A stretch of 64,000 bases of DNA from Ephemeroptericola cinctiostellae. GTDB taxonomy: Bacteria > Pseudomonadota > Gammaproteobacteria > Burkholderiales > Burkholderiaceae. Position numbers and translations under genes: made by a program. The DNA lies in assembly GCF_003339525.1 (NCBI RefSeq), contig NZ_CP031124.1, positions 1,426,001 to 1,490,000 of the forward strand. The letters are read 5' to 3'. The notes below the pieces were generated by a model. That model saw only the letters and a list, made by a program, of their open reading frames with translations, had not been told where the DNA came from and did no database searches. Shown piece by piece: positions 1 to 64,000 of the stretch (the first letter of the stretch is position 1; every line of letters begins with the position of its first letter).

Positions 1-46
1 GAAAGTGCTGACCCACAGCAGTGTGCCTGTGCTGGTCTATCGTTGA
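1..46 (+). CDS. 3' end of a universal stress protein (UspA family), partial
   Basis: Only the last 14 codons are inside the window, in frame 2, ending at the TGA at 44-46. The residues read KVLTHSSVPVLVYR, which is the typical final strand of UspA-family proteins (a conserved V-x-x-x-S-x-x-P-V-L-V-V-R ending). The rest of the gene lies to the left. The family binds ATP or AMP in the cytoplasm and is linked to stress survival. The identification rests on this short tail alone. Confidence 0.55.
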   Translation, partial: KVLTHSSVPVLVYR

Positions 47-158
47 TGACTTGTATTCAGTTCACATGGGCCGTTGATGCTATAATCAGCGGCTCAAAAT
101 GTTGGGTATTTTAGTCGCTTGGTGGGTCTGTTAATTAAGCGAATCTTTTGGAAATCAT

Positions 159-1094
159 ATGTTCGCTTTGAATTATATCAATCGCCATTCGGCTGTCTTT
201 ATGATGTTGGCTTGCTTGTTTGGTTTTGCGTGGCCCGATGCTGCCAATGCTGTGCTTGCGCACTTGCCTCAGGTGTTGTTTACCCTGATGTTTTTTACCT
301 TACTTGGTATTCCGCAGCCAAAACTGCTGCGGATGCTGTCACAGCTGGGGGTGTGGCGCTATGCGCTCTTGCATTCTTTTGGCATGACGCTTGTGTTTGT
401 GGGGGCAGGCTATCTGCTGGGCATTCGGGGTGATTTGTTGTTGGCGTTGGCGGCGATGATGGCGACAGGTGCGTTGTTTGGCACGCCTGCGATTGTGCGT
501 TCAATCGGTTTCAGTCCTTTGTATGCGATGGCCTTGACGATTGCCAGCACGTTGGTGATGCCCGCCATATTGTTCATTAATTTATGGTTGTTCCAAACGG
601 GTGATGTTCATTTGGATTTGGTGTTGTACAGCAAACGCTTGTTGATTTTCATCGCAGGTCCGATGGCGATCTCCGCTGTGGTGCATAAACTGTTCAGTGA
701 GCATGTGTTGCACCATGTGCATCAGCAGTTGTCGAAAATCACCATCATTTTGGTGATGGCCTTCCCATTTGGTTTGGTGGGGGCATATCGGCATTTTTTT
801 GATGTGAATCCTGCACATGGTGTTTTTTTGTTGCTGATGGGTGCGTTGCTGTGTTTTGGTTTGTTTGCCTTGAATTTTTGGATTTATCGAAAAGCACCGA
901 TTGAACATGCAATTTCTGCTGCGGTCGCTTCGGGTGGCCGCAATGTGTTGCTGACCTATACCATTGCAGCGCCTTTCGTTGGCAGTGAATTCATGCTGTT
1001 GGTGGGGGCGATGCAGCTGCCCATTTACATGTTGCCGTTATTGACGCGTTGGTGGATTCGTCGCTTGGAGCGACAGACAGTGGCATTGACGTAA
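159..1094 (+). CDS. SBF/BASS-like multispan transporter
   Basis: A 311-residue, almost wholly hydrophobic protein with about nine or ten membrane segments. Residues roughly 95-135 have the small-residue-rich arrangement with a conserved proline seen in the bile acid:sodium symporter superfamily, and a second Gly-rich stretch around 265-280 (ASGGRNVLL) fits the inverted-repeat architecture of that fold. The start ATG at 159 has GGAA 6 bases upstream. The substrate cannot be read from sequence. AEC-type auxin carriers share the same general fold and are the main alternative. The gene stands alone, between the stress protein gene and the convergent DAHP synthase gene. Confidence 0.5.
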   Translation: MFALNYINRHSAVFMMLACLFGFAWPDAANAVLAHLPQVLFTLMFFTLLGIPQPKLLRMLSQLGVWRYALLHSFGMTLVFVGAGYLLGIRGDLLLALAAMMATGALFGTPAIVRSIGFSPLYAMALTIASTLVMPAILFINLWLFQTGDVHLDLVLYSKRLLIFIAGPMAISAVVHKLFSEHVLHHVHQQLSKITIILVMAFPFGLVGAYRHFFDVNPAHGVFLLLMGALLCFGLFALNFWIYRKAPIEHAISAAVASGGRNVLLTYTIAAPFVGSEFMLLVGAMQLPIYMLPLLTRWWIRRLERQTVALT

Positions 1095-1434
1095 ATGCAT
1101 GTGCATGCGTCAATAGCCCACATGTGAGCGGTGAATGACCTTATAACTGGATGGTTTATTGCACAGTAAATAGAAGCTTGTTGTTTATTTGTGTTGTTTA
1201 TTTGTTGTTGTTCGTTTATTTAAGACAAGAGGTTTTGAGTGGGTGGGTTCACACAAAATCTAGAAAAATGATTCCCAAAAAACCTTGGGCGAGTGCATAT
1301 TTAATCGCAAGTAAAAACGACGTGAAACTTCACGTCGTTTTTACTTTATGGGCGCACATTGATTTGATGGTGCTTGTGCCCCTGTTGTTTAAATTTCAAT
1401 ATTTAAACTGTCAAAAAGCAGAAGGGGGCATGCT
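1095..1434. other. Intergenic region between convergent genes
   Basis: 340 bases without a convincing gene. It separates the transporter (+) from DAHP synthase (-). It contains a GCATGTGCATGC-type imperfect palindrome just after the transporter stop and the perfect 15-bp hairpin at 1311-1344. The open frames here lack a ribosome site and recognisable sequence. Confidence 0.6.
1311..1344. terminator. Perfect 15-bp hairpin, bidirectional terminator
   Basis: Arms GTAAAAACGACGTGA (1311-1325) and TCACGTCGTTTTTAC (1330-1344) are exactly complementary around a 4-nt loop AACT. Each strand ends in a T5 run, so it can terminate transcription from both sides. It lies about 90 bases past the DAHP synthase stop. 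Confidence 0.8.
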
Positions 1435-2514
1435 TTATGCACTTTTCATGCGTTCTTTTAGAGGTTCGCGTAACAAAGCATGGGTGTCGCGCAACATGCT
1501 GTCGGTGGTGAGCCAGTCAACGCAAGCATCGGTGACTGAGCAGCCGTATCGGAGTTGGCTCAAGTCTTCGGGAATGGCTTGGTTGCCCGCTTCAATGAAA
1601 CTTTCGATCATCACGCCGATGATGGAGGTGTTGCCTTCGCGGATTTGATGGGTGACGTCTTTCATGACCAGTGGCTGATAGTCGGCGTTTTTCCATGAAT
1701 TGGCATGTGAACAGTCAATCATGATGTTGCTGGGTAATTTGGCTTTGCTCAAGGCTTTTTCTGCCAAGGACACCGATACTGTATCGTAGTTTGGACGGCC
1801 ACCGCCGCCGCGCAATACGGTGTGACCGTAGCCATTGCCGCGCGTGCGGATGATGGCAGATTCGCCAGAATTGTTAATGCCTAAAAAGCTGTGTGGCGCG
1901 GCGGCGGAAATAATGCCGTTGATCGCAGCATCCAATGTGCCATCGGTGGCATTTTTAAAGCCCACTGGGGTGGATAAACCGGAAGCCATTTCACGGTGGG
2001 TTTGTGATTCGGATGTGCGTGCGCCGATGGCCGTCCAAGCGATCAAGTCACCGTAATATTGTGGCGCGATGGGGTCAAGTGCCTCAGTCGCTGCGGGCAA
2101 GCCCAATTCGTTGACGTCGAGTAAAAACTGACGTGCTTTGGCCATGCCTTCAGCGATGCAGAACGAGTCGTCCATGTGCGGGTCGTTGATGAAACCTTTC
2201 CAACCTGTGGATGTGCGTGGTTTTTCAAAATACACACGCATGACGATCAACAGGGTATCACTCAAAACATCGGCGAGCACTTTTAAACGTTTGGCATAAT
2301 CCAATCCAGCGATGGGGTCGTGAATGGAGCAAGGGCCAACCACCACCATCAAACGGTGGTCTTTACGATCCAAGATGTTTTGCAAAGCCGTTCGGCCTGC
2401 TTCTACTGTGGCTGCGGCCGCGTCCGATAAGGGCACTATGGCTTTGATTTCATCGGGAGAGGGCATGTGTTCAATGCGGATGACATTGAGGTCTTCTGTG
2501 CGTGAGGTGGTCAT
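1435..2514 (-). CDS. aroG: 3-deoxy-7-phosphoheptulonate (DAHP) synthase, class I
   Basis: Condenses phosphoenolpyruvate with erythrose 4-phosphate, the first step of the shikimate pathway. 359 residues from the ATG at 2514, close to the 350 of E. coli AroG. Diagnostic motifs are VVVGPCSIHDP, RVYFEKPRTSTGWKGF, and the late GNTSIIGVMIES-FIEAGNQ stretch that carries metal and substrate ligands. The frame is open upstream to 2655, but those residues do not resemble the family, so the internal ATG is preferred. Which feedback type (Phe, Tyr or Trp) cannot be told from sequence, so the symbol is by family only. Chorismate from this pathway also feeds the DHB siderophore locus at 36-50 kb. Confidence 0.93.
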   Translation of the reverse strand: MTTSRTEDLNVIRIEHMPSPDEIKAIVPLSDAAAATVEAGRTALQNILDRKDHRLMVVVGPCSIHDPIAGLDYAKRLKVLADVLSDTLLIVMRVYFEKPRTSTGWKGFINDPHMDDSFCIAEGMAKARQFLLDVNELGLPAATEALDPIAPQYYGDLIAWTAIGARTSESQTHREMASGLSTPVGFKNATDGTLDAAINGIISAAAPHSFLGINNSGESAIIRTRGNGYGHTVLRGGGGRPNYDTVSVSLAEKALSKAKLPSNIMIDCSHANSWKNADYQPLVMKDVTHQIREGNTSIIGVMIESFIEAGNQAIPEDLSQLRYGCSVTDACVDWLTTDSMLRDTHALLREPLKERMKSA

Positions 2515-2783
2515 AACAATTCCAAGGGGACAGGCTTGATGGGTAAAAGAGAGATTGTAATGGAAATTCTTGGGGTGAGGCGGTAAACGCAGGTGTATTG
2601 AGGCTGTATTTTTAGAATGGAGGCGACCCATCGGTTTCATGAATGGTGTGTTCATGAAACGTTGCTTGCTTTTGGTTCAATTCACTGAATTTTTGTCAAT
2701 ACAGGTGAGATTTTGGCGTGCAATGGGATGTAAAATAGCATATTTGCATGAAAAATAAGATGTGTTTTTTAATTTGGGATGCT

Positions 2784-4040
2784 ATGCAAACAGATTTAAC
2801 GTTCAGTGCTCAACCGACCATCACCATCATTGGTGCGGGTCCTGCGGGTTTGATGGCAGCCGAGGTGTTGTCCAGCCAAGGGCATGCGGTCACGGTGTAT
2901 GACGCGATGCCATCGGTGGGGCGTAAGTTTTTATTGGCGGGGATTGGCGGCATGAACATCACCCATTCTGAGTCCTTATCTGGTTTTTTGAGCCGATTCC
3001 AGCCATGTAGTGAGGTGCTGTTGGACAGCTTGCGTGCATTTGACAATCAGGCTGTGGTGTCATGGGTTGAGGGTTTGGGTTTGAAAACCTTTGTGGGCAG
3101 TTCTGGGCGTGTGTTTCCGACCGATATGAAGGCCGCGCCTTTGTTGCGTGTGTGGTTGGCGCGATTGCGCGATGCAGGGGTGCGTTTTGAAATGCGTCAC
3201 CGTTGGCTCGGATGGAACGATGAGGGGCATTGTGTGTTTGAACAGGCCAATGGACGGGTCGAGGTTCAATCGGCGGCGACGGTCTTGGCTTTGGGGGGGG
3301 CGAGTTGGCCAAAGCTGGGTTCAGATGCGCAATGGTGTCCGTGGTTGACTGAAAAAGGCGTTTCGATGACACCATTACAGGCTTCAAATTGCGGTTTTGA
3401 TGTGGCGGCTTGGAGTCAGCATTTGATTGATAAATGGGCAGGTCGCCCGATCAAACCCGTGACGCTGCGCATCCATGATGCACACACCGATGCGATGTTA
3501 TTTGAGCGCCAAGGTGAAATGATTTTGACCGCAACAGGCATGGAAGGCGGATTGATGTACGCCGCCAACCGTTGTTTGCGCGACATGTTGAACCGCGAAG
3601 GTGTGGCGACAATGAAACTCGATTTGTTGCCGCAACACAGTTTTGGTCAGGTTTTACGCGAAGTCACTCACCCGCGTGGCTCACGTTCGATGAGCAGCCA
3701 TTTGTCCAGCCGGTTGGGGTTGACGGGCGTGAAAACGGCGTTGTTATTTGAAATACTCAGCCGTGACGATTGGGCCGATTTACATGTTTTGGCGCGGATG
3801 ATTAAAGCTTTACCCATTCAACTGACCGCCACGAGGCCTGTGGCTGAAGCCATCAGCAGTGCGGGTGGTGTGAGTTTCTCCAGCATGAATGCCCATTTGA
3901 TGCTGAATCAATTGCCGGGTGTTTTTTGTGCAGGGGAAATGCTGGACTGGGATGCACCGACGGGGGGGTACTTGTTGACGGCCTGTTTGGCCACGGGCCG
4001 AGCGGCTGGTGAGGGCGTGGCGGCATGGTTGGCTGGATGA
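2784..4040 (+). CDS. HI0933/BaiN-family flavoprotein (NAD(P)/FAD-dependent oxidoreductase)
   Basis: 418 residues. The N terminus has a dinucleotide-binding motif, IIGAGPAGLMAAEVL, followed by the family hallmark GRKFLLAGIGGMNITHSE. The C terminus has CAGEMLDWDAPTGGYLLTAC, the second FAD contact of this family. The frame is open from an ATG at 2748, but the ATG at 2784 has GGGA in the right place and gives the normal length, so I start there. Members are soluble FAD proteins of uncertain substrate. A TIGR03862-type subgroup in proteobacteria matches this length. There is no operon partner: the next gene starts 178 bases downstream. Confidence 0.85.
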   Translation: MQTDLTFSAQPTITIIGAGPAGLMAAEVLSSQGHAVTVYDAMPSVGRKFLLAGIGGMNITHSESLSGFLSRFQPCSEVLLDSLRAFDNQAVVSWVEGLGLKTFVGSSGRVFPTDMKAAPLLRVWLARLRDAGVRFEMRHRWLGWNDEGHCVFEQANGRVEVQSAATVLALGGASWPKLGSDAQWCPWLTEKGVSMTPLQASNCGFDVAAWSQHLIDKWAGRPIKPVTLRIHDAHTDAMLFERQGEMILTATGMEGGLMYAANRCLRDMLNREGVATMKLDLLPQHSFGQVLREVTHPRGSRSMSSHLSSRLGLTGVKTALLFEILSRDDWADLHVLARMIKALPIQLTATRPVAEAISSAGGVSFSSMNAHLMLNQLPGVFCAGEMLDWDAPTGGYLLTACLATGRAAGEGVAAWLAG

Positions 4041-4051
4041 GTTGAGACAGA

Positions 4052-4240
4052 CTATGGGGAGGAGTCAAATACAATCTGAATCATCGCATCAAATGGCTGA
4101 AATTCGCTACAATTGTCGTCCAGTCTTTTTATGAGCGTGTCCACATGATTTGTTTTCAACGCATTGCACACATCATACAAATCATAAGCACGCTCCACAT
4201 CACGAATACGGTTCAATATGTCACAAGTCTCCTGCATCAT
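4052..4240 (-). CDS. Possible small antisense gene, 62 aa, unrecognised
   Basis: An open frame on the minus strand fills the gap between the flavoprotein and the glycosyltransferase and overlaps the first 23 bases of the latter. Its residue mix (acidic, with R, L and D evenly spread) looks more protein-like than most shadow frames. I see no clear ribosome site and recognise no family. It may be chance. Listed because nothing else explains this stretch. Confidence 0.2.
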   Translation of the reverse strand: MMQETCDILNRIRDVERAYDLYDVCNALKTNHVDTLIKRLDDNCSEFQPFDAMIQIVFDSSP

Positions 4241-5006
4241 TCCTTTCTATAACGGTGGCGGCACCATTGCCCGCGCGATTGATTCGGTCATCAACAGCCC
4301 CGCATGCCACGAAGTCATGCTGATGGTCGATGCTTCACCAGAGCCTTTGGCGCCACATTTGACCGATGCACACCGTGCCGCCATTGCACAAGGGAAATTG
4401 CGTGTGATCGAGCTGGCGACCAACTTGGGACAGGCGGCCATGCGCAATGTCGCGGCTTCGCTTTCCAGTGCACCGTACATTGCATTTATGGATCAAGATG
4501 ACATGTATCTATCGGGCTTTTGTGAGGAAATGTCAGCTGTTTTAAATCAGCACACCCACCTCGCAGCGATTGAGTGCGGCGCAGAAATTGTTAAAGATGG
4601 CATCAATTTGCTGGACATCACAGACCCACGCTACATTGCGATCATGTCATCGGTACCGTGGAATGTATTGATTCGTCGGGTTGCATTTTGGGGAATCGGG
4701 GGCTTTCCCGTTGAGGCCGCGTTTCGCACCAAGCTTGCGGGTGAAGACATTGCGTTCAAAACCCCACTGCGGCATTTTTTAGCCACGGCTGCCGATTACA
4801 GCCGTCGACTGGTGCGACATCACCTGCGTGATGGGTCTGCAACCGATAATTATTTGAACCGCACGCAACTTGTTGACGGTCAGGTCATTTACACCACCCA
4901 TTATGAAAATGAGGAAAATGGCGATTGGCAAGCCGCATTGGATGCGCACTACAGCAAAGTTAGACGGGATTTTGAAGCGTTTCGTTTGGTGAAAATGGCG
5001 GATTAA
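4218..5006 (+). CDS. Family 2 glycosyltransferase
   Basis: 262 residues. It starts with the GT-A nucleotide-sugar fold: VSCIIPFYNGGGTIARAIDSV at residues 4-24, then LGQAAMRNVAA and the DXD-like metal motif MDQDD near residue 92. A second acidic motif, GEDIAF near residue 176, fits the ED(W/F) position of the acceptor site. There are no membrane helices, so it is cytoplasmic and probably acts on surface polysaccharide or lipid-linked sugar; the acceptor is unknown. There is no other glycan gene around it. The start ATG has no obvious Shine-Dalgarno sequence. Confidence 0.85.
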   Translation: MSQVSCIIPFYNGGGTIARAIDSVINSPACHEVMLMVDASPEPLAPHLTDAHRAAIAQGKLRVIELATNLGQAAMRNVAASLSSAPYIAFMDQDDMYLSGFCEEMSAVLNQHTHLAAIECGAEIVKDGINLLDITDPRYIAIMSSVPWNVLIRRVAFWGIGGFPVEAAFRTKLAGEDIAFKTPLRHFLATAADYSRRLVRHHLRDGSATDNYLNRTQLVDGQVIYTTHYENEENGDWQAALDAHYSKVRRDFEAFRLVKMAD

Positions 5007-5101
5007 TCATGCTTTGATCACATTGATCATTTAGAAGTGCCAATTGCTTTCGGTGTTTTCAATCGAATTTAAAGGAAGCGATGCACTCATTCAATCCATG
5101 C

Positions 5102-5130
5102 TTGGCGGAAACAAGCGCATGGTTTACAAT
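5102..5130 (+). promoter_or_regulatory. Probable sigma-70 promoter of hom
   Basis: A -35 element TTGGCG (5102-5107) and a -10 element TACAAT (5125-5130) are separated by 17 bases, the optimal spacing. It lies about 70 bases before the hom start, so the transcript would have a leader of about 65 nt containing the hairpin at 5157-5182. Confidence 0.5.
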
Positions 5131-5156
5131 AGCGCATCAGTTCAACATCATCACCC

Positions 5157-5182
5157 CATGCACAGACCGCCGTTTGTGCATG
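5157..5182 (+). promoter_or_regulatory. Leader hairpin of hom
   Basis: Perfect 8-bp arms CATGCACA (5157-5164) and TGTGCATG (5175-5182) around a 10-nt loop, ending 20 bases before the hom ATG. It could be an operator palindrome or an RNA structure affecting translation. No threonine- or isoleucine-rich leader peptide is visible, so classical attenuation is not supported. Confidence 0.35.
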
Positions 5183-5202
5183 TTTATTTTTAGAGAAACC
5201 CT

Positions 5203-6513
5203 ATGAAATCCATCAAAATCGGTATCGCAGGCACTGGCGTCGTCGCCAGCGGCGTGGTCAATGTCCTCAAACGCAACCAAGAAGAAATCACCCGCCGTGC
5301 AGGTCGAGGCATTGAAGTGGCCGTGGTCTCATCACGCACACGCTCAAAAGCTGAAGCTTTGGTGGGTACTGGTGTTGAAATTGTCGACGACATCATGGCC
5401 GTTGCCCGTCACCCCGATGTGGACATCGTGGTTGAAACCATGGGTGGTTACGAACCCGCTCGCACTTTTGTGCTCGAAGCCATCGCCAACGGCAAACACG
5501 TGGTCACTGCCAATAAAGCGTTGTTGGCTGAACACGGTAACGAAATTTTCAAAGCCGCACAAGATAAAGGCGTAACCGTCGCATTTGAAGCCGCCGTTGC
5601 AGGCGGCATCCCCGTCATCAAATCCTTGCGCGAAGGCCTCTCCGCCAACCGCATCGAATGGATCGCAGGCATCATCAACGGCACAACCAACTTCATCCTC
5701 ACGCAAATGCGTGAAAAAGGCTGGACTTTTGACGCCGCGCTTAAGGTTGCCCAAGAGCTCGGCTACGCCGAAGCCGATCCCACATTTGACGTTGAAGGCG
5801 TCGATGCTGCGCACAAAATCACCCTCATGAGCGCGCTCGCATTTGGTGTGCCGATTAATTTCAAAGCCGCATCCATTGAGGGTATCAGCAAACTCGCCGC
5901 CACCGACATCGCCTATGCTGAAAAATTTGGCTACCGCATCAAATTACTCGGCATCACCAAACGCACACCTGACGGCATTGAACTGCGCGTCCATCCCACT
6001 TTGATTCCAGAATCACGCCTCATCGCCAACGTCAACGGCGTCATGAATGCCGTCCTTGTTAAAGGGGATGCCGTGGGTGCAACGCTCTACTACGGCGCAG
6101 GTGCAGGCGCAGAACCGACAGGCTCATCGGTTATCGCGGACCTCATCGACGTCACCCGTACCATCACCGCCGACCCTGAACACCGCGTGCCACACCTCGC
6201 ATTCCAACCCGATGCTCTGGAAAACATCCCGATGTTGCCACTCTCTGCGGTCAAAACGCGCTACTACCTGCGCCTCACCGTACAAGACCGCACAGGCGTA
6301 CTCGCCAACATCACCCGCATCCTCGCTGACCACGATATTTCGGTTGACGCCATGCTGCAAACCGAAGTCGATGACACCACCAAACAAACCCACATCGTCA
6401 TCATGACGCACATCTCGCTTGAGTCAAGCGTCGATGCTGCTGTACAGCAGATCAAAGCATTGGATACGGTGACGGGTGATGTGGTCAAGTTACGGGTTGA
6501 AGAGTTGGGTTAA
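5203..6513 (+). CDS. hom: Homoserine dehydrogenase
   Basis: Reduces aspartate semialdehyde to homoserine with NAD(P)H, the branch to threonine and methionine. 436 residues, the standard length of the monofunctional enzyme. The N terminus has the Rossmann motif GIAGTGVVASGVV (6-18). The substrate domain contains GIINGTTNFILTQM (about 158-171) and the AEADPTFDVEG motif. A C-terminal ACT domain (about 353-430, YYLRLTVQDRTGVLANI) is the usual threonine feedback site. A strong terminator follows at 6535-6560, so hom is a single-gene unit here. Threonine synthase, its usual neighbour, is 13 kb away beyond the defence block. The coding sequence is rich in C-ending codons, unlike the T- and G-rich style of many neighbours. 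Confidence 0.97.
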   Translation: MKSIKIGIAGTGVVASGVVNVLKRNQEEITRRAGRGIEVAVVSSRTRSKAEALVGTGVEIVDDIMAVARHPDVDIVVETMGGYEPARTFVLEAIANGKHVVTANKALLAEHGNEIFKAAQDKGVTVAFEAAVAGGIPVIKSLREGLSANRIEWIAGIINGTTNFILTQMREKGWTFDAALKVAQELGYAEADPTFDVEGVDAAHKITLMSALAFGVPINFKAASIEGISKLAATDIAYAEKFGYRIKLLGITKRTPDGIELRVHPTLIPESRLIANVNGVMNAVLVKGDAVGATLYYGAGAGAEPTGSSVIADLIDVTRTITADPEHRVPHLAFQPDALENIPMLPLSAVKTRYYLRLTVQDRTGVLANITRILADHDISVDAMLQTEVDDTTKQTHIVIMTHISLESSVDAAVQQIKALDTVTGDVVKLRVEELG

Positions 6514-6534
6514 ACTGCAGAAATTAAATAAAGT

Positions 6535-6560
6535 AAAAGCGGGAGTTATCCCGCTTTTTT
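6535..6560 (+). terminator. Rho-independent terminator after hom
   Basis: Arms AAAAGCGGGA (6535-6544) and TCCCGCTTTT (6549-6558) around loop GTTA, followed by more T. It lies 22 bases after the hom stop and insulates hom from the defence operon. Confidence 0.9.
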
Positions 6561-6624
6561 ACAAAAAACTCTGTACTTGAATTTAAAGTATATTCATATA
6601 GACTCTTGATACGGGAAACTCATT

Positions 6625-9525
6625 TTGAGCACAAACCACATTTCAGCTTATCAAAGTCAATACTTGGCTTGGCTTTTGAGTCGCAATGCCGCGAGTAACA
6701 GCATTGACTCATTGGCGAGTACGTTGGTTGACTCCAAGGTTGATTTGAATCCGCATCAACTTGAAGCGGCATTGTTCGCGTGTCAAAATCCACTCAGCCG
6801 TGGCGTGATTTTGGCGGATGAAGTCGGTTTGGGTAAAACGATTGAAGCGGGTTTGGTCATCTCACAAAAATGGGCAGAACGCAAACGCAAGCAACTCATC
6901 ATCGTCCCCGCCAATCTACGCAAACAATGGCATCAAGAGTTACAAGAAAAGTTTGGTTTACAAGGCACGATTTTAGAAAGTAAAAATTACAATGCCTTGG
7001 CAAAAAATCACAAAAAACCATTCGAAACATTGTTTGAGAATACCCAAGGGCCGATTATTTGCTCTTACCCATTCGCAAAATCCAAAGCCAAGGAAATTAA
7101 AGAAATTTTTTGGGATGCTGTGATACTGGATGAAGCGCATCGTCTGCGCAATGTTTACAAATCATCCAATGTGATTGGCAATACGCTTAAAGATGCGTTA
7201 GCTCATGTAGACTCAAAAATCTTATTGACCGCCACACCATTGCAAAACTCCTTACTCGAACTCTATGGTTTGGTGAGTTTAATCGATGACCGTGTGTTTG
7301 GTGATTTAGACAGCTTTAGAGCGCAATTCGCATTGACCAATCGCGAAAGTACCTTTGCCCAATTGCGTCACCGCTTGTTGCCTTTATGCAAGCGTACTTT
7401 GCGACGCGACGTACAACAATATGTGCCCTATACCAATCGCATTGCCATTGTCGAAGAGTTTTTCCCTACCGAACAAGAGCGCGAATTTTCCAGCATGGTT
7501 GCTGATTATCTCCGTCGTCCTGATCTTAAAGCCATGCCCAACGGTCAGCGACAGCTTATTTCACTGGTGTTATGGAAGCTCCTGGCTTCCTCACCGCAGG
7601 CGATCGCCGGCGCATTAGAGACCATGCGTCAACGCCTACAAAACAAAGTAGATGATGCCCTCCAGCCCGTCAACTTAATCGATTCTTTAGATGAGGATTT
7701 TGAAGCCTTAGACGAAATGGCAGATGAATGGTCGGACAGTGGCCCACTCGATCCAGAGCAACAACAAGAACGCGACGCTTATCTGGACGAAATCGCCGAA
7801 CTCAAGAAATTTGCTGAGCTTGCAGCGAGCATTCGAGATAACGCCAAAGGTCAAGCGTTGATTAAAGGATTAGACAAAGCCTTCGTTGAACTCAAACGAC
7901 TCGGTGCTGCGAAAAAAGCCATTATTTTTACCGAGTCAAAGAAAACTCAAACTTACTTACAAGAATTGCTCAGTCAAACACCTTATGGTGAAGGTCTGGT
8001 GCTTTTTAATGGTACCAATTCAGATGCCAGCGCACAAAAAATCTACAAAGATTGGCTCAATAAGCATCAAGGCAGTGACCTCATCACAGGCTCAAAAACC
8101 GCCGACACACGCGCCGCACTGGTCGAGTACTTTCGTGAACACGATAATCCGCAAGGGCAAATCATGATTGCCACCGAAGCGGGTGCAGAAGGCATTAACT
8201 TACAATTTTGCTCATTGGTGATTAACTACGATTTACCGTGGAATCCACAGCGCATCGAGCAGCGCATCGGTCGCTGTCACCGCTATGGTCAAAAGCACGA
8301 CGTGGTTGTGGTCAACTTCATTGATAAAAGCAACGAAGCCGATCAGCGCGTCTATGATTTGCTCAACATCAAGTTCAAACTGTTTGATGGTGTATTTGGC
8401 GCCAGTGACGAAGTGCTCGGCGCGATTGGGTCTGGCGTGGATTTTGAGCGGCGCATTGCAGATATTTATCAAAACTGTCGTGACCCACAAGAGATTAAAA
8501 CCAGTTTTGAACAACTTCAACTCGACCTCTCGCAAGAAATCAACGAAAAAATGATGCAAACGCGGCAAATGCTGTTCGAGCATTTCGATGAAGAAGTACA
8601 TCAAAAAATCCGCATACAAGCACAAAACGGCACGCGCACCCAAAACCGCTATGAGCAAATGTTGCTTGAGATCACCCATGCAGAATTAAAGACCGACCAA
8701 TGTGCTGTGTTTGATGACCATGGTTTTGAGCTCAAACAATTACCCGACGCGACATTAGAGTCTATTTGCCCACTCGGTCGCTACGAGCTACCAAGGTTAT
8801 CGAACGATGCGCACAGCTATCGCATCGCCCACCCACTCGCGCAATGGGTCATCGCCCAAGCGAAAAGCCGCAGCCTAAACGAAACATCTACGCGCTTGAT
8901 ATTTGACTATCAAGCCTACCCAAGCAAAATCAGCACCTTAGAGCCGTATCAAGGACAAAGCGGCACACTCATCGTCAAAGTACTCACCGTGCAAGCATTG
9001 GAGCGCATGGAGCAGCACCTCATCGTCTCAGCCGTGACCGATGATGGACAAGTTCTACAAGACGACGACCCAGAGCGTTTGCTGCGCATACCTGCGCAAG
9101 AGCAGGCAATCCAGTCTTTGTCACACAATGAATTATTAGACGCCGATGTGAACCAGCGCAGTCAAAACTGCCAACGCGACATCAATCAGCGCAACTTAGG
9201 CTACTTCACCCAAGAAATCGACAAACTCGATGCATGGGCGGACGATCGCAAACTTGGGTTAGAACAACAAATCAAAGACATCGACCGCGACATCAAAGAA
9301 ACACGCAAAACCGCAGCCACTGCGCCGACATTAGATGAAAAACTGCATTGGCAAAAGCAACAGCGTGAACTTGAAATAAGAAGAAATAAACTGCGTCGCG
9401 AGCTTTTTGATAGACAGGATGAGGTGGAACAAGAGCGTAATAAGTTGATAAGTGGATTAGAAGATAAATTAGTTCAGAATGTGGATGAGCAAGTGTTGTT
9501 TTGTATAGAATGGTTATTGTTATGA
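6625..9525 (+). CDS. SNF2/RapA-type DEAH helicase of a defence operon
   Basis: 966 residues, a cytoplasmic superfamily 2 ATPase. Walker A is in LADEVGLGKTIEAG (K71), motif II is DEAH near residue 170, motif III is LLTATPLQNS near 202-211. The C-terminal RecA lobe has motif V (IATEAGAEGINL) and VI (QRIGRCHRYGQ near 546). The last about 120 residues (EIDKLDAWADDRK onward) are strongly charged and look like a long coiled coil. No nuclease motif is visible. The start is TTG at 6625; no ATG lies close enough to keep the N-terminal helices. DISARM DrmD and RapA-like enzymes share this architecture, but no DrmA, DrmB or DrmC genes are present. The next gene begins 34 bases downstream, so the two are co-transcribed. 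It probably remodels or translocates along DNA for the methylase/nuclease pair downstream. Confidence 0.88.
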   Translation: MSTNHISAYQSQYLAWLLSRNAASNSIDSLASTLVDSKVDLNPHQLEAALFACQNPLSRGVILADEVGLGKTIEAGLVISQKWAERKRKQLIIVPANLRKQWHQELQEKFGLQGTILESKNYNALAKNHKKPFETLFENTQGPIICSYPFAKSKAKEIKEIFWDAVILDEAHRLRNVYKSSNVIGNTLKDALAHVDSKILLTATPLQNSLLELYGLVSLIDDRVFGDLDSFRAQFALTNRESTFAQLRHRLLPLCKRTLRRDVQQYVPYTNRIAIVEEFFPTEQEREFSSMVADYLRRPDLKAMPNGQRQLISLVLWKLLASSPQAIAGALETMRQRLQNKVDDALQPVNLIDSLDEDFEALDEMADEWSDSGPLDPEQQQERDAYLDEIAELKKFAELAASIRDNAKGQALIKGLDKAFVELKRLGAAKKAIIFTESKKTQTYLQELLSQTPYGEGLVLFNGTNSDASAQKIYKDWLNKHQGSDLITGSKTADTRAALVEYFREHDNPQGQIMIATEAGAEGINLQFCSLVINYDLPWNPQRIEQRIGRCHRYGQKHDVVVVNFIDKSNEADQRVYDLLNIKFKLFDGVFGASDEVLGAIGSGVDFERRIADIYQNCRDPQEIKTSFEQLQLDLSQEINEKMMQTRQMLFEHFDEEVHQKIRIQAQNGTRTQNRYEQMLLEITHAELKTDQCAVFDDHGFELKQLPDATLESICPLGRYELPRLSNDAHSYRIAHPLAQWVIAQAKSRSLNETSTRLIFDYQAYPSKISTLEPYQGQSGTLIVKVLTVQALERMEQHLIVSAVTDDGQVLQDDDPERLLRIPAQEQAIQSLSHNELLDADVNQRSQNCQRDINQRNLGYFTQEIDKLDAWADDRKLGLEQQIKDIDRDIKETRKTAATAPTLDEKLHWQKQQRELEIRRNKLRRELFDRQDEVEQERNKLISGLEDKLVQNVDEQVLFCIEWLLL

Positions 9526-9559
9526 AAGAGTTTCTTTCAAAAATAAAAGGGAGGTTATT

Positions 9560-11374
9560 TTGACTGCTATTCAGGCTGAATTTAAGCAAAGACTTGAGCA
9601 AATTTTAAAAGATAGATTTGTTGCGAGTATGCCCAAAACAAAGAGTACGTGTGATGAAGCAAAATCATGTTCTCGCGCATTGGCTGCATTTGCCTTGAAT
9701 AAACGTCTGGATATTAAACCTCAAGAGGCCGCAAAATCTGTCATTGATGATGTTAACGATCATGGTATTGATGCAATTTATTACCATAAAGCAGAAAATA
9801 GCGAAGAAGATGGTACTTTATACTTAGTACAAGCAAAACTAAACGACAATAAAAATTTCGAGCAAGAGGACGCTCTTTGCATGATGGATGGTGTTCGTAA
9901 AATATTGCGTCAAGAATTTGATAGTTTTAATGACCTCGTTAAAAATCGTCAAACAGAGATTGTGCAAGCATTAGACGAGTGTACGCACATTCAGTTACTT
10001 GTGATTTATACGGGTAATGATGTCTCACAAACTGCCAAACAAAAATTTGATACTTTATTCAATGATCGTGATGACTTGGATGAGCGTCTTTGTCAGATGA
10101 TTGACTATTTTTCGCCACAAGAGATTGAGGATAAATTAAGAGAAGAGCAATCGCACAAACCTATTCATACTGACTTGTATTTAACCAAAAGCCAAAAAAT
10201 CGACCAAGATTCTCTCACCTACTATGGGCTTGTAAATATCACTGACATGATTGACTTACACGTGCAGCATGGTAAAGCCTTATTTGAGCACAATATTAGA
10301 TATTTTTTGGGTACATCAAAATCGACGGTTAACCAATCTATCCAAAAAACCTTACGTGAACACCCTCAACAATTTTTTTATTTGAATAATGGAATTACAG
10401 CAATTGCCGAGATTATAGAGCCAAAATCTAATCATAATCGAGGCAAAAGTGGTATTCAAAAAATTAAAGTACGTGGGTTGTCCATTATCAACGGTGCTCA
10501 AACGATTTCTACCTGTGCTGATTTTGCTCAAAACAATCCTGATGTTGATTTAAGTGCAGCGAAAGTGATGTTTACACTGATTAAAGCCGATGCGCGAGCA
10601 TTTGGGGCGAAAATTACCAAAGCGCGTAATCATCAAAATCCAGTTACAACCAATAATTTTGCCGCATTAGATCCGATACAAGAGCGAATTCGCCAAGATA
10701 TTGCTGTACTCAATGAAGGCTATGTTTACTCTTATCGTCCAGAAGCTATTGTGAACAGTACTCATGTGATTCGGCTTGAAGACGCTTTAAATGCGTTGCT
10801 GCTTGTAAGCAACAACCCAACGTATCCCGCCCAAATAAAGCACAATGCAAATGCCTTAAATCATAAAGATAGTTCGGCCTATAAAGAAGTTTTTACTGAA
10901 GATCTGAGGGCAATTAAACTCTTAAATGCCACGCTTGTGTACCAAACCTTGCAAAGCGTCATTTTGGATTATGAACGAGGAAGTCAAGGTCAAGAAAAAT
11001 TGGTTTTACGGCACGGCAAATTTGTCATCATTGCTGTAATGATGAAATGCTTGAAGAAAAATTGGATTGATTTAGAGCGAATTATAGACATTGAAAAATT
11101 AAAAAACACACTGAGCAGTCCATTAGATGAGTTACGTCAGCAGATCATTGATTCTTTTATTTCTACTGCATATAAAGGGCCTTTAGCTTTTTTTAAAAGT
11201 CAGGTGGATGTGGTGGATTTGATGGATCGTATTATGAGAACTCATTTTTGGCTTGTATCAGATATCGCATTAGACAAAATGCCCAAGGGACTTTTCGATA
11301 AGTTCCCCAAAGAATCTCGCTTTAACTACATGGTGCAGCGAGCACCACAAATTGAATTTAGAGAAGCACAATGA
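9560..11374 (+). CDS. AIPR-family abortive infection/phage resistance protein with nuclease-like N terminus
   Basis: 604 residues, starting at TTG (9560) behind a strong GGGAGG ribosome site. The middle carries the AIPR signature: FFYLNNGITAI (about 274-284), then LSIINGAQTIST (about 309-320) and the KITKARNHQNPV stretch. The N terminus has GIDAI (D71) and LVQAK (Q91, K93), the D...QxK pattern of the PD-(D/E)XK nuclease fold that is common in this family. The gene is visibly more AT-rich than its neighbours. It overlaps the methyltransferase gene by ATGA at 11371-11374, so the two are translationally coupled. AIPR proteins (PF10592) are associated with phage resistance, but the mechanism in this context is not established. 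Standard type III systems have no such subunit. Confidence 0.85.
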   Translation: MTAIQAEFKQRLEQILKDRFVASMPKTKSTCDEAKSCSRALAAFALNKRLDIKPQEAAKSVIDDVNDHGIDAIYYHKAENSEEDGTLYLVQAKLNDNKNFEQEDALCMMDGVRKILRQEFDSFNDLVKNRQTEIVQALDECTHIQLLVIYTGNDVSQTAKQKFDTLFNDRDDLDERLCQMIDYFSPQEIEDKLREEQSHKPIHTDLYLTKSQKIDQDSLTYYGLVNITDMIDLHVQHGKALFEHNIRYFLGTSKSTVNQSIQKTLREHPQQFFYLNNGITAIAEIIEPKSNHNRGKSGIQKIKVRGLSIINGAQTISTCADFAQNNPDVDLSAAKVMFTLIKADARAFGAKITKARNHQNPVTTNNFAALDPIQERIRQDIAVLNEGYVYSYRPEAIVNSTHVIRLEDALNALLLVSNNPTYPAQIKHNANALNHKDSSAYKEVFTEDLRAIKLLNATLVYQTLQSVILDYERGSQGQEKLVLRHGKFVIIAVMMKCLKKNWIDLERIIDIEKLKNTLSSPLDELRQQIIDSFISTAYKGPLAFFKSQVDVVDLMDRIMRTHFWLVSDIALDKMPKGLFDKFPKESRFNYMVQRAPQIEFREAQ

Positions 11375-13083
11375 AAAAACAGAAACTCGAACTCACTTGG
11401 ATTGGCAAGGAACTGCGCCCGAAGTTGGAGGCGCGGATTTTATTGGAGGATGCGGCTCGTTCGTATCATGCGAAGTCGCGGGTGGGTGAGCGGGATATTT
11501 TTGACAATCAATTGATTTTTGGGGATAACTTGCTGGCGTTGAAGGCGTTGGAGCAGGAGTATGCGGGGCGGGTGAAATGTGTGTTTATTGACCCGCCGTA
11601 CAACACGGGCAGTGCGTTTACGCATTATGACGATGGTTTGGAGCACAGTATTTGGTTGGGTTTGATGCGTGACCGCCTCGAAATCATCCGCCGCCTGATG
11701 AGTGATGATGGTAGTTTGTGGATTACGATTGATGACAATGAATGCCATTATTTGAAAGTTTTGTGTGATGAAGTTTTTGGGCGTGGGAATTTTGTGGCGA
11801 ATGTGGTTTGGCAGAAACGAACATCGCCAGACAATCGTCTACGATTAGGCAATGCGCATGACCATGTTCTTGTTTATGGTAAATCGCCGCTAATGCATCA
11901 AACCTTTAACCAATTACAAGTGAGTGAATCACGTAAAAAAGACTTCAAGAATCCTGATGGTGACCAAAGAGGTGCGTGGGCTTCAACAGATTTCACAGGA
12001 ATGACTGGGCATGCTACAAAATCACAGTTTTATACAATTGTCTCGCCAAACGGAAAGAAGCATCCTCCACCAGAAGGCCGTTGTTGGGCTATCAGTGAAG
12101 ATAACTTTAACAAACTAATGCTGGAAAACCGAGTTTGGTTTGGTGCGGATGGAAATGCACGCCCTCGATTAAAGCGGTTTTTGTCGGAAATGGAAGGACA
12201 AAATGCTTGGTCATGGTGGAGTAATGATGAAGTAGGTCACAATCAAGAAGCGAAAAAAGAAATTAATACCCTCTTTGGTGCCGACAATCCATTTGATACT
12301 CCAAAGCCCGAACGCCTTTTACAACGCATTATCCACTTAGCCACCAACCCCAACGACCTCGTCCTCGATTCCTTCGCAGGCAGCGGCACCACAGGCGCGG
12401 TTGCGCACAAGATGGGTCGCCGTTGGATCATGATTGAGTTGGGTGAGCATTGTCATACGCATATTATTCCGCGCTTGCAAAAGGTGATTGATGGCACCGA
12501 CCAAGGCGGCATCAGCAAGGCGGTCGATTGGCAGGGCGGCGGTGGGTTTCGTTACTATCACCTTGCGCCAACCTTGATTATCAAAGACCGTTGGGGCAAT
12601 GACATCATCAATCCTGAATACAATGCGGCGATGCTGGCGGAGGCTTTGTGTAAGTTGGAGGCGTTTACCTATGCGCCATCGGAGGTGCATTGGTGGCAGC
12701 AGGGGTATTCGAGCGAGACGGATTTTATTTATGTGACCACGCAGAGTTTGTCGGTGGCGCAGTTGCAGGTTTTGAGTGATGAGGTGGGCGCACATCGGTC
12801 GTTGTTGGTGTGCTGTTCGGCGTTTCGTGGGATTAAGTCGAGCGAGGCGATGGTGCGCTTCCCGAATTTGAGCTTGAAAAAGATTCCTAAGATGGTCTTG
12901 TCACGCTGCGAGTGGGGGCATGATGATTACAGCCTGAATGTGGCGAATTTACCGATGGCCGAGCCTACGCCTGTGAGCGTATCGCAAGCATCTGAGGTGG
13001 CCAATACACGCAAAACCCCGCGCGGTAAGGTGGTGCGTGATGATGCGCCTTTGTTGGATGGGTTGTTTGAGGCGTCAGAGTAG
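11371..13083 (+). CDS. Type III-like DNA adenine methyltransferase (Mod, beta class)
   Basis: 570 residues, shorter than EcoP-type Mod (about 645). Motif IV is FIDPPYNTG (DPPY at 74-77) and comes before the SAM-binding motif DSFAGSGTTGA (about 334-344): the beta-class order, with DPPY pointing to N6-adenine. The region between (about 145-300) is the target-recognition domain; its base composition is more AT-rich than the flanks, suggesting recombination. The last about 150 residues, after the Rossmann core, are a family-specific tail that may contact the helicase subunit. The ATG overlaps the AIPR stop. I see no simple repeats of the kind that make mod genes phase-variable. It should provide both modification and sequence recognition for the restriction subunit at 13284. 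Confidence 0.92.
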   Translation: MKKQKLELTWIGKELRPKLEARILLEDAARSYHAKSRVGERDIFDNQLIFGDNLLALKALEQEYAGRVKCVFIDPPYNTGSAFTHYDDGLEHSIWLGLMRDRLEIIRRLMSDDGSLWITIDDNECHYLKVLCDEVFGRGNFVANVVWQKRTSPDNRLRLGNAHDHVLVYGKSPLMHQTFNQLQVSESRKKDFKNPDGDQRGAWASTDFTGMTGHATKSQFYTIVSPNGKKHPPPEGRCWAISEDNFNKLMLENRVWFGADGNARPRLKRFLSEMEGQNAWSWWSNDEVGHNQEAKKEINTLFGADNPFDTPKPERLLQRIIHLATNPNDLVLDSFAGSGTTGAVAHKMGRRWIMIELGEHCHTHIIPRLQKVIDGTDQGGISKAVDWQGGGGFRYYHLAPTLIIKDRWGNDIINPEYNAAMLAEALCKLEAFTYAPSEVHWWQQGYSSETDFIYVTTQSLSVAQLQVLSDEVGAHRSLLVCCSAFRGIKSSEAMVRFPNLSLKKIPKMVLSRCEWGHDDYSLNVANLPMAEPTPVSVSQASEVANTRKTPRGKVVRDDAPLLDGLFEASE

Positions 13084-13084
13084 A

Positions 13085-13198
13085 TTTTTGCGAGGGCAGT
13101 TACTCGAAGATTTCGATCAACTGAACAATGTTTTGAATGACTTCCAGTTATCCGAGAAATTCGGATCACTGAGCGATTATAAATTTTGCAGTTATTAA
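13085..13198 (+). pseudogene. Possible remnant of a lost gene between mod and res
   Basis: In the frame starting at 13085 the translation is plausible protein (RFLRGQLLEDFDQLNNVL, then NDFQLSEKFGSLSDY) and ends at TAA 13196-13198. It has no start codon, no ribosome site and is only about 37 codons. It could be the 3' scar of a gene deleted from the operon. It may also be chance. Confidence 0.25.
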
Positions 13199-13216
13199 GT
13201 ATGACTTAATAACTGC
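13188..13216. repeat. Perfect 13-bp inverted repeat between mod and res
   Basis: GCAGTTATTAAGT (13188-13200) and ACTTAATAACTGC (13204-13216) are separated by only 3 bases. A smaller palindrome (ATCCGA/TCGGAT, 13150-13166) lies just upstream. There is no T tail, so it is not an obvious terminator. It may be an operator, an mRNA-processing hairpin or a protective 3' end for the upstream transcript. Confidence 0.7.
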
Positions 13217-13283
13217 CTGAGGGCATCAGACATCATGGCGTGTTGAATACCGTGGGGTCAGGTAAATATTAAGGGATAAATTC

Positions 13284-16004
13284 ATGATGAGTAACAACCG
13301 ACCAGCAGAGCAAGTCGTTCATTGGGTGGATAAGCGTTTGTCTTTACGCGCGCCTCAGGCGGAATCTTTGGCAAAGTTGCATCAGGCGATTGATTTGTCG
13401 AGTGGTTTGCTCTCGCATGAGCGTGATTTGGGCGAGGTGCTTGCGGCTTTGCGCGAGGCGTTTCCGACGTTGTCTGATTTTGAGCGTGATTTTCCGTCGT
13501 TGTGTTTTGCGTTGGCGACGGGGGTGGGTAAAACGCGCTTGATGGGGGCGTTTGTGTCGTATCTGCATTTGGCTTATGGGATTAATAATTTTTTTGTACT
13601 GGCGCCGAATTTGACGATTTATAACAAGTTGATTGCGGACTTTACGCCGAACACGCCGAAGTATGTGTTTAAGGGCATTTCGGAATTTGGGCAGCAGCCA
13701 CCCGAGATAATCACTGGGGATAATTACGAGGAGCGTGGCGCGAATATCGGATTGTTGAGCCCTGTGACGATTAATATTTTTAATATCTCGAAGATTAATT
13801 CTGAAGTCCGAGGTGGCAAAGAGCCACGGATTAAGCGGATGCGTGAAGTTTTGGGCGACAGTTATTTTAATTATTTGGCCAATCTGGATGATTTGGTTTT
13901 GCTGATGGATGAGTCGCACCGTTATCGTGCGCAGGCGGGCATACGCTCGATCAATGATTTGCGCCCTTTGCTGGGTTTGGAGTTGACGGCTACGCCTTTT
14001 GTCGAGGCGACGAGCGGCAAAACTGTGGCTTTTAAGAATGTGGTGATGGATTATCCCTTGGGTCGGGCTTTGGATGATGGCTTTGTGAAGTCACCTGCTG
14101 TGGTGACGCAACGCAATTTTGATGCGTCACAATACAGCCCCGCAGAGTTGGAGCATATTAAGTTGGAGGACGGTATTCGTTTGCATGAGACGACCAAGGT
14201 GGAGTTACTGACCTATGCTCGTGAAAACAATGTGGCGGTGGTCAAGCCTTTTATGTTGGTGATTGCCCGAGATACGACCCATGCACAGCAACTCAAAAGC
14301 TTGATGGAGTCGGATGCTTTTTATGAAGGGCGTTATTGGGACAAGGTGATTCAGGTCGATTCGAGCCAAACGGGTGCGAAAGAAGAGGAGATGATTGCAC
14401 GACTGTTGGCGGTAGAGAGCTTTGATGAGCCGACCGAGATTGTGGTGCATGTGAATATGCTCAAAGAGGGTTGGGATGTGACCAACTTGTACACCATCGT
14501 GCCGCTGCGTGCGGCGAATGCGCGAACTTTGGTTGAGCAATCGATTGGCCGTGGCTTGCGTTTGCCTTATGGCGCACGCACAGGGGTGGATGCGGTGGAT
14601 AGACTGAATATCATTGCGCATGATAAGTTCCAAGAGATTGTTGATGATGCCAATCGAGCGGGTTCGCCGATTCGTTTGCAGCAGTTGATTTTGGATGCGC
14701 CGAATAAGGATGATGCCAAAGTCAGTTTGCAAGTGCTGTCCAATACGGAGCATTTATTGGGGTTGGTAACGCCCAACGCTCACAAAGATTCGCTTAAAAG
14801 TGATGGTGGTGAGGCGTCGGGCAACGCCAAGCCTGTTTTTGCCAATGAGCAAGAGCGTGAGGTGGCAAGGGTGGTTTTGCAGCAGGTACAGGCTTTGGAA
14901 TTGGAGCGTGGTTTGGTGCCAAATTCTGTGGCACTGAGCACACCTGAAGTGCAAAAAATCATTACCGAACGGGTGGCTGAGTCGATTAAACCCAAGCAAG
15001 CGGGGCTTTTGGATGAGGCGGACACCGCACAAACGGTTGTGAATGTGGCTGATGTGGTGGCGAAAACGACTGCGATTTTTCAAGCCCAAATCATTGATAT
15101 CCCGAGAATTGTTGTGGTGCCAACAGGTGAGGTGAGTTCTGGTTTTCACCCATTTAAGTTGGATGTGGCGCAACTGCGTTTACAACCTGCAACCCGTGAG
15201 ATTGTTGGACAGGATTTACACAGCCACAGTCAATTTACGATGACGGCTGAAACTGGGTTTACTGAAGAGCGGTTGGAGAATTATGTGGTGCATGCATTGA
15301 TGGACTTTGAGGATGTGGATTATTTTACCCAAGCCGATTTGCTTTATGATTTGGCGGGGCAAATGGTGGCGCATTTGCGCAGTTATTTGACCGACGATGA
15401 TGCGCGCAATGTATTGATTCAGTATCGACGCATGATTGCGCAAACCATTCATGCGCAAATGATGGCGCATTTTTGGGAAACCGCCACCGCTTACGAGGCA
15501 CAAGTCAGTCGTGGATTTACCAGTTTAAAAACATCCAACATCACCACTTCCGCTAATGAGCCTATTCATCATTTTCGTCAAACGGTAACGGAGCTGGGGC
15601 GGATTAAGCAGATGGTGTTTGGTGGGTTTGAAAAGTGTTTGTATCCTGTACAAAAATTTGACTCGGATACGGAACGGCGATTCTCAGTTTTGGCTGAACG
15701 CGATGCGATGAAGTGGTTTAAGCCTGTCAAAGGGCAGTTTCAAATTTATTATAAACGCGGCGGCGAGCAGCCTGAATATGTGCCTGATTTTGTGTTGGAG
15801 ATGACCGATGTAATTGTAATGGTTGAGACCAAGGCACGCAATGAGATGAATAACGAAGAGGTTCAGGCAAAAGCCAGTGCCGCTCAAACGTGGTGCACGC
15901 ATGCGAGTGACTACAATACCCAATTTGGCGGCAAGCCTTGGCGCTATGTGCTGGTTGCGCATGATGACGTGGGTGAAATGAAGAAGGTTATTGATTTCAT
16001 ATGA
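13284..16004 (+). CDS. Type III-like restriction subunit (Res): DEAD helicase plus PD-(D/E)XK nuclease
   Basis: 906 residues. Walker A is LATGVGKTRLMGAF (K83), motif II is LLMDESHRYRA (about 205-215), motif III is LELTATPF. Motif V/VI region: HVNMLKEGWDVTNLYT then LVEQSIGRGLRLP. The C terminus has YVPDFVLE and VMVETKA (about residues 831-851), a D-x13-ExK active site of the Mrr-like nuclease fold used by type III Res subunits. The start is ATG at 13284 behind AAGGGAT; a second ATG follows directly. It is separated from mod by 200 bases with palindromes, so its expression may be partly independent. With Mod it should make an ATP-dependent restriction complex. A terminator follows at 16148. Confidence 0.92.
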   Translation: MMSNNRPAEQVVHWVDKRLSLRAPQAESLAKLHQAIDLSSGLLSHERDLGEVLAALREAFPTLSDFERDFPSLCFALATGVGKTRLMGAFVSYLHLAYGINNFFVLAPNLTIYNKLIADFTPNTPKYVFKGISEFGQQPPEIITGDNYEERGANIGLLSPVTINIFNISKINSEVRGGKEPRIKRMREVLGDSYFNYLANLDDLVLLMDESHRYRAQAGIRSINDLRPLLGLELTATPFVEATSGKTVAFKNVVMDYPLGRALDDGFVKSPAVVTQRNFDASQYSPAELEHIKLEDGIRLHETTKVELLTYARENNVAVVKPFMLVIARDTTHAQQLKSLMESDAFYEGRYWDKVIQVDSSQTGAKEEEMIARLLAVESFDEPTEIVVHVNMLKEGWDVTNLYTIVPLRAANARTLVEQSIGRGLRLPYGARTGVDAVDRLNIIAHDKFQEIVDDANRAGSPIRLQQLILDAPNKDDAKVSLQVLSNTEHLLGLVTPNAHKDSLKSDGGEASGNAKPVFANEQEREVARVVLQQVQALELERGLVPNSVALSTPEVQKIITERVAESIKPKQAGLLDEADTAQTVVNVADVVAKTTAIFQAQIIDIPRIVVVPTGEVSSGFHPFKLDVAQLRLQPATREIVGQDLHSHSQFTMTAETGFTEERLENYVVHALMDFEDVDYFTQADLLYDLAGQMVAHLRSYLTDDDARNVLIQYRRMIAQTIHAQMMAHFWETATAYEAQVSRGFTSLKTSNITTSANEPIHHFRQTVTELGRIKQMVFGGFEKCLYPVQKFDSDTERRFSVLAERDAMKWFKPVKGQFQIYYKRGGEQPEYVPDFVLEMTDVIVMVETKARNEMNNEEVQAKASAAQTWCTHASDYNTQFGGKPWRYVLVAHDDVGEMKKVIDFI

Positions 16005-16337
16005 TTGATTTGGAATATTAAGCTGATGGTAAACACGGGCGTATAGATGTTTTTTTGCAGGCTATGGCTTTAGCCTTGGCGGCTATGAGGGACGTATCGT
16101 TGATGACACTTTAAGTGTCGTATGGTAAGTGATTGTTAAGTGAATGGGCGCAACATCAATTTGGTGTTGCGCTTTTTTATGTCATCAAGGTTTTAATTGG
16201 TGATTGTTACTGCCTCTCGTGCTATTTATTGGTTTTAATTGCTGGATTCGATGGTGAAATGCGGTTAAAATTATGCCTTTTGACGGGTATTGTAAGCTGT
16301 AATGCCTGCTTTATCCAAAATGTAAAGGAATGTGCTT
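16005..16337. other. Intergenic region after the defence operon
   Basis: 333 bases without a convincing gene. It holds a small palindrome (GACACTTTAAGTGTC, 16102-16116) and the terminator at 16148-16178. The 72-codon frame from 16133 lies across the terminator and has no ribosome site, so I do not call it. Confidence 0.6.
16148..16178 (+). terminator. Rho-independent terminator after res
   Basis: Arms GCGCAACA (16148-16155) and TGTTGCGC (16165-16172), extended inward by three more pairs, followed by T6. It marks the end of the defence operon about 145 bases after the res stop. Confidence 0.88.
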
Positions 16338-17738
16338 GTGAGTTCTCATGATAATGCGCCACGCGATGGGTTTGGTTCGAAGTTTGGGGCGTTGGCGGCG
16401 GCGGCTGGGTCTGCGATTGGGTTGGGGAATATTTGGAAGTTTCCTTACATTGTGGGGCAGAATGGTGGCGCGGCTTTGGTGTTTGTGTTTTTGATTTTTA
16501 TTGTGTGCATTGGTGTGCCTGTGATGTTGGCTGAGTTTTTGATCGGGCGGCGGACGCAGCGTACGGCGGTGACGGCTTTTAAAACATTGAAACCAAAATC
16601 GCCGTGGTTTTTAACGGGTTTGCTTGGGGTGTTGACGGCATTTTTGATTTTGTCGTTTTATAGTGTGGTGGCAGGTTGGACTTTGCATTACACGTATTTT
16701 TCGTTGACCCAAAATTTGGTGGGTAATACGCCTGAGTTGATCAATCAAAAATTTGGTGCATTTGTCTCGAATCCTTGGCAGCCTGTGTTCTGGGAGGTGG
16801 TGTTCTCGATGTTGACTGCGGGCATTGTGTGGGGTGGTGTGCAAAATGGGATTGAGAAGTATTCTAAAATTTTGATGCCGTTGTTGTTTGTGATTTTATT
16901 GATGTTGGTGATCCGTTCGGTGACTTTGCCTGGGGCGAGCAAGGGGATTGAGTTTTTCTTGAAGCCTGATTTCAGCAAGTTGACCAAAGAGGGGGTGTTG
17001 ATTGCTTTGGGTCATGCCTTTTTCTCTTTGTCGTTGGGCATGGGGACGATGATTGCATATGGGTCGTATATTCGTAAGGATCAAAGTTTACTGTCGATGA
17101 CTTTGCAAGTGAGTTTGGCGGATACAGCGGTGGCGATTTTGGCGGGTCTGGCGATTTTCCCTGCGGTGTTTGCTTTTGGTTTGAGCCCGTCTGAGGGTGT
17201 GGGGCTGGTGTTTAAAGTGTTGCCGAATGTGTTTAATCAGATGCCTGGCGGTACTTTTTTCTCTGTGGCCTTTTTTATGTTGTTGGCGGTGGCGGCATTG
17301 ACGTCGACGATTTCGGTGCTTGAAGTGATTGTGATGTACATGGTGGAGGAGCTGAATTTCTCTCGCCGTGCCGCTGTGTTGTTGGGTTTTTTGTCGACGA
17401 CGTTGCTGGGTGCATTGTGTTCTTTGTCGATGAGTCCTGATTCTGTGGTGTCGACTTGGACATTCCCGATTTTGAAAAGTGCAAGCGAAGGCTTTAGCCA
17501 AGTGCCTTTGTTCGACTTTTTTGAGTGGTGGGCTTCGAATGTGTTTTTGCCTTTGGGCGGTTTATTGATTGCATTTTTTGTGGGTTGGCGCATGTTGAAG
17601 TCGGATATTGTGGATGAGTTGAGCAGCAATGGTCAACATACTTTGCCTTGGTATCATGTGTTTATTTTTGCTTTGCGCGTGTTGGCACCGATTGCGATTG
17701 TGGTGATTTTCATGTCGCAGTTGGGCGTGTTTAAATAA
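16338..17738 (+). CDS. Sodium-dependent transporter, NSS (SNF) family
   Basis: About 466 residues with 11-12 membrane helices. The N terminus has the family signature GSAIGLGNIWKFPYIVGQNGGAA, which carries the sodium site and the unwound helix 1, followed by a second sodium-site stretch around SLSLGMGTMIAYGSY. GTG at 16338 has AAAGGAA seven bases upstream; an in-frame GTG at 16332 is the alternative. Bacterial members import amino acids with sodium. Substrate cannot be assigned. It has its own terminator at 17785, so it is a single-gene unit between the defence block and ung. Confidence 0.92.
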   Translation: MSSHDNAPRDGFGSKFGALAAAAGSAIGLGNIWKFPYIVGQNGGAALVFVFLIFIVCIGVPVMLAEFLIGRRTQRTAVTAFKTLKPKSPWFLTGLLGVLTAFLILSFYSVVAGWTLHYTYFSLTQNLVGNTPELINQKFGAFVSNPWQPVFWEVVFSMLTAGIVWGGVQNGIEKYSKILMPLLFVILLMLVIRSVTLPGASKGIEFFLKPDFSKLTKEGVLIALGHAFFSLSLGMGTMIAYGSYIRKDQSLLSMTLQVSLADTAVAILAGLAIFPAVFAFGLSPSEGVGLVFKVLPNVFNQMPGGTFFSVAFFMLLAVAALTSTISVLEVIVMYMVEELNFSRRAAVLLGFLSTTLLGALCSLSMSPDSVVSTWTFPILKSASEGFSQVPLFDFFEWWASNVFLPLGGLLIAFFVGWRMLKSDIVDELSSNGQHTLPWYHVFIFALRVLAPIAIVVIFMSQLGVFK

Positions 17739-17784
17739 ACATGTGGCATGAGAATCTTTGTGTTTCACCATGAAATGAGGTGAC

Positions 17785-17814
17785 GAAAAAACGTGGGCTT
17801 GCCTGCGTTTTTTC
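17785..17814 (+). terminator. Rho-independent terminator after the NSS transporter
   Basis: Arms GAAAAAACG (17785-17793) and CGTTTTTTC (17806-17814), with further pairing (including G-T wobbles) almost to a 2-nt loop. The T run is in the descending arm. Confidence 0.8.
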
Positions 17815-17967
17815 ATTTACGTGCTTTATTTGTGGTGTGTGCCGTGTTTTAAAAATGTGTTGTGTTTGAGGTGAATCACGTACACTGAGGGGCAATAAAC
17901 TGAGGAGCAATAAACAGCCTTGGTTTTGGGTAGTTAATGTTTTTAATGCGATGAGTGCAATGGAGCG

Positions 17968-18642
17968 ATGATGGATGTCAAAATTGAACCCAGTTGGAAA
18001 GCGGCTTTGGCTGAGGAGTTTGAAAAGCCCTATTTTTCAAACATAAAAACGGCATTGGTGACCGCACGTGAGGAGGGGAAAGAGGTTTACCCCCGTGGTG
18101 GTTTGATTTTTAATGCTTTTAATTCGACACCTTTGAGTGATGTCAAGGTGGTGATTTTGGGGCAGGATCCGTACCATCAGCCGAATCAGGCGATGGGTTT
18201 ATCATTTTCTGTGCCGCTGGGTGTAAAAACCCCCGCGTCGTTGCGCAATGTGTATAAGGAATTGGCGGCGACGGTAGCGGGTTTTGAGGTGCCGCAACAC
18301 GGTGATTTATCTCATTGGGCGACACAGGGTGTGTTGATGCTCAATGCGTCGTTGACGGTGGAGCGCGACAAGGCCGGCAGCCATGCGGGCATTGGCTGGC
18401 AGGTGTTCACCGATGCGGTGATCCAGGCAGTGTCTGAGCACTGTGAGGGTGTGGTGTTTTTGCTGTGGGGTAATTTTGCGAAGAAGAAGGCTGAATTGAT
18501 TGATGCATCGCGTCACCATGTGTTGACGGCGATCCATCCTTCACCATTGGCGGGGGGAGGGTTTCTAGGGTGTAACCACTTTGTGTTGACCAATCAGTTG
18601 TTGGTGGCGCAGGGGAAGTTGCCCATTGATTGGCAAGTGTGA
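17968..18642 (+). CDS. ung: Uracil-DNA glycosylase, family 1
   Basis: Removes uracil from DNA to start base excision repair. 224 residues, the usual length. Motifs: GQDPYHQPNQAMGLSFSV (catalytic Asp, about 65-82), LLNASLTVE, and the DNA-intercalation loop HPSPLA near residue 190. Two ATGs occur in a row (17968, 17971) behind GGAG; either gives the same enzyme. It lies alone, upstream of the TPP riboswitch. Confidence 0.97.
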   Translation: MMDVKIEPSWKAALAEEFEKPYFSNIKTALVTAREEGKEVYPRGGLIFNAFNSTPLSDVKVVILGQDPYHQPNQAMGLSFSVPLGVKTPASLRNVYKELAATVAGFEVPQHGDLSHWATQGVLMLNASLTVERDKAGSHAGIGWQVFTDAVIQAVSEHCEGVVFLLWGNFAKKKAELIDASRHHVLTAIHPSPLAGGGFLGCNHFVLTNQLLVAQGKLPIDWQV

Positions 18643-18703
18643 TGTGCGCGGTCCTTTGATTTACTTTTAGCGCATGACGTATTATGATTCGGCTTCAAAT
18701 TAA

Positions 18704-18785
18704 CCTGCGGGCGCCCATTTTTTGTCTCGTTGGGCTGAGATACACCGCTGAACCTGAACAGGGTCATGCCTGCGTAGGAAAGGAT
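18704..18785 (+). promoter_or_regulatory. TPP riboswitch (THI element)
   Basis: Conserved pieces are in order: GCGGGCGCCC near 18707-18716, GGGCTGAGATACACC near 18732-18746, GAACCTGAACAGG near 18750-18762 and TCATGCCTGCGTAGGAAAGG near 18764-18783. CTGAGA and GCGTAGGAA are the hallmark pyrimidine- and pyrophosphate-sensing parts. It ends 5 bases before the thiD ATG, and the AAAGG at its 3' edge doubles as the ribosome site. Control is therefore probably at translation initiation: thiamine pyrophosphate would hide the site. Confidence 0.93.
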
Positions 18786-18789
18786 TGCA

Positions 18790-19656
18790 ATGACATTTTC
18801 GATGACATCTAATGGTTTTCATTATCCTCGTGTGTTAAGCATTGCGGGTTCTGACAGCGGTGGTGGGGCTGGTATACAGGCTGATCTGAAAACATACAGT
18901 GTGCTTGGCTGTTATGGCATGACGGCCATCACAGCCATCACGGCGCAAAATACGCAAGGCGTGCAGGCGATTGCAGCCATCGCGCCTGAAATGGTGGCTC
19001 AGCAGATTGCATCAGTTGCTTCTGACATAGGTGTGGATGCGGTGAAAATCGGGATGTTGCATGATCCTGCCACGGTGAGGGTGGTGGCGCAGGCGATTCG
19101 TCAATTTAAATTTAAGCACGTTGTGCTCGATCCTGTCATGGTTGCGACCAGCGGCGATCGATTGATTGCAGAAGAAACCATTGCGGTGCTGATGGATGAG
19201 CTTTTTCCTTTGGCGACGGTGATCACGCCCAATTTAGATGAAGTGGCATTGCTGCTGGGGCTAGGTAAAGCGCGATTGTCAGCATCGCAATTTCCCATGC
19301 TCGCGCAGCAATTAAGTGAAAAAAGCGCCGCCTCGGTGTTGATCAAAGGAGGGCATTTATTGGATGAACAGCTGGTGGATGTGTTGTTGTATTGGGATGA
19401 GAACAGCCAAAGCCATGCCACACAGATGTACACCAATCAACGCATCGACACCCCAAATACCCACGGCACGGGTTGCACATTGTCATCTGCCATTGCTTGC
19501 TTCTTGGCCTTGGGCGAGTCATTGCCCGATGCGGTGGGTCATGCACACCATTACACGTATCAAGCCATTGTCGCGGGTGCACAAGTCACCACTGGGCGCG
19601 GGCATGGCCCGTTGAACCATGCTTTTGCACCTGTTGCCATGTGTGGACGCGCATAA
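18790..19656 (+). CDS. thiD: Hydroxymethylpyrimidine/phosphomethylpyrimidine kinase
   Basis: Phosphorylates HMP and HMP-phosphate in thiamine biosynthesis or salvage. 288 residues of the ribokinase fold. Motifs: IAGSDSGGGAGIQADLKT near residues 17-34, VLDPVMVATSGDRL in the middle, and the anion-hole and catalytic base region TPNTHGTGCTLSSAIA near 220-235. It follows the TPP riboswitch directly. No thiE, thiC or thiG is nearby, so thiD is a stand-alone riboswitch gene in this window. Confidence 0.96.
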   Translation: MTFSMTSNGFHYPRVLSIAGSDSGGGAGIQADLKTYSVLGCYGMTAITAITAQNTQGVQAIAAIAPEMVAQQIASVASDIGVDAVKIGMLHDPATVRVVAQAIRQFKFKHVVLDPVMVATSGDRLIAEETIAVLMDELFPLATVITPNLDEVALLLGLGKARLSASQFPMLAQQLSEKSAASVLIKGGHLLDEQLVDVLLYWDENSQSHATQMYTNQRIDTPNTHGTGCTLSSAIACFLALGESLPDAVGHAHHYTYQAIVAGAQVTTGRGHGPLNHAFAPVAMCGRA

Positions 19657-19794
19657 CATCAAAAATTCCCAGCGCGCAGAGTTCAATCAGCCTTTCACGT
19701 TCAATGGTTTTTAGCTTTTTAAAACCATAGGCTTATTCATGTCTTTTGTTTATAATGGTCGGATTATTTAACCCACTTTCTTCGGACTTTTTCC

Positions 19795-21237
19795 ATGAAA
19801 TACATTTCGACGCGCGGTCATGCCGCAAATGAGCAGTTTTGTGACATTTTATTGGGCGGTTTAGCTCCTGATGGCGGTTTGTATTTGCCTGAGGTGTACC
19901 CACAAGTGTCCGCGACAGAGCTGGCGGCGTGGCGGCATTTGTCTTATCCTGAGTTGGCTTTTGCAATTTTGAGCAAGTATTGCACAGACATTTTGCCAGA
20001 AGAACTGAATCCACTCGTGTCAAGCACGTATGCATCACAGGCCTTCATCAATGCACGTGCGGGTCAATGGATCGAAGACATCACGCCGTTGACTTATTTG
20101 GGACAAGAAAAAGGGGTGCCATTGTCGTTGCTGTCATTGTCAAATGGCCCGACCTTGGCATTCAAAGACATGGCCATGCAATTGCTGGGCAACCTGTTTG
20201 AATTTATTTTGAAACAACGTGGCCAAACATTGAACATCCTCGGCGCAACTTCAGGCGATACGGGCAGTGCGGCTGAATATGCCATGCGTGGTAAACACGG
20301 TGTGAAAGTGTTCATGCTGTCGCCCAAAGGCAAAATGAGCGCATTTCAAACGGCACAAATGTTCTCTTTGATGGATGACAATATCTTTAACATCGCAGTT
20401 GAAGGGGTATTTGATGATTGCCAAGACATCGTCAAAGCGGTGTCCAACGACCATGCCTTTAAAGCGGCGCACAACATTGGAACCGTCAATTCGATCAATT
20501 GGGCTCGGGTGGTGGCGCAAGTCGTGTATTACTTCAAAGGTTTTTTTGCTGCGACCAAAAACAACGATGAAAAAGTTTCATTTGCCGTGCCATCGGGTAA
20601 TTTTGGCAATGTGTGCGCAGGCCACATCGCTCGCCAAATGGGCTTGCCGATCGATAAATTGGTGGTTGCCACCAATGAAAACAATGTGTTGGATGAGTTT
20701 TTCAAAACAGGTGTGTACCGCGTGCGCACTGCCAAAGACACACACCACACATCCAGCCCATCCATGGACATCTCAAAAGCATCGAACTTTGAGCGTTTCA
20801 TATTTGATCTCATGGGACGTGATGCATCGAAAACAGCAGCGTTGTTTAAACAGGTGGAGACCCAAGGTTTCTTTGACATTTCAGGCACACCTGAGTTCGC
20901 CCTGATTGAGGAAAAATACGGTTTTGTGTCGGGCAGCAGCACGCACAAACAACGCGTACAGGCGATTCGCGAGGTGCATCGAGAGTACAAACAGATCATT
21001 GACCCACACACCGCAGACGGTGTGTATGTGGCGTTCAAATATTTGGAAAAAGGCGTGCCCATGGTGGTGCTTGAAACAGCGCAAGCCGCAAAATTCGAGG
21101 AAACCATTCTCGAAGCGTTGAATGTCCCCGCACCACGTCCAGATGCCTATGTGGGCATTGAGAAACACCCGCAACGCTCGGTGACCATGGCGGCCAATGT
21201 GGATTTGATCAAGGCGTTTGTGCACGAACGGGTTTAA
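19795..21237 (+). CDS. thrC: Threonine synthase
   Basis: PLP enzyme converting O-phosphohomoserine to threonine. 480 residues, the long proteobacterial/fungal type. It opens with MKYISTRGHAANEQFCDILLGGLAPDGGLYLPE, has the PLP lysine in TLAFKDMAMQLL (near residue 125) and the phosphate-binding loop LGATSGDTGSAAEYA. Product of the pathway started by hom, which is 13 kb upstream; in many Burkholderiales the two are adjacent. A weak hairpin (ATGGTTTT/AAAACCAT, 19704-19728) lies before the gene, and a strong terminator follows at 21279. Confidence 0.97.
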   Translation: MKYISTRGHAANEQFCDILLGGLAPDGGLYLPEVYPQVSATELAAWRHLSYPELAFAILSKYCTDILPEELNPLVSSTYASQAFINARAGQWIEDITPLTYLGQEKGVPLSLLSLSNGPTLAFKDMAMQLLGNLFEFILKQRGQTLNILGATSGDTGSAAEYAMRGKHGVKVFMLSPKGKMSAFQTAQMFSLMDDNIFNIAVEGVFDDCQDIVKAVSNDHAFKAAHNIGTVNSINWARVVAQVVYYFKGFFAATKNNDEKVSFAVPSGNFGNVCAGHIARQMGLPIDKLVVATNENNVLDEFFKTGVYRVRTAKDTHHTSSPSMDISKASNFERFIFDLMGRDASKTAALFKQVETQGFFDISGTPEFALIEEKYGFVSGSSTHKQRVQAIREVHREYKQIIDPHTADGVYVAFKYLEKGVPMVVLETAQAAKFEETILEALNVPAPRPDAYVGIEKHPQRSVTMAANVDLIKAFVHERV

Positions 21238-21278
21238 CGCATCTGATGCCGCTATCAAGAGAAAACCGAACACATGTT

Positions 21279-21308
21279 AAAAAAGCCAGCATCATTGCTG
21301 GCTTTTTT
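21279..21308 (+). terminator. Rho-independent terminator after thrC
   Basis: Arms AAAAAAGCCAGCA (21279-21291) and TGCTGGCTTTTTT (21296-21308) around loop TCAT: a perfect 13-bp stem ending in T6. Confidence 0.92.
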
Positions 21309-21455
21309 GCGCCTGCTTGATGGGAAGCACGGGTTTCTATGCCATTCTGAAAAATAAACCCCACTATAAGCCAAGCCAGCCAATCCAATCCTTTGATTTG
21401 TTCAAAGGGGCCGCTGTATTGCATTGTTTTTCAATTGAGATGAATAATATTTCAA

Positions 21456-21473
21456 TGTCACGAAATTGTCACA
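21456..21473 (+). promoter_or_regulatory. Pho box of the pst operon
   Basis: Two direct heptamers TGTCACG (21456-21462) and TGTCACA (21467-21473) separated by AAAT, the classic PhoB-binding layout with an 11-bp period. A -10-like TATATA at 21481-21486 follows at the distance expected when the Pho box replaces the -35. The rest of the 323-base gap between thrC and pstS, besides the terminator, shows nothing else I can name. Confidence 0.85.
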
Positions 21474-21560
21474 TAGATTTTATATAGTGTCGTTGTTCTA
21501 AGGGGGGATGACCCCTGAACTATTAATTGTGAGTTAGATGACTCTTTTGGAGAATTAACA

Positions 21561-22637
21561 ATGCGTTTAAAATTTTTGATGACAGGTTTGGCGGCAGCGG
21601 TTTTATTGGCGGCTTGTGGTGCGAAAGATGAGAAAAAAGCAGATGGTGCAGCACCTGCTGCAGCTGAAGCCAAAGCGGGCATCAATGGCGCGGGCTCTTC
21701 ATTCATTGCGCCTTTGTTCGGTAAGTGGGCGGCTGAGTTCAATAAAGTGGGTGGTGTGCAGATCAATTACCAATCGGTGGGATCTGGTGCGGGCATCGAC
21801 CAAATCAAGAAAAAAACGGTGGATTTCGGCGCAACCGATGCACCTTTGAAAGCGGATGATTTGGCTGCAGCGGGTTTGGTTCAATTCCCTTCAGCGATTG
21901 GTGGCGTGGTGGCGGTGTACAACATCAAAGACATCGGCAATCAACCTTTGGTGTTCAATGGTCAAGTGTTGGGTGACATTTACACAGGCAAAATCAAAAA
22001 ATGGAACGATCCAGCGATTGTGGCTTTGAATAAGGCAGCCAAATTGCCAGACATGGACATCAAAGTGGTGCGCCGTGCGGATGGTTCAGGCACATCTTAT
22101 TTGTTCACTGAATTCTTGTCAAAAACCAATGCCGATTGGGAAAAATTGGGCGCGAGCAAAGAACCAAAATGGATGGACGGTTCTATTGGCGGTAAAGGCA
22201 ATGATGGCGTGGCAGCGAACGTGAAGCAGTTTGATGGCTCAATCGGTTATGTTGAGTACGCTTATGCCAAGAAAAATGGCATGGCAGCCGCCTCTTTGAT
22301 CAATAAAGACGGCAAAACTGTGGCCCCTTCAGCAGAAACTTTTGCTTCTGCGGCCGCTAAAGCCGATTGGAAAGTGCCAGGCATGGCTGCTTCTTTGACC
22401 AATGCCGCAGGTGAAAAATCATGGCCCATCGCAGGCACTGCTTTTGTGTTGATGTATGCGAAGCCTGAAAACACGGCGAATGCAACCCAAGTGTTGAAGT
22501 TCTTGGATTGGGGTTACACAGCAGGTCAAGCACAAGCGAATGAGTTGGAATACATTCCTTTGCCGGCTGATGTGGTGACTTTGGTTAAAGCTGAGTGGAA
22601 AAAAATCACCGATGCATCGGGTAAGCCACTGATGTAA
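21561..22637 (+). CDS. pstS: Phosphate ABC transporter, periplasmic binding protein
   Basis: 358 residues with a lipoprotein signal: MRLKFLMTGLAAAVLLAAC, lipobox LAAC, so mature Cys19 is lipidated. Mature motifs: INGAGSSFIAPLFGKWAAEF, the phosphate-site stretch SVGSGAGIDQIKKKTVDFGATDAP, and VVRRADGSGTSYLFTEFL. It captures phosphate for PstCAB. It is first in the operon, behind the Pho box, and separated from pstC by about 300 bases of hairpins, which usually allows a higher pstS level than the rest. Confidence 0.97.
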   Translation: MRLKFLMTGLAAAVLLAACGAKDEKKADGAAPAAAEAKAGINGAGSSFIAPLFGKWAAEFNKVGGVQINYQSVGSGAGIDQIKKKTVDFGATDAPLKADDLAAAGLVQFPSAIGGVVAVYNIKDIGNQPLVFNGQVLGDIYTGKIKKWNDPAIVALNKAAKLPDMDIKVVRRADGSGTSYLFTEFLSKTNADWEKLGASKEPKWMDGSIGGKGNDGVAANVKQFDGSIGYVEYAYAKKNGMAAASLINKDGKTVAPSAETFASAAAKADWKVPGMAASLTNAAGEKSWPIAGTAFVLMYAKPENTANATQVLKFLDWGYTAGQAQANELEYIPLPADVVTLVKAEWKKITDASGKPLM

Positions 22638-22648
22638 TGTGTGTTTAA

Positions 22649-22869
22649 ACAAAGGCACGCTTAATGCGCGCCTTTGTTGTGTGTGCGGCTTGATTGAAGC
22701 CGCTTCACGACTTTAGCAATACAGAAAAAGTGAACATCATTTTTCTAGTGCCTTAGCCAGTACATTAAGCGAGCGCTTAAGTCAGTGGTTCGTCAGGATT
22801 GTCCTGACAAAAAATTAATAAAATTAAATGCTTGAGTGGGCGGTTTTTAAAACCCCTCATGCATTTAAT
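22649..22869 (+). promoter_or_regulatory. Hairpin-rich pstS-pstC intercistronic region
   Basis: Four structures in 220 bases: ACAAAGGCACGC/GCGCGCCTTTGT (22649-22677, one mismatch), TTAAGCG/CGCTTAA (near 22764-22779), GTCAGGA/TCCTGAC (22792-22808, then A-rich), and a long interrupted stem with outer arms ATTAAATGC/GCATTTAAT (22823-22869). They probably stabilise the pstS message and reduce read-through. No gene is seen in this gap. Confidence 0.6.
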
Positions 22870-22934
22870 TGATGTCTTTGAGTAAAACGACGGCTCCACG
22901 TTTCCTTTGGTTTGTCATTGTTATTGAGAATAAT

Positions 22935-23873
22935 ATGAGTTTGAGTTCGACCCAAACAGTTCGAAAAAGTTGGCTGGACAGCGCATTCAAAAACCTGACG
23001 CTGGTCAACGCGTGGTTGGTGTTGCTGATCATCATCGCGATCATTGGTTCATTGGCGTACAGCGCAAGCGATACATTTAAGACCCAAGGCATGGCTTTTC
23101 TGTGGCGTGATGCTTGGGATGTGGGTGCCAATGAATATGGTGCTTTGGGCCCGATTGTTGGGACATTGTTGACGGCTGGCATTGCCATTGTGCTGGCATT
23201 GCCCGTGAGTTTTGGCATCGCGATCTTTTTAACCGAGTTGTCGCCCACCTGGTTGCGCCGTCCTTTGGCGACCGCGATTGAGCTGTTGGCAGCGATTCCG
23301 TCGATCATTTATGGCATGTGGGGCTTGTTTGTGCTCGCCCCTTTGTTTGCCAAATATGTTCAACCTTTTTTGATGGCCACGATTGGGAAATTACCATTCA
23401 TCGGTCAATTTTTTGCAGCACCTGTATTGGGTGTGGGGGTGTTCACTGCGGGTGTGGTGCTGTCGATCATGATTGTGCCTTTCATCACGGCAGTGTTGCG
23501 CGATGTGTTTGAACTGGTGCCACCGATGTTAAAAGAATCGGCTTATGGTTTGGGCGGTACGACGTGGGAGGTGGTGCGCCATGTGGTGATTCCCTATACA
23601 CGCATTGGTGCCGTGGGCGGAACGATTTTGGGTCTGGGGCGTGCTTTGGGTGAAACGATGGCGGTAACATTTGTGATTGGTAACGCCCACGGCTTGAATA
23701 CGTCTTTGTTTGCCCCTGGCAACAGCATTGCCTCGACGATTGCCAATGAATTTGCAGAGGCATCGGATGCGCATTTGTCGGCTTTGATGGCATTGGCTTT
23801 GGTGTTGTTTTTGATCACCACCATTGTGTTGAGTTTGGCGAAATTGTTGTTGGCACGGTTGGATACAAAATGA
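22935..23873 (+). CDS. pstC: Phosphate ABC transporter permease
   Basis: About 312 residues with six membrane helices. Diagnostic stretches: FGIAIFLTEL, AAIPSIIYGMWGLFVLAPL, the ATPase-coupling EAA-type loop with ESAYGLGGTTWEVVRHVVIPY, and GRALGETMAVTFVIGNA near the C terminus. The frame is open from a TTG at 22869, but the ATG at 22935 gives the normal N terminus, and the longer start would fall inside a stem-loop. Confidence 0.95.
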   Translation: MSLSSTQTVRKSWLDSAFKNLTLVNAWLVLLIIIAIIGSLAYSASDTFKTQGMAFLWRDAWDVGANEYGALGPIVGTLLTAGIAIVLALPVSFGIAIFLTELSPTWLRRPLATAIELLAAIPSIIYGMWGLFVLAPLFAKYVQPFLMATIGKLPFIGQFFAAPVLGVGVFTAGVVLSIMIVPFITAVLRDVFELVPPMLKESAYGLGGTTWEVVRHVVIPYTRIGAVGGTILGLGRALGETMAVTFVIGNAHGLNTSLFAPGNSIASTIANEFAEASDAHLSALMALALVLFLITTIVLSLAKLLLARLDTK

Positions 23874-23970
23874 AGCCTGCTTTTTGATGAAACCAATTTT
23901 TTGATGAATCATTAAATTATTTATGAATCATTAAAACGGCATCAATAACGTGCAGTTAAGAGAGAATGAA

Positions 23971-24843
23971 ATGCAAATTCAAGATTTTATGAACAGTTCG
24001 CTTTACAAACGTCGTCAACGCATCAACGCCATCATGTTGACATTGACGGCAGTGGCGGTGGTGATTGGTTTGGTGTGGTTGGTTTGGATTTTATGGAGCT
24101 TGCTGTCTAAAGGTTTGCCTGCGTTGAGTGTCAACTTGTTCACGCACAACCAGCCCACAATGGGTGAAGAGGGCGGTGGTTTAAAAAATGCGATTGTTGG
24201 CAGCTTGATGATGGTCGGTACGGCGACGCTCATCACCACACCTGTGGGTATTTTGGCGGGCACTTATTTGGCGGAATATGGTCGCAACAACACCTTGACC
24301 CGTGTGGTGCGTTTTGTGAATGACATTTTGTTGTCTGCACCTTCGATCACAATCGGTATGTTTGCTTTTATTTTGTTTTATTTTGGTTTGGGTTTGGGGG
24401 GGCATGCGAATTCAGGTTGGTCAGGTTCGATCGCATTGGCGATTGTCATGTTGCCTGTGGTGGTGCGCACCACCGATGACATGCTCAAGTTGGTGCCCAA
24501 TGGTTTGCGTGAAGCGGCTGTGGCACTGGGTTGCCCTTACTGGAAAATGATTTTTATGATTTGTTACCGTTCAGCGAAAACTGGCATGCTGACGGGTTTA
24601 TTGCTTGGTATTGCACGGATTTTTGGCGAAACAGCGCCCCTCATTGTGACAGCAGTGGGTAATAATTTCTTCAGTACCGACATGAGTCAGCGCATGGCAA
24701 GCTTGCCCAAAGTCATTTTGGATTTTGCCATGAGCCCCGATGACAACTGGCGAACGCTGGCTTGGGGTGGGGCGATGCTCATCACTTTGTTTGTTTTGTT
24801 CATCAACATCAGCACGCGTGCCATTGCTGCTCGTGGTAAATAA
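23971..24843 (+). CDS. pstA: Phosphate ABC transporter permease
   Basis: 290 residues, six helices, partner of PstC in the inner-membrane channel. Motifs: [15 protein letters not shown], the coupling loop [17 protein letters not shown], and [20 protein letters not shown]. The ATG at 23971 has GAGAATGAA before it; an upstream GTG at 23950 is in frame but less likely. It is about 100 bases after pstC and 44 bases before pstB. Confidence 0.95.
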
Positions 24844-24887
24844 AACCGTACACAATGCAGCAACAGATTGAATTTAAAGGAACACAC

Positions 24888-25670
24888 ATGGTCACCACAG
24901 AACTTCTAAAAACAGAAACGCCTAAGTTGGTTGTGAATAATTTGAACTTTTTTTATGGCGAGTACAAAGCATTAAAAAACATCAATTTGGTCATTCCAAA
25001 AAACAAAGTCACGGCTTTCATTGGCCCATCGGGTTGTGGTAAGTCAACGTTGTTGCGCACATTGAACCGCATGTTTGAGCTGTACCCTGGTCAACATGCT
25101 GAGGGTGAAATCAATTTTGATGGTGAAAATATTTTGACCTCAAAAGTGGACATTTCCATCATGCGTGCAAAAATTGGCATGGTGTTTCAGAAGCCCACAC
25201 CCTTTCCGATGAGCATTTATGAAAACATCGCGTTTGGTGTGCGTTTGTTTGAAAAATTATCCAAAGGTGAAATGAATGAGCGTGTTGAATGGGCTTTGAC
25301 CAAAGCCGCGCTGTGGAATGAGGTCAAAGACAAATTACACCAAAGTGGCAACAGTTTGTCAGGCGGTCAACAGCAACGTTTGTGCATTGCCCGCGCCATT
25401 GCGGTGAAGCCCGATGTGTTGTTGATGGATGAGCCTTGTTCGGCACTTGATCCGATTTCAACCACCAAAGTTGAAGAATTGATCACTGAATTGAAACAGG
25501 ATTACACCGTGGTCATTGTCACGCACAACATGCAGCAAGCGGCGCGTTGCTCGGATTACACCGCGTACATGTATTTGGGCGAATTGATTGAATTTGGCGA
25601 GACGCGTCAAATGTTCATCAAGCCGTCGCGCCAAGAGACGGAAGATTACATCACAGGGCGTTTTGGTTGA
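24888..25670 (+). CDS. pstB: Phosphate ABC transporter ATPase
   Basis: 260 residues. Walker [11 protein letters not shown]-loop [20 protein letters not shown] (typical PstB), signature [14 protein letters not shown], Walker [14 protein letters not shown] and the switch histidine in [12 protein letters not shown]. The ATG at 24888 behind AAAGGA is chosen over an ATG at 24855 that has no ribosome site. It drives PstCA and also passes the phosphate signal to PhoU. Confidence 0.97.
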
Positions 25671-25725
25671 TTTTAGAGCAGAATACGCCGCATACGATAC
25701 ACAAAGAGACATCGCAAAGGACACC

Positions 25726-26409
25726 ATGAGCAACCATCAACACACATCAACGATTTATCAAACAGAGTTGGAAGATTTACGCACCGCCGTGCTCAAAATG
25801 GGTGGCAAAGTCGAATCGCAGCTGCGCCAAGCGGTACTCGCTTTCAATGAAAACGACAAGCAAATGGCGGAGCAAGTGCTTGAGGTGGAGCGCGAGGTCA
25901 ATCGCGATCATTTGACGATTGACAGCATGTGTTCTGAAATCATTGCTTTGCGCCAACCTGCGGCGAGCGACTTGCGCATGCTGTTGGGCATGGTGCGCAC
26001 CGTGTCTGATTTGGAACGCATTGGTGATGAAGCATCAAAAATTGCTAAAATGGCGTTGAATACAGATTTAAGCAAGCGTGGTTTTTTACCTCGTTTGCAA
26101 ACGATTGCTCAGTCGGCCGATTTGGCCGCAGCCATGTTACGCAGCGCATTGGATGCCTTTGCCCGTGAAGACACATCCGATTCACGTCAGGTTTTCGCTT
26201 CTGATTTGGAGCTGGATGAATTGTATAAAGCCAGTGTGCGTCAATTGATCACATTCATGATGGAAGATCCGCGTACAATCAGCGCCGCATTGGATGACTT
26301 GTGGGTGGCAAAGGCGATTGAACGCATTGGCGATCATGCCGAAAACATTGCCGAAAATGCGATTTATATCATTGAAGGTGAAGATGTGCGTTACACGCAC
26401 AACTCTTGA
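25726..26409 (+). CDS. phoU: Phosphate signalling regulator PhoU
   Basis: 227 residues, all helical, with two PhoU repeats. Each carries the metal-binding acidic motif: DLERIGDEASKIA in the first half and AIERIGDHAENIAENAIY in the second. The start ATG at 25726 follows AAAGGA; the frame is open upstream across the end of pstB but does not match the family there. PhoU links PstB to a PhoR-type kinase; here the kinase gene is not in the operon. Confidence 0.95.
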   Translation: MSNHQHTSTIYQTELEDLRTAVLKMGGKVESQLRQAVLAFNENDKQMAEQVLEVEREVNRDHLTIDSMCSEIIALRQPAASDLRMLLGMVRTVSDLERIGDEASKIAKMALNTDLSKRGFLPRLQTIAQSADLAAAMLRSALDAFAREDTSDSRQVFASDLELDELYKASVRQLITFMMEDPRTISAALDDLWVAKAIERIGDHAENIAENAIYIIEGEDVRYTHNS

Positions 26410-26473
26410 GTCGTTGTTTAATCGCTGTTTTTAAATCTAAAAAGTCCATTTTTAATTTTTTGAAGGACATTGT

Positions 26474-27169
26474 GTGAATATACAACCCGTTATTTTGGTG
26501 GTTGAGGATGAGGAAGACATTGCGGAATTGCTGCGATTTGGCTTAATGCGCGCGGGTTTTGCCGTCACGTGGGTCAAAAATTTGGCTGATGCGCGAAGCA
26601 GTGTCAAAAAAGTTTTACCTGACCTCATCATGTTGGATTGGATGTTGCCTGATGGGCAAGGCATCGAATGGTTGCATCAGCTGCGTGGCGATGAGCGCAC
26701 ACGCCCTTTGCCCATCATCATGCTGACCGCGCGTGCGCAAGAGTCGGATAAGCTAAAAGGCCTTGAAGGTGGTGCAGACGATTACATGACCAAACCATTC
26801 AGTCCGAAAGAATTGGTGGCTCGCATCAACAACGTGTTGCGCCGTTCTGCACCCCAGCACGTGGCACAAGTGGTCGAGTTTTTTGGCTGTGCTTTGAACG
26901 ACGATGACCACACATTGAGTCAAGCGGGCGTGGTCGAAACCCTTGGCAACACTGAGTTTAAGCTGCTTAAGTTTTTATTGACGCATCAAAACAAGACATT
27001 TTCACGCACACAATTGCTTGATCTCGTGTGGGGTGACCATGTGTACATTGAAGAGCGCACCGTGGATGTGCATGTGTTGCGTTTACGTAAAATATTGCAG
27101 CGCTTTGCAATTGAAGCCCATTTGGAAACCATTCGTGGCGTCGGCTATCGCTGGCGTTCAGCGGCCTGA
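26474..27169 (+). CDS. phoB: Phosphate regulon response regulator
   Basis: 231 residues, GTG start with AAGGA at the right distance. The receiver domain (about 1-120) has the acidic pair EDEED, the phosphorylated Asp in LDWMLPDGQG (about D54), and the switch Lys in MTKPFSPKEL. The C-terminal winged helix (about 135-228) ends with RTVDVHVLRLRKIL and ETIRGVGYRW, typical of OmpR/PhoB. Likely binds the Pho box at 21456. The expected phoR is missing: after phoB comes crcB on the other strand. A weak hairpin (CGGAAAA/TTTTCCG, 27188-27214) follows the stop. Confidence 0.95.
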   Translation: MNIQPVILVVEDEEDIAELLRFGLMRAGFAVTWVKNLADARSSVKKVLPDLIMLDWMLPDGQGIEWLHQLRGDERTRPLPIIMLTARAQESDKLKGLEGGADDYMTKPFSPKELVARINNVLRRSAPQHVAQVVEFFGCALNDDDHTLSQAGVVETLGNTEFKLLKFLLTHQNKTFSRTQLLDLVWGDHVYIEERTVDVHVLRLRKILQRFAIEAHLETIRGVGYRWRSAA

Positions 27170-27221
27170 CCTCATAAAAAGGACATGCGGAAAATGCAGG
27201 GGTCTGTTTTTCCGTGTTTCC

Positions 27222-27620
27222 TTAATTGGGGTTACCCAACGTGGTGGTTGCCACAAAGCCCAACCACAACAGCAGCAAACCCACCATCACACTCAGTCCC
27301 ACATAGCCCATTGCCATCCAGTGTTCACCTCGACGAAGCAGGGCAAATGTTTCCAAGCCAAAAGCTGAAAATGTCGTGAAGCCACCCAATACGCCTGTGA
27401 TCAAGAGTAAACGCAGATCACTGGTGAGCCAACTAAAACGTTCCCCAACACCCGCCAAAATGCCAATGAGCAAACAACCGATGACATTGATCGTGAATGT
27501 GGCGATGGGAAAAGTCCAGTCAGGCGTGTGCCTCAGCATCCATTTGGATGCGCTGTAACGTGACACTGCACCTGTTGCACCGCCGATTGCGACCATAAAT
27601 ATAGAAAACCAATTGTTCAT
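27222..27620 (-). CDS. crcB: Fluoride channel CrcB/Fluc
   Basis: 132 residues, four helices. Motifs: GGATGAVSRYSASKWM near the N terminus, TFTINVIGCLLIGIL (with the conserved Asn) and GVLGGFTTFSAFGLETF (the Phe-box and Na-site region). Start at the ATG at 27620; the frame opens further upstream without similarity. It exports fluoride by a dual-topology dimer. It follows the LysR gene on the same strand with a 43-base gap. I saw no fluoride riboswitch in front of it. Confidence 0.95.
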   Translation of the reverse strand: MNNWFSIFMVAIGGATGAVSRYSASKWMLRHTPDWTFPIATFTINVIGCLLIGILAGVGERFSWLTSDLRLLLITGVLGGFTTFSAFGLETFALLRRGEHWMAMGYVGLSVMVGLLLLWLGFVATTTLGNPN

Positions 27621-27663
27621 ACGACATCCCATTCCGTTCTTTTGAAGCCCACATGATAGCAAC

Positions 27664-28551
27664 TTACTGTGTCGACGTGCTTTGTAAAAAATCAATCAAT
27701 GCGCGCACCCGTTGTGGCAAATGCTTATTGGCAGGATACACCGCGTAAATGCCGCCATCGGGCAAATGCCAATCGGGCAACAACGCCACCAAACGCCCAG
27801 CATCAATATCGCCTTGCAGCTGATAATCGGGCAACACCGATATGCCCATACCGAGTAACAGCCATTGATAAATCACTAAAGTGGCATTGGCGCGTAAATG
27901 CCCAGCAGGTCGAATGACTTGCTGCGTTTGGTCGCGCGTAAAAGTCCATTGTGCATTCGACAGTGCAGTCAAGGTCAACCAATTGTGCTGGGTGATGTCT
28001 GAAGGTGTTGTCGGTGTGCCATGTTGAGCGAGGTAAGCGGGTGAAGCGACCAATTTTTGTTTCATCTGCCCGATGCGTATGGCTTTGTGACTTGAATCCA
28101 TGAGCCAGCCGACCCGTATGGACACATCCAATTGAGCGCTCAGCAAATCATACTGCTCATCACTTGCAATCACTTCGATGTCGATGTTGGGATGCCGTTT
28201 GGAAAAATCCGCCAATTGCCGAGTCAAAATGCAGTTGCTGTAATCCAGTGAACTGGTTAACCGGATTTTGCCCGCGAGCTGATGGTGCGCCTCTTGCACC
28301 GTTTGCACGGTGGTGTGCAGTTGCTCAATCGCCAATCGAGCGGCATTCAAGACGGTTTGTCCCGCTTCGGTGATCTTCAGTTTGCGGGTGCTGCGTGCCA
28401 ACAACTGCACCCCCAGATCTTTTTCTAAGCGGGTGATGTGTTCGCTCAAAATAGATTTTGCGACACCCAACTGTTCCGCAGCAGCGGTGAACGAGCCTGT
28501 GTCACAGACAGCGATGAATTTAATGAGCAGGTTAAGGTCAATGTGTTTCAT
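27664..28551 (-). CDS. LysR-family transcriptional regulator
   Basis: 295 residues. The N-terminal winged helix-turn-helix reads LLIKFIAVCDTGSFTAAAEQLGVAKSILSEHITRLEKDLGVQLLARSTRKL, and the rest is the two-lobed effector domain. It is divergent from the exported MBL-fold gene at 28724, with 172 bases between them, the classic arrangement for a LysR regulator and its target. The effector cannot be inferred. The sequence resembles the large CrgA-like group with a target next door. Confidence 0.93.
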   Translation of the reverse strand: MKHIDLNLLIKFIAVCDTGSFTAAAEQLGVAKSILSEHITRLEKDLGVQLLARSTRKLKITEAGQTVLNAARLAIEQLHTTVQTVQEAHHQLAGKIRLTSSLDYSNCILTRQLADFSKRHPNIDIEVIASDEQYDLLSAQLDVSIRVGWLMDSSHKAIRIGQMKQKLVASPAYLAQHGTPTTPSDITQHNWLTLTALSNAQWTFTRDQTQQVIRPAGHLRANATLVIYQWLLLGMGISVLPDYQLQGDIDAGRLVALLPDWHLPDGGIYAVYPANKHLPQRVRALIDFLQSTSTQ

Positions 28552-28645
28552 GGGATGTGGGTTTAGATTAATTTAGTCATTTTATTCGAACAATCATTTA
28601 TTTAAATCATTATTTATCTACTAATTAAAAGCCGTTACTATTTCA

Positions 28646-28678
28646 CCATTGATGCAAGCCAAACAAGTGTGTCAATGG
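28646..28678. promoter_or_regulatory. Inverted repeat in the LysR/MBL divergent promoter
   Basis: CCATTGA (28646-28652) and TCAATGG (28672-28678) are exact complements 19 bases apart, upstream of the MBL gene. The spacing suits a LysR tetramer half-site pair, but I cannot show it is the operator. The surrounding sequence is AT-rich. Confidence 0.3.
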
Positions 28679-28723
28679 TTGGATGAAACAAGCATTTACT
28701 TTTTAATATTCTCGGAGCCTTAA

Positions 28724-29626
28724 ATGAACACCCAAACGACACACCGTCCTTCTTTCCTTAAACACACGTTGACCTTTGCCCTTGTTGCCGCTGCCAGTAT
28801 TGCAGCGCAAGCTTCAGCAAAACCCCTTGACGTTCAAGTGTACAACAACCATGACCCAAAAGGTTTTCAAGTCTCATCGGTGTTGATCAGTGGCGCAAAA
28901 GATGCAATCCTGCTCGACGCGCAATTCACTTTGCCCGATGCGCAAAAACTGGTTGAGCAAATCAAAGCCAGCGGCAAAACTTTAAAAACCGTGTTCATCA
29001 CCAGTGGTGACCCTGATTATTACTTTGGTTTGGGCGTGGTTAAAGCTGCCTTTCCTGAGGCAAAGATATTGACCACACCTGCGATCCTCAAGCACATCAA
29101 CGAAACTGTTGATGGGAAATTGGCCACATGGGGCAGCCAAATGGGTGATTTGGTGCCGAAAACGGCGACATTGCCAGAGGCGTATACAGGCAATCGCTTG
29201 ATGCTTGAAGGCAAAGAAATTCGCATTAAACATGGCGTTGGTGAGAAAAATGCCGAGACCTATGTCTACATTCCGTCGATTAAAACCGTGGCAGGTGGCG
29301 TATTGGTGTTTGGTCATTTGCACCTGTGGACGGCGGATTCTCAAACATTGAAAGTGCGTCAAGATTGGGCAAAAAGTTTGAAAGCGATTGCGGCGTTAAA
29401 GCCCAAAACAGTGATCCCAGGTCACTTCCAACAAGACGCACCGACCAACTTGGCTTCTGTGACTTACAGCCAACATTACTTGACGACGTTTGAAAAAGAG
29501 TTGAAACAATCTGCAAATGCGGCGGCTTTGATTCAAAGTATGACACAAAAATACCCCAATGCGGGTCTGGGCGTGGCTTTGGACATCGGTGCGAAAGTCA
29601 ATAAAGGCGAAATGCAGTGGCATTAA
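28724..29626 (+). CDS. Exported MBL-fold protein with altered metal motif
   Basis: 300 residues with a signal peptide (about 1-32, ending AQASAKP). The fold is that of metallo-beta-lactamase relatives: SSVLISGAKDAILLDAQFT, then FITSGDPDYYFG where the HxHxDH motif should be (residues 94-99). Here His94, His96 and His99 positions are Ser, Asp and Tyr; only Asp98 is kept. Later His residues remain in VFGHLHLW and VIPGHFQ. It may bind metal differently or not be a hydrolase. Likely controlled by the divergent LysR protein. Ribosome site GGAG is present before the ATG. Confidence 0.8.
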   Translation: MNTQTTHRPSFLKHTLTFALVAAASIAAQASAKPLDVQVYNNHDPKGFQVSSVLISGAKDAILLDAQFTLPDAQKLVEQIKASGKTLKTVFITSGDPDYYFGLGVVKAAFPEAKILTTPAILKHINETVDGKLATWGSQMGDLVPKTATLPEAYTGNRLMLEGKEIRIKHGVGEKNAETYVYIPSIKTVAGGVLVFGHLHLWTADSQTLKVRQDWAKSLKAIAALKPKTVIPGHFQQDAPTNLASVTYSQHYLTTFEKELKQSANAAALIQSMTQKYPNAGLGVALDIGAKVNKGEMQWH

Positions 29627-29696
29627 ATACATGACACAGTTTTTGTCACATCAATCTTAAGAACGATGTGACACATTGTTTTTAAAGGGTTTTAAA

Positions 29697-30173
29697 ATGA
29701 AAAAAATATTCGTTAAACTTGGTTTGATCGCCTTGGCATTTGGCTCAGTCAATGCATTTGCACAAAATTTGCCGTATGGCGCACCGATTGATTTGGCAAG
29801 TGCGAAAAAAGTTGTACAAGCCGCTTCGGCTGAAATGCATAAAAAAAACCTTGCGCTCACCATTGCTGTGGTCGATTCTGGTGGTAACGTGGTGTATTTG
29901 GAACGTGCCGATCAGGCAGGGATTGGCACAATAGATGCAGCGGTCGGGAAAGCCAAAGCAGCCAATGGCATTAAGGCGCCGACCAAGGCGATTGAAGAGC
30001 AAGTGTTGGCAGGAAAGCTTAATATACTTGGCGTACCTGGTGCATTTCCTGTCGAAGGAGGTGTTTTACTTGTTGAAAATAATCGGGTCATTGGCGTAAT
30101 TGGTGCCAGTGGTGCGATGCCGCCTGATGATGGGGCGGTTGCCAGTGCAGGTGCTGCTGCTTTAAAACCGTAA
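29697..30173 (+). CDS. Exported GlcG/HbpS-family protein
   Basis: 158 residues with a signal peptide (MKKIFVKLGLIALAFGSVNAFAQ). The mature part has the GlcG/DUF336 pattern: LTIAVVDSGGNVVYLERADQAG in the middle, then GGVLLVENNRVIGVIGASGA and a terminal DDGAVASAGAAAL. Members form oligomers, and some bind haem or sense redox stress; the role here is unknown. ATG at 29697 has AAAGGG; an in-frame start at 29676 is less likely. It follows the MBL gene by 70 bases and is probably co-transcribed. Confidence 0.85.
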   Translation: MKKIFVKLGLIALAFGSVNAFAQNLPYGAPIDLASAKKVVQAASAEMHKKNLALTIAVVDSGGNVVYLERADQAGIGTIDAAVGKAKAANGIKAPTKAIEEQVLAGKLNILGVPGAFPVEGGVLLVENNRVIGVIGASGAMPPDDGAVASAGAAALKP

Positions 30174-30379
30174 ATATGGCCCCTCAAATTGTACGCGTTA
30201 AAGTTTGGGGGGAACATATCGTTAAAATTTAAAATCATTGATGTGCCATTGTGGGCTTGACCGTTAATCTCTTGTTTGATGGAGGAGGCGCGTCAAGCGT
30301 GACATGGTGGAATGTCTATGGTTTTCACTGTGCGTGTGTTTGCGACCTTTGTTGTTTAATCCAAATGTTGAGGATTTGT

Positions 30380-30625
30380 ATGAATATTATTTATGACAGC
30401 TTTCAGTTGATGCGATCAGGGCATTGGCGTGAGGCGCACAATCTGATTCAGACGGATGATTCTTTGTTGGCGGCATGGTTACACGGCATTTTGCACATTG
30501 AAGAAGGCGATTTAGAGGACGCTGAATATTGGTATGGCAAGGGCGGCCGACATTTTCGTAGCAGAGGCACATTGAGTGAAGAGGTCGATGCTTTCGAGGT
30601 GGAAATGAAGGGGGCATGCAGGTGA
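30380..30625 (+). CDS. Small conserved-looking hypothetical protein, 81 aa
   Basis: Starts at an ATG with GAGG before it; the frame opens further upstream to 30251 but that part is Cys/Trp-rich junk. The sequence, with HWREAHNLIQ, LLAAWLHGILHIEEGDLEDAEYWYGKG, looks like one TPR-like helical hairpin with conserved aromatic residues. I have seen this style in small proteobacterial proteins but cannot name it. No signal peptide, no cysteines except the end. Confidence 0.6.
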   Translation: MNIIYDSFQLMRSGHWREAHNLIQTDDSLLAAWLHGILHIEEGDLEDAEYWYGKGGRHFRSRGTLSEEVDAFEVEMKGACR

Positions 30626-30719
30626 AGGTTTGCTAATGCATAGGGGGTTTTATGAATCACGATCAAGCCATTCAATGGGTTATGATTAAATGATGCAGAC
30701 GATTATAAGGAATTTTAAA

Positions 30720-31109
30720 ATGACCAACCTTGACATCATTAAAAGCACTTACGAAGGTAAGAGCTCGGAAGAAAATGGTAAGAATTTAGAAAAATACGCC
30801 GCAGACGACATATCGTGGACAGAAGCAAAGGGTTTTCCCTATGCAGGCACATACATTGGCTTGGCCAGCATAGCCCAAAATGTATTCAGTCGATTGGCCA
30901 ATGAATGGGTAGATTACAAATTCACGCCTGACAGCTATATTGCCAGTGATGATAAAGTCGTGGCATTGGGTACATATTCAGGCACGTATCAACAAACCCA
31001 ACAATACTTTGAAGCAAGGGCGGCGCATGTGTGGCAACTGAAAAATAGCAAAATTGTACAATTTGAACAGTTTGTTGACAGTGCAACTGTGTGCCAGTCA
31101 ATGAAATGA
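30720..31109 (+). CDS. SnoaL/NTF2-like protein
   Basis: 129 residues. The pattern DIIKSTYEGKSSEENGKNLEKYAADDISWTEAKGFPYAG, then a mid VALGTYSGTY strand and VWQLKNSKIVQFEQFVDS at the end is the cone-shaped NTF2 fold. Enzymes and ligand-binding proteins share it, so no function is assigned. The ATG at 30720 follows AAGGA. Confidence 0.75.
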   Translation: MTNLDIIKSTYEGKSSEENGKNLEKYAADDISWTEAKGFPYAGTYIGLASIAQNVFSRLANEWVDYKFTPDSYIASDDKVVALGTYSGTYQQTQQYFEARAAHVWQLKNSKIVQFEQFVDSATVCQSMK

Positions 31110-31154
31110 AAAGCATCCATCGCCTCGATCATCACACAACATAAAGACCAAATT

Positions 31155-31787
31155 ATGGAAAACACAACATTACATTACATCTACGATCCACTTTGCGGCT
31201 GGTGCTACGCCGCTACACCACTCATTTCTGCGGCACGCACGCTGGATGGATTGACCATACAAGCACATGCAGGTGGCATGTGGACGGGTGCGAATGTTAA
31301 GCGCTTTACGCCTGAACTCCGCGCCATGGTTGTTCCGGGTGATCAGCGTATTTCTGAACTTTCAGGGCAGCCACTTGGAGAGGCCTACCTGAATCAACTC
31401 ATTTTCGATGATACCGCACGCCTTGACTCTGAACCTGTTATTCGAGCGATTCTTACCGCTGAACACATCGCGCAGCGCGGGCTGGACATGCACCGCGCCC
31501 TACAAATCGCGCACTGGGTGCAAGGTCGCCATATCAGCCGTGATGACGTGTTGGTTGAAATCGCGGGTGAAATGGGTTTGGATGTAATTGAGTTTGATAG
31601 AATATATAAAATCACCCAAGCCACTGCACACATTGAAAACACCCGAAAACTCATGGCAAGGCTCAATGTACAAGGCTTTCCAAGCCTTATTCTTGAGCAA
31701 AATGGTCAATTTAAACGCATTGATCACGGCGGTTTTTATGGTCATGCCGATGAGTTCAAAGCGCGATTGGCATCCCTGCTGGTGTAA
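31155..31787 (+). CDS. DsbA-family protein (FrnE-like), cytoplasmic
   Basis: 210 residues without a signal peptide. It has the redox motif CGWC at residues 14-17 within YDPLCGWCYAA, then a helical insert and the closing strand FPSLILEQNGQ with the cis-Pro-like turn. This matches the DsbA family proteins of the HCCA isomerase/FrnE type that act in the cytoplasm in oxidative stress or disulfide isomerisation. It is located between two NTF2-like genes on the same strand. Confidence 0.85.
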   Translation: MENTTLHYIYDPLCGWCYAATPLISAARTLDGLTIQAHAGGMWTGANVKRFTPELRAMVVPGDQRISELSGQPLGEAYLNQLIFDDTARLDSEPVIRAILTAEHIAQRGLDMHRALQIAHWVQGRHISRDDVLVEIAGEMGLDVIEFDRIYKITQATAHIENTRKLMARLNVQGFPSLILEQNGQFKRIDHGGFYGHADEFKARLASLLV

Positions 31788-31865
31788 TCCTAACCACATT
31801 CAGTGGATGGTTCTTCAGTGATACATCTTTCCATCAAACCTTTCTCAACCACAAAGGAAAATGCC

Positions 31866-32318
31866 ATGAAACTTAAAAAAATTCTCTTTGCGAGTATCAT
31901 CGCCAGCAGCGCTGTATTGAGCACTGCTCATGCAAAATCATCTTCTCTCGAACGCGCCAATGAAAAACTGGTCATTACTTTTTATCAGCAACTTTTCGGT
32001 GATAAAAACCTTGAGGCCATCGATAAATACCTTTCCAAAGACTACATCCAACACAACCCCACCGTTCCAGATGGCCGTGCTCCGCTTAAGGCCGCGGCGA
32101 AAGAATGGTTCTCAGGTGCAGCCAAGGAAAAAGTGGATATCGTGCGCAGCGCAGTGAAGGACGACACCGTGTTTTTACATGTGCGCAACAAGCGTCCAGA
32201 CGGCGGCATCAATGCGGTTGTTGATATTTTCCGTGTTAAAAACGGTAAAATCGTTGAACATTGGGATGTGATTCAAGATGCGCCTGCGACTTCGGCAAAT
32301 GCGCATCCGATGTTTTGA
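31866..32318 (+). CDS. Exported SnoaL/NTF2-like protein
   Basis: 150 residues, signal peptide MKLKKILFASIIASSAVLSTAHA. The mature part is a SnoaL-like fold: a helix with LVITFYQQLFGDKNLEAIDKYLSKDYIQHNP, then HVRNKRPDGGINAVVDIFRVKNGKIVEHWDVIQD. The YIQHNP and EHWDVIQ motifs are typical of the secreted polyketide cyclase-like group. AAAGGA precedes the ATG at 31866. Substrate unknown. Confidence 0.82.
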   Translation: MKLKKILFASIIASSAVLSTAHAKSSSLERANEKLVITFYQQLFGDKNLEAIDKYLSKDYIQHNPTVPDGRAPLKAAAKEWFSGAAKEKVDIVRSAVKDDTVFLHVRNKRPDGGINAVVDIFRVKNGKIVEHWDVIQDAPATSANAHPMF

Positions 32319-32389
32319 TACTGATCTTGCTGGCCTGTTTTGAGTGCGCGTCATTCAACTGGCCATCACCATGTTGCACCCATGCTTGA

Positions 32390-32426
32390 ATGGAACATGC
32401 ACGCTGCATCGGCGTGCATGTTCCAT
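32390..32426. terminator. Perfect 15-bp hairpin between convergent genes
   Basis: ATGGAACATGCACGC (32390-32404) and GCGTGCATGTTCCAT (32412-32426) are exact complements with a 7-nt loop. No strong T run follows, but its place between the NTF2-like gene (+) and the MFS gene (-) suits a shared termination or mRNA 3'-end role. Confidence 0.65.
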
Positions 32427-32453
32427 GATTATTAATATTGGCAACGTTGACTT

Positions 32454-33632
32454 TTATTTTTTATGAAACCAAGTGTGGTGGGCGTAAAGTACGTATAGTG
32501 CGGTTAATAGCGATAGCGCAATTAAAATGGGCATGTTCTCAATATACCCATTGTTTTGAGTATTCAGGACGGTGCTCGACAACACACTTGCCAATGTAAT
32601 GGATGCATCGCGTACGAATCCTTGAAAAGTCATGTACCGTGCTCTAAATGAGGGCTCTGGGATGCGACTGCTGCTGGTTGTTAGACTGATGTTTCGTCCT
32701 GCATTACCAGCCATAAATGCAACGAAGCACACTAACGTAAGCCATATGGGCAATGCGTTAAAACTGAATGCAAACAATCCAGTCGCATAAATTGTGGTTC
32801 CTAAAAATAAGGTCATGTCTGTGCTTTTATTGTCTGCGATGCGCCCTAAAGTGTGGATGGTGATAAAAGAGACAACACCACCCAATAAATAAAAGTACGG
32901 TAGATATTCACGTTCAATCGCAAAATTGAACATCAAATAAGCTGACAAGGTTGGGATGATCAAAAATGCTGAAAATTGATTAAGTGCTTGTAGAATATAC
33001 ATTCTTATAATATTTGGCTGCTTTAAGAAATAGGCACTTGCATCTTTTTTTTCAGGCTCATCAAGCACAGAATTGGATGAGGGCAGTTTAAAATAAGTAT
33101 AAACATACAACACAACGGCGAGCAAACCGATCAATAAAAAACAATATTGCCACCCGTATTGTTCCGATAAAGTTAAAACCAAGGGTACGCCTAACACGGT
33201 GGCTAAAGTGAAGCCCGTCATGATTTTGGCCATGACACGACCAAGGTGGTGTGGTGGTGTGATGTCAATAGCAATGGCCATTGCTATTGACAGTGCCATG
33301 CTGCCAGAGGCACCAACCAATGCTCGGGTAAAAAATAGTTGTTGGAAGTTTTGTGCCCATGCGCACATCAACGTGGACAATGCGAACACCCCCCAGCTGG
33401 ATAATAAAAGTGTACGTCGATTGTACCTGTCGATGAATTTAAGTGACAAAGCCCCTAAAAACATTGATGCTCCAGTGTATGCGGCAGAAAGTAATCCAAT
33501 TTTTTGTACGTTAAATTGCAATGATCGACTTAAATCTGGTGCCAGTGGCATGACCATAATAAAGTCGAGTATATAGGTGAATTGCAGGGCGGCGATGAGA
33601 AGAATTAGTGCGGAGCGGGGCGGTTGCTTCAT
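32454..33632 (-). CDS. MFS transporter, probable siderophore exporter
   Basis: 392 residues, 12 membrane helices, major facilitator superfamily. The N-terminal loop has DRYNRRTLLL (motif A-like G-x-x-x-D-R-x-x-R-R), and TM4 contains SIAMAIAIDITPPHHLGRVM. It lies directly downstream of the TonB receptor gene, on the same strand, in the siderophore locus, so a catecholate exporter role like EntS is a reasonable guess. There are no drug-specific motifs. A 30-bp perfect palindrome lies inside the coding sequence (33263-33292). Terminator hairpins separate it from the receptor gene, so it may have its own promoter. Confidence 0.8.
   Translation of the reverse strand: MKQPPRSALILLIAALQFTYILDFIMVMPLAPDLSRSLQFNVQKIGLLSAAYTGASMFLGALSLKFIDRYNRRTLLLSSWGVFALSTLMCAWAQNFQQLFFTRALVGASGSMALSIAMAIAIDITPPHHLGRVMAKIMTGFTLATVLGVPLVLTLSEQYGWQYCFLLIGLLAVVLYVYTYFKLPSSNSVLDEPEKKDASAYFLKQPNIIRMYILQALNQFSAFLIIPTLSAYLMFNFAIEREYLPYFYLLGGVVSFITIHTLGRIADNKSTDMTLFLGTTIYATGLFAFSFNALPIWLTLVCFVAFMAGNAGRNISLTTSSSRIPEPSFRARYMTFQGFVRDASITLASVLSSTVLNTQNNGYIENMPILIALSLLTALYVLYAHHTWFHKK
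33263..33292. repeat. 30-bp perfect palindrome inside the MFS gene
   Basis: The left arm is TGTCAATAGCAATGG and the right arm is its exact complement, with no spacer. It falls in the codons for TM4, and both strands encode SIAMAIAID. Such length is very unlikely by chance in a 64-kb window. It may be a trace of template switching at replication or a structural site. Confidence 0.85.
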
Positions 33633-34040
33633 GTGGTGGCATCAGAAAATGAAAATGGGATGTAAAAATAGGGGCAGTTTGCTTTTTAAACAAGTGTATG
33701 GGGTGAGTGAGCTTTTTAAAGGCAGCCGTCTACAATATTTGCTTTTATTGCATTCTTGTTAGGGCTGTGGAGCAGAGTTTTTAAATAAAGGTGTGCAGAT
33801 GTCAGGTGTTTGTTTTTTTCGTATTGGCTTAGGGTGAGTTATAAAAATGGATATCAACATCCACACCCCTCCATTGATAATAACAACTCACTCCGTTATT
33901 CCAGCATGAGCTTGATGGGAGGTCAGTGGGCGTAACGCCCGCTTAACCATTCTTATTTAGAGCTGTTCTTATTAAATGGGAAATATAAGGTTTGTCATCT
34001 GAGACAAACCTTGTATTTGAAACCATTCCTGATTCTTTGA
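33633..34040. other. Gap between TonB receptor and MFS gene
   Basis: 408 bases with no convincing gene. It holds the receptor terminator (33981-34018), a small palindrome GGGCGTAACGCCC near 33927-33939, and presumably the MFS promoter. A GATAAT-containing stretch near 33875 resembles a half Fur site but is too weak to call. Confidence 0.5.
33981..34018 (-). terminator. Terminator of the TonB receptor gene
   Basis: 16-bp arms (33981-33996 and 34003-34018) with a single G-T wobble, core AAGGTTTGTC/GACAAACCTT, 6-nt loop. It lies 23 bases past the receptor stop on the minus strand, and T-rich sequence ends the stem. Confidence 0.75.
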
Positions 34041-35981
34041 TCAAAAACGATAGCTTAAGCCCAATCGAACATCACGACCAATTTCGGGTAAACCAGCGAC
34101 AGTTCCCCAGCGTGCATGGTATCCAAAGCTGGCTTGATCAAAATAATATTTATTAAAAATGTTTTTAATCGTCAATGTGAGCGTTACATTGTCTTTACCT
34201 GTGGGTTGCCATTGTGCGTACAGATCATGTACCCCATAGCCAGGTTTAGAGTGGGTATCGCCTTTGAGTTTTTCAACAAATCGAGCAGTCCAACCCAATT
34301 TCAAGTTTTGACTCGGAATTTTGTAATCGAACTGACTCGCCCAAGTTCTTCCTGTTGAGTTGCCTAACAATAGGGCATCGCTGTCAACTAAGCTGATGCC
34401 GTTGAGTCTAGGTTTTGCATGTGTCACACCAATGCTGTAAGCCCAACTGTTGGCATCATAACCCGCACTGGCGCTGTAACCTCGGCTCTTTAGGTTGCCT
34501 AAATTTTGGCGGTAATCATCGTAGCCAATGTAGTTGTCAATTTTTTGTTCAAAAATTGTTGCGGTGGCATGCCAGTTACCGCGTTTCCATTGAACTGATA
34601 ACTCTGTATTTTTCGCTTTTTCAGCCGTTAGTTGATCCGCGTTGGTTTGATAGTGTTTTAAATACGGCTCAATGATGCCGACACCGCGCAGTGCTCGTGC
34701 ATGGCTTAGTCGGAATGTCAGCTCTTCTACAGGTGTCCAAGTTAAGCTGGCACTGGGTGAGAACCCTTTAGATGAGTATTTTTTATTGAGCATGTCGGTG
34801 TAGCTGTAGCTGTCGTATCGCCCACCTAAAGTCAAAACCAATTCTTTTGCCAATTGCACGTCGTCTTGTAAATATAAACCAACAACAGAGGCGTTTTCAT
34901 CCTTTAAGCGGGTTCCCGCGACAGTGGCGTAACCTTTATCGTGGCGGTAGTTTAAGCCATAGGTCAATTTGTGTCGTCCTGCTTGTGATGTGTTGCTCAA
35001 ATCGAGGCCGTAAGTGGATGTGCCTAACTTCTGCTCAGTGGATGTACCAGCACCTAAATTGATGTCATTGTCATTGTGGTAGGCTGTGACATGGGCGTTG
35101 ACATATGGGTTGCCATTGTCATAATCGTAATTCAAGATGGTTGATTGGCGGGTTAGTTTTTGTTGTTCGGGCAGGTTGAAGAGTGCTGGCTGTAAATTGG
35201 TGCGTTTATTTCGCACGCCGCTGTCTTGATATTGCTCGTGCGACAGGGCGATGGAGTGTCCGTTGTCAGTTTGACCATTGAGCTTGATGAAGTAGTCGCG
35301 TGTTTTCGCAGCACTGTTAGCAACTTCATGGCCATCACCGCTTTTATAATTGTCGCCATTTAAAGCATGAACACTGGCCAAAATACCAATTTTTTCGGTT
35401 AATTTACCAAACACAGTGGCGGATCCAAGCATGTTTTTACTGGCTGTTTGATACCCAGTGTTAACGATGGCTCCGATTTTTTCACCGCTTTTTAACAAAT
35501 CATCTGCATTTTTTGTTGTAAAACGAGCCGCACCTGCGAGAGCGCCAGGGCCAGCTGTTGCCGCGCCCGTACCCGCTTCAACTTCAACGCGCTTAATTAA
35601 ATCGGGTTCAATCAGGACTTGCCCTGTGTGATGATAGACCGACTCTGGCTGAGTTGCGCCATCAATCGTGATGTTCGTCATTCTCTCACTTAAATTACGG
35701 ATGTATATTTTTTGTGCGGTCGATTGACCGCCTGCCACATTGACTTCAGGCATTTGTTTAAACATATCTCGTAGGCTAACAGCTTGTTCTGCCGCGATGC
35801 GCTTGCTTTTAACAATGGTATTGGTTTGTTTTCCACGTGTTCCAGTGACCAAAATACTTGGTAACTCTGTGGGATTGCTTTCAGTGGCATCTATTTTGCT
35901 GTCTTGAGCCCATACATTGCTGCTGAAAAGGGTGATGATTGCGATGGATAACGTCTTTTGCACAAAGTTGTAACGGCGCAT
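34041..35981 (-). CDS. TonB-dependent outer-membrane siderophore receptor
   Basis: 646 residues. Signal peptide (about 1-25, ending NVWAQ), TonB-box-like ELPSILVTG (about 39-47), a plug domain with KQMPEVNVAGGQSTAQKIYIRNLSERMTNITIDG, then a beta-barrel ending in an aromatic strand GLSYRF, needed for outer-membrane insertion. It takes up ferric siderophore with TonB energy. The gene is divergent from the biosynthesis operon and shares its Fur box. Likely ligand is the catecholate made by the adjacent genes. Confidence 0.93.
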   Translation of the reverse strand: MRRYNFVQKTLSIAIITLFSSNVWAQDSKIDATESNPTELPSILVTGTRGKQTNTIVKSKRIAAEQAVSLRDMFKQMPEVNVAGGQSTAQKIYIRNLSERMTNITIDGATQPESVYHHTGQVLIEPDLIKRVEVEAGTGAATAGPGALAGAARFTTKNADDLLKSGEKIGAIVNTGYQTASKNMLGSATVFGKLTEKIGILASVHALNGDNYKSGDGHEVANSAAKTRDYFIKLNGQTDNGHSIALSHEQYQDSGVRNKRTNLQPALFNLPEQQKLTRQSTILNYDYDNGNPYVNAHVTAYHNDNDINLGAGTSTEQKLGTSTYGLDLSNTSQAGRHKLTYGLNYRHDKGYATVAGTRLKDENASVVGLYLQDDVQLAKELVLTLGGRYDSYSYTDMLNKKYSSKGFSPSASLTWTPVEELTFRLSHARALRGVGIIEPYLKHYQTNADQLTAEKAKNTELSVQWKRGNWHATATIFEQKIDNYIGYDDYRQNLGNLKSRGYSASAGYDANSWAYSIGVTHAKPRLNGISLVDSDALLLGNSTGRTWASQFDYKIPSQNLKLGWTARFVEKLKGDTHSKPGYGVHDLYAQWQPTGKDNVTLTLTIKNIFNKYYFDQASFGYHARWGTVAGLPEIGRDVRLGLSYRF

Positions 35982-36050
35982 ACCTGTTCCTTATGTTGTT
36001 AAGTTGATTGAGTTGCCTACAAGATAGTGTAGTTAAATGGCATTGTATAG

Positions 36051-36069
36051 CATAATGATAGTAATTACC
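36051..36069. promoter_or_regulatory. Fur box in the divergent siderophore promoter
   Basis: The 19-mer CATAATGATAGTAATTACC matches 15 of 19 positions of the Fur consensus GATAATGATAATCATTATC. It lies 70 bases before the receptor gene and 160 before the isochorismate synthase gene, so one operator can repress both directions when iron is plentiful. Possible -35/-10 pairs flank it on an AT-rich background. Confidence 0.75.
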
Positions 36070-36228
36070 ATTTGCATTTGCATTTATGTTTTTTTTAATA
36101 TATTATGGCAAAAAAATAGCTTTTCTTTTGTAGCTGAGGGCTGGTCATAAGAGTATAAAAATTTGTATTGTTTTTAAATGAGTGACTGTGATTATTGGCG
36201 GCTATTGAATTTAATGGGGAGGTGTGCA

Positions 36229-37428
36229 ATGAATGATGTGACTCAGGTTGGTAGGGCATGTGAAAAGTTTATGGTGGAGCAGAATGATTTATCGGGAAAA
36301 ACGCTTTTTGTGTCTCCGCACAAAAGCATTATTGGTAAAGGGGTTGCTGCACAGCTTAAAGTGTCATCTTCAGCGGTCAATGCAGCCTTCGTGACTGAAA
36401 TGCTTTCACAGGTTGAGCAGGGCGGCGGACGCCGCATGCTGTTTGCGGCTTTACCTTTCGACTCTAATGCAAAAGCGTATATTCAAGTGCCCGAGCAAGT
36501 GATGGTGTTGGCTTCCCCTGCTGCTGATTTTGCTTTTGATCTGGTTTTGCCCGTAAAGGTAGATTCTGTTGTGTCCATTCCAAGTGAGGAGTGTTACAAA
36601 AGCATGGTCGGTCATGCTTTGGATGCGATTGATGCTAAATCATTAAATAAGGTGGTGTTATCTCGTTCTTTACAGATTTCGGCACAAATCAATGTTTCAA
36701 ATTTAATCAAGCAATTGTTGAGTAGTCATGCGCAGGGATATAAATTTGCGTTTCATCACGAGGATAGTGAGGGGGCGATGGCCACTTTGGTTGGTGCAAG
36801 CCCTGAATTGTTGTTGTCTAAAAATGGTGTGTCTGTTACCTCTAATCCTTTGGCGGGTTCTATCCCGCGTTGTGTTGATCCTGAGGAGGATCGACGGCGG
36901 GCGCAAAATTTATTGCGATCAACGAAAGATTTGTACGAGCATGAATTGGTTGTTCGTTCGGTTGCTGCTGCATTGGCACCTTTTTGCACCCAGCTGAGTG
37001 TACCAAGTCGCCCTTCTTTACTGTCAACACCGACCATGTGGCATTTATCAACAGTGGTTGAGGGTACGTTGCATGATGCGTCAACTTCATCTCTAAGCTT
37101 GGCGCAAGCTTTACACCCAACGCCTGCGGTGTGTGGTTATCCAGCCGAGGCGGCGCGTACCTTTATTCAACAACATGAAGGCTTCGATCGAAACTTATTC
37201 ACAGGACTTGTTGGTTGGGAGGATGAGTTTGGTGATGGCGAGTGGGCGGTGACGATTCGTTGTTCTCAAGTGACTGACGACAAAGTAACCGTCTATGCAG
37301 GTGCTGGTGTGGTTAGTGGTTCTGAACCTGAGCGTGAATTACGTGAGACGCAGGCTAAAATGCGGACGATGTTGAATGCCATGGGTTTGAATGAGATCCT
37401 GGAGTATAGCGAGGAAGCATATGTGTAA
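36229..37428 (+). CDS. dhbC: Isochorismate synthase
   Basis: Converts chorismate to isochorismate, first step to 2,3-dihydroxybenzoate. 399 residues (EntC is 391). Motifs of chorismate-binding enzymes: [46 protein letters not shown], and [14 protein letters not shown] at the end. The ATG at 36229 has GGGAGG upstream and is preferred over 36178. It is first in the operon and its last codons overlap dhbE (37421). Confidence 0.95.
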
Positions 37429-39067
37429 CGAATTGGAGTTAACCCCTTGGCCTGAACATGTGGCGCAGCGTTATTTGGATCTTGGCTATTGGCAAGGTCA
37501 AACCATTGGTGAAATGCTTGAAGAGCGCGCTGCTAAAACGCCAAACAATACGGCCATTGTTTGTGGCTCGCGCAGCTTGAGTTATCACGATGTGTTGCAG
37601 GCATCGTATGTTTTGGCCGTTGGTTTTTTGGCAAATGGAATTAAGGCCAAAGATGCCGTTGTGATTCAATTACCTAATGTGGCAGAGTTTTTTACCGTTT
37701 GTTTTGCATTGTTTCACATTGGTGCTAGACCTGTTTTTGCGTTGCCAGCTCATCGATTCAGCGAAATTAATCATTTGATCGAGTCGACACAGGCTGTGGG
37801 TTATGTGATTGCAGAAGATAGAGATTTTGATTATCGAAATTTGGCTCAGCAATTGAAGTCGACGGCCATGTGCTTAAAACATGTGTGGGTGGTGGGTGAT
37901 CCAGGGCCGTGGGTGGCGTTGAGCGAGCTCTCTGCTCAAGCAGGCGGTCGAGATACCGCTCAGTTGCTTAATCAATTGAATGAGCATGCGCCGTCGGCTC
38001 GGGATTTGGCGATGCTTCAACTGTCTGGCGGCAGTACGGGGTTGCCCAAGTTGATTCCTCGTACCCATGATGATTATCTGTATTCGGTTCGAGCAAGTGC
38101 TGATATTTGTCGATTGACAGAGGGTAGTGTGTATTTGAGTGTGTTGCCTGTGGCGCATAATTTCTCGCTGAGCTCCCCTGGTTCTTTGGGGGTGTTTTAT
38201 GCGGGTGGATGTGTTGTTTTGAGCCGTTATGCCAGTGCAGATGTGGCTTTTCCATTGATTGAAAAACATCGGGTGAATTTAGCTGCGGTTGTGCCATCGT
38301 TGGCTTTGGCATGGCTTCAAAGCGCGCGTAAGGATGCGCGGCAGCTTGAATCATTGGAGGTGTTGCAAGTTGGTGGTGCTAAATTCAATGAGGCGTCGGC
38401 ACGCTCTGTGCGTTTGATTATGGGCTGTCAATTGCAACAGGTATTTGGTATGGCTGAAGGCTTGGTTTGTTATACACGTTGGTATGACTCTGAGGACCTT
38501 ATTTGTCAAACACAGGGGCGTGCAATTTCCATTGATGATGAAATTCGAGTGGTGGATGATTTGGATCAAGAGGTTGCGGTGGGTGAGGTTGGTCATTTGT
38601 TGACCCGTGGTCCTTATACCATTCGTGGTTATTATAAGGCGGCAAAGCACAATCAAAATGCATTCACTGACGATGGATTTTATCGAACAGGGGATGTGGT
38701 TCGTCAAAGTGAAATGGGTTATGTGGTAGTTGAAGGGCGTGCGAAAGATCAAATCAATCGAGGAGGCGAAAAAATTGCGGCACAGGAAGTTGAGGCGCAC
38801 TTGCTGGTTCATGCAGCTGTCTTGGATGCTGCATTGGTGGGGGTCGCCGATGAGTATTTGGGGGAGCGCAGTTGTGCGTTTGTCGTGGTTCGTGAGCCCA
38901 TTCGCTCAATGTCGCTCAAAATGTTCCTACATGAACGTGGGTTGGCGCAATACAAAATCCCTGATCGCATTGAATTTGTTGATTATTTACCTAAAACCGC
39001 TGTAGGTAAAATCAATAAGTTATTGCTGCGCCAGATGGCTGAGCAAGCTCAGAATGAACGTGATTAG
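37421..39067 (+). CDS. dhbE: 2,3-dihydroxybenzoate-AMP ligase
   Basis: Activates DHB as an adenylate and loads it on the ArCP of the isochorismatase protein. 548 residues. Adenylation motifs: [18 protein letters not shown] (A3), [14 protein letters not shown] (A5), YRTGDVV (A7), [14 protein letters not shown] (A8) and the catalytic lysine in [10 protein letters not shown] near the end. ATG at 37421 overlaps the dhbC stop (37426-37428) by eight bases behind GAGGAAG, so the two are translationally coupled. Confidence 0.96.
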
Positions 39068-39159
39068 CGTGATTAGCGTGGTGGTGAGAGGCTGTGTTTG
39101 TAAAATATTTTTCGGAGCCTGTGCGTTTTAATTGTTCCGTATTGTTTTAAAGGTAAGTG

Positions 39160-40068
39160 ATGAGTATTCCAAGAATTTCCAGTTATCCAATGCCCAGTGC
39201 AAGTAATGTGCCACAGGCGAAACTGAATTGGCGTTGTGATGCCAAAAGGGCTGTGTTGTTGATTCATGACATGCAATCGTATTTTGTTAATTTTTTTGAT
39301 GCGTCTAAATCACCGATTCCAGAATTGCTGAGCAATATTGCTCGCATTAAGTCGGTGTGCAAGGCTTTGGGTGTTCCAGTGGTTTACAGTGCTCAGCCCG
39401 CTCAGCAGTCTTTACTTGAGCGCGGTATTTTGCAGGAGTGGTGGGGTAATGGTGTGACTGCGTTTCCTGAACAGGTTGATATTGTCCCTGAGTTGAGTCC
39501 TTCTGAAGGCGATGTTGTGTTGACCAAATGGCGTTACAGTGCTTTTTCAAAATCAACATTGGCCTCTGATATGCAGGCGCAGCAGCGCGACCAATTGATT
39601 ATTTGTGGCGTGTATGCGCACATTGGTTGCCAGACCACGGCGGTTGAAGCATTTATGAGGGACATGCAGGTGTTTTTTGTTGCAGATGGGGTGGCGGATT
39701 TTTCTTTTACTCAACATGAAGAGGCTTTGGCATACGTGTCGCGTTGTTGCGGCATTGTGCAAAGCACTGCTCAGCTGTTGAGTGTGCTACAGCCAGAAAC
39801 TGAAACAGATGCTTTACCCCGTAATTTAGTTCAATTGACTGCGCAAGTTGCACGGTTGATTGAGATTCCTGTGGCGGATTTGGAGGCTGAGGATAACCTG
39901 ATTTTCGCAGGTTTGGATTCGATTCGTTTAATGAGTTTGGTTGAGCGATGGAAACGGTCGGGTAGTCGATTGGATTTTGTTGATTTGGCGCAAAAAACGA
40001 CGCTTAATGAGTGGTGGGCATTATTGCAAGGCCAGTCTGTGCAACAGTTTGAACGAAATGAAAATTGA
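39160..40068 (+). CDS. dhbB: Isochorismatase with C-terminal aryl carrier domain
   Basis: 302 residues, two domains as in EntB/DhbB. The isochorismatase domain (about 1-210) has [14 protein letters not shown] with the catalytic Asp, then [19 protein letters not shown]. The aryl carrier domain (about 220-300) has the phosphopantetheine serine in [16 protein letters not shown]. It hydrolyses isochorismate to 2,3-dihydro-DHB and then carries DHB to the NRPS. Its stop overlaps the NRPS start by one base (TGATG). Confidence 0.96.
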
Positions 40069-43000
40069 TGGACGATATTTTATTTCAATCGGTTGTCGAG
40101 CTGAAATCTGAATCCGATGGCGGTTTAAAGTTTCAGGAAAAGCAGCTTGAATCATCGCCATTGCCTCTCTCTCAAGCCCAGCTGGGTATTTGGGTTGGTC
40201 AACTTTTAGATTCTAAAAGCAACAGTTATTGGACCGCTCAGATGTTTGAGTTGACGGGTGAATGGAATGAGTCGCTGTTCCTTGAGTCGGTGAGGTGTGT
40301 GATTGCACAAACAGAGGCTTTACACATGCGCTTTACTTTGGATGCTTCTGGATTGCCGTGCCAGTTGCCGACGCGAGCGCATTTTGACGAGTGGGGTGAG
40401 CTGCGCATTGATGTGGTTGAGTGTGTGTCTCATGAGGGGCATGTTCAGCCTGAACAGGCTGCACGTCAATGGATGTTGGATGATCTGGCATCCTGCCCTG
40501 CTGATTTGTCTGGTGCCTTGTTTAGAACGGCCATTGTGACGTTAAGTCCAGAGCGACATCTGTGGTATTTATGTAGCCATCATATTGCTTTAGATGGCTA
40601 TGCGTATGGCCTTTTGGCTCGTCAAGTGGCTCAACAGTATGCCCATCTGTTGAATATTTCACATCCTTTAAATGTCACGATGCCTTCTTTACGTGAGGTA
40701 ATTGAAGAGGATTCCCGTTACGCTCAAAGTCGAGAGTTTGAGCGTGATCGCCAATTTTGGTTTTCTTATTTGTCCGACTTACATCAAGTGCCCGATGCGG
40801 GGGCTTTATGCGCTAAGCAAGCCGTTTCTTCTGCTTGTCACAGCGCTGTTCGGCAAATCAAGGCGCAAGATTGGTTTGCTTGGCAAGAGGCGGCGCAAAG
40901 CGAGGGTGTTGATTGGACGACTTGGCTTGCTGCGGTTTGGGGGGCTTTGCAGTTGCAGACGAGTGCTGTAAATCAGGTTCGGATTGGCTTTCCCGTGATG
41001 GGGCGCTTGGGTTCGGTGTCTTTGACTGTGCCGTGCATGCACATGAATATCGTGCCGATTGTTTTGAGGGCTCACTATTTAAAGTGCCCTCAGACGTGGT
41101 TGGTGCATGTTTCACAGCAATTGGGCTCAGTAAAGCGCCACCAGCGTTACCGTTATGAGAAGCTGAAAGAGGATTTAAATATCCAAGCCTCAAGCCGTTT
41201 GTTTTCATCGGTGCTGAATATCATGCCTTTTGATCGACCGAGTATGTGGGGGCATTTAACAGTTAAGACTCATACTTTAGCCGCAGGACCTGTGGAGGAT
41301 TTGGCTTTTAATGTCATACCGAATGAACAGGGTTTAAGCATTGAGTTGCAAAGCAATCCCGCGGCATATTCGGTTCAGCAAACAGAGCAATTGATTGATG
41401 CTTGGATCCATGCGTTGCATGGCTTTTATAGGTTGCATCAAATGGGTTTTACCAATCATAAAGGGGGGGCATGTGAGCGCACCCAACAATTTTGTGAATG
41501 GCTGGATGGCTTGTCGCTCAATGGCTTTACAACTGCAATGCTTGAGCCGAGTCAAATCAAAAGTAAGCAAAAAGCAGTTGCTTTGTCCTACAGCTCATCC
41601 GATAAGTTGACTGTTCCGCATGCCGATGTCATGCAAAGTTTAATCGCTCAGGCTACCTTGCGACCACAGCACACTGCATTGATGGACATGTGTGGAAATG
41701 AATTGAGCTACAGCATTTTATTGCATCAAGTGCAACGCTTAGCGGTTTTGCTCAAGAAAAATGGTGTAATTCAAGGCAGTAAAGTGATGCTCATTGCGCC
41801 GCGTCAAACCAGTACCATTGTGGCGATCTATGCGTTGTTGTGGTTGGGGGCGTGTTATATCCCTTTGGATCCCACCACCCCGAAGTTGCGTTTTTTGCAA
41901 ATTATAGAAGATGCCCAAGTGGATGTGATTCTGACCGATTCACAAGTTGCGTTAGATGTGCCGCATGATGTACCTGTTTTTTATTTGGACCTGTTGAGTG
42001 CTGAGTCGGCCAGTGTGGTTGATTGTGCTGAACAGTGTTTACCGATTATGTTGGAGTCAGAGACGTCGTTGGCTTACATGATTTACACCTCGGGTTCTAC
42101 TGGTAAGCCAAATGGGGTGATGGTTGCACATTCCGCCTTGGCGTATTTTGTTCATGCGGCCAATCATTATTATCAAGTCACTCACCGTGACAGGGTTTTG
42201 CAATTTGCACCACTTCATTTTGACGCGAGCATTGAGGAAATTTTTATCAGTTTGTCTATGGGGGCGACTTTGGTGTTGCGCAATGAGCAGGTGGTTGGCT
42301 CGATGGATGGCTTGTTGAGTGCTTGTATAGACTATGAAATCAGTGTGTTGGATCTACCCACAGCATTTTGGCATGAATGGGTGTATGGTTTGAAGTCAAT
42401 TGATTTAGAGGGCAGTCAATTGCGTTTGGTGATTTTGGGTGGTGAAGCGGTATTGGCTCAACACCTTAAGCGTTGGCATCATTGCACCCAAGGGAAAATC
42501 CAATTGTTCAATAGCTATGGACCGACAGAAACCACTGTGATTTGTACTTTGGCGGATTTAAGTATGCCGATTCACGGTGGCTTAAGTGAAAACGATGCAC
42601 ATGTCATACCGATAGGTAAGCCCTTGATGGGGTTGACCGCAGTTGTCGTGGATGAGCAATTGCGTGCAGTGGCTCATCATGAGGTTGGTGAGTTGTGTAT
42701 CAGTGGGCCGACCGTGGCGATGGGGTATTGGCAGCGTGAGGAGGTTTCGGCTCGACGGTTTGTCGATTTAAACATTGAGATGCATCATCAGGGCAACATG
42801 CGTGCCTATCGTACAGGCGATCGTGTGCGCATGGATGACGATGGCGTTTTGTACTATATGGGGCGTCTAGACGATGAGTTTAAAATTAGTGGTTATCGCA
42901 TTGATGTCAATGAAATCGAAAATGCGCTGTTAACCCATCCTAACGTCAAAGAGGCGGTGGTGTTGGGTTACACCTCTGCGGTGGGGATTAAGCAGTTGGT

Positions 43001-44276
43001 GGCTTTTTATGTGTTGAGTTCAGATGACGCGGTTGATGCGGGGCGCATGTCTGAGTGTCATCAAATATTCACCCAGCATCTGAGTTCGCTGCTGCCGAAT
43101 TACGCCGTTCCGACGGTGTTTAACGGGTTGATGAATTTACCACGGAATGCGAATAACAAAGTGGATCGAAAAGAATTGCGTCAGCAGTTGGATGCCTATT
43201 TTTTAAACATGAAGCCGACTCAGGTTGCGCATTCACGGCTTGAATCCATTCAAAATACTGTGTTGCTGATTTGGCAAGAGGTATTGGGGCAGGTGATATC
43301 GGATCTTGATCAAAACTTTTTTTCGTTGGGTGGAAAGTCTTTACAGGCAATACAAGTCGCCAACCGCCTGCGCAGCGCACTCCAGCAAGACATTTCGATG
43401 GCGGTATTGTTTCGCTTGCCGACTGTTCGGCAATTGGCCTCAGCACTGGATGAAAGCTCTGGTCATCAGCCACCACAAGGGGAGGGGCGGTTGGATCCTT
43501 TTGCACCGTTGTTGGCCTTGCAACCTGAGGGGCGCAAACATTTATTTTGCATTCATCCGACCGAAGGGTTGTCGTGGTGCTATATGGGATTGAGCGCACA
43601 TTTGAGCGATTGCGCACTTTATGGTTTGCAAAGTCCGTTTATGGATGTTTCGTCTTCACTCACACATATTGCATCGATTGTGGATTATTTGGACATCTAT
43701 GCGGATGCCATTCGGCGAGTGCAACCCGCAGGGCCATACCATTTAATCGGCTGGTCATCGGGTGGTGGTTTGGCTCACGCCTTGGCTGTGAAACTCCAAA
43801 AGTCTGGTGATGAAGTTGCATTGCTGGCGATGATGGATGCTTATCCAAGTGATGTGTGGGAGGGTTTGCCCGAGCCCAGTCTAAGAGAAGCATGGGAGGC
43901 TTTATTGGATGTGACTGGGGATACGGCTTACAACCACGATGGTGATCGTTTATCTCTTGAGGAAGTCAAGCATCGTGTCCGTGACAGAAGCGGGCCGTTT
44001 GCTCAACTCAACGATGAACAAAGCGAGCATTTGGGTTATGTGGCGTGGCAGCACATGCTGGCTTATCGTCAATTGAAGCCCGAGCCTTATCTGGGGGATG
44101 TGTTGTATTTCAGGGCCACACAGGTTACGACTGCATATACACACTCATTTGAACGTTGGCAGCCTTATGTCATCGGGGAAATTCATTGTGTGAATGTTGA
44201 TAGTACACACTCGGGCATGTGTCGGCCATTGCCTTTGGCTCATATTGGTCAAGTGCTGTCGCAGCATATGAAGTAA
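40068..44276 (+). CDS. dhbF: Siderophore NRPS, one module C-A-T-TE, lysine-type code
   Basis: 1402 residues. Condensation domain (about 30-450) with active-site HHIALDG near 171-177. Adenylation domain (about 530-1020) with TSGSTGKPNG near 674, FDASIEEIF near 718, NSYGPTETT near 813, YRTGDRV, and the NNKVDRK lysine. Carrier domain with LGGKSLQAIQ near 1086. Thioesterase (about 1150-1402) with GWSSGG near 1227 and a late His in DSTHSG. Aligned by eye to GrsA, the ten specificity positions read D-A-E-D-I-G-S-V-I-K: not the D-V-W-H pattern of the EntF serine domain, but close to lysine-type codes. With one C domain and a TE, it could acylate both amino groups of lysine with DHB and release a bis-catecholate. 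The symbol is by family; the product is inference. Confidence 0.93.
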   Translation: MDDILFQSVVELKSESDGGLKFQEKQLESSPLPLSQAQLGIWVGQLLDSKSNSYWTAQMFELTGEWNESLFLESVRCVIAQTEALHMRFTLDASGLPCQLPTRAHFDEWGELRIDVVECVSHEGHVQPEQAARQWMLDDLASCPADLSGALFRTAIVTLSPERHLWYLCSHHIALDGYAYGLLARQVAQQYAHLLNISHPLNVTMPSLREVIEEDSRYAQSREFERDRQFWFSYLSDLHQVPDAGALCAKQAVSSACHSAVRQIKAQDWFAWQEAAQSEGVDWTTWLAAVWGALQLQTSAVNQVRIGFPVMGRLGSVSLTVPCMHMNIVPIVLRAHYLKCPQTWLVHVSQQLGSVKRHQRYRYEKLKEDLNIQASSRLFSSVLNIMPFDRPSMWGHLTVKTHTLAAGPVEDLAFNVIPNEQGLSIELQSNPAAYSVQQTEQLIDAWIHALHGFYRLHQMGFTNHKGGACERTQQFCEWLDGLSLNGFTTAMLEPSQIKSKQKAVALSYSSSDKLTVPHADVMQSLIAQATLRPQHTALMDMCGNELSYSILLHQVQRLAVLLKKNGVIQGSKVMLIAPRQTSTIVAIYALLWLGACYIPLDPTTPKLRFLQIIEDAQVDVILTDSQVALDVPHDVPVFYLDLLSAESASVVDCAEQCLPIMLESETSLAYMIYTSGSTGKPNGVMVAHSALAYFVHAANHYYQVTHRDRVLQFAPLHFDASIEEIFISLSMGATLVLRNEQVVGSMDGLLSACIDYEISVLDLPTAFWHEWVYGLKSIDLEGSQLRLVILGGEAVLAQHLKRWHHCTQGKIQLFNSYGPTETTVICTLADLSMPIHGGLSENDAHVIPIGKPLMGLTAVVVDEQLRAVAHHEVGELCISGPTVAMGYWQREEVSARRFVDLNIEMHHQGNMRAYRTGDRVRMDDDGVLYYMGRLDDEFKISGYRIDVNEIENALLTHPNVKEAVVLGYTSAVGIKQLVAFYVLSSDDAVDAGRMSECHQIFTQHLSSLLPNYAVPTVFNGLMNLPRNANNKVDRKELRQQLDAYFLNMKPTQVAHSRLESIQNTVLLIWQEVLGQVISDLDQNFFSLGGKSLQAIQVANRLRSALQQDISMAVLFRLPTVRQLASALDESSGHQPPQGEGRLDPFAPLLALQPEGRKHLFCIHPTEGLSWCYMGLSAHLSDCALYGLQSPFMDVSSSLTHIASIVDYLDIYADAIRRVQPAGPYHLIGWSSGGGLAHALAVKLQKSGDEVALLAMMDAYPSDVWEGLPEPSLREAWEALLDVTGDTAYNHDGDRLSLEEVKHRVRDRSGPFAQLNDEQSEHLGYVAWQHMLAYRQLKPEPYLGDVLYFRATQVTTAYTHSFERWQPYVIGEIHCVNVDSTHSGMCRPLPLAHIGQVLSQHMK

Positions 44277-44624
44277 ACATGAACGATAAAGGCTTATTTT
44301 TTTATTTAGATTGAAAAATAGTCAGGTCTTTTTTGATTAATGGAGGTCTATAAAAGTTGATTTTTGAATGGGTACTGCTAATTTAGCGGGCTGTTCCATC
44401 GTTCCCACATTTTTTAGCGGGAGTCGAGTCCAGCGCAAAGCGTTTTTACCCTTGTCAATCAGGGGGGAGCTGTACGTTGCGCCGCACAGAGTTTCAGCAA
44501 CCCCATGCGGAAATGACTGAGCGGATTGTCTGAGTGAACGGGTGATGCTGAAATCAATTTTTAGTGGTCTTTTAGTTTTGAATCTATGTGATTGAAAAAA
44601 TCAATGTTGGATTAAAGGGTATTT
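44277..44624. other. Gap between NRPS and SIP genes, possibly structured leader
   Basis: 348 bases with no gene. TTTCAGCA (44492-44499) pairs exactly with TGCTGAAA (44546-44553), and ACCC next to the left arm can extend to GGGT with a bulge, giving a stem about 60 nt long. No cobalamin or other known riboswitch core is recognisable. It may hold a second promoter for the uptake genes. Confidence 0.4.
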
Positions 44625-45446
44625 ATGAGTAAGGTTAAAAAAACGCCACCTCGATTGCTTCGAGTGGTAAAAACACAAGATTTATCCCCTTATTTACGGC
44701 GTGTCGTATTAACGGGCGAGTCGTTGAGCAATTTTCCTGTGAGCAGTTTGGGGGCACATATCAAGCTGATGTTGCCGCAATCCCATCAGATTAGTCCAGT
44801 TTTACCTACCCTAGATGGCGGTAAAGTGGTTTGGCCTGAGCCGCACTTAAAGCCTATTTTAAGAACTTATACCGTTGCTGATTTTGATCCTGTGCTCAAT
44901 TTGCTGTCTGTGGATTTTGTCATGCATGGCGATAATGGACCTGCTTCTAGGTGGGCTCATTCTGCTGTTGTGGGCAGCAGCATTGGGGTGGCTGGGCCAG
45001 GTGGACCCGATTTGTTTCAGGCTCAAGCCGATTGGTTTGTTTTGGCTGGGGATTTAAGTGCATTACCTGTCATTCGTGCTGTTTTATCTCAATTACCAAA
45101 AAATGCACGTGGTTATGCGTTTATAGAGGTAGCTGATTTATCTGCGCATCAGCCTTTACCACACCCAATGGGCATGCATATTTCGTGGCTTAACCGTAAA
45201 AGCCAACCAGCAGGTCAAAGTCAATTGTTATTGCAAGCGGTGAAAAACATGTCTTGGTTGGAGGGGGTTGCATCCGCCACCATTGCGGGAGAAAGCTCAC
45301 AAGTGGTGTTGATTCGAGATTACCTGCGCATCGACAAACAGCTTTCGCGTGACATGATGTATGCGGTGCCTTATTGGAAAGATGAACAAACCGAAGAAGA
45401 GTATCACCAAGAGCGTCACCTCATTATGGATGGATTGGAAGCATGA
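44625..45446 (+). CDS. Siderophore-interacting protein (ferric-siderophore reductase, SIP family)
   Basis: 273 residues of the ferredoxin-NADP reductase-like SIP family. The FAD site is RTYTVADFDP (about 83-92) after GAHIKLMLP, with the HGDNGPASRWA loop. The C terminus carries DMMYAVPYWKDEQTEEEYH, typical of the group. It releases iron from imported ferric catecholate in the cytoplasm by reduction. Its stop overlaps the next gene (ATGA at 45443-45446). Confidence 0.93.
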   Translation: MSKVKKTPPRLLRVVKTQDLSPYLRRVVLTGESLSNFPVSSLGAHIKLMLPQSHQISPVLPTLDGGKVVWPEPHLKPILRTYTVADFDPVLNLLSVDFVMHGDNGPASRWAHSAVVGSSIGVAGPGGPDLFQAQADWFVLAGDLSALPVIRAVLSQLPKNARGYAFIEVADLSAHQPLPHPMGMHISWLNRKSQPAGQSQLLLQAVKNMSWLEGVASATIAGESSQVVLIRDYLRIDKQLSRDMMYAVPYWKDEQTEEEYHQERHLIMDGLEA

Positions 45447-47242
45447 GCGGCTTGAGGTGTGTTAAGTGGATTTTATGCATTTTCATTGTTTTCTTCTATT
45501 ACTCAACGGTTTGGGCTCGAGTGATCGTTGATGTGTCGAATCAGAGTGTAAATGTTCCAGATCAACCTCAGCGCGTGATTGCATTATCCGAACTTGATTT
45601 GGATTCAATGATGGCACTCAACTACCCCGTTTTGGCAACGACTGCGGGGCGTGGACAAACCGCAATTCCAGCTTACTTAAATGCACAGGCGGCACATATT
45701 CCTTTGATTGGAGGCTTTGCATCGCCGATTTTGGATAAAGTGGTCGCTTATCAACCCGATTTAATTTTGGCGGGCGGTGTTCCAGATGCGAATTTATTGG
45801 CGCAATTGAAACAAATTGCACCCACAGTGGTGACTTTTCGACCTGGGGAACCTTGGGCGGATGCTTTTAAGCGTATTGCTCAAGTTTTAAACCGGGAAAC
45901 CAATGCCGCAGCTTTTATGGAGCGATACACCGCTCAAGCCTTACAGATTAAAGCTCTTGTGGCGCAAGGCGACAGTCGTGTCAGCATTGTGCGCTGGAGT
46001 GCTCAAGGCCCTGCTTACATGTTGAATGATTCTTTTGCCAGCCTGGTGTTACGTGATGCAGGGTTGAGTCGGCCGCTGAGTCAGCAGGAGGCGGGTGCAG
46101 CGCATTCATTGCCAGTCAACATGGATGCGTTGACACAAATTGATGCGGATTGGTTATTTTTAGGTGCGCTTAATCCCAATGGGCAGGCGAGTGAGTTGAT
46201 GCAGGCGAGCATGGCTCTCCCGCAATTTCGACAACTAAATGCTGTGCAAACCAATCATTTTGTGGTGGTTGATGGCGCATTGTGGACCGGTGTGGGTGGG
46301 CCAATGGCTGCCATGGCGGTTTTGGCTGATGTGCAAAAACACATGAATGCAGGGGATCGTCTATCGTCAATAAACTTAAAACCTATTGTGCAGACGGCAC
46401 AAAACAGTATTTGGTTCAGGTTGTTGGCTGCAGTTGTGGTGGGTTGTGCATTGGCTGTTGCTGGTTCATTGATGCAAACCTTGACCCGTAATCCGTTGGC
46501 TGAACCAGGCTTGTTGGGTATACAAGCGGGTGCGGCCTTATTGGTGGTTTTGGCGATTGTTGTTTGGGGGGTGGATTCACGTTTGGGTTTTTCGCTGTTC
46601 GCTGGCTTAGGTTCTTTTTTGTCATGCCTATTGGTTTTGTTGGCAGCGAAAAGTACACGTCGAGCAGACAGTGCCTTGCGCCTGATTTTGGCGGGTGTGG
46701 CTTTGTCGGCGACATTTCATGGTTTAACCGCTGCTTTGTTGCTCAGTCAACCGTCAGGACTGGATCAGTTTAGATTTTGGCAATTGGGTTCTTTGGCTGC
46801 CTTGGATCGCACTGCGTTATTGATCAGCACACCGATATTACTGGCTGCTGTGTTGTTTGCTTTTATTTTGATTAAGCCCTTATCTGTTTTGATGTTGGGC
46901 GATGATGTGGCGCATTCTTTGGGACAAAGACCCGCATTGACCCGTTTTTTATTGGTTGCTGTGGTGTCGGTTTTAAGTGGTGGGGCGGTTGCTTTGACGG
47001 GGCCGATTGCTTTTTTGGGTGTATTGGCCCCCTTTATTGCACGTCACTTGATGCCCATGAGTTTATTCAAGCAGTTTGGATTGTCTGCATTGTTAGGGGC
47101 GGTGATTTTGCTGATATCCGATGCTTTGGCTCAAATTGTTTCTTACCCGTTTGAAACGCCAGTCAGTGTGGTTTTGGCCTTTTTGGGTGCACCTTTGATG
47201 ATGGCTTTGGCTCGATGGGGGAACATATGGAAACAGTATTAA
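45443..47242 (+). CDS. Fused ferric-siderophore binding protein and FecCD-type permease
   Basis: 599 residues joining two parts normally made separately. Residues 1-26 are a hydrophobic signal or anchor. Residues about 27-310 are a class III periplasmic binding domain: RVIALSELDLDSMMALNYPV, YQPDLILAGG, DALTQIDADWLFLG. From about 323 the permease begins with WFRLLAAVVVGCALAVAGSLMQTLTRNPLAEPGLLGI, which is the second helix of BtuC/FecCD proteins. I count about nine helices instead of ten, so TM1 appears to be absent, and the exported binding domain takes its place. This keeps topology correct, since TM2 enters from the periplasm. The binding domain would be tethered to the channel. Confidence 0.9.
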   Translation: MSGLRCVKWILCIFIVFFYYSTVWARVIVDVSNQSVNVPDQPQRVIALSELDLDSMMALNYPVLATTAGRGQTAIPAYLNAQAAHIPLIGGFASPILDKVVAYQPDLILAGGVPDANLLAQLKQIAPTVVTFRPGEPWADAFKRIAQVLNRETNAAAFMERYTAQALQIKALVAQGDSRVSIVRWSAQGPAYMLNDSFASLVLRDAGLSRPLSQQEAGAAHSLPVNMDALTQIDADWLFLGALNPNGQASELMQASMALPQFRQLNAVQTNHFVVVDGALWTGVGGPMAAMAVLADVQKHMNAGDRLSSINLKPIVQTAQNSIWFRLLAAVVVGCALAVAGSLMQTLTRNPLAEPGLLGIQAGAALLVVLAIVVWGVDSRLGFSLFAGLGSFLSCLLVLLAAKSTRRADSALRLILAGVALSATFHGLTAALLLSQPSGLDQFRFWQLGSLAALDRTALLISTPILLAAVLFAFILIKPLSVLMLGDDVAHSLGQRPALTRFLLVAVVSVLSGGAVALTGPIAFLGVLAPFIARHLMPMSLFKQFGLSALLGAVILLISDALAQIVSYPFETPVSVVLAFLGAPLMMALARWGNIWKQY

Positions 47243-48255
47243 GTCGTCGAGTCGATTTAATCAATTTAAAAAGCTTTACAGCGGATGCTCGGGCTCGTTG
47301 GATGAGTCTGATTGTCGCTTTGCTATTGATCTTGAGTATTTTGCTGTCTTTGATGGTGGGGGCGGTGTCGATTTCTGGTTCTGAGTTGTGGTCTGTTTGG
47401 ATGCATTCAGTCAATGATCCGCGTTTGGAACTTTTATACGATTTTCGATGGCCTCGGGTGCAGGCTGCCGTTTTTGCTGGATTGGCATTGGGTGTTGCTG
47501 GTTGTCTGATGCAAGCGGTATCGCGTAATAAATTGGCAACCCCTGACATGCTGGGGGTCAATGAAGGGGCTGCATTTGCAATATTGATAGGTTTTTTGGT
47601 CAGTGCTGTCAGTTTGTTGGCGGTCAGTTGGTGGATTGGTGTTTTAGGTTCAGCGTTGACCTTGGCTGTAATTTTGGTTGTTGCTAAAGGGGTTGGGTGG
47701 CATGGACAACGTTTTATTTTGGCGGGTTTGGGGCTTTCTGCTTTGCTGCGTGCAGCCATTGAGTTGATGCTCTCTCGACAAGAGCTCAGTCATGCCAGTG
47801 CTTTGTATTTGTGGAGTATGGGCTATTTGAGCAGTCGCTCTTATCAGTTGTCACCGTTGATTTGGGGATGTGCAGTTTTGTTGCCTTTGGCGCTGCTGAG
47901 TCAACGCGCTATTCAGCTTTTGCGACTGGATGTGCAGATTGCATCGACTTTGGGGCTCAATGTCCAACGCACTCAACTCTGGGGCTTGTGTTTGGCGATG
48001 TTGCTCAGTGGGCTGGCTGTGGGTGTGTGTGGTCCGATGGCTTTTGTTGCCTTGGCGGCACCCGTTATGGCTGGTTTTATGTGGGGGCATGGTCGAATCA
48101 GTGTTTTCGGCAGTGCCTTGCTCGGGGCGTGCGTGGTGTTATGGGCAGATACACTGGGGCGCTTGATCTTGCCGAACCAAGAGTTACCCGCAGGCGTGGT
48201 GTGCCATATTCTGGGTGGGGTGTTTGTGCTGTGGTTGTTGTGGCGTGATCGTTAG
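47227..48255 (+). CDS. Ferric-siderophore ABC permease, FecCD family
   Basis: 342 residues with the usual ten helices, including a TM1 (MSLIVALLLILSILLSLMVGAVSI). Motifs: FRWPRVQAAVFAGLALGVAGCLMQAVSRNKLATPDMLGVNEGA and the coupling region GLCGPMAF/APVMAG near the end. The ATG at 47227 has GGGGGA before it; 47215 is in frame too. It overlaps the fused gene and should form a heterodimeric channel with its permease half. Confidence 0.92.
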   Translation: METVLSRRVDLINLKSFTADARARWMSLIVALLLILSILLSLMVGAVSISGSELWSVWMHSVNDPRLELLYDFRWPRVQAAVFAGLALGVAGCLMQAVSRNKLATPDMLGVNEGAAFAILIGFLVSAVSLLAVSWWIGVLGSALTLAVILVVAKGVGWHGQRFILAGLGLSALLRAAIELMLSRQELSHASALYLWSMGYLSSRSYQLSPLIWGCAVLLPLALLSQRAIQLLRLDVQIASTLGLNVQRTQLWGLCLAMLLSGLAVGVCGPMAFVALAAPVMAGFMWGHGRISVFGSALLGACVVLWADTLGRLILPNQELPAGVVCHILGGVFVLWLLWRDR

Positions 48256-48262
48256 GAATGAA

Positions 48263-49048
48263 ATGAGTGACTTACAAGTTAATAATATACATCTTCGTTA
48301 TCAATCTAAAGCAGTGGTGCGGGGAGCCAGTTTGTCTCTGGCCTCAGGGCAAGTGGGTGTGATTGTCGGTGCCAATGGTTGTGGCAAATCAACATTGCTT
48401 AAAGCGATTGCAAAATTACATCCTTTGGATGAGGGACAAATTGTGTTGAATGGCCGAAATACTCGATTGATGAGCAATCAACAAATGGCACGCCAAGTGT
48501 CATTGTTGCCTCAATCGGCTAATGCACCTGAGGGCATGACTGTGGGCATGTTGGTTCGTTATGGCCGCTATCCTTATCAAGGTTTGTTCCGCTCTTGGTC
48601 GAAGACCGATGATTTGGCGGTGCGCTTAAGTATGGATAAATTGGGCGTGCTTGAGTTTGAAAACAGACGCTTGGACGAGCTGTCTGGTGGGCAGCGTCAA
48701 CGCTGCTGGCTGGCCATGATTTTGGCACAAGACACACCGTTGGTGTTATTGGATGAACCCACCAGCATGCTGGATTTGGGGCATCAAATAGAGGTGTTGG
48801 AGCAAATTAAGGGGCTCGCTCAAATGGGCAAAAGTGTTTTGTTGGTGTTGCATGATTTGGCATTGGCTGTGCGTTATGCCGATCAAATCTTTGCTATGAA
48901 TGAGGGGCAAATCATATGTTCTGGAACGGCGCAAGAGATTGTCACTGCAGAATTGATCAAAATGCTTTATGGCGTTGATGCTGATATTATGTATACGCCT
49001 GATCACATGCCTTTGGTTGTGCCGCAGCGTTTGGCATTGATTCAATAG
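48263..49048 (+). CDS. Ferric-siderophore ABC transporter ATPase
   Basis: 261 residues. Walker A GANGCGKST, Q-loop SLLPQSANAPEGMTVGMLVRYGRYPY (FecE/FhuC type), signature LSGGQRQRCWLAMILAQ, Walker B VLLDEPTSMLD and switch His in LVLHDLALAV. ATG at 48263 behind AGGAAT, 7 bases after the permease stop; the open frame further upstream overlaps the permease and is not used. It powers the two permease halves. Confidence 0.96.
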   Translation: MSDLQVNNIHLRYQSKAVVRGASLSLASGQVGVIVGANGCGKSTLLKAIAKLHPLDEGQIVLNGRNTRLMSNQQMARQVSLLPQSANAPEGMTVGMLVRYGRYPYQGLFRSWSKTDDLAVRLSMDKLGVLEFENRRLDELSGGQRQRCWLAMILAQDTPLVLLDEPTSMLDLGHQIEVLEQIKGLAQMGKSVLLVLHDLALAVRYADQIFAMNEGQIICSGTAQEIVTAELIKMLYGVDADIMYTPDHMPLVVPQRLALIQ

Positions 49049-49074
49049 ATTTATTTAATTTTCAAAGGGTGTTC

Positions 49075-49827
49075 ATGGACTTTTCAAATCAAATTGCTGT
49101 TGTTACGGGTGCGGCTCAAGGTATTGGTGCTGCCGTTGTTCAACGGTTATTGAACGATGGTGCGCAAGTGGTCTTGCTCGATAAAACAATCAATCCAGAA
49201 GACTATGTAAATGTACCTCAAACTCATGTTTTCAAAGTGGATGTCACCAATAGGATGCAGGTGCAGGAGGTGATTGATGCTATCGAAAAAGAGATAGGCG
49301 AGGTTACGATGTTGGTCAATGTGGCTGGGGTTCTGTCACTTAATCGTATATTAGATGCAACCGAGGAGGAGTGGGAATGTGCCTTTTCGGTCAACGTCAA
49401 AGGGGTTTTTAATGTCTGTCAAGCAATTGCACAATACATGTCCACTCGACGCAAGGGCAGTATTGTCACCGTTGCATCCAATGCCTCCGACACTCCCCGT
49501 ATCGGCATGGGGGTCTATGCCGCCTCGAAAGCTGCGTCGACACATTTGACTCATTGCCTGGGATTGGAGTTGGCGGCACTTGGCATTCGTTGCAACGTGG
49601 TGTCTCCAGGTTCAACCGATACACCCATGCAACATCAATTGTGGTTGACCCCAGAGCATAAAAATGCTGTTTTACAAGGCTCGTTGAAGCAACATCGATT
49701 GGGCATCCCATTGGGGCGTATTGCTGATGCGGATGATGTGGCAAATGCGGTGTGTTTTTTATTGTCTGATCAAGCCCGTCACATCACGATGCATGATTTG
49801 CGGGTTGATGGTGGTGCCACTGTGTGA
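49075..49827 (+). CDS. dhbA: 2,3-dihydro-2,3-dihydroxybenzoate dehydrogenase
   Basis: 250 residues, short-chain dehydrogenase. NAD site VTGAAQGIGAAVV, NVAG, catalytic Ser and Y-AASK in GVYAASKAAS, C-terminal DLRVDGGATV. It makes 2,3-dihydroxybenzoate. It is the last gene of the operon, after the transport genes, unlike the more common dhbACEBF order. ATG at 49075 has AAGGG; an in-frame GTG is at 49069. Stop is only four bases from the convergent PPTase stop. Confidence 0.93.
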   Translation: MDFSNQIAVVTGAAQGIGAAVVQRLLNDGAQVVLLDKTINPEDYVNVPQTHVFKVDVTNRMQVQEVIDAIEKEIGEVTMLVNVAGVLSLNRILDATEEEWECAFSVNVKGVFNVCQAIAQYMSTRRKGSIVTVASNASDTPRIGMGVYAASKAASTHLTHCLGLELAALGIRCNVVSPGSTDTPMQHQLWLTPEHKNAVLQGSLKQHRLGIPLGRIADADDVANAVCFLLSDQARHITMHDLRVDGGATV

Positions 49828-49831
49828 TTGT

Positions 49832-50485
49832 TTAAGTCAATATGCAATAAGTGATGTGAACTCCATCCTCGGTCAAATAGTGCTTAAATGTGGTTTGGAT
49901 TGATTCAAGGGCTGCGGTATGTGGAATGAAGTGATACGACTGATCATTGGGTAAAGGTAACACTGAGAAATCGGACAGCGGTGTGCTTAGCCCACAACCA
50001 ATGGCTTTCAAAAAGGCTTCTTTTGCTGTCCAAATACTGAAAAATGCCCGTCTTTTGTTGGGTTGCGTCAAACAAAAGGATTGCTCATTTCTCGATAATG
50101 CCGTAAATGGTAAATCTTGATCCTTTAAAGAGCTTTCTTCATTCTCAATATCAACACCTATTTCGCCCATGCTGCTAATCGCAATACAGCTGAAGTTTCG
50201 TGTGTGCGACACACTAAAATGAATTTTTGGATGGCTTACTAAAAATGGTTTCCCCAACACAGTTCTTTTAATTTTAATTTTTTCAATGCTTTGCCCTATA
50301 TACTTTGCAAGCAATAATTTTAAGGTCATGTCGTCGCGCATGGCTTTATTTGACTCATTTAAAAGGCTTTGAATTAAGACTTTTACATCTTGATTAAAAT
50401 CAGATGTTGAAGTGGTTGAAACCACAGCTGAGTTGATGTCATTGGCGATTAACCAAATCTGTATGTGATTTTTGATGTTAGTCAA
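49832..50485 (-). CDS. 4'-phosphopantetheinyl transferase, Sfp type
   Basis: 217 residues. Motifs: GKPFL-VSHPKIHFSVSHTRNFSCIAI (P1-P2), GVDIE (metal Asp/Glu), and FSIWTAKEAFLKAIGCGL (W-K-E-A motif). It adds phosphopantetheine to the ArCP and NRPS carrier domains of the siderophore cluster. The gene is on the opposite strand to the cluster and is visibly more AT-rich than its neighbours. It converges on dhbA with almost no gap. Confidence 0.92.
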   Translation of the reverse strand: MTNIKNHIQIWLIANDINSAVVSTTSTSDFNQDVKVLIQSLLNESNKAMRDDMTLKLLLAKYIGQSIEKIKIKRTVLGKPFLVSHPKIHFSVSHTRNFSCIAISSMGEIGVDIENEESSLKDQDLPFTALSRNEQSFCLTQPNKRRAFFSIWTAKEAFLKAIGCGLSTPLSDFSVLPLPNDQSYHFIPHTAALESIQTTFKHYLTEDGVHITYCILT

Positions 50486-50656
50486 TGCGTGTATACGTAA
50501 AAGGTTGAGTGGGTTGCATGCTTATAAAGGGCAAGCCCCATTTTAATAGAATTTCAATTCTGGTAATGTCGCCGCATGACGATTTTAATCAAAATTTTTT
50601 TAGCAATCCCATTTTTAAAACAGTACTGCTTTCTAAAATGGCTGTAATTTAATGAT

Positions 50657-51217
50657 TTATTGGCTGATACTGACGTTCTGAATCACGATCGGCTTGATGG
50701 GTACATCGTCGAAATACCCCACTGTTTTGGTGTAGACTTTGCCGATTTTATCGACCACATCAAAGCCAGCGGTGACTTGACCGAACACAGCATAACCCCA
50801 GCCTTGATCTGTTTTCGCGGTGTGATTGAGGAAGTCGTTGTTTTTGGTGTTGATGAAAAATTGTGCAGAGGCAGAATGGGGCTCTGGCAGGCGTGCCATG
50901 GCGATGGTGTATTTGTCATTTTTCAGGCCATTATCCGCCTCATTAACGATGGTGGGTCGATCGGCTTTTTCTTGCATATTGGCTTCAAAACCACCCCCTT
51001 GAATCATGAAATTACGAATCACACGGTGAAAAATTGTGCCGTTGTAATAACCTTCTTGTGCGCGTGCGATGAAATTTTTGACTGTCACGGGGGCGGCTTT
51101 GGCATTCAATTCGAGGGTGATATTGCCCTCGCTGGTTTGAATGAGGGCGGTTTGTGCTTGTGCGCTTAAAGCGGTCATACTGAAGACGAGGGCTGAGATG
51201 AAGTGCTTGATTTGCAT
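50657..51217 (-). CDS. ppiA: Periplasmic peptidyl-prolyl cis-trans isomerase, cyclophilin type
   Basis: 186 residues, signal peptide MQIKHFISALVFSMTALSAQAQ. Cyclophilin core: KNFIARAQEGYYNGTIFHRVIRNFMIQGGGF (catalytic Arg in FHRV), SAQFFINTKNNDFLNH, and GYAVFGQVTAGFDVVDKI. It speeds proline isomerisation in the periplasm. The start ATG at 51217 is chosen because the upstream frame is not protein-like. It is divergent from cysS. Confidence 0.95.
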   Translation of the reverse strand: MQIKHFISALVFSMTALSAQAQTALIQTSEGNITLELNAKAAPVTVKNFIARAQEGYYNGTIFHRVIRNFMIQGGGFEANMQEKADRPTIVNEADNGLKNDKYTIAMARLPEPHSASAQFFINTKNNDFLNHTAKTDQGWGYAVFGQVTAGFDVVDKIGKVYTKTVGYFDDVPIKPIVIQNVSISQ

Positions 51218-51381
51218 GGTTGTTTTTCTCGTGATGGAGTGAAGTGGCGAGACGGCGGGTCGGGGCGGTGTTATACTTTCACCTTGACCGTGCCACCTGT
51301 AAGCCAAGTGTGGTGCTATTTTACCCATCTTTGCCGATGTTGCTGGCGTGTGATGGATTTTTTTGTTATTTTTTGGTGCCT

Positions 51382-52803
51382 ATGTTACGCGTTTACAATA
51401 CCCTGACCCGCTTGAAGCAAGTGTTTAAGCCGATGAATCCCAACCAAGTGCGCATGTATGTGTGTGGCATGACGGTGTATGACTATTGTCATTTGGGGCA
51501 TGCGCGCGTGATGGTGGCGTTTGACATGGTTCAACGTTGGTTGCGCACATCAGGCTATGAGGTGACTTATGTGCGCAACATCACAGACATCGATGACAAA
51601 ATCATTAAACGTGCTTTGGAAAACGGTGAGTCCATTCGCGCACTGACCGATCGTTTCATCGCAGCCATGCATGAGGATGCGGATGCGTTGGGCATCGAAC
51701 GTCCAACCCACGAGCCGCGTGCGACCGAATATGTGCCGCAGATGTTGGAGATCATTGATCAATTGGAAGCCAATGGCTTGGCGTATCAGGCCGCCGATGG
51801 CGATGTGAATTATTCCGTGAGGAAGTTTGCGGGTTATGGCAAGTTATCGGGCAAAAGTTTAGATGAGTTGCAGGCCGGTGAGCGCGTGGCTGTCACTTTG
51901 GATAAACATGATCCGCTGGATTTTGTGCTGTGGAAGGGCGCAAAAGAAAATGAGCCTGCGGACACCAAGTGGGATTCCAAATGGGGCGTCGGTCGTCCTG
52001 GTTGGCACATTGAGTGTTCTGCGATGAGCCGTGCGTTGCTGGGCGAAAGCTTTGACATTCACGGTGGCGGTGCCGATTTACAATTCCCTCATCATGAGAA
52101 TGAAATTGCCCAATCCGAAGGGGCGATGAATGGTGCCGCCAGTTGTGAGGCAGATTGCGGCCACGACCATTCAATGCAGAAACAATTCGTCAACTATTGG
52201 ATGCACAATGGTTTTGTCCGCGTGGATAACGAAAAAATGAGTAAATCGTTGGGGAATTTTTTCACCATTCGCGATGTCTTGAAAGAGTACGATGCCGAAG
52301 TGGTGCGGTTTTTTATTCTGCGCGCCCATTACCGCAGCGCGTTGAATTACTCAAATGAGCATTTAGATGATGCGCGTGCCGCTCTGACCCGTTTATACAC
52401 GGCCTTAAAGGATTTTGAGTTGGGTGAGGTTGAGGTGGATTGGAGTGAAGCTCACGCCATTGCTTTTAAAGCGGCGATGGACGATGATTTCAATACGGCA
52501 TTGGCAGTGGCGGAGTTGTTTGACTTGGTGACTTTGGTTAATATTCACAAAGACCCCGTTTTAGCGACTCAGCTTAAAGCTTTGGCGGGTGTCTTGGGCT
52601 TCTTACAGCGCGCACCGAATGCATTTTTGCAAGCAGGTTCTGACGATGATGTGGTGCACATTGAACAGTTGATTGAGCAGCGCAAAGTCGCTAAAGCGAG
52701 TAAAGATTTCGCTTCGGCGGATGCAATTCGCGCACAGTTGACGGCGTTGGGCATTGTGATTGAAGACAAAGCAGGTGGTGTGGTGGAATGGCGTCGCGGT
52801 TGA
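51382..52803 (+). CDS. cysS: Cysteinyl-tRNA synthetase
   Basis: 473 residues (E. coli 461). HIGH-type HLGHARV near residue 37, zinc ligands Cys28 region (CGMT) and [11 protein letters not shown]-x-x-H-H-E-N in [21 protein letters not shown] short insert [13 protein letters not shown] adds a few Cys/His after the HHENE segment. ATG at 51382; the frame is open to 51244 but without similarity. Two other start codons in between are not needed. Confidence 0.97.
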
Positions 52804-52868
52804 TCTTGTAAAAAGAGAAAAATCGGCTCCCCCATTTTCTTGCATTACCATAACAAAAAGGATGACAA

Positions 52869-53858
52869 ATGACTTACTTGGCCAGCCCCAACCGCTACGA
52901 CACCATGCAGTATCGTCGTTGCGGCAACAGTGGTTTGAAATTGCCCGCCATTTCGCTGGGTTTATGGCATAACTTTGGTGGGGTGGACACGTTCGAGCAT
53001 TATCGAGACACCCTGCGCACGGCTTTTGACCATGGTGTGACGCATTTTGATTTGGCGAACAATTACGGCCCGCCACCGGGTTCAGCTGAGGAGAATTTCG
53101 GCGCATTGATGAAGCGTGACTTTAAACCTTACCGTGACGAACTGATTGTGTCCAGTAAAGCAGGCTATACCATGTGGGATGGCCCTTACGGTGATTTTGG
53201 TTCAAAAAAATATTTGGTGTCCAGTTTGGATCAAAGCTTGAAGCGCATGGGCTTGGATTATGTGGATATTTTTTACCATCACCGCCCAGATCCAGAAACG
53301 CCGTTGTACGAAACCATGTCAACTTTGGATTTGATGGTGCGCCAAGGCAAGGCGCTGTATGTTGGATTGTCGAACTACCCTGCTGAATTGGCGGCTCAGG
53401 CGATTGACATGCTGCGTGATTTGGGGACGCCATGCTTGATTCATCAGCCCCGTTATTCGATGTTCGACCGTTGGGTGGAAGGCGGTTTATTGGATGTGTT
53501 GGGTGAAAAAGGCGTGGGTTGTATTCCATATTCGCCTTTGGCACAAGGTTTGTTGACCAATCAGTACTTGAATGGCGTGCCTGACGGATCTCGTGCTTCG
53601 AAAGCCCATGGCTTCCTCAAAACGTCGCACATCACGGAAACCGTGCTGATCAAAATTAAGGCTTTGAATGAGATTGCACAGCAACGTCAGCAAAGTTTGG
53701 CGCAAATGGCTTTGGCATGGTTGCTCAAAGACCCACGGGTGACGTCGGTCTTGATTGGTGCGAGCAGTGCCAAGCAATTGAGTGATTCATTGGCTTGTTT
53801 AAACCGTTTGACGTTTAGCGCTGAAGAGCTGAATGCCATTGAAGTCATTTTGGCCTGA
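52869..53858 (+). CDS. Aldo/keto reductase, YghZ-like
   Basis: 329 residues of the TIM-barrel family. Catalytic Tyr in DLANNYGPPPGSAE, Lys in IVSSKAGYTMWDGPYG, His in IFYHHRPDP, and the coenzyme-binding end VTSVLIGASSAKQL. The stretch GYTMWDGPYGDFGSKKYL is characteristic of the L-glyceraldehyde 3-phosphate reductase (YghZ) type. It uses NADPH to reduce small aldehydes in detoxification. Follows cysS by 65 bases; ends at a bidirectional terminator. Confidence 0.95.
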   Translation: MTYLASPNRYDTMQYRRCGNSGLKLPAISLGLWHNFGGVDTFEHYRDTLRTAFDHGVTHFDLANNYGPPPGSAEENFGALMKRDFKPYRDELIVSSKAGYTMWDGPYGDFGSKKYLVSSLDQSLKRMGLDYVDIFYHHRPDPETPLYETMSTLDLMVRQGKALYVGLSNYPAELAAQAIDMLRDLGTPCLIHQPRYSMFDRWVEGGLLDVLGEKGVGCIPYSPLAQGLLTNQYLNGVPDGSRASKAHGFLKTSHITETVLIKIKALNEIAQQRQQSLAQMALAWLLKDPRVTSVLIGASSAKQLSDSLACLNRLTFSAEELNAIEVILA

Positions 53859-53888
53859 TGCTGATTAAGGCTTTATCTAAAGTTCAAT

Positions 53889-53923
53889 AAAAAATCCCGT
53901 CATCATGAGTGACGGGATTTTTT
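53889..53923. terminator. Bidirectional terminator
   Basis: AAAAAATCCCGTCA (53889-53902) and TGACGGGATTTTTT (53910-53923), a perfect 14-bp stem with a 7-nt loop and T runs on both strands. It serves both the aldo/keto reductase gene (+) and the phosphatase gene (-). Confidence 0.92.
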
Positions 53924-53962
53924 ATTAAACAAGGATCTCCTTAAGCAGGCATGCCCTTTAAT

Positions 53963-54589
53963 TTAGTAAGGGAAAGGGGGTTCTGGGTAAGGGCCTTCGG
54001 CCTCCACTTTCTTACGTAAATCCGCCACATCCAGTTGGTTGATGTATTCGATCAAATTTTTCCACATGGGGTGATAACCAAAATTGCCCAAAGTCATTTC
54101 ACGGATGGCTTCGTCTTTGCTCCAGCCTTGGTACATGATGCGATAAATGGCGGAAATCAGTCCTGTTCGGTCGGCACCATGTTGGCAATGCAGCAGCACA
54201 GGTTGCATGGCTGGGGTATTGATGATGCGCAATGCTTTGATGACGTCAGCGTCTTTGATGTCCCATGTGTTCATTTCGATGCGTTCGTAATGGACGTTGC
54301 GTGATGGGTAGATTTTTTCATCTGAGCGATCAGGGCGCAAAGAGAGCACTGTCCTCAATGGGGCGTCTTGTTGTGCACTGAAACGTTGCATGTTGTTGAC
54401 AATGACCAAACCTTCAAAATCGGGTTGTGCTGAGCGAAATAAGGTGGGTGAGACTTGATGTAAATTGGGTAGCCCTGGAATTGAAACAGGTTGTGCCCAC
54501 GTGTTTGGGCGCTGGTCAGGTGGCAAGCCTGTTTGTGCGCATGCAAAAAGAGTCAGTGTGATGCAAAGGGCGGTCAGTTTTTTTAACAT
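53963..54589 (-). CDS. Putative lipoprotein tyrosine/dual-specificity phosphatase
   Basis: 208 residues. The N-terminal signal MLKKLTALCITLTLFAC has a lipobox (LFAC), so it is probably a membrane-anchored lipoprotein. The active site is LLHCQHGADRTGLISAIYR (HCx5R loop). Upstream are an Asp in EMNTWDIKDADV that can act as general acid, and SLRPDRSDEKIY. It could act on phosphoprotein or phosphoinositide in the periplasm; the substrate is unknown. The frame is open to 54649, but without a lipid signal there. Confidence 0.85.
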   Translation of the reverse strand: MLKKLTALCITLTLFACAQTGLPPDQRPNTWAQPVSIPGLPNLHQVSPTLFRSAQPDFEGLVIVNNMQRFSAQQDAPLRTVLSLRPDRSDEKIYPSRNVHYERIEMNTWDIKDADVIKALRIINTPAMQPVLLHCQHGADRTGLISAIYRIMYQGWSKDEAIREMTLGNFGYHPMWKNLIEYINQLDVADLRKKVEAEGPYPEPPFPY

Positions 54590-54798
54590 GGGGATTGTAG
54601 GTTTGTTAAAGGGTATACGAAAGAAGCATGAGTGCAATAAGTGCATCACCTCGGCTTGAGTGCCGTGGTGATGTTTGAACCAATGGTTCAGATTTTACGG
54701 CATACCATATTTTTGTCAATATGCTTGTACTATAGATCAAAAAACAGTGTTTTTTTAGGACATCCACTGGATGGCATAAGGAATGCCCATGATGCATG

Positions 54799-56172
54799 TC
54801 AGTGTTTCATAAGGTGTTCAATATCGTTTATGGCGACAGGTACATCGCGTGTGGTCAGCTCACAACCACTGGCGGTGACGATGGCGTCGTCTTCAATGCG
54901 AATACCGATGTTCCAAAATTGTTCAGGCACATCGGCTGATGGTCGAATGTATAAACCAGGCTCAATGGTCAGCACCATGCCTTCTTGTAACGTGCGCCAA
55001 ATGGGTTGCTGTGCATTGTCTTGACCACTGCTGTATGCGCCGCAATCGTGCACATCCAAACCGATCCAATGGCTGGTGCGGTGCATGTAGAACTGGCGAT
55101 GCGCACCTGAATGAATGGCATCATCAACGGAGCCAACTCGATTGGCATCAAGCAAGCCCAAGTTCAACATGCCTTCAGTTAAAACACGGGTGGCCGCTTC
55201 ATGAGGTGCATTGAAACTTGCACCCACATGCGTTGTTGCAATGGCTGCCTCTTGCGCCGCCAACACAATCTCATACACTGCACGCTGTGCAGGCGAGAAT
55301 CGACCATTGATAGGGAAAGTGCGGGTGATGTCACCTGCATACAGGCCGTATTCCGCACCCGCGTCAATCAAGCACAAATCGCCGTCGTTGAGCAAAGACG
55401 AGCCTGCGCGGTAATGCAGCACGCAGGCATTTGCGCCTGCTGCAACAATTGAACTGTATGCGACATGCTGAGCACCATCTTTGGCGAAACTGTATAGGAT
55501 TTCTGCTTCTAAGTCGGTCTCACGTTGACCCACACGGCATGTTTGCATCGCCTGCACATGCCCTTTGGCGGAAATACGGCCAGCCGCACGCATCCATTCC
55601 AGTTCTTGCCCATCTTTAACCAGACGCTGTTCGTCTAATAAGGCGTACACATCGTGCACAACACGTGGTGCACTCACCCCACTGCGTGTGGCCGATCGTG
55701 CGCTGTTGAGGGCTTCACGTAAAGTCGCATCCCATGTGGCATTGTCCAATAAGGGAGAAAAAATTTGGGTTTGATTGGCAAGTAAAGTGGGTAAATGCTG
55801 TTTGAGCGCATCAAAAGGCAAGGCTTCATCCAATGCAAAAGTTTTTTGTGCGGCTTCTGGTCCGTAACGATGGCCATCCCAAATTTCACGTTCCATGTTT
55901 TTTTCACGGCAAAATAAAATTGACCGTTGCATGTGCTCAGTAGAAACCAGCACCAACACCGCTTCAGGCTCACAAAAGCCTGTTAAGTAATAAAAATAAC
56001 TGTCAGGTCGAAAATCGTACTGTGCATCACGGTTGCGCACCACTTCAGGGGCTGTGGGGATGATGGCAACACCACCACCCAATGCCAGCATGCGGTTCAT
56101 TAAGTGTGTGCGGCGAGCGACGAATGCCGATGGGGCAAAAGGAGCCAAATGTAAAGGGGTGCTCATGGGCAT
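54799..56172 (-). CDS. pepP: Xaa-Pro aminopeptidase
   Basis: 457 residues (E. coli PepP 441). The N-terminal AMP_N domain has RRTHLMNRMLALGGGVAIIPTAPEVVRNRD. The C-terminal pita-bread M24 domain has metal ligands in LIDAGAEYGLYAGDITRTFP, HWIGLDVHDCG, TIEPGLYI and GIRIEDDAIVT. It removes N-terminal residues before proline. Start is ATG 56172 or 56166. It stands alone, with upstream 230 bases to the divergent GNAT gene. Confidence 0.96.
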   Translation of the reverse strand: MPMSTPLHLAPFAPSAFVARRTHLMNRMLALGGGVAIIPTAPEVVRNRDAQYDFRPDSYFYYLTGFCEPEAVLVLVSTEHMQRSILFCREKNMEREIWDGHRYGPEAAQKTFALDEALPFDALKQHLPTLLANQTQIFSPLLDNATWDATLREALNSARSATRSGVSAPRVVHDVYALLDEQRLVKDGQELEWMRAAGRISAKGHVQAMQTCRVGQRETDLEAEILYSFAKDGAQHVAYSSIVAAGANACVLHYRAGSSLLNDGDLCLIDAGAEYGLYAGDITRTFPINGRFSPAQRAVYEIVLAAQEAAIATTHVGASFNAPHEAATRVLTEGMLNLGLLDANRVGSVDDAIHSGAHRQFYMHRTSHWIGLDVHDCGAYSSGQDNAQQPIWRTLQEGMVLTIEPGLYIRPSADVPEQFWNIGIRIEDDAIVTASGCELTTRDVPVAINDIEHLMKH

Positions 56173-56402
56173 TTACCTAAAAGAATGTTGAAAATCAAGC
56201 GGGGTCATGGGGGCAGGTGTCATTCTATCGCATAAGTGAGGCGCTATAAAGCAAAGCCCTTTTGAGCGTTTTCGGCTTTTCGTGGATTGCTTGTTTAGTG
56301 ATCGATGTTCAACTTGAAAAAACAAATGGACAGGGTTTGATTCCTGCTATACTCGATTCAATCCAAAACCGTGTCAAAAACCGTGTCAAAAGGTGCTCAG
56401 TC

Positions 56403-56672
56403 ATGAATCATCACACAACCATCGATCGTTCTCCCAACCGTTTTGCTTTGGAGGATGAACAGGGTCAAGAAATGGGTTATTTGGATTATCACGTAGACGA
56501 TGTGCACTATTTTTTGGATTATGTTTATGTCGATCCAATATTTCGAGGTCAAAGCGTGGGTCAGCACATCGTACGGGCTGCCCTTGATTTTGCACAAAGC
56601 CAGCATTTGAAAGCCGTTCCGATTTGCGGTTATGCACGGACAGTCATGCAACGCATGGCAAGCAGAACCTAG
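56403..56672 (+). CDS. Small GCN5-related N-acetyltransferase, YjdJ-like
   Basis: 89 residues, GNAT-fold single domain. Motif FLDYVYVDPIFRGQSVGQHIVRAALDFAQSQHLKAVPICGYAR has the acetyl-CoA loop R-G-x-x-V-G. It is the size of the YjdJ/DUF-type mini GNAT proteins; substrate unknown. In front of it is a tandem repeat of AAAACCGTGTC (two copies, 56365-56387). A longer frame from 56262 has no similarity before this start. Confidence 0.85.
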   Translation: MNHHTTIDRSPNRFALEDEQGQEMGYLDYHVDDVHYFLDYVYVDPIFRGQSVGQHIVRAALDFAQSQHLKAVPICGYARTVMQRMASRT

Positions 56673-56786
56673 TATTGTGTTCGCTCACACATCAATCGCA
56701 CTGTCGTGAGTGATTGCAAGATTACAATAAAAAAATAGCAGCAAGCCCCCGTTTGATCTTCCTTAAACTGTTTTTGGAGGTGCATC

Positions 56787-57239
56787 ATGAAAGCAATGGC
56801 TTTAATTGCAGCAGGTGTGTTATGGTCGGTTTCAACCACGGCATCGGCTTATTGTCACACGAACAATTCAATTCGCAGTGCAAAAAATACCCACATTGGG
56901 ATGTATGAATACGTTGTGTTCACAATCAAAGGGAATTTGCTGGGCAGTTATGCGGTCTCTACGGTCACTGGTCCCTCTTTTGAAGAGGATCCATCGGGCA
57001 ATATGATCACAGTGACAGGACCTGCATACACCAAAATCCAATTCACAGGTGTAAAATGGATGTGCACCATACAACAACAGTATGTCGTGCCGAAGTCAAC
57101 TGTTAAGCAGGTGGCCAAAGTGGGTCAGTTTGAAGGTGTGGTGGGGTTTGTCGTTGGGCACACCGCCGCCACTTATTTGGGGCAGTACACCTACAGTATT
57201 CCGGGTTATCAAAAAGTAGTTCTGAAATTTCAGCACTGA
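56787..57239 (+). CDS. Exported hypothetical protein, 150 aa
   Basis: Starts at an ATG with GGAGG. Signal peptide MKAMALIAAGVLWSVSTTASA. The mature part, 130 residues, has two cysteines (YCHTNN and MCTIQQ) that could form a disulfide and repeated short beta-type stretches (YEYVVFTIKG, MITVTGPAYTKIQFTG, GQYTYSIPGYQKVVLKF). I recognise no family; it resembles small secreted beta-rich proteins. A 14-bp direct repeat starts three bases after the stop. Confidence 0.75.
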   Translation: MKAMALIAAGVLWSVSTTASAYCHTNNSIRSAKNTHIGMYEYVVFTIKGNLLGSYAVSTVTGPSFEEDPSGNMITVTGPAYTKIQFTGVKWMCTIQQQYVVPKSTVKQVAKVGQFEGVVGFVVGHTAATYLGQYTYSIPGYQKVVLKFQH

Positions 57240-57241
57240 TT

Positions 57242-57255
57242 AAAAAGTCGAAATG
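57242..57255 (+). repeat. Left copy of 14-bp direct repeat flanking the IS1595 segment
   Basis: AAAAAGTCGAAATG at 57242-57255 recurs exactly at 59244-59257. The two copies bracket the unknown gene at 57476 and the transposase gene. They could mark the ends of a mobile unit or an att core, but 14 bp can be chance. Confidence 0.4.
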
Positions 57256-57447
57256 CTGTTGTCAATGCGAATGTCGATTGTCCTTTGGGTTTCAGTTGAA
57301 GAGACAGGCGGTTTTCATGTTAATGGATGGCATATGAGTGCTCATGAAATCTTTTGATGGGGGGGGAGTGATGAGGTTTGATGTTTAATTGTCATTGAAT
57401 TTATGGGTCAACAGGCACGCTATAAGGTGGTTTAATCCCCTACCATA

Positions 57448-57481
57448 ACTCATGCTGATAGCTTATTCTATCAGCATGAGT
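57448..57481. repeat. 13-bp inverted repeat across the start codon of the 212-aa-frame gene
   Basis: ACTCATGCTGATA (57448-57460) and TATCAGCATGAGT (57469-57481), loop of 8. The right arm contains the ATG at 57476. As RNA it would mask the start site; as DNA it is a candidate operator. Confidence 0.7.
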
Positions 57482-58090
57482 ACATATAGAATACCTCCCT
57501 CTTTAAGCTGGCTGATTCGTAATAGACGTGTCATTACAGGCCGCATAAAACTTGCCGCCGATGAAAAGTCAAAGCTAGAAATACATCTTCAAAAAGCAAA
57601 TTTATTCATTCATCAGCATGAACTGATATCTCAGCAAATTGAAGTGTTAAAAAAAGACTTAGCTGCAATTGATCGCTCAATAAGTTTGCACGAAATTCCG
57701 ATTGATTTAACACAGTTAGGTGACTTACGACCCCATAAAAATCCATATCTTTTCAAAAGAGGTGTTCTAACACAAAGTATTTTCTCAGCTTTTTCGTTTC
57801 GCTCAAAAGTATGGCTATCAACAACAGAGGTTGCTGTGTATGTAAAATCCATAACACGCATCAACATTAACGATGAAAATTTTATCAATCTCAGAGATGT
57901 CGTCCGCAATCGGCTAATTGGTTTAGCATATCAAGGCAAAATCGATCGCATCAACTCTGGTAAGCTTCATAAAGAAGGCTTTTGGCGCCAGAAGCCTTCT
58001 TTTCGGGTTGGAATCACTTATTCAGCAATTCCTCTGGAAGACGATTACCTTGCCAGTAACCCCGAAAAAACTCTGACAAGCCCGAAATAG
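57476..58090 (+). CDS. Unknown protein with coiled coil and winged-helix-like end
   Basis: 204 residues from ATG 57476 (an in-frame ATG is at 57452). After MSTYRIPPSLSWLIRNRRVITGRI comes an alpha-helical, coiled-coil-like stretch (about 30-75, rich in K, E, Q and L), then a compact domain with STTEVAVYVKS and NLRDVVRNRLIGLAYQGKIDRI, a helix-turn-helix pattern ending in a charged wing. Family not recognised. Genes of this style turn up in integrative elements. Its end overlaps the transposase gene on the other strand by 77 bases. No Shine-Dalgarno, start inside a palindrome. It is AT-rich, unlike housekeeping genes here. Confidence 0.55.
   Translation: MSTYRIPPSLSWLIRNRRVITGRIKLAADEKSKLEIHLQKANLFIHQHELISQQIEVLKKDLAAIDRSISLHEIPIDLTQLGDLRPHKNPYLFKRGVLTQSIFSAFSFRSKVWLSTTEVAVYVKSITRININDENFINLRDVVRNRLIGLAYQGKIDRINSGKLHKEGFWRQKPSFRVGITYSAIPLEDDYLASNPEKTLTSPK
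57972..58001. repeat. Near-perfect palindrome before the transposase end
   Basis: AAGAAGGCTT (57972-57981) and AAGCCTTCTT (57992-58001) around TTGGCGCCAG, itself mostly palindromic. It lies 13 bases past the transposase stop on the minus strand and within the unknown gene; it may be the transposase terminator or an element end. Confidence 0.6.
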
Positions 58091-59126
58091 CTAATAGTTT
58101 AAATATTTGTGTGAAGCGTTCACGGAGTGTTTTACGGCGATTATCTTCTTGCCAGGCAGTCTCACACGCGTAAATCATAAGGTACGTAGGTCGAAACCCG
58201 TGATAAATTCCATACTCCGCCCGACGCATGCGTGAATTAAATGATTCAGCTTGGTTATTATTGGTTCCGTCATCGGCTTGATATTCAATTGCATGCTGCA
58301 CCGTTTTATGAGTATAAAGTGTTGAAAGCTGATTATAAGCAGCATTTTCATCTGACATAATCGTTGCACCTGTTTGCACATGCGCCCTTAAGAAGGGTAT
58401 GACATCACTTTCGTGCTCTCTGTGCGCAATTGTCACCCGAGTTCGGCTTGCCCCTTTGCCAACGTCACTTGATAGCTCACGAACAACCAATACAACTCGA
58501 CGCTTTAGTTTTCGTTTTGCATTAGCCTTTCCACCAGGCAGTAAGTGCTTAGCTCTACGTTGCCGACCTGATGGTGCTGCACCATACGTAGAATAGACGG
58601 CACTTTGTACACCTTCGATCTTATCTTTAAATTTTACCCCACGTTTATTTGCGTCACGCCGCTTCCCCCCAAAATAAGCACCATCAACATGTGCAACGCC
58701 ATTGAATAAAGAATTATCTCGATTTTTATAAAACAGTTCTCTTATTTTTGATAGTAAAAGCCAAGCGGTACGGTAGCTCACATCAATAAATCGAAGCATG
58801 TCATGAGCAGAACAACCTTTCCAATTGGTAATGTAAAGGAAAATTGCTTGCAAAATGACTTTCAAGGGTAATTTGTGGTTTTGAAATGCCGTTCCTAGCG
58901 TTGCAGAAAACTCACGCTCACAGCCTTTTGCACGACAACGCCAGTGTCGGCGATGCCGACGCCAATAATGATTTGTTACCAATCCGCATTCAGGACAAAT
59001 CTGATGGCCAGGTATTCCCCAACGCAGATCTGCAAAATATTGATGTGCTTCAGTTTCTGTTAAGTTCGTGATTTCTTCAAATGGTAAATCACGTAATTTT
59101 GATGAATTTAAAAAATGTTGTGCCAT
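58014..59126 (-). mobile_element. IS1595-family (ISXO2-like) transposase gene
   Basis: 370 residues, full length. N-terminal zinc ribbon CPECG...WRCRAKGCEREFSATLGT, then the integrase-like domain with HVDGAYFGGKRRD (first Asp), IMSDENAAYNQL (second Asp) and NNNQAESFNSRMRRAEYG (last acidic position). IS1595-family elements move by a DDE mechanism and often carry a passenger gene. I could not find clear terminal inverted repeats. The gene overlaps the unknown gene at 57476 tail-to-tail. Confidence 0.92.
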
Positions 59127-59425
59127 GATGGCTCTCCTTGGTCATTTGGTTTATTACCAGCAAAAATACTGGTTCCAATCTGGATCAATCCAGTGACCGA
59201 GAGACAACACTCTCCCATAGTCTATTAAAAAATAGGCTTGACAAAAAAGTCGAAATGGGAGAATATAAGTGCATCTGCTGCCGTTTCAAAGCATTGATAC
59301 ACTCTTTTAAAAGTCCAGAATTCGCGTCAACGAATCTGGACTTTTGTGTTTTGTCTCGGTTGTTTAATATTTAACATCTCTCAGTTACTCCTCATAAAAC
59401 TCCTTGTAATTAAATAAAAATAAAT
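59127..59425. other. Gap upstream of the transposase gene
   Basis: 299 bases without a convincing gene. Contains CTGGATCAATCCAG (59180-59193), a GAGAG/CTCTC pair, TCTATT/AATAG, and the right copy of the 14-bp repeat (59244-59257). Presumably contains the transposase promoter and the right element end. Confidence 0.5.
59244..59257 (+). repeat. Right copy of 14-bp direct repeat
   Basis: AAAAAGTCGAAATG, identical to 57242-57255. It lies 118 bases beyond the transposase start codon, where an IS1595-family element end would be expected. Confidence 0.4.
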
Positions 59426-59692
59426 TTACTCATTTGAGTTGCGAGTCAACTCATATTGCTGCGCAAGCCAAATGGCGACATCCTTACTAAAAGCAAAGTA
59501 ACCTTTTCTATTTGGCAACTTAAAAACAGGAACTGGCACCGTTGCGCGAGTTATTGATTGTCGCAATGCATCAACGCTCGAGTAACCCAAAGCTTTCGAT
59601 AAAGCACTTGAACCTAAAAGTGTTCCAAAGCGCTCAACTAAATCGTCCTCTAGCTGGTTTGTCAGTAGAGCAATTTTGTCATTTTTGTCCAT
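59426..59692 (-). CDS. Small DNA-binding-like protein of an accessory island
   Basis: 88 residues. Starts MDKNDKIALLTNQLEDDLVERFGTLLGSSALSKALGYSSVDALRQ, where LSKALGYSSVDALRQ has the helix-turn-helix spacing of MerR/AlpA-like excisionases, and ends SKDVAIWLAQQYEL. The R-x-T-V-P-V-P-V-F-K-L-P-N-R-K-G-Y-F-A-F stretch is a common linker in plasmid and element-encoded regulators of this size. The best guess is a regulator or directionality factor; no partner integrase is in the window. Divergent from the gene at 59791. Confidence 0.6.
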   Translation of the reverse strand: MDKNDKIALLTNQLEDDLVERFGTLLGSSALSKALGYSSVDALRQSITRATVPVPVFKLPNRKGYFAFSKDVAIWLAQQYELTRNSNE

Positions 59693-59790
59693 TGTTACGC
59701 TCAGTTATATTGATGAACAATGTTAAACTTACTAACATTGAATGGCAATGAGTAATAAATACTCAAATCATTACTCGTTTTCTTAAAAAA

Positions 59791-60918
59791 ATGAAACACT
59801 ATCCTATTGTTAATTATAGCTTTTCTCTTGATGAATTCTGTTTTCACGCCAAAGCGCGAAATTACGATCCATTACAAAAAGGTAAGTATAGGGATGTAGT
59901 TGATGCCTTTAGAATAGTTTATTGGTTTCACGAACTTAAAATCCGTAATAAGACACGAAGCTTATATGAGTTAGAAAAACTTCTTGAACCAGATGCCTTC
60001 AAAGTCGATAAATACGGTGAAAAGTATCGGCATAATAAATGGAGAGGTTATGCCATTGGTAAACACACACCAAATCAAAGTTTGGTTTTAAAAATTGACA
60101 AAACTAATCAAGGTACAGAGGCTATTTTTAATCATGTGCTATGGGATGTTTTACGCCTAGAACTCGGAGCTTCATTGAATGCAACCAGTTGGTTAATGCG
60201 AATAGAACCAGATGTTCAGGTTCTATTATTTAGTCGATCTAGCCCATACAAAGAACACCGCAAACTTAAAACACAAGCGTTTGAGGCAATTGAAAGACGA
60301 GCAGGACTTAGTGCGCTCGCATGTCTCACAATAATTGCAAGAAAGGCTTCTGAAGAGGGGGATTCGGAATATGCTTTTGAAGTTGGATATTGGATTTGTA
60401 GAATGCTTTTGCTTTGTGGGGAAGAGTTGATGCGTCACGGTATTGCAAACCCAATTTATCAATTCTATGAAATTTTCATTTTGCCATTAACTACCTTTAG
60501 CTATTTACATCATACCTATAGAGGCCTGAGTTATTTGTCACTTATTGGTCGCGTTTCTGATCGGCTGTGGCATCTTGAGGGTGTTAGCCCACATAGACTC
60601 TCTAAATCAGAAAAATTGCAATATGAACAAAAAATATTGGGTTGGGATTATGGTTTAGATAATTTAAATTTGTTTCTCCCAGCCAAAATAGCAGTGGATC
60701 AAGTATTAATAGAAAGTGATGCGTTCTTGAAATATTGGGAGGCGCAATTAAATGTTAGAAAATGGGCTGACTCTGGAAAATGGTACGAAAATATTAAAAC
60801 ATTCAATGAACACAAAAGAACCGACGACTTATGCAAACAATTACGGATTGCTGAAAATGCATTCAATAAATATTTACAAAACAATTTTTTGAATAATATA
60901 TCAAATGATGTAAAATAA
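59791..60918 (+). CDS. Unknown 375-aa protein
   Basis: Starts MKHYPIVNYSFSLDEFCFHAKARNYDPLQKGKYRDVVDAFRIVYWFHELKIRNKTRSLYELEKLLEPDAF. No signal peptide; one hydrophobic stretch in the middle (about 225-245) could be a helix of the core. It is rich in aromatic residues and has a central ERRAGLSALACLTIIARKA helix. No motif I can name; no nuclease, ATPase or integrase signature. It precedes the SIR2 gene by 65 bases on the same strand, so it may be part of that operon. AT-rich. The 62-aa length of shadows is not relevant here; this frame is well supported by length and codon use. Confidence 0.8.
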   Translation: MKHYPIVNYSFSLDEFCFHAKARNYDPLQKGKYRDVVDAFRIVYWFHELKIRNKTRSLYELEKLLEPDAFKVDKYGEKYRHNKWRGYAIGKHTPNQSLVLKIDKTNQGTEAIFNHVLWDVLRLELGASLNATSWLMRIEPDVQVLLFSRSSPYKEHRKLKTQAFEAIERRAGLSALACLTIIARKASEEGDSEYAFEVGYWICRMLLLCGEELMRHGIANPIYQFYEIFILPLTTFSYLHHTYRGLSYLSLIGRVSDRLWHLEGVSPHRLSKSEKLQYEQKILGWDYGLDNLNLFLPAKIAVDQVLIESDAFLKYWEAQLNVRKWADSGKWYENIKTFNEHKRTDDLCKQLRIAENAFNKYLQNNFLNNISNDVK

Positions 60919-60983
60919 AAGAATGGTTCAATATGGCTTGGATAGGTTTCCACATTTAATTCACACATACTTGGGGTTGATTA

Positions 60984-62045
60984 TTGGACACAATTAGCGT
61001 ATCAGAACAAAATACATTAGCATGTGAACTACAGTCTATCTTCTCCGACAGATTGGTCGTGGTGATTGGCTCTGGTCTGTCTTGTGCTGAAGGTTTACCA
61101 AGTATGAGTGCACTTGCGACAGAGTTGACTTCAAAAGTACCATTAGTAATTCCTGACTCAGACAAAGCTACTTGGGCTGCTATTGAAGCCGCTTTAGTCT
61201 CGGATGGTCTCGAGAGCGCATTACTCAAGCACCCACCTACAGATGCCATTGAAATGGCGATTATTCACTTCACAGCAGCTTTCGTTCACTCGAAAGAACA
61301 GGAAGTAATAACAGAGTGCGTGATAGGAACCCGCAAACTCAAAATTGCATCGCTACTCCCTCACATTTCAGCAGTCACACCAAAAATTGCCCGTATCATC
61401 ACCACAAATTATGACCGACTAATCGAATTTGCAACTGAATCTGAGGGTTGGGGGGTTGATTCGATGATGGTTGGCCGATATTGGGGGAAACATAATCCTG
61501 ATTTAAGTAACAAGCTTATGATCAAGGGAGTTTCGTCTGGCAATAAAGGTGCTACTAGACTAATTTACAGAAACCACATCAAGTTATTCAAACCTCATGG
61601 AAGCCTAGACTGGTTTATGTCTGGTGATACACCGATGACAAGTAGTATGGGATTTCCATCAGATCCGCTTATCATCACGCCAGGTGTAGGTAAGTATAAA
61701 AGAGGTTACGGCCAACCGTTTGATGCCCATCGCGAGCGTGGAAACGCAGCAATTGACAATGCATCATCAATTCTGTGTATCGGTTACGGCTTCAATGATG
61801 ACCACTTGCAAACCCATCTTTCTCCAAAGTTAAAAAGTGGGACAAAAGCACTTCTTCTCACCCATAGCTTGTCACCAAAAGCACAGGCGGTTGTAAGCCA
61901 ATCAGAAAACTGCATCGCGCTTGTTAACAGTACGGATGTAAAAAATCCTGGAACTATTGTGATTCGTGGCATGAGTAAAATCTTAATTCCAAACGTAGGA
62001 TGGTGGGATGTAGAAAATTTTGTAAAAGGAGTTTTAACATCATGA
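60984..62045 (+). CDS. SIR2-like NADase effector of an antiphage system
   Basis: 353 residues from a TTG start (GGGG upstream; no ATG precedes the motif). VVVIGSGLSCAEGLPSM (about 25-41) is the NAD-binding GSG loop, ITTNYDRLIEFA (N142) holds the conserved Asn, FKPHGSLDWF (H205) the catalytic-type His, and ILCIGYGFNDDHL the closing strand. This pattern is that of defence SIR2 proteins that cleave NAD in infected cells, not of classical deacetylases. Its stop TGA overlaps the HerA start (ATGA, 62042-62045). Confidence 0.9.
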   Translation: MDTISVSEQNTLACELQSIFSDRLVVVIGSGLSCAEGLPSMSALATELTSKVPLVIPDSDKATWAAIEAALVSDGLESALLKHPPTDAIEMAIIHFTAAFVHSKEQEVITECVIGTRKLKIASLLPHISAVTPKIARIITTNYDRLIEFATESEGWGVDSMMVGRYWGKHNPDLSNKLMIKGVSSGNKGATRLIYRNHIKLFKPHGSLDWFMSGDTPMTSSMGFPSDPLIITPGVGKYKRGYGQPFDAHRERGNAAIDNASSILCIGYGFNDDHLQTHLSPKLKSGTKALLLTHSLSPKAQAVVSQSENCIALVNSTDVKNPGTIVIRGMSKILIPNVGWWDVENFVKGVLTS

Positions 62046-63811
62046 CAAATGCGGCACTACAATTTCAAGATGGCGACCGACTTGGGCGAGTTGCAGCAGT
62101 CGATACCAGTCGAGTTTTGATTTCAGTCGAAAATCATCAACACATGACAACCATTGCAGTCGGGAATCTAATTGCAATACAAGGTCGTACCACAGCCGAA
62201 TTTCTAATTGGAATTGTCGAACGGGCTACTCGATCTGTTAGTGAGAAGCTGCTTCTTGATGAAACCGCAGATGATGGGTCGATTCCGCTTGGCGAGAGTC
62301 AAGAGGATTTTATAAAGGCGGTTCTGATTGGAACCTATCGCACCGTAGACGGTAGTTCATCAAACACTTTCAAGCGCGGGGCAGATTGTTTCCCGCAAGT
62401 TGATCGTGACTGCTTTCATGTGAACAGCAAGAACCTTCAGCAGTTCATGAATTTGCTCTCTATGAAAGTGGAGGAAAAGGAACGTTTGACTCTAGGTCAT
62501 TTCATGGCTGATCAAACGGCTGTTGCCGTAGCGAATGGTGATAAGTTCTTTCAGCGTCATGCTGCAATTTTGGGAAGTACAGGATCTGGAAAGAGCTGGG
62601 CAGTTGCGCTCATGCTCGAACGTGCCGCCGCTTTGAAGTCTGCAAACCTAATCGTGCTAGACATGCACGGAGAGTATTCGACATTGTGCGAAGGCCCTAA
62701 CGCTATTGCGCAACAGTATCGTATTGCGGGACCTGGTGATCTGGATAAGCCTGATGACGAATGCTTATTTTTACCTTACTGGCTACTGAACCGTGAAGAA
62801 ATGCTCGCGCTGATTCTTGATCGCAGTGATGACAATGCCCCAAACCAAGCAGCCCGATTTACCGAACACGTTCGGGCATTGAAGGAAAAGGTTCTGACCG
62901 ATTCAAAAAAGACAGATGTCCTCGCCACGTTCACGGTTGACTCACCGATTCCCTACCCCATTGAGTCACTACTTTCCCTTTTGAAAGATGACGACACGGG
63001 CACAAAACCCGGAGCCAATGACAAGCCAATCAAGGGTGATTGGAACGGCAAACTGAGTCGATTCATTATTCGCATGAAGGCGAAAACTGATGATCGAAGA
63101 TGTGGGTTCATGTTTCAACCTCCGGCAATGTGCAGCGAGTACGGTTGGCTTGAAAAGATGCTGGGTAGCCTATTCTCGGTTTCAGGTGCTCAGGGTGGCA
63201 TAAAAATTATTGATTTTTCTGAAGTCCCGTCGGACGTCCTACCTATAGTTACAGGCGTTCTAGCACGATTACTCTACAGCATTCAATTCTGGATGGACAA
63301 GGAATCGCGGCATCCTCTCACCATTGTTTGCGACGAAGCACATCTGTATCTTCCTGTCCGTGATTCTGCTGAGGCTGCGGAGAAACGTGCACTGGAGTCA
63401 TTTGAACGGATTGCTAAAGAAGGTCGCAAATATGGCGTCTCGTTACTTGTTGTCAGCCAGAGACCATCCGACGTGAGCCGTACAATTCTCAGTCAATGTA
63501 ATAATTTTCTTGTTCTGCGCTTAACAAATGATCAAGACCAAAGTGTTGTAAAACGACTGATGCCAGAGTCTATGGGAGGTATTACAGACATATTACCCCT
63601 TCTTGATCTTGGTGAAGCACTGCTATTAGGTGACTCGATCTTGCTTCCAACTCGAATTAAGTTGGATAAACCAAAAATTGAACCTGCAAGCGCAACACGT
63701 CAATTTTGGACTGAATGGGCATCTCAAACTCCTAAACCTAATGCAGTATCTAGAGCTGTAGAGGCGCTTAGATGCCAAGTTCGAGCAAAAAATAAGGATT
63801 CCGATAAGTGA
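62042..63811 (+). CDS. HerA-like DUF87 ATPase partner of SIR2
   Basis: 589 residues. N-terminal HAS-like barrel (about 10-60), Walker A ILGSTGSGKSWAVAL (178-185 core), DMHGEYSTL (HerA hallmark), Walker B TIVCDEAHLYLP, then SERIAKEGRKYGVSLLVVSQRPSDVSRTILSQCNNFLVLRLTNDQDQ, all typical of HerA hexameric DNA translocases. AAAGGAG precedes the ATG at 62042. With SIR2 it forms the SIR2-HerA defence pair described from bacteria, a large complex that depletes NAD. Its stop overlaps the PIN-like start (GTGA, 63808-63811). Confidence 0.92.
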   Translation: MTNAALQFQDGDRLGRVAAVDTSRVLISVENHQHMTTIAVGNLIAIQGRTTAEFLIGIVERATRSVSEKLLLDETADDGSIPLGESQEDFIKAVLIGTYRTVDGSSSNTFKRGADCFPQVDRDCFHVNSKNLQQFMNLLSMKVEEKERLTLGHFMADQTAVAVANGDKFFQRHAAILGSTGSGKSWAVALMLERAAALKSANLIVLDMHGEYSTLCEGPNAIAQQYRIAGPGDLDKPDDECLFLPYWLLNREEMLALILDRSDDNAPNQAARFTEHVRALKEKVLTDSKKTDVLATFTVDSPIPYPIESLLSLLKDDDTGTKPGANDKPIKGDWNGKLSRFIIRMKAKTDDRRCGFMFQPPAMCSEYGWLEKMLGSLFSVSGAQGGIKIIDFSEVPSDVLPIVTGVLARLLYSIQFWMDKESRHPLTIVCDEAHLYLPVRDSAEAAEKRALESFERIAKEGRKYGVSLLVVSQRPSDVSRTILSQCNNFLVLRLTNDQDQSVVKRLMPESMGGITDILPLLDLGEALLLGDSILLPTRIKLDKPKIEPASATRQFWTEWASQTPKPNAVSRAVEALRCQVRAKNKDSDK

Positions 63812-64000
63812 GAACAAATGTTAAACATAAAGTTGTTCTTGACACTTGCGTTGTCCGTGAGCTTTTACCCCATTCAGAAATGCCTAGTTGGGTAGAAACC
63901 TTTATTTTAATGTCAAAAAAAGGGTACTCTTTTTCACTTGCAGATGGAACGGTGCTTGAGCTAATTAAACAAATAAGTACTTGTCAAATTAGACTAGAGG
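63808..64000 (+). CDS. PIN-like domain protein, 5' part only
   Basis: A GTG at 63808 overlaps the HerA stop in GTGA. The 64 visible residues start MRTNVKHKVVLDTCVVRELLPH, with the first strand and Asp of a PIN-type ribonuclease fold (V-V-L-D-T-x-V). Then come SWVETFILMSKKGYSFSLADGTVLELIKQI, an acidic Glu in TVLELI fitting the second ligand position. The rest is outside the window. The overlap makes it the third gene of the SIR2-HerA unit. The identity is by the first motif only. Confidence 0.6.
   Translation, partial: MRTNVKHKVVLDTCVVRELLPHSEMPSWVETFILMSKKGYSFSLADGTVLELIKQISTCQIRLE

Follow-up and report, generated by a model that had tools for sequence, protein, structure and literature searches.

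A type III-like restriction locus with an SNF2 helicase and an exchangeable AIPR gene in Ephemeroptericola cinctiostellae

The window (the 64,000-nucleotide stretch of Ephemeroptericola cinctiostellae DNA that was analysed) contains a block of four genes on the forward strand, encoding an SNF2/RapA-type helicase (6625..9525, 966 aa, start TTG), an AIPR protein (9560..11374, 604 aa, start TTG), a beta-class type III DNA methyltransferase, Mod (11371..13083, 570 aa, start ATG), and Res, an SF2 helicase with a C-terminal PD...ExK nuclease (13284..16004, 906 aa, start ATG). All four ORFs are intact, with zero internal stops. The SNF2 and AIPR genes are separated by 34 bp, the AIPR and Mod genes overlap by 4 bp (ATGA) and 200 bp lie between those of Mod and Res. 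A hairpin of 13 pairs followed by a T run, resembling an intrinsic terminator, is found downstream of Res (16146..16174, forward strand), so that the order, spacing and terminator described in the earlier note were all recovered. Promoter-like sites are equally frequent in the region and in shuffled sequences (15 versus 15.3), and terminator-like sites are barely enriched (14 versus 11.1, sd 2.7); the hairpin was therefore judged on its strength only, and it is strong and terminator-like. Upstream, the interval that separates the block from the homoserine dehydrogenase gene holds a further hairpin (6535..6558, 10 pairs), which is terminator-like on the reverse strand and has a T run on the forward strand too.

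The eight ORFs that flank the block belong to housekeeping or transport families (Pfam). Threonine synthase beside homoserine dehydrogenase, sought in the congeners L098-L101 as a pointer to an empty site, gave no match, and the downstream flank matched in one congener only, at a different place; our claim is therefore limited to the block being lineage-specific. Leftovers of lost cargo genes were sought in the gaps of the window by comparison with 128 loci, with zero matches.

Mod matches PF01555 (163 bits, Pfam) and has MTase_III as its best PADLOC model (725.7 bits), and Res likewise matches PF04851 (72 bits) and REase_III (697.2 bits). The DPPY motif of Mod (motif IV, within 11581-11610, forward strand) precedes the FAGSGT motif (motif I, within 12361-12399, forward strand), as is characteristic of type III, an order (DPPY before FxGxG) that we take to denote a beta-class methylase. 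Res combines SF2 helicase motifs with a C-terminal PD-ExK nuclease motif, again in line with type III (PDF...ETK, within 15777-15839, forward strand), of which P834, D835, E848 and K850 each show 97% conservation or more across 95 Res proteins. Residues 139-311 of Mod contain zero positions that are 97% conserved in 94 Mod proteins. Among PDB sequences, Mod matched EcoP15I Mod (1.1e-33) and Res matched EcoP15I Res (9.6e-07); the EcoP15I complex is given as Mod2Res1 in the part of PMC4490356 available to us.

The SNF2 helicase (PF00176 and PF00271) carries the motifs DEVGLGKT (6811-6846), DEAH (7123-7143), TATP (7225-7242) and QRIGR (8248-8292), all on the forward strand. It belongs to a discrete clade, its full-length matches all scoring 664 bits or higher and the next ones 224 bits or lower. 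Its best solved relative by sequence is RapA, which remodels stalled transcription complexes. The top PADLOC model is DrmD (644 bits), with a cross-match to the DrmA helicase model (130 bits), and residues 32-679 of the helicase match the DrmD_b type at 648.7 bits, which constitutes a likeness to DISARM. Nevertheless, it scores below both NCBIfam cut-offs for DrmD (648.7 bits against 950 and 274.2 bits against 610), and in our sample its clade goes with type III genes. Among the PADLOC matches listed for AIPR, Mod (the best 25 of 63) and Res there were none to DrmA, DrmB, DrmC or any other DISARM gene, nor were DISARM genes found among the eight flanking ORFs (Pfam). These scores and missing genes rule out membership of DISARM, and membership of BREX is ruled out by the absence of PglZ and BrxC/DUF499 from the Pfam families of the four proteins and the eight flanking ORFs; the earlier note had rightly set both systems aside.

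The AIPR protein matches PF10592 over residues 242-533 (142.2 bits, gathering score 25), which places it in the AIPR family, and its top PADLOC model is AbiU (118 bits). It shares the PF10592 domain with the AbiU/AIPR abortive-infection proteins and with MzaE of the Mza system, but it scores 54.5 bits where MzaE has a cut-off of 1050, and so does not qualify as MzaE. Its N-terminal 215 residues (9560..10204, forward strand) are confidently modelled as a PD-(D/E)XK nuclease of the AspBHI/MspJI type: AlphaFold2 gave a pLDDT of 92.8 and a pTM of 0.87 for this part, and the top structural neighbours, after re-alignment of the best 1000 chains (998 aligned), were AspBHI, MspJI and FokI. The nuclease-like motif that had been noticed before, D63...D67...D71...Q91-A-K93 (9737..9844, forward strand), is well conserved in 77 AIPR proteins (D63 in 74, D67 in 76, D71 in 76, Q91 in 74 and K93 in 73), and the predicted domain thus presents D...(Q/E)xK on the characteristic fold. 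For AIPR proteins an N-terminal HEPN RNase has been suggested, in the part of PMC3506569 that we could consult. The model lends no support to a HEPN RNase here; model and conserved motif instead indicate PD-(D/E)XK, and HEPN rows are absent from the list of structural neighbours, an absence that is itself no proof against HEPN. The full-length model was weak (pLDDT 67.9) and a fold search with it was empty at E <0.001; the AIPR profile found no match among PDB sequences up to E 0.1.

To what extent do the four genes belong together? In other genomes, the order SNF2-AIPR-Mod-Res on one strand was retained in 47 of 77 loci anchored on AIPR, often with extra genes interspersed, which indicates that the gene order exceeds chance. 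Loci anchored on Res gave a different picture: of 25 that were readable, 20 contained SNF2 and just 5 contained AIPR, and we reject an obligate four-gene system on this basis. Five readable loci lack SNF2 by rule, and so does a sixth by eye (L201, left out of the count by rule); Mod-Res is therefore able to live without SNF2. AIPR was present in one of seven plasmid loci opened. A survey anchored on the SNF2 clade covered 398 Pseudomonadota genomes and located the clade in 19 of them, at 20 places in all. All 16 places with enough downstream DNA to be readable continue, on the same strand, into a type III methyltransferase and a type III restriction endonuclease. Eleven of these Mod-Res pairs (counting the window itself) are of the window's lineage, two are EcoP15I-like (e.g. 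PDLC03647 in L162) and three come from a third lineage (PDLC03646 and PDLC03654). The earlier note had proposed a composite defence operon and a search for conserved adjacency of its four families; recurrence and the attachment of SNF2 to Mod-Res held up in that search, and constancy of AIPR did not.

The position between SNF2 and Mod is occupied by varying genes in the 20 SNF2-containing loci: AIPR in five, Schlafen/AlbA-like genes in three, IetAS in two, and in one each an SMC-like gene, PDC-S06, DSR2, HEC-01, an unknown gene and a degraded one. Four have nothing, with Mod directly following SNF2. A 'pAgo' label for the cargo of L148 (82 bits) was dropped, as Pfam identifies Schlafen AlbA_2 and HATPase_c_4. 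Matches to known stand-alone defences are common among the cargo genes. Judged by gene content, the usual core is SNF2-Mod-Res, with AIPR as an apparently exchangeable cargo and no fixed four-subunit system.

Comparison of divergence across 51 loci gave a Mantel r of 0.94 for SNF2-Res and 0.51 for AIPR-Res, in a test that counts related loci as independent; the correlation of AIPR with the other genes was also above all 2000 permutations. The median pairwise identity of AIPR is 31%. Of 494 locus pairs with Res more than 70% identical, 231 have AIPR below 35%, and AIPRs only 24% identical were found between loci with Res 90% identical. In the SNF2 tree, which was made by a quick method, helicases that serve Mod-Res lineages B and C each occur at two places within the lineage A helicases (L165 of B and L167 of C are sisters, support 100), suggesting that SNF2 was re-paired with different Mod-Res pairs.

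We consider it probable that the block encodes a type III-like restriction-modification system in which the three genes for SNF2, Mod and Res form the core and the position between the first two of them is a slot for cargo, here filled by a predicted AIPR nuclease. Intact catalytic motifs, a recurrent order, the constant link between SNF2 clade and type III genes in the sample and the exchange of AIPR are what the sequences provide for this reading. In such a system, Mod would methylate host sites, with adenine as the presumed base, and Mod-Res would recognise unmodified sites, hydrolyse ATP and cut with the C-terminal PD-ExK nuclease. The SNF2 motor could track along double-stranded DNA and assist Mod-Res in finding, clearing or committing to foreign DNA. 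AIPR, of which the nuclease fold is predicted and the abortive or back-up role is inferred, may be a second-line DNA nuclease that is restrained while restriction works and freed once it is blocked or bypassed. Possible but doubtful is the further notion of a separate ATP-dependent restriction subtype, in which SNF2 would join Mod and Res as a third partner and pass infection status to the adjacent effector, so that one recognition core would serve many interchangeable killers (AIPR nuclease, DSR2, IetAS, Schlafen-like and others).

Several other explanations have to be considered. The ATGA overlap of AIPR and Mod, which resembles translational coupling, and the order kept in the AIPR-anchored loci would suit an obligate four-subunit machine with AIPR as a fixed component, but this is very unlikely in view of the rarity of AIPR in Res-anchored loci, the four loci in which Mod directly follows SNF2 and the exchange of AIPR sequences beside similar Res proteins. 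Crowding in a defence island, with SNF2 and AIPR lying beside an ordinary type III Mod-Res pair but unrelated to it, is largely the answer for AIPR taken alone. As an explanation of the whole block it is quite improbable: six Mod-Res loci without SNF2 and the likeness of many cargo genes to stand-alone defences agree with it, but not the type III genes at 16 of 16 readable SNF2-clade loci, the re-pairing of SNF2 across three Mod-Res lineages or the SNF2-Res correlation.

That correlation could also reflect recombination and no physical partnership, if SNF2 and Res served as conserved arms between which the interior (the cargo and the specificity of Mod) is swapped by homologous exchange. The interior is indeed the most variable part (Mod residues 139-311, AIPR) and the outer genes co-diverge; this explanation, which we hold to be improbable to much the same degree as crowding, does not account for the persistence of a type III partner beside the SNF2 clade even where one entire Mod-Res pair has given way to another. 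Finally, the relationship to RapA would be in line with SNF2 acting as a safety device, either by stripping or resetting Mod-Res (restriction alleviation) or by guarding the host chromosome, and not attacking phage DNA, which we regard as unlikely.

In our reading, the functional side of which is inferred, the block is a new form of type III restriction that has its own SNF2 motor and a slot for effectors. A helicase clade with DISARM models as its top database matches stands beside type III genes at every readable sampled locus; should SNF2 be a functional component, loci of this kind are prone to misinterpretation, and one more player has to be fitted into the mechanism of ATP-dependent restriction. 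The slot would offer a natural, recurring set of effectors adjoining one recognition core, and makes the long-suspected coupling of restriction and suicide defence directly testable. No published description of an SNF2-Mod-Res(-AIPR) system was found in the open-access literature searched, and earlier print is possible; a link of AIPR to type III restriction-modification was published as early as 2012 (PMC3506569, as far as available), the predicted nuclease fold differing from the HEPN domain reported there. ARMADA and BREX-related systems also combine a RapA/Snf2-type motor with a DNA methylase, but are built on YprA or DUF499/PglZ according to the accessible parts of PMC12458937 and PMC12839542, the main texts of which contain neither the word 'AIPR' nor 'DrmD'. 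Defence genes inside a restriction operon are likewise known from defences embedded in host systems (Payne et al. 2024, as cited in the available part of PMC12629846); those concern type I restriction-modification, whereas the block has a type III-like core with three cargo places.

With the EcoP15I and EcoP1 type III systems the block shares the Mod and Res families, the motif order of Mod and the helicase and C-terminal nuclease of Res; it differs from them in the additional SNF2 motor and cargo slot and in a Res far below the cut-off of the EcoP15I-type equivalog NF012027 (44.8 bits against 564). The textbook type III system has two genes, and the earlier note had likewise limited established systems to Mod and Res. 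This is true of the three readable loci above the EcoP15I-type cut-off, which consist of Mod plus Res only, but not of EcoP15I-like control loci in general, 14 of 23 of which carry another kind of Snf2 helicase (HKD-Snf2) upstream of Mod. These HKD-Snf2-DUF4391-Mod-Res operons resemble the block in having an Snf2 helicase ahead of Mod-Res, and differ from it in the helicase family, which carries an HKD nuclease, in the extra DUF4391 gene (identified in L169) and in an EcoP15I-like Res.

The block in the window consists of four intact genes on the + strand, encoding an SNF2/RapA-type helicase (SNF2, 6625-9525), an AIPR protein (PF10592, 9560-11374), a type III-type methyltransferase (Mod, 11371-13083) and a type III-type restriction subunit (Res, 13284-16004). 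SNF2 and AIPR are 34 bp apart, AIPR and Mod overlap by 4 bp (ATGA) and 200 bp separate Mod from Res; a terminator-like hairpin of 13 pairs (16146-16174) lies 3' of Res and a second hairpin between the upstream homoserine dehydrogenase gene and the block. The main catalytic motifs are kept: SNF2 and Res have their helicase motifs, Mod has DPPY and FAGSGT, and Res also carries PDF...ETK. Each of the four proteins has a single match in its own genome at the thresholds used. The homoserine dehydrogenase gene was matched in five of five congeners and AIPR in none of the same five; in the four congeners aligned, the likeness to the upstream gene stops at 6410-6588. Because AIPR has no match in the congeners and the upstream similarity ends before the SNF2 start, the block is, by these comparisons, lineage-specific in Ephemeroptericola cinctiostellae. 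The best PADLOC matches were DrmD (SNF2), AbiU (AIPR), MTase_III (Mod) and REase_III (Res); as these labels differ, anyone relying on them could split the operon into DISARM, an Abi protein and a plain type III RM system.

The four genes had been proposed in the earlier note to form one composite type III-like defence system. An AIPR-anchored scan of one genome per species (84,980 species) yielded 77 loci, and in 47 of these the four genes were found in the order of the window on one strand, often with additional genes interspersed, so that the gene order recurs in other genomes. Another 13 loci held at least one core partner (SNF2, Mod or Res; many are short contigs, two with fragments only) and 17 held none. 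The whole block was found mainly in Pseudomonadota, but also on a Deinococcus plasmid, and partial blocks on contigs of Verrucomicrobiota, Myxococcota, Planctomycetota and Bacteroidota, those of the last two phyla lacking SNF2; for some of these contigs the phylum was assigned from the organism name. Among the 47 ordered loci the identity to the window was 51-68% for SNF2, 47-70% for Mod and 53-70% for Res, and only 23-46% for AIPR.

Since these 77 loci had been picked by AIPR, the anchor was switched to Res. Res was matched in 22 of 398 Pseudomonadota genomes (E <= 1e-50) and in 21 of 369 genomes of the same class (E <= 1e-100), the window's genome included in both. Taking 20 of the 21 other places in the first sample and 20 stretches (21 of the 22 other rows) in the second gave 40 loci, 25 of which were readable, meaning that SNF2 was found or that the sequence extended 8 kb or more upstream of Mod; contig ends or this rule removed the other 15. 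SNF2 was present in 20 of the 25 and AIPR in 5. The possibility that Mod-Res stands as a rule without the first two genes is thus contradicted for SNF2 and borne out for AIPR in this sample, and AIPR is not a constant part of the proposed composite. The readable loci without SNF2 are L136, L137, L193, L205 and L210; L201 also lacks it and was left out of the count owing to a spurious Mod match upstream. On plasmids, 26 records match Res (15 from Salmonella), and all seven inspected, one of the Salmonella records among them, carry SNF2-Mod-Res. Between SNF2 and Mod, one of the seven has AIPR, four have an annotated Abi-family protein, an AAA ATPase with DUF4276, or unknown proteins, and in two SNF2 adjoins Mod directly. 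In the Salmonella plasmid L102 (CP116019.1) SNF2 and the Abi-family gene are separated by an IS256 transposase gene; Mod-Res comes next, and further downstream there is an integron with resistance genes.

With SNF2 as the anchor (E <= 1e-150), 19 of 398 genomes matched, at 20 places in all. Four stop at a contig edge (L159, L160, L161 and L166); in all 16 with enough downstream sequence, a type III methyltransferase and a type III restriction gene follow on the same strand. The partners are of three kinds: lineage A, that of the window (11 of 16, window included), lineage B with an EcoP15I-like Res (L162 and L165) and lineage C with a long or split methyltransferase and a Res of another lineage (L163, L164 and L167; profile matches PDLC03646 and PDLC03654). 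A deeper search (down to 1e-40, in 299 genomes, largely those already sampled) showed a gap between 12 full-length matches of at least 664 bits and the next six of at most 224 bits. Three of these six align over part of their length, at 38-53% identity, and resemble fragments of family members. In a 54-row SNF2 tree, made by a quick method without bootstrap, the B and C helicases are nested among those of A, with two changes each forced by the starred branches, and the helicases of L165 (B) and L167 (C) form a sister pair (support 100). The helicase has therefore remained beside type III genes through replacements of the Mod-Res pair, which is the strongest argument that SNF2 plays a part in the system rather than being a chance neighbour.

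EcoP15I-type Res gave 40 matches in 39 genomes; two (in genomes G381 and G395, the loci L162 and L165) adjoin this SNF2 clade, 23 further loci were inspected and 15 left out. The clade was found in none of the 23 (best profile score 100 bits, versus at least 1098 for clade members). A different helicase, HKD-Snf2, occurs in 14 of them (L169-L174, L176-L179, L181, L182, L186 and L187), followed by a small gene, Mod and an EcoP15I-like Res; helicase (PDLC01075, 444 bits) and small gene (DUF4391) were profile-identified in L169 only. In the open-access literature searched, DUF4391 is named in one paper. The curated EcoP15I-type cut-off was passed by 5 of the 40 matches, and the four of these inspected (L168, L188, which is truncated, L189 and L190) have neither helicase. 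Hence EcoP15I-type systems proper showed no extra Snf2 motor in the few inspected, and such a motor beside type III genes exists in at least two unlike forms.

The four genes do not share their history equally. Of 125 loci scanned, 51 have the complete set of four; among these, pairwise identities correlated at 0.94 for SNF2-Res, 0.66 for SNF2-Mod, 0.64 for Mod-Res, 0.51 for both AIPR-Res and AIPR-SNF2 and 0.35 for AIPR-Mod, all six above each of 2000 permutations, with related loci non-independent. As its correlations too exceed all permutations, AIPR shares some history with the other three. AIPR was less than 35% identical in 231 of 494 locus pairs with Res more than 70% identical, and on these data AIPR is exchangeable cargo. 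In Mod, no position of 139-311 is 97% conserved (94 proteins), the pattern expected of a region whose specificity changes.

In the 20 Res-anchored loci with SNF2, the slot between SNF2 and Mod holds AIPR (five), Schlafen/AlbA-like proteins (three), IetAS (two), SMC-like, PDC-S06, DSR2 or HEC-01 (one each), an unknown protein or a degraded stretch (one each), or nothing (four). AIPR is accompanied by a RhuM-like protein in L134 and an SMC-like one in L200. Among the AIPR-anchored loci there are also SMC-, Ppl- and GHKL-like genes, and cargo sits in two further places, between Mod and Res (YhcG/DUF1016 nuclease, Ppl) and 3' of Res (MORC-like GHKL, PDC-S06, GmrSD-like).

We rather favour a core-plus-cargo reading, resting on the motif-intact enzymes, the three-gene core and the variable slot. 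Mod would mark self DNA, Mod-Res would cut unmarked DNA, SNF2 would travel along DNA, assisting or licensing cutting, and the cargo, in the window a predicted nuclease fold, would serve as a second line. A bolder and rather unlikely version has SNF2 signal infection status to the effector that happens to occupy the slot. Parts of the arrangement have precedents: AIPR was reported in RM operons in 2008 (PMC2292703), and its link to type III RM dates from 2012 (PMC3506569); for Prevotella, a section on type II systems mentions m6A methylase genes with an SNF2/RAD54-family helicase gene upstream (PMC5608340); and the idea that defences can be nested within restriction operons has been published (as cited in PMC12629846). 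No printed description of the SNF2-Mod-Res core was found in the one open-access collection searched.

Some cargo deserves separate mention. IetAS (AAA ATPase and subtilase) recurs in L015, L016, L022, L028, L031, L036, L197 and L202, and in L013, L205 and L210, where SNF2 was not seen; a published hotspot count gives type III RM (1542) and ietAS (797) side by side, with no statement that the two occur in shared operons (PMC12629846). L205 also has, immediately 5' of Mod, a KwaB homologue (7359-8381, 463 bits). Three cargo units share one operon in L061, L063 and L066 (SMC-like, 1032-1033 aa; AIPR; GHKL-like, 665-666 aa). Pfam identifies Schlafen AlbA_2 together with HATPase_c_4 in the cargo of L148 and in the second L208 gene; the L149 cargo and the first L208 gene are related to these. 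Between Mod and Res lie a Fic/DOC protein in L136 (10926-12044) and a RhuM-family protein in L132 (612-1679). The slot proteins of L199 (5034-6113) and L105 (10606-12189), which neither Pfam nor PADLOC matched at the thresholds used, are candidate new effectors.
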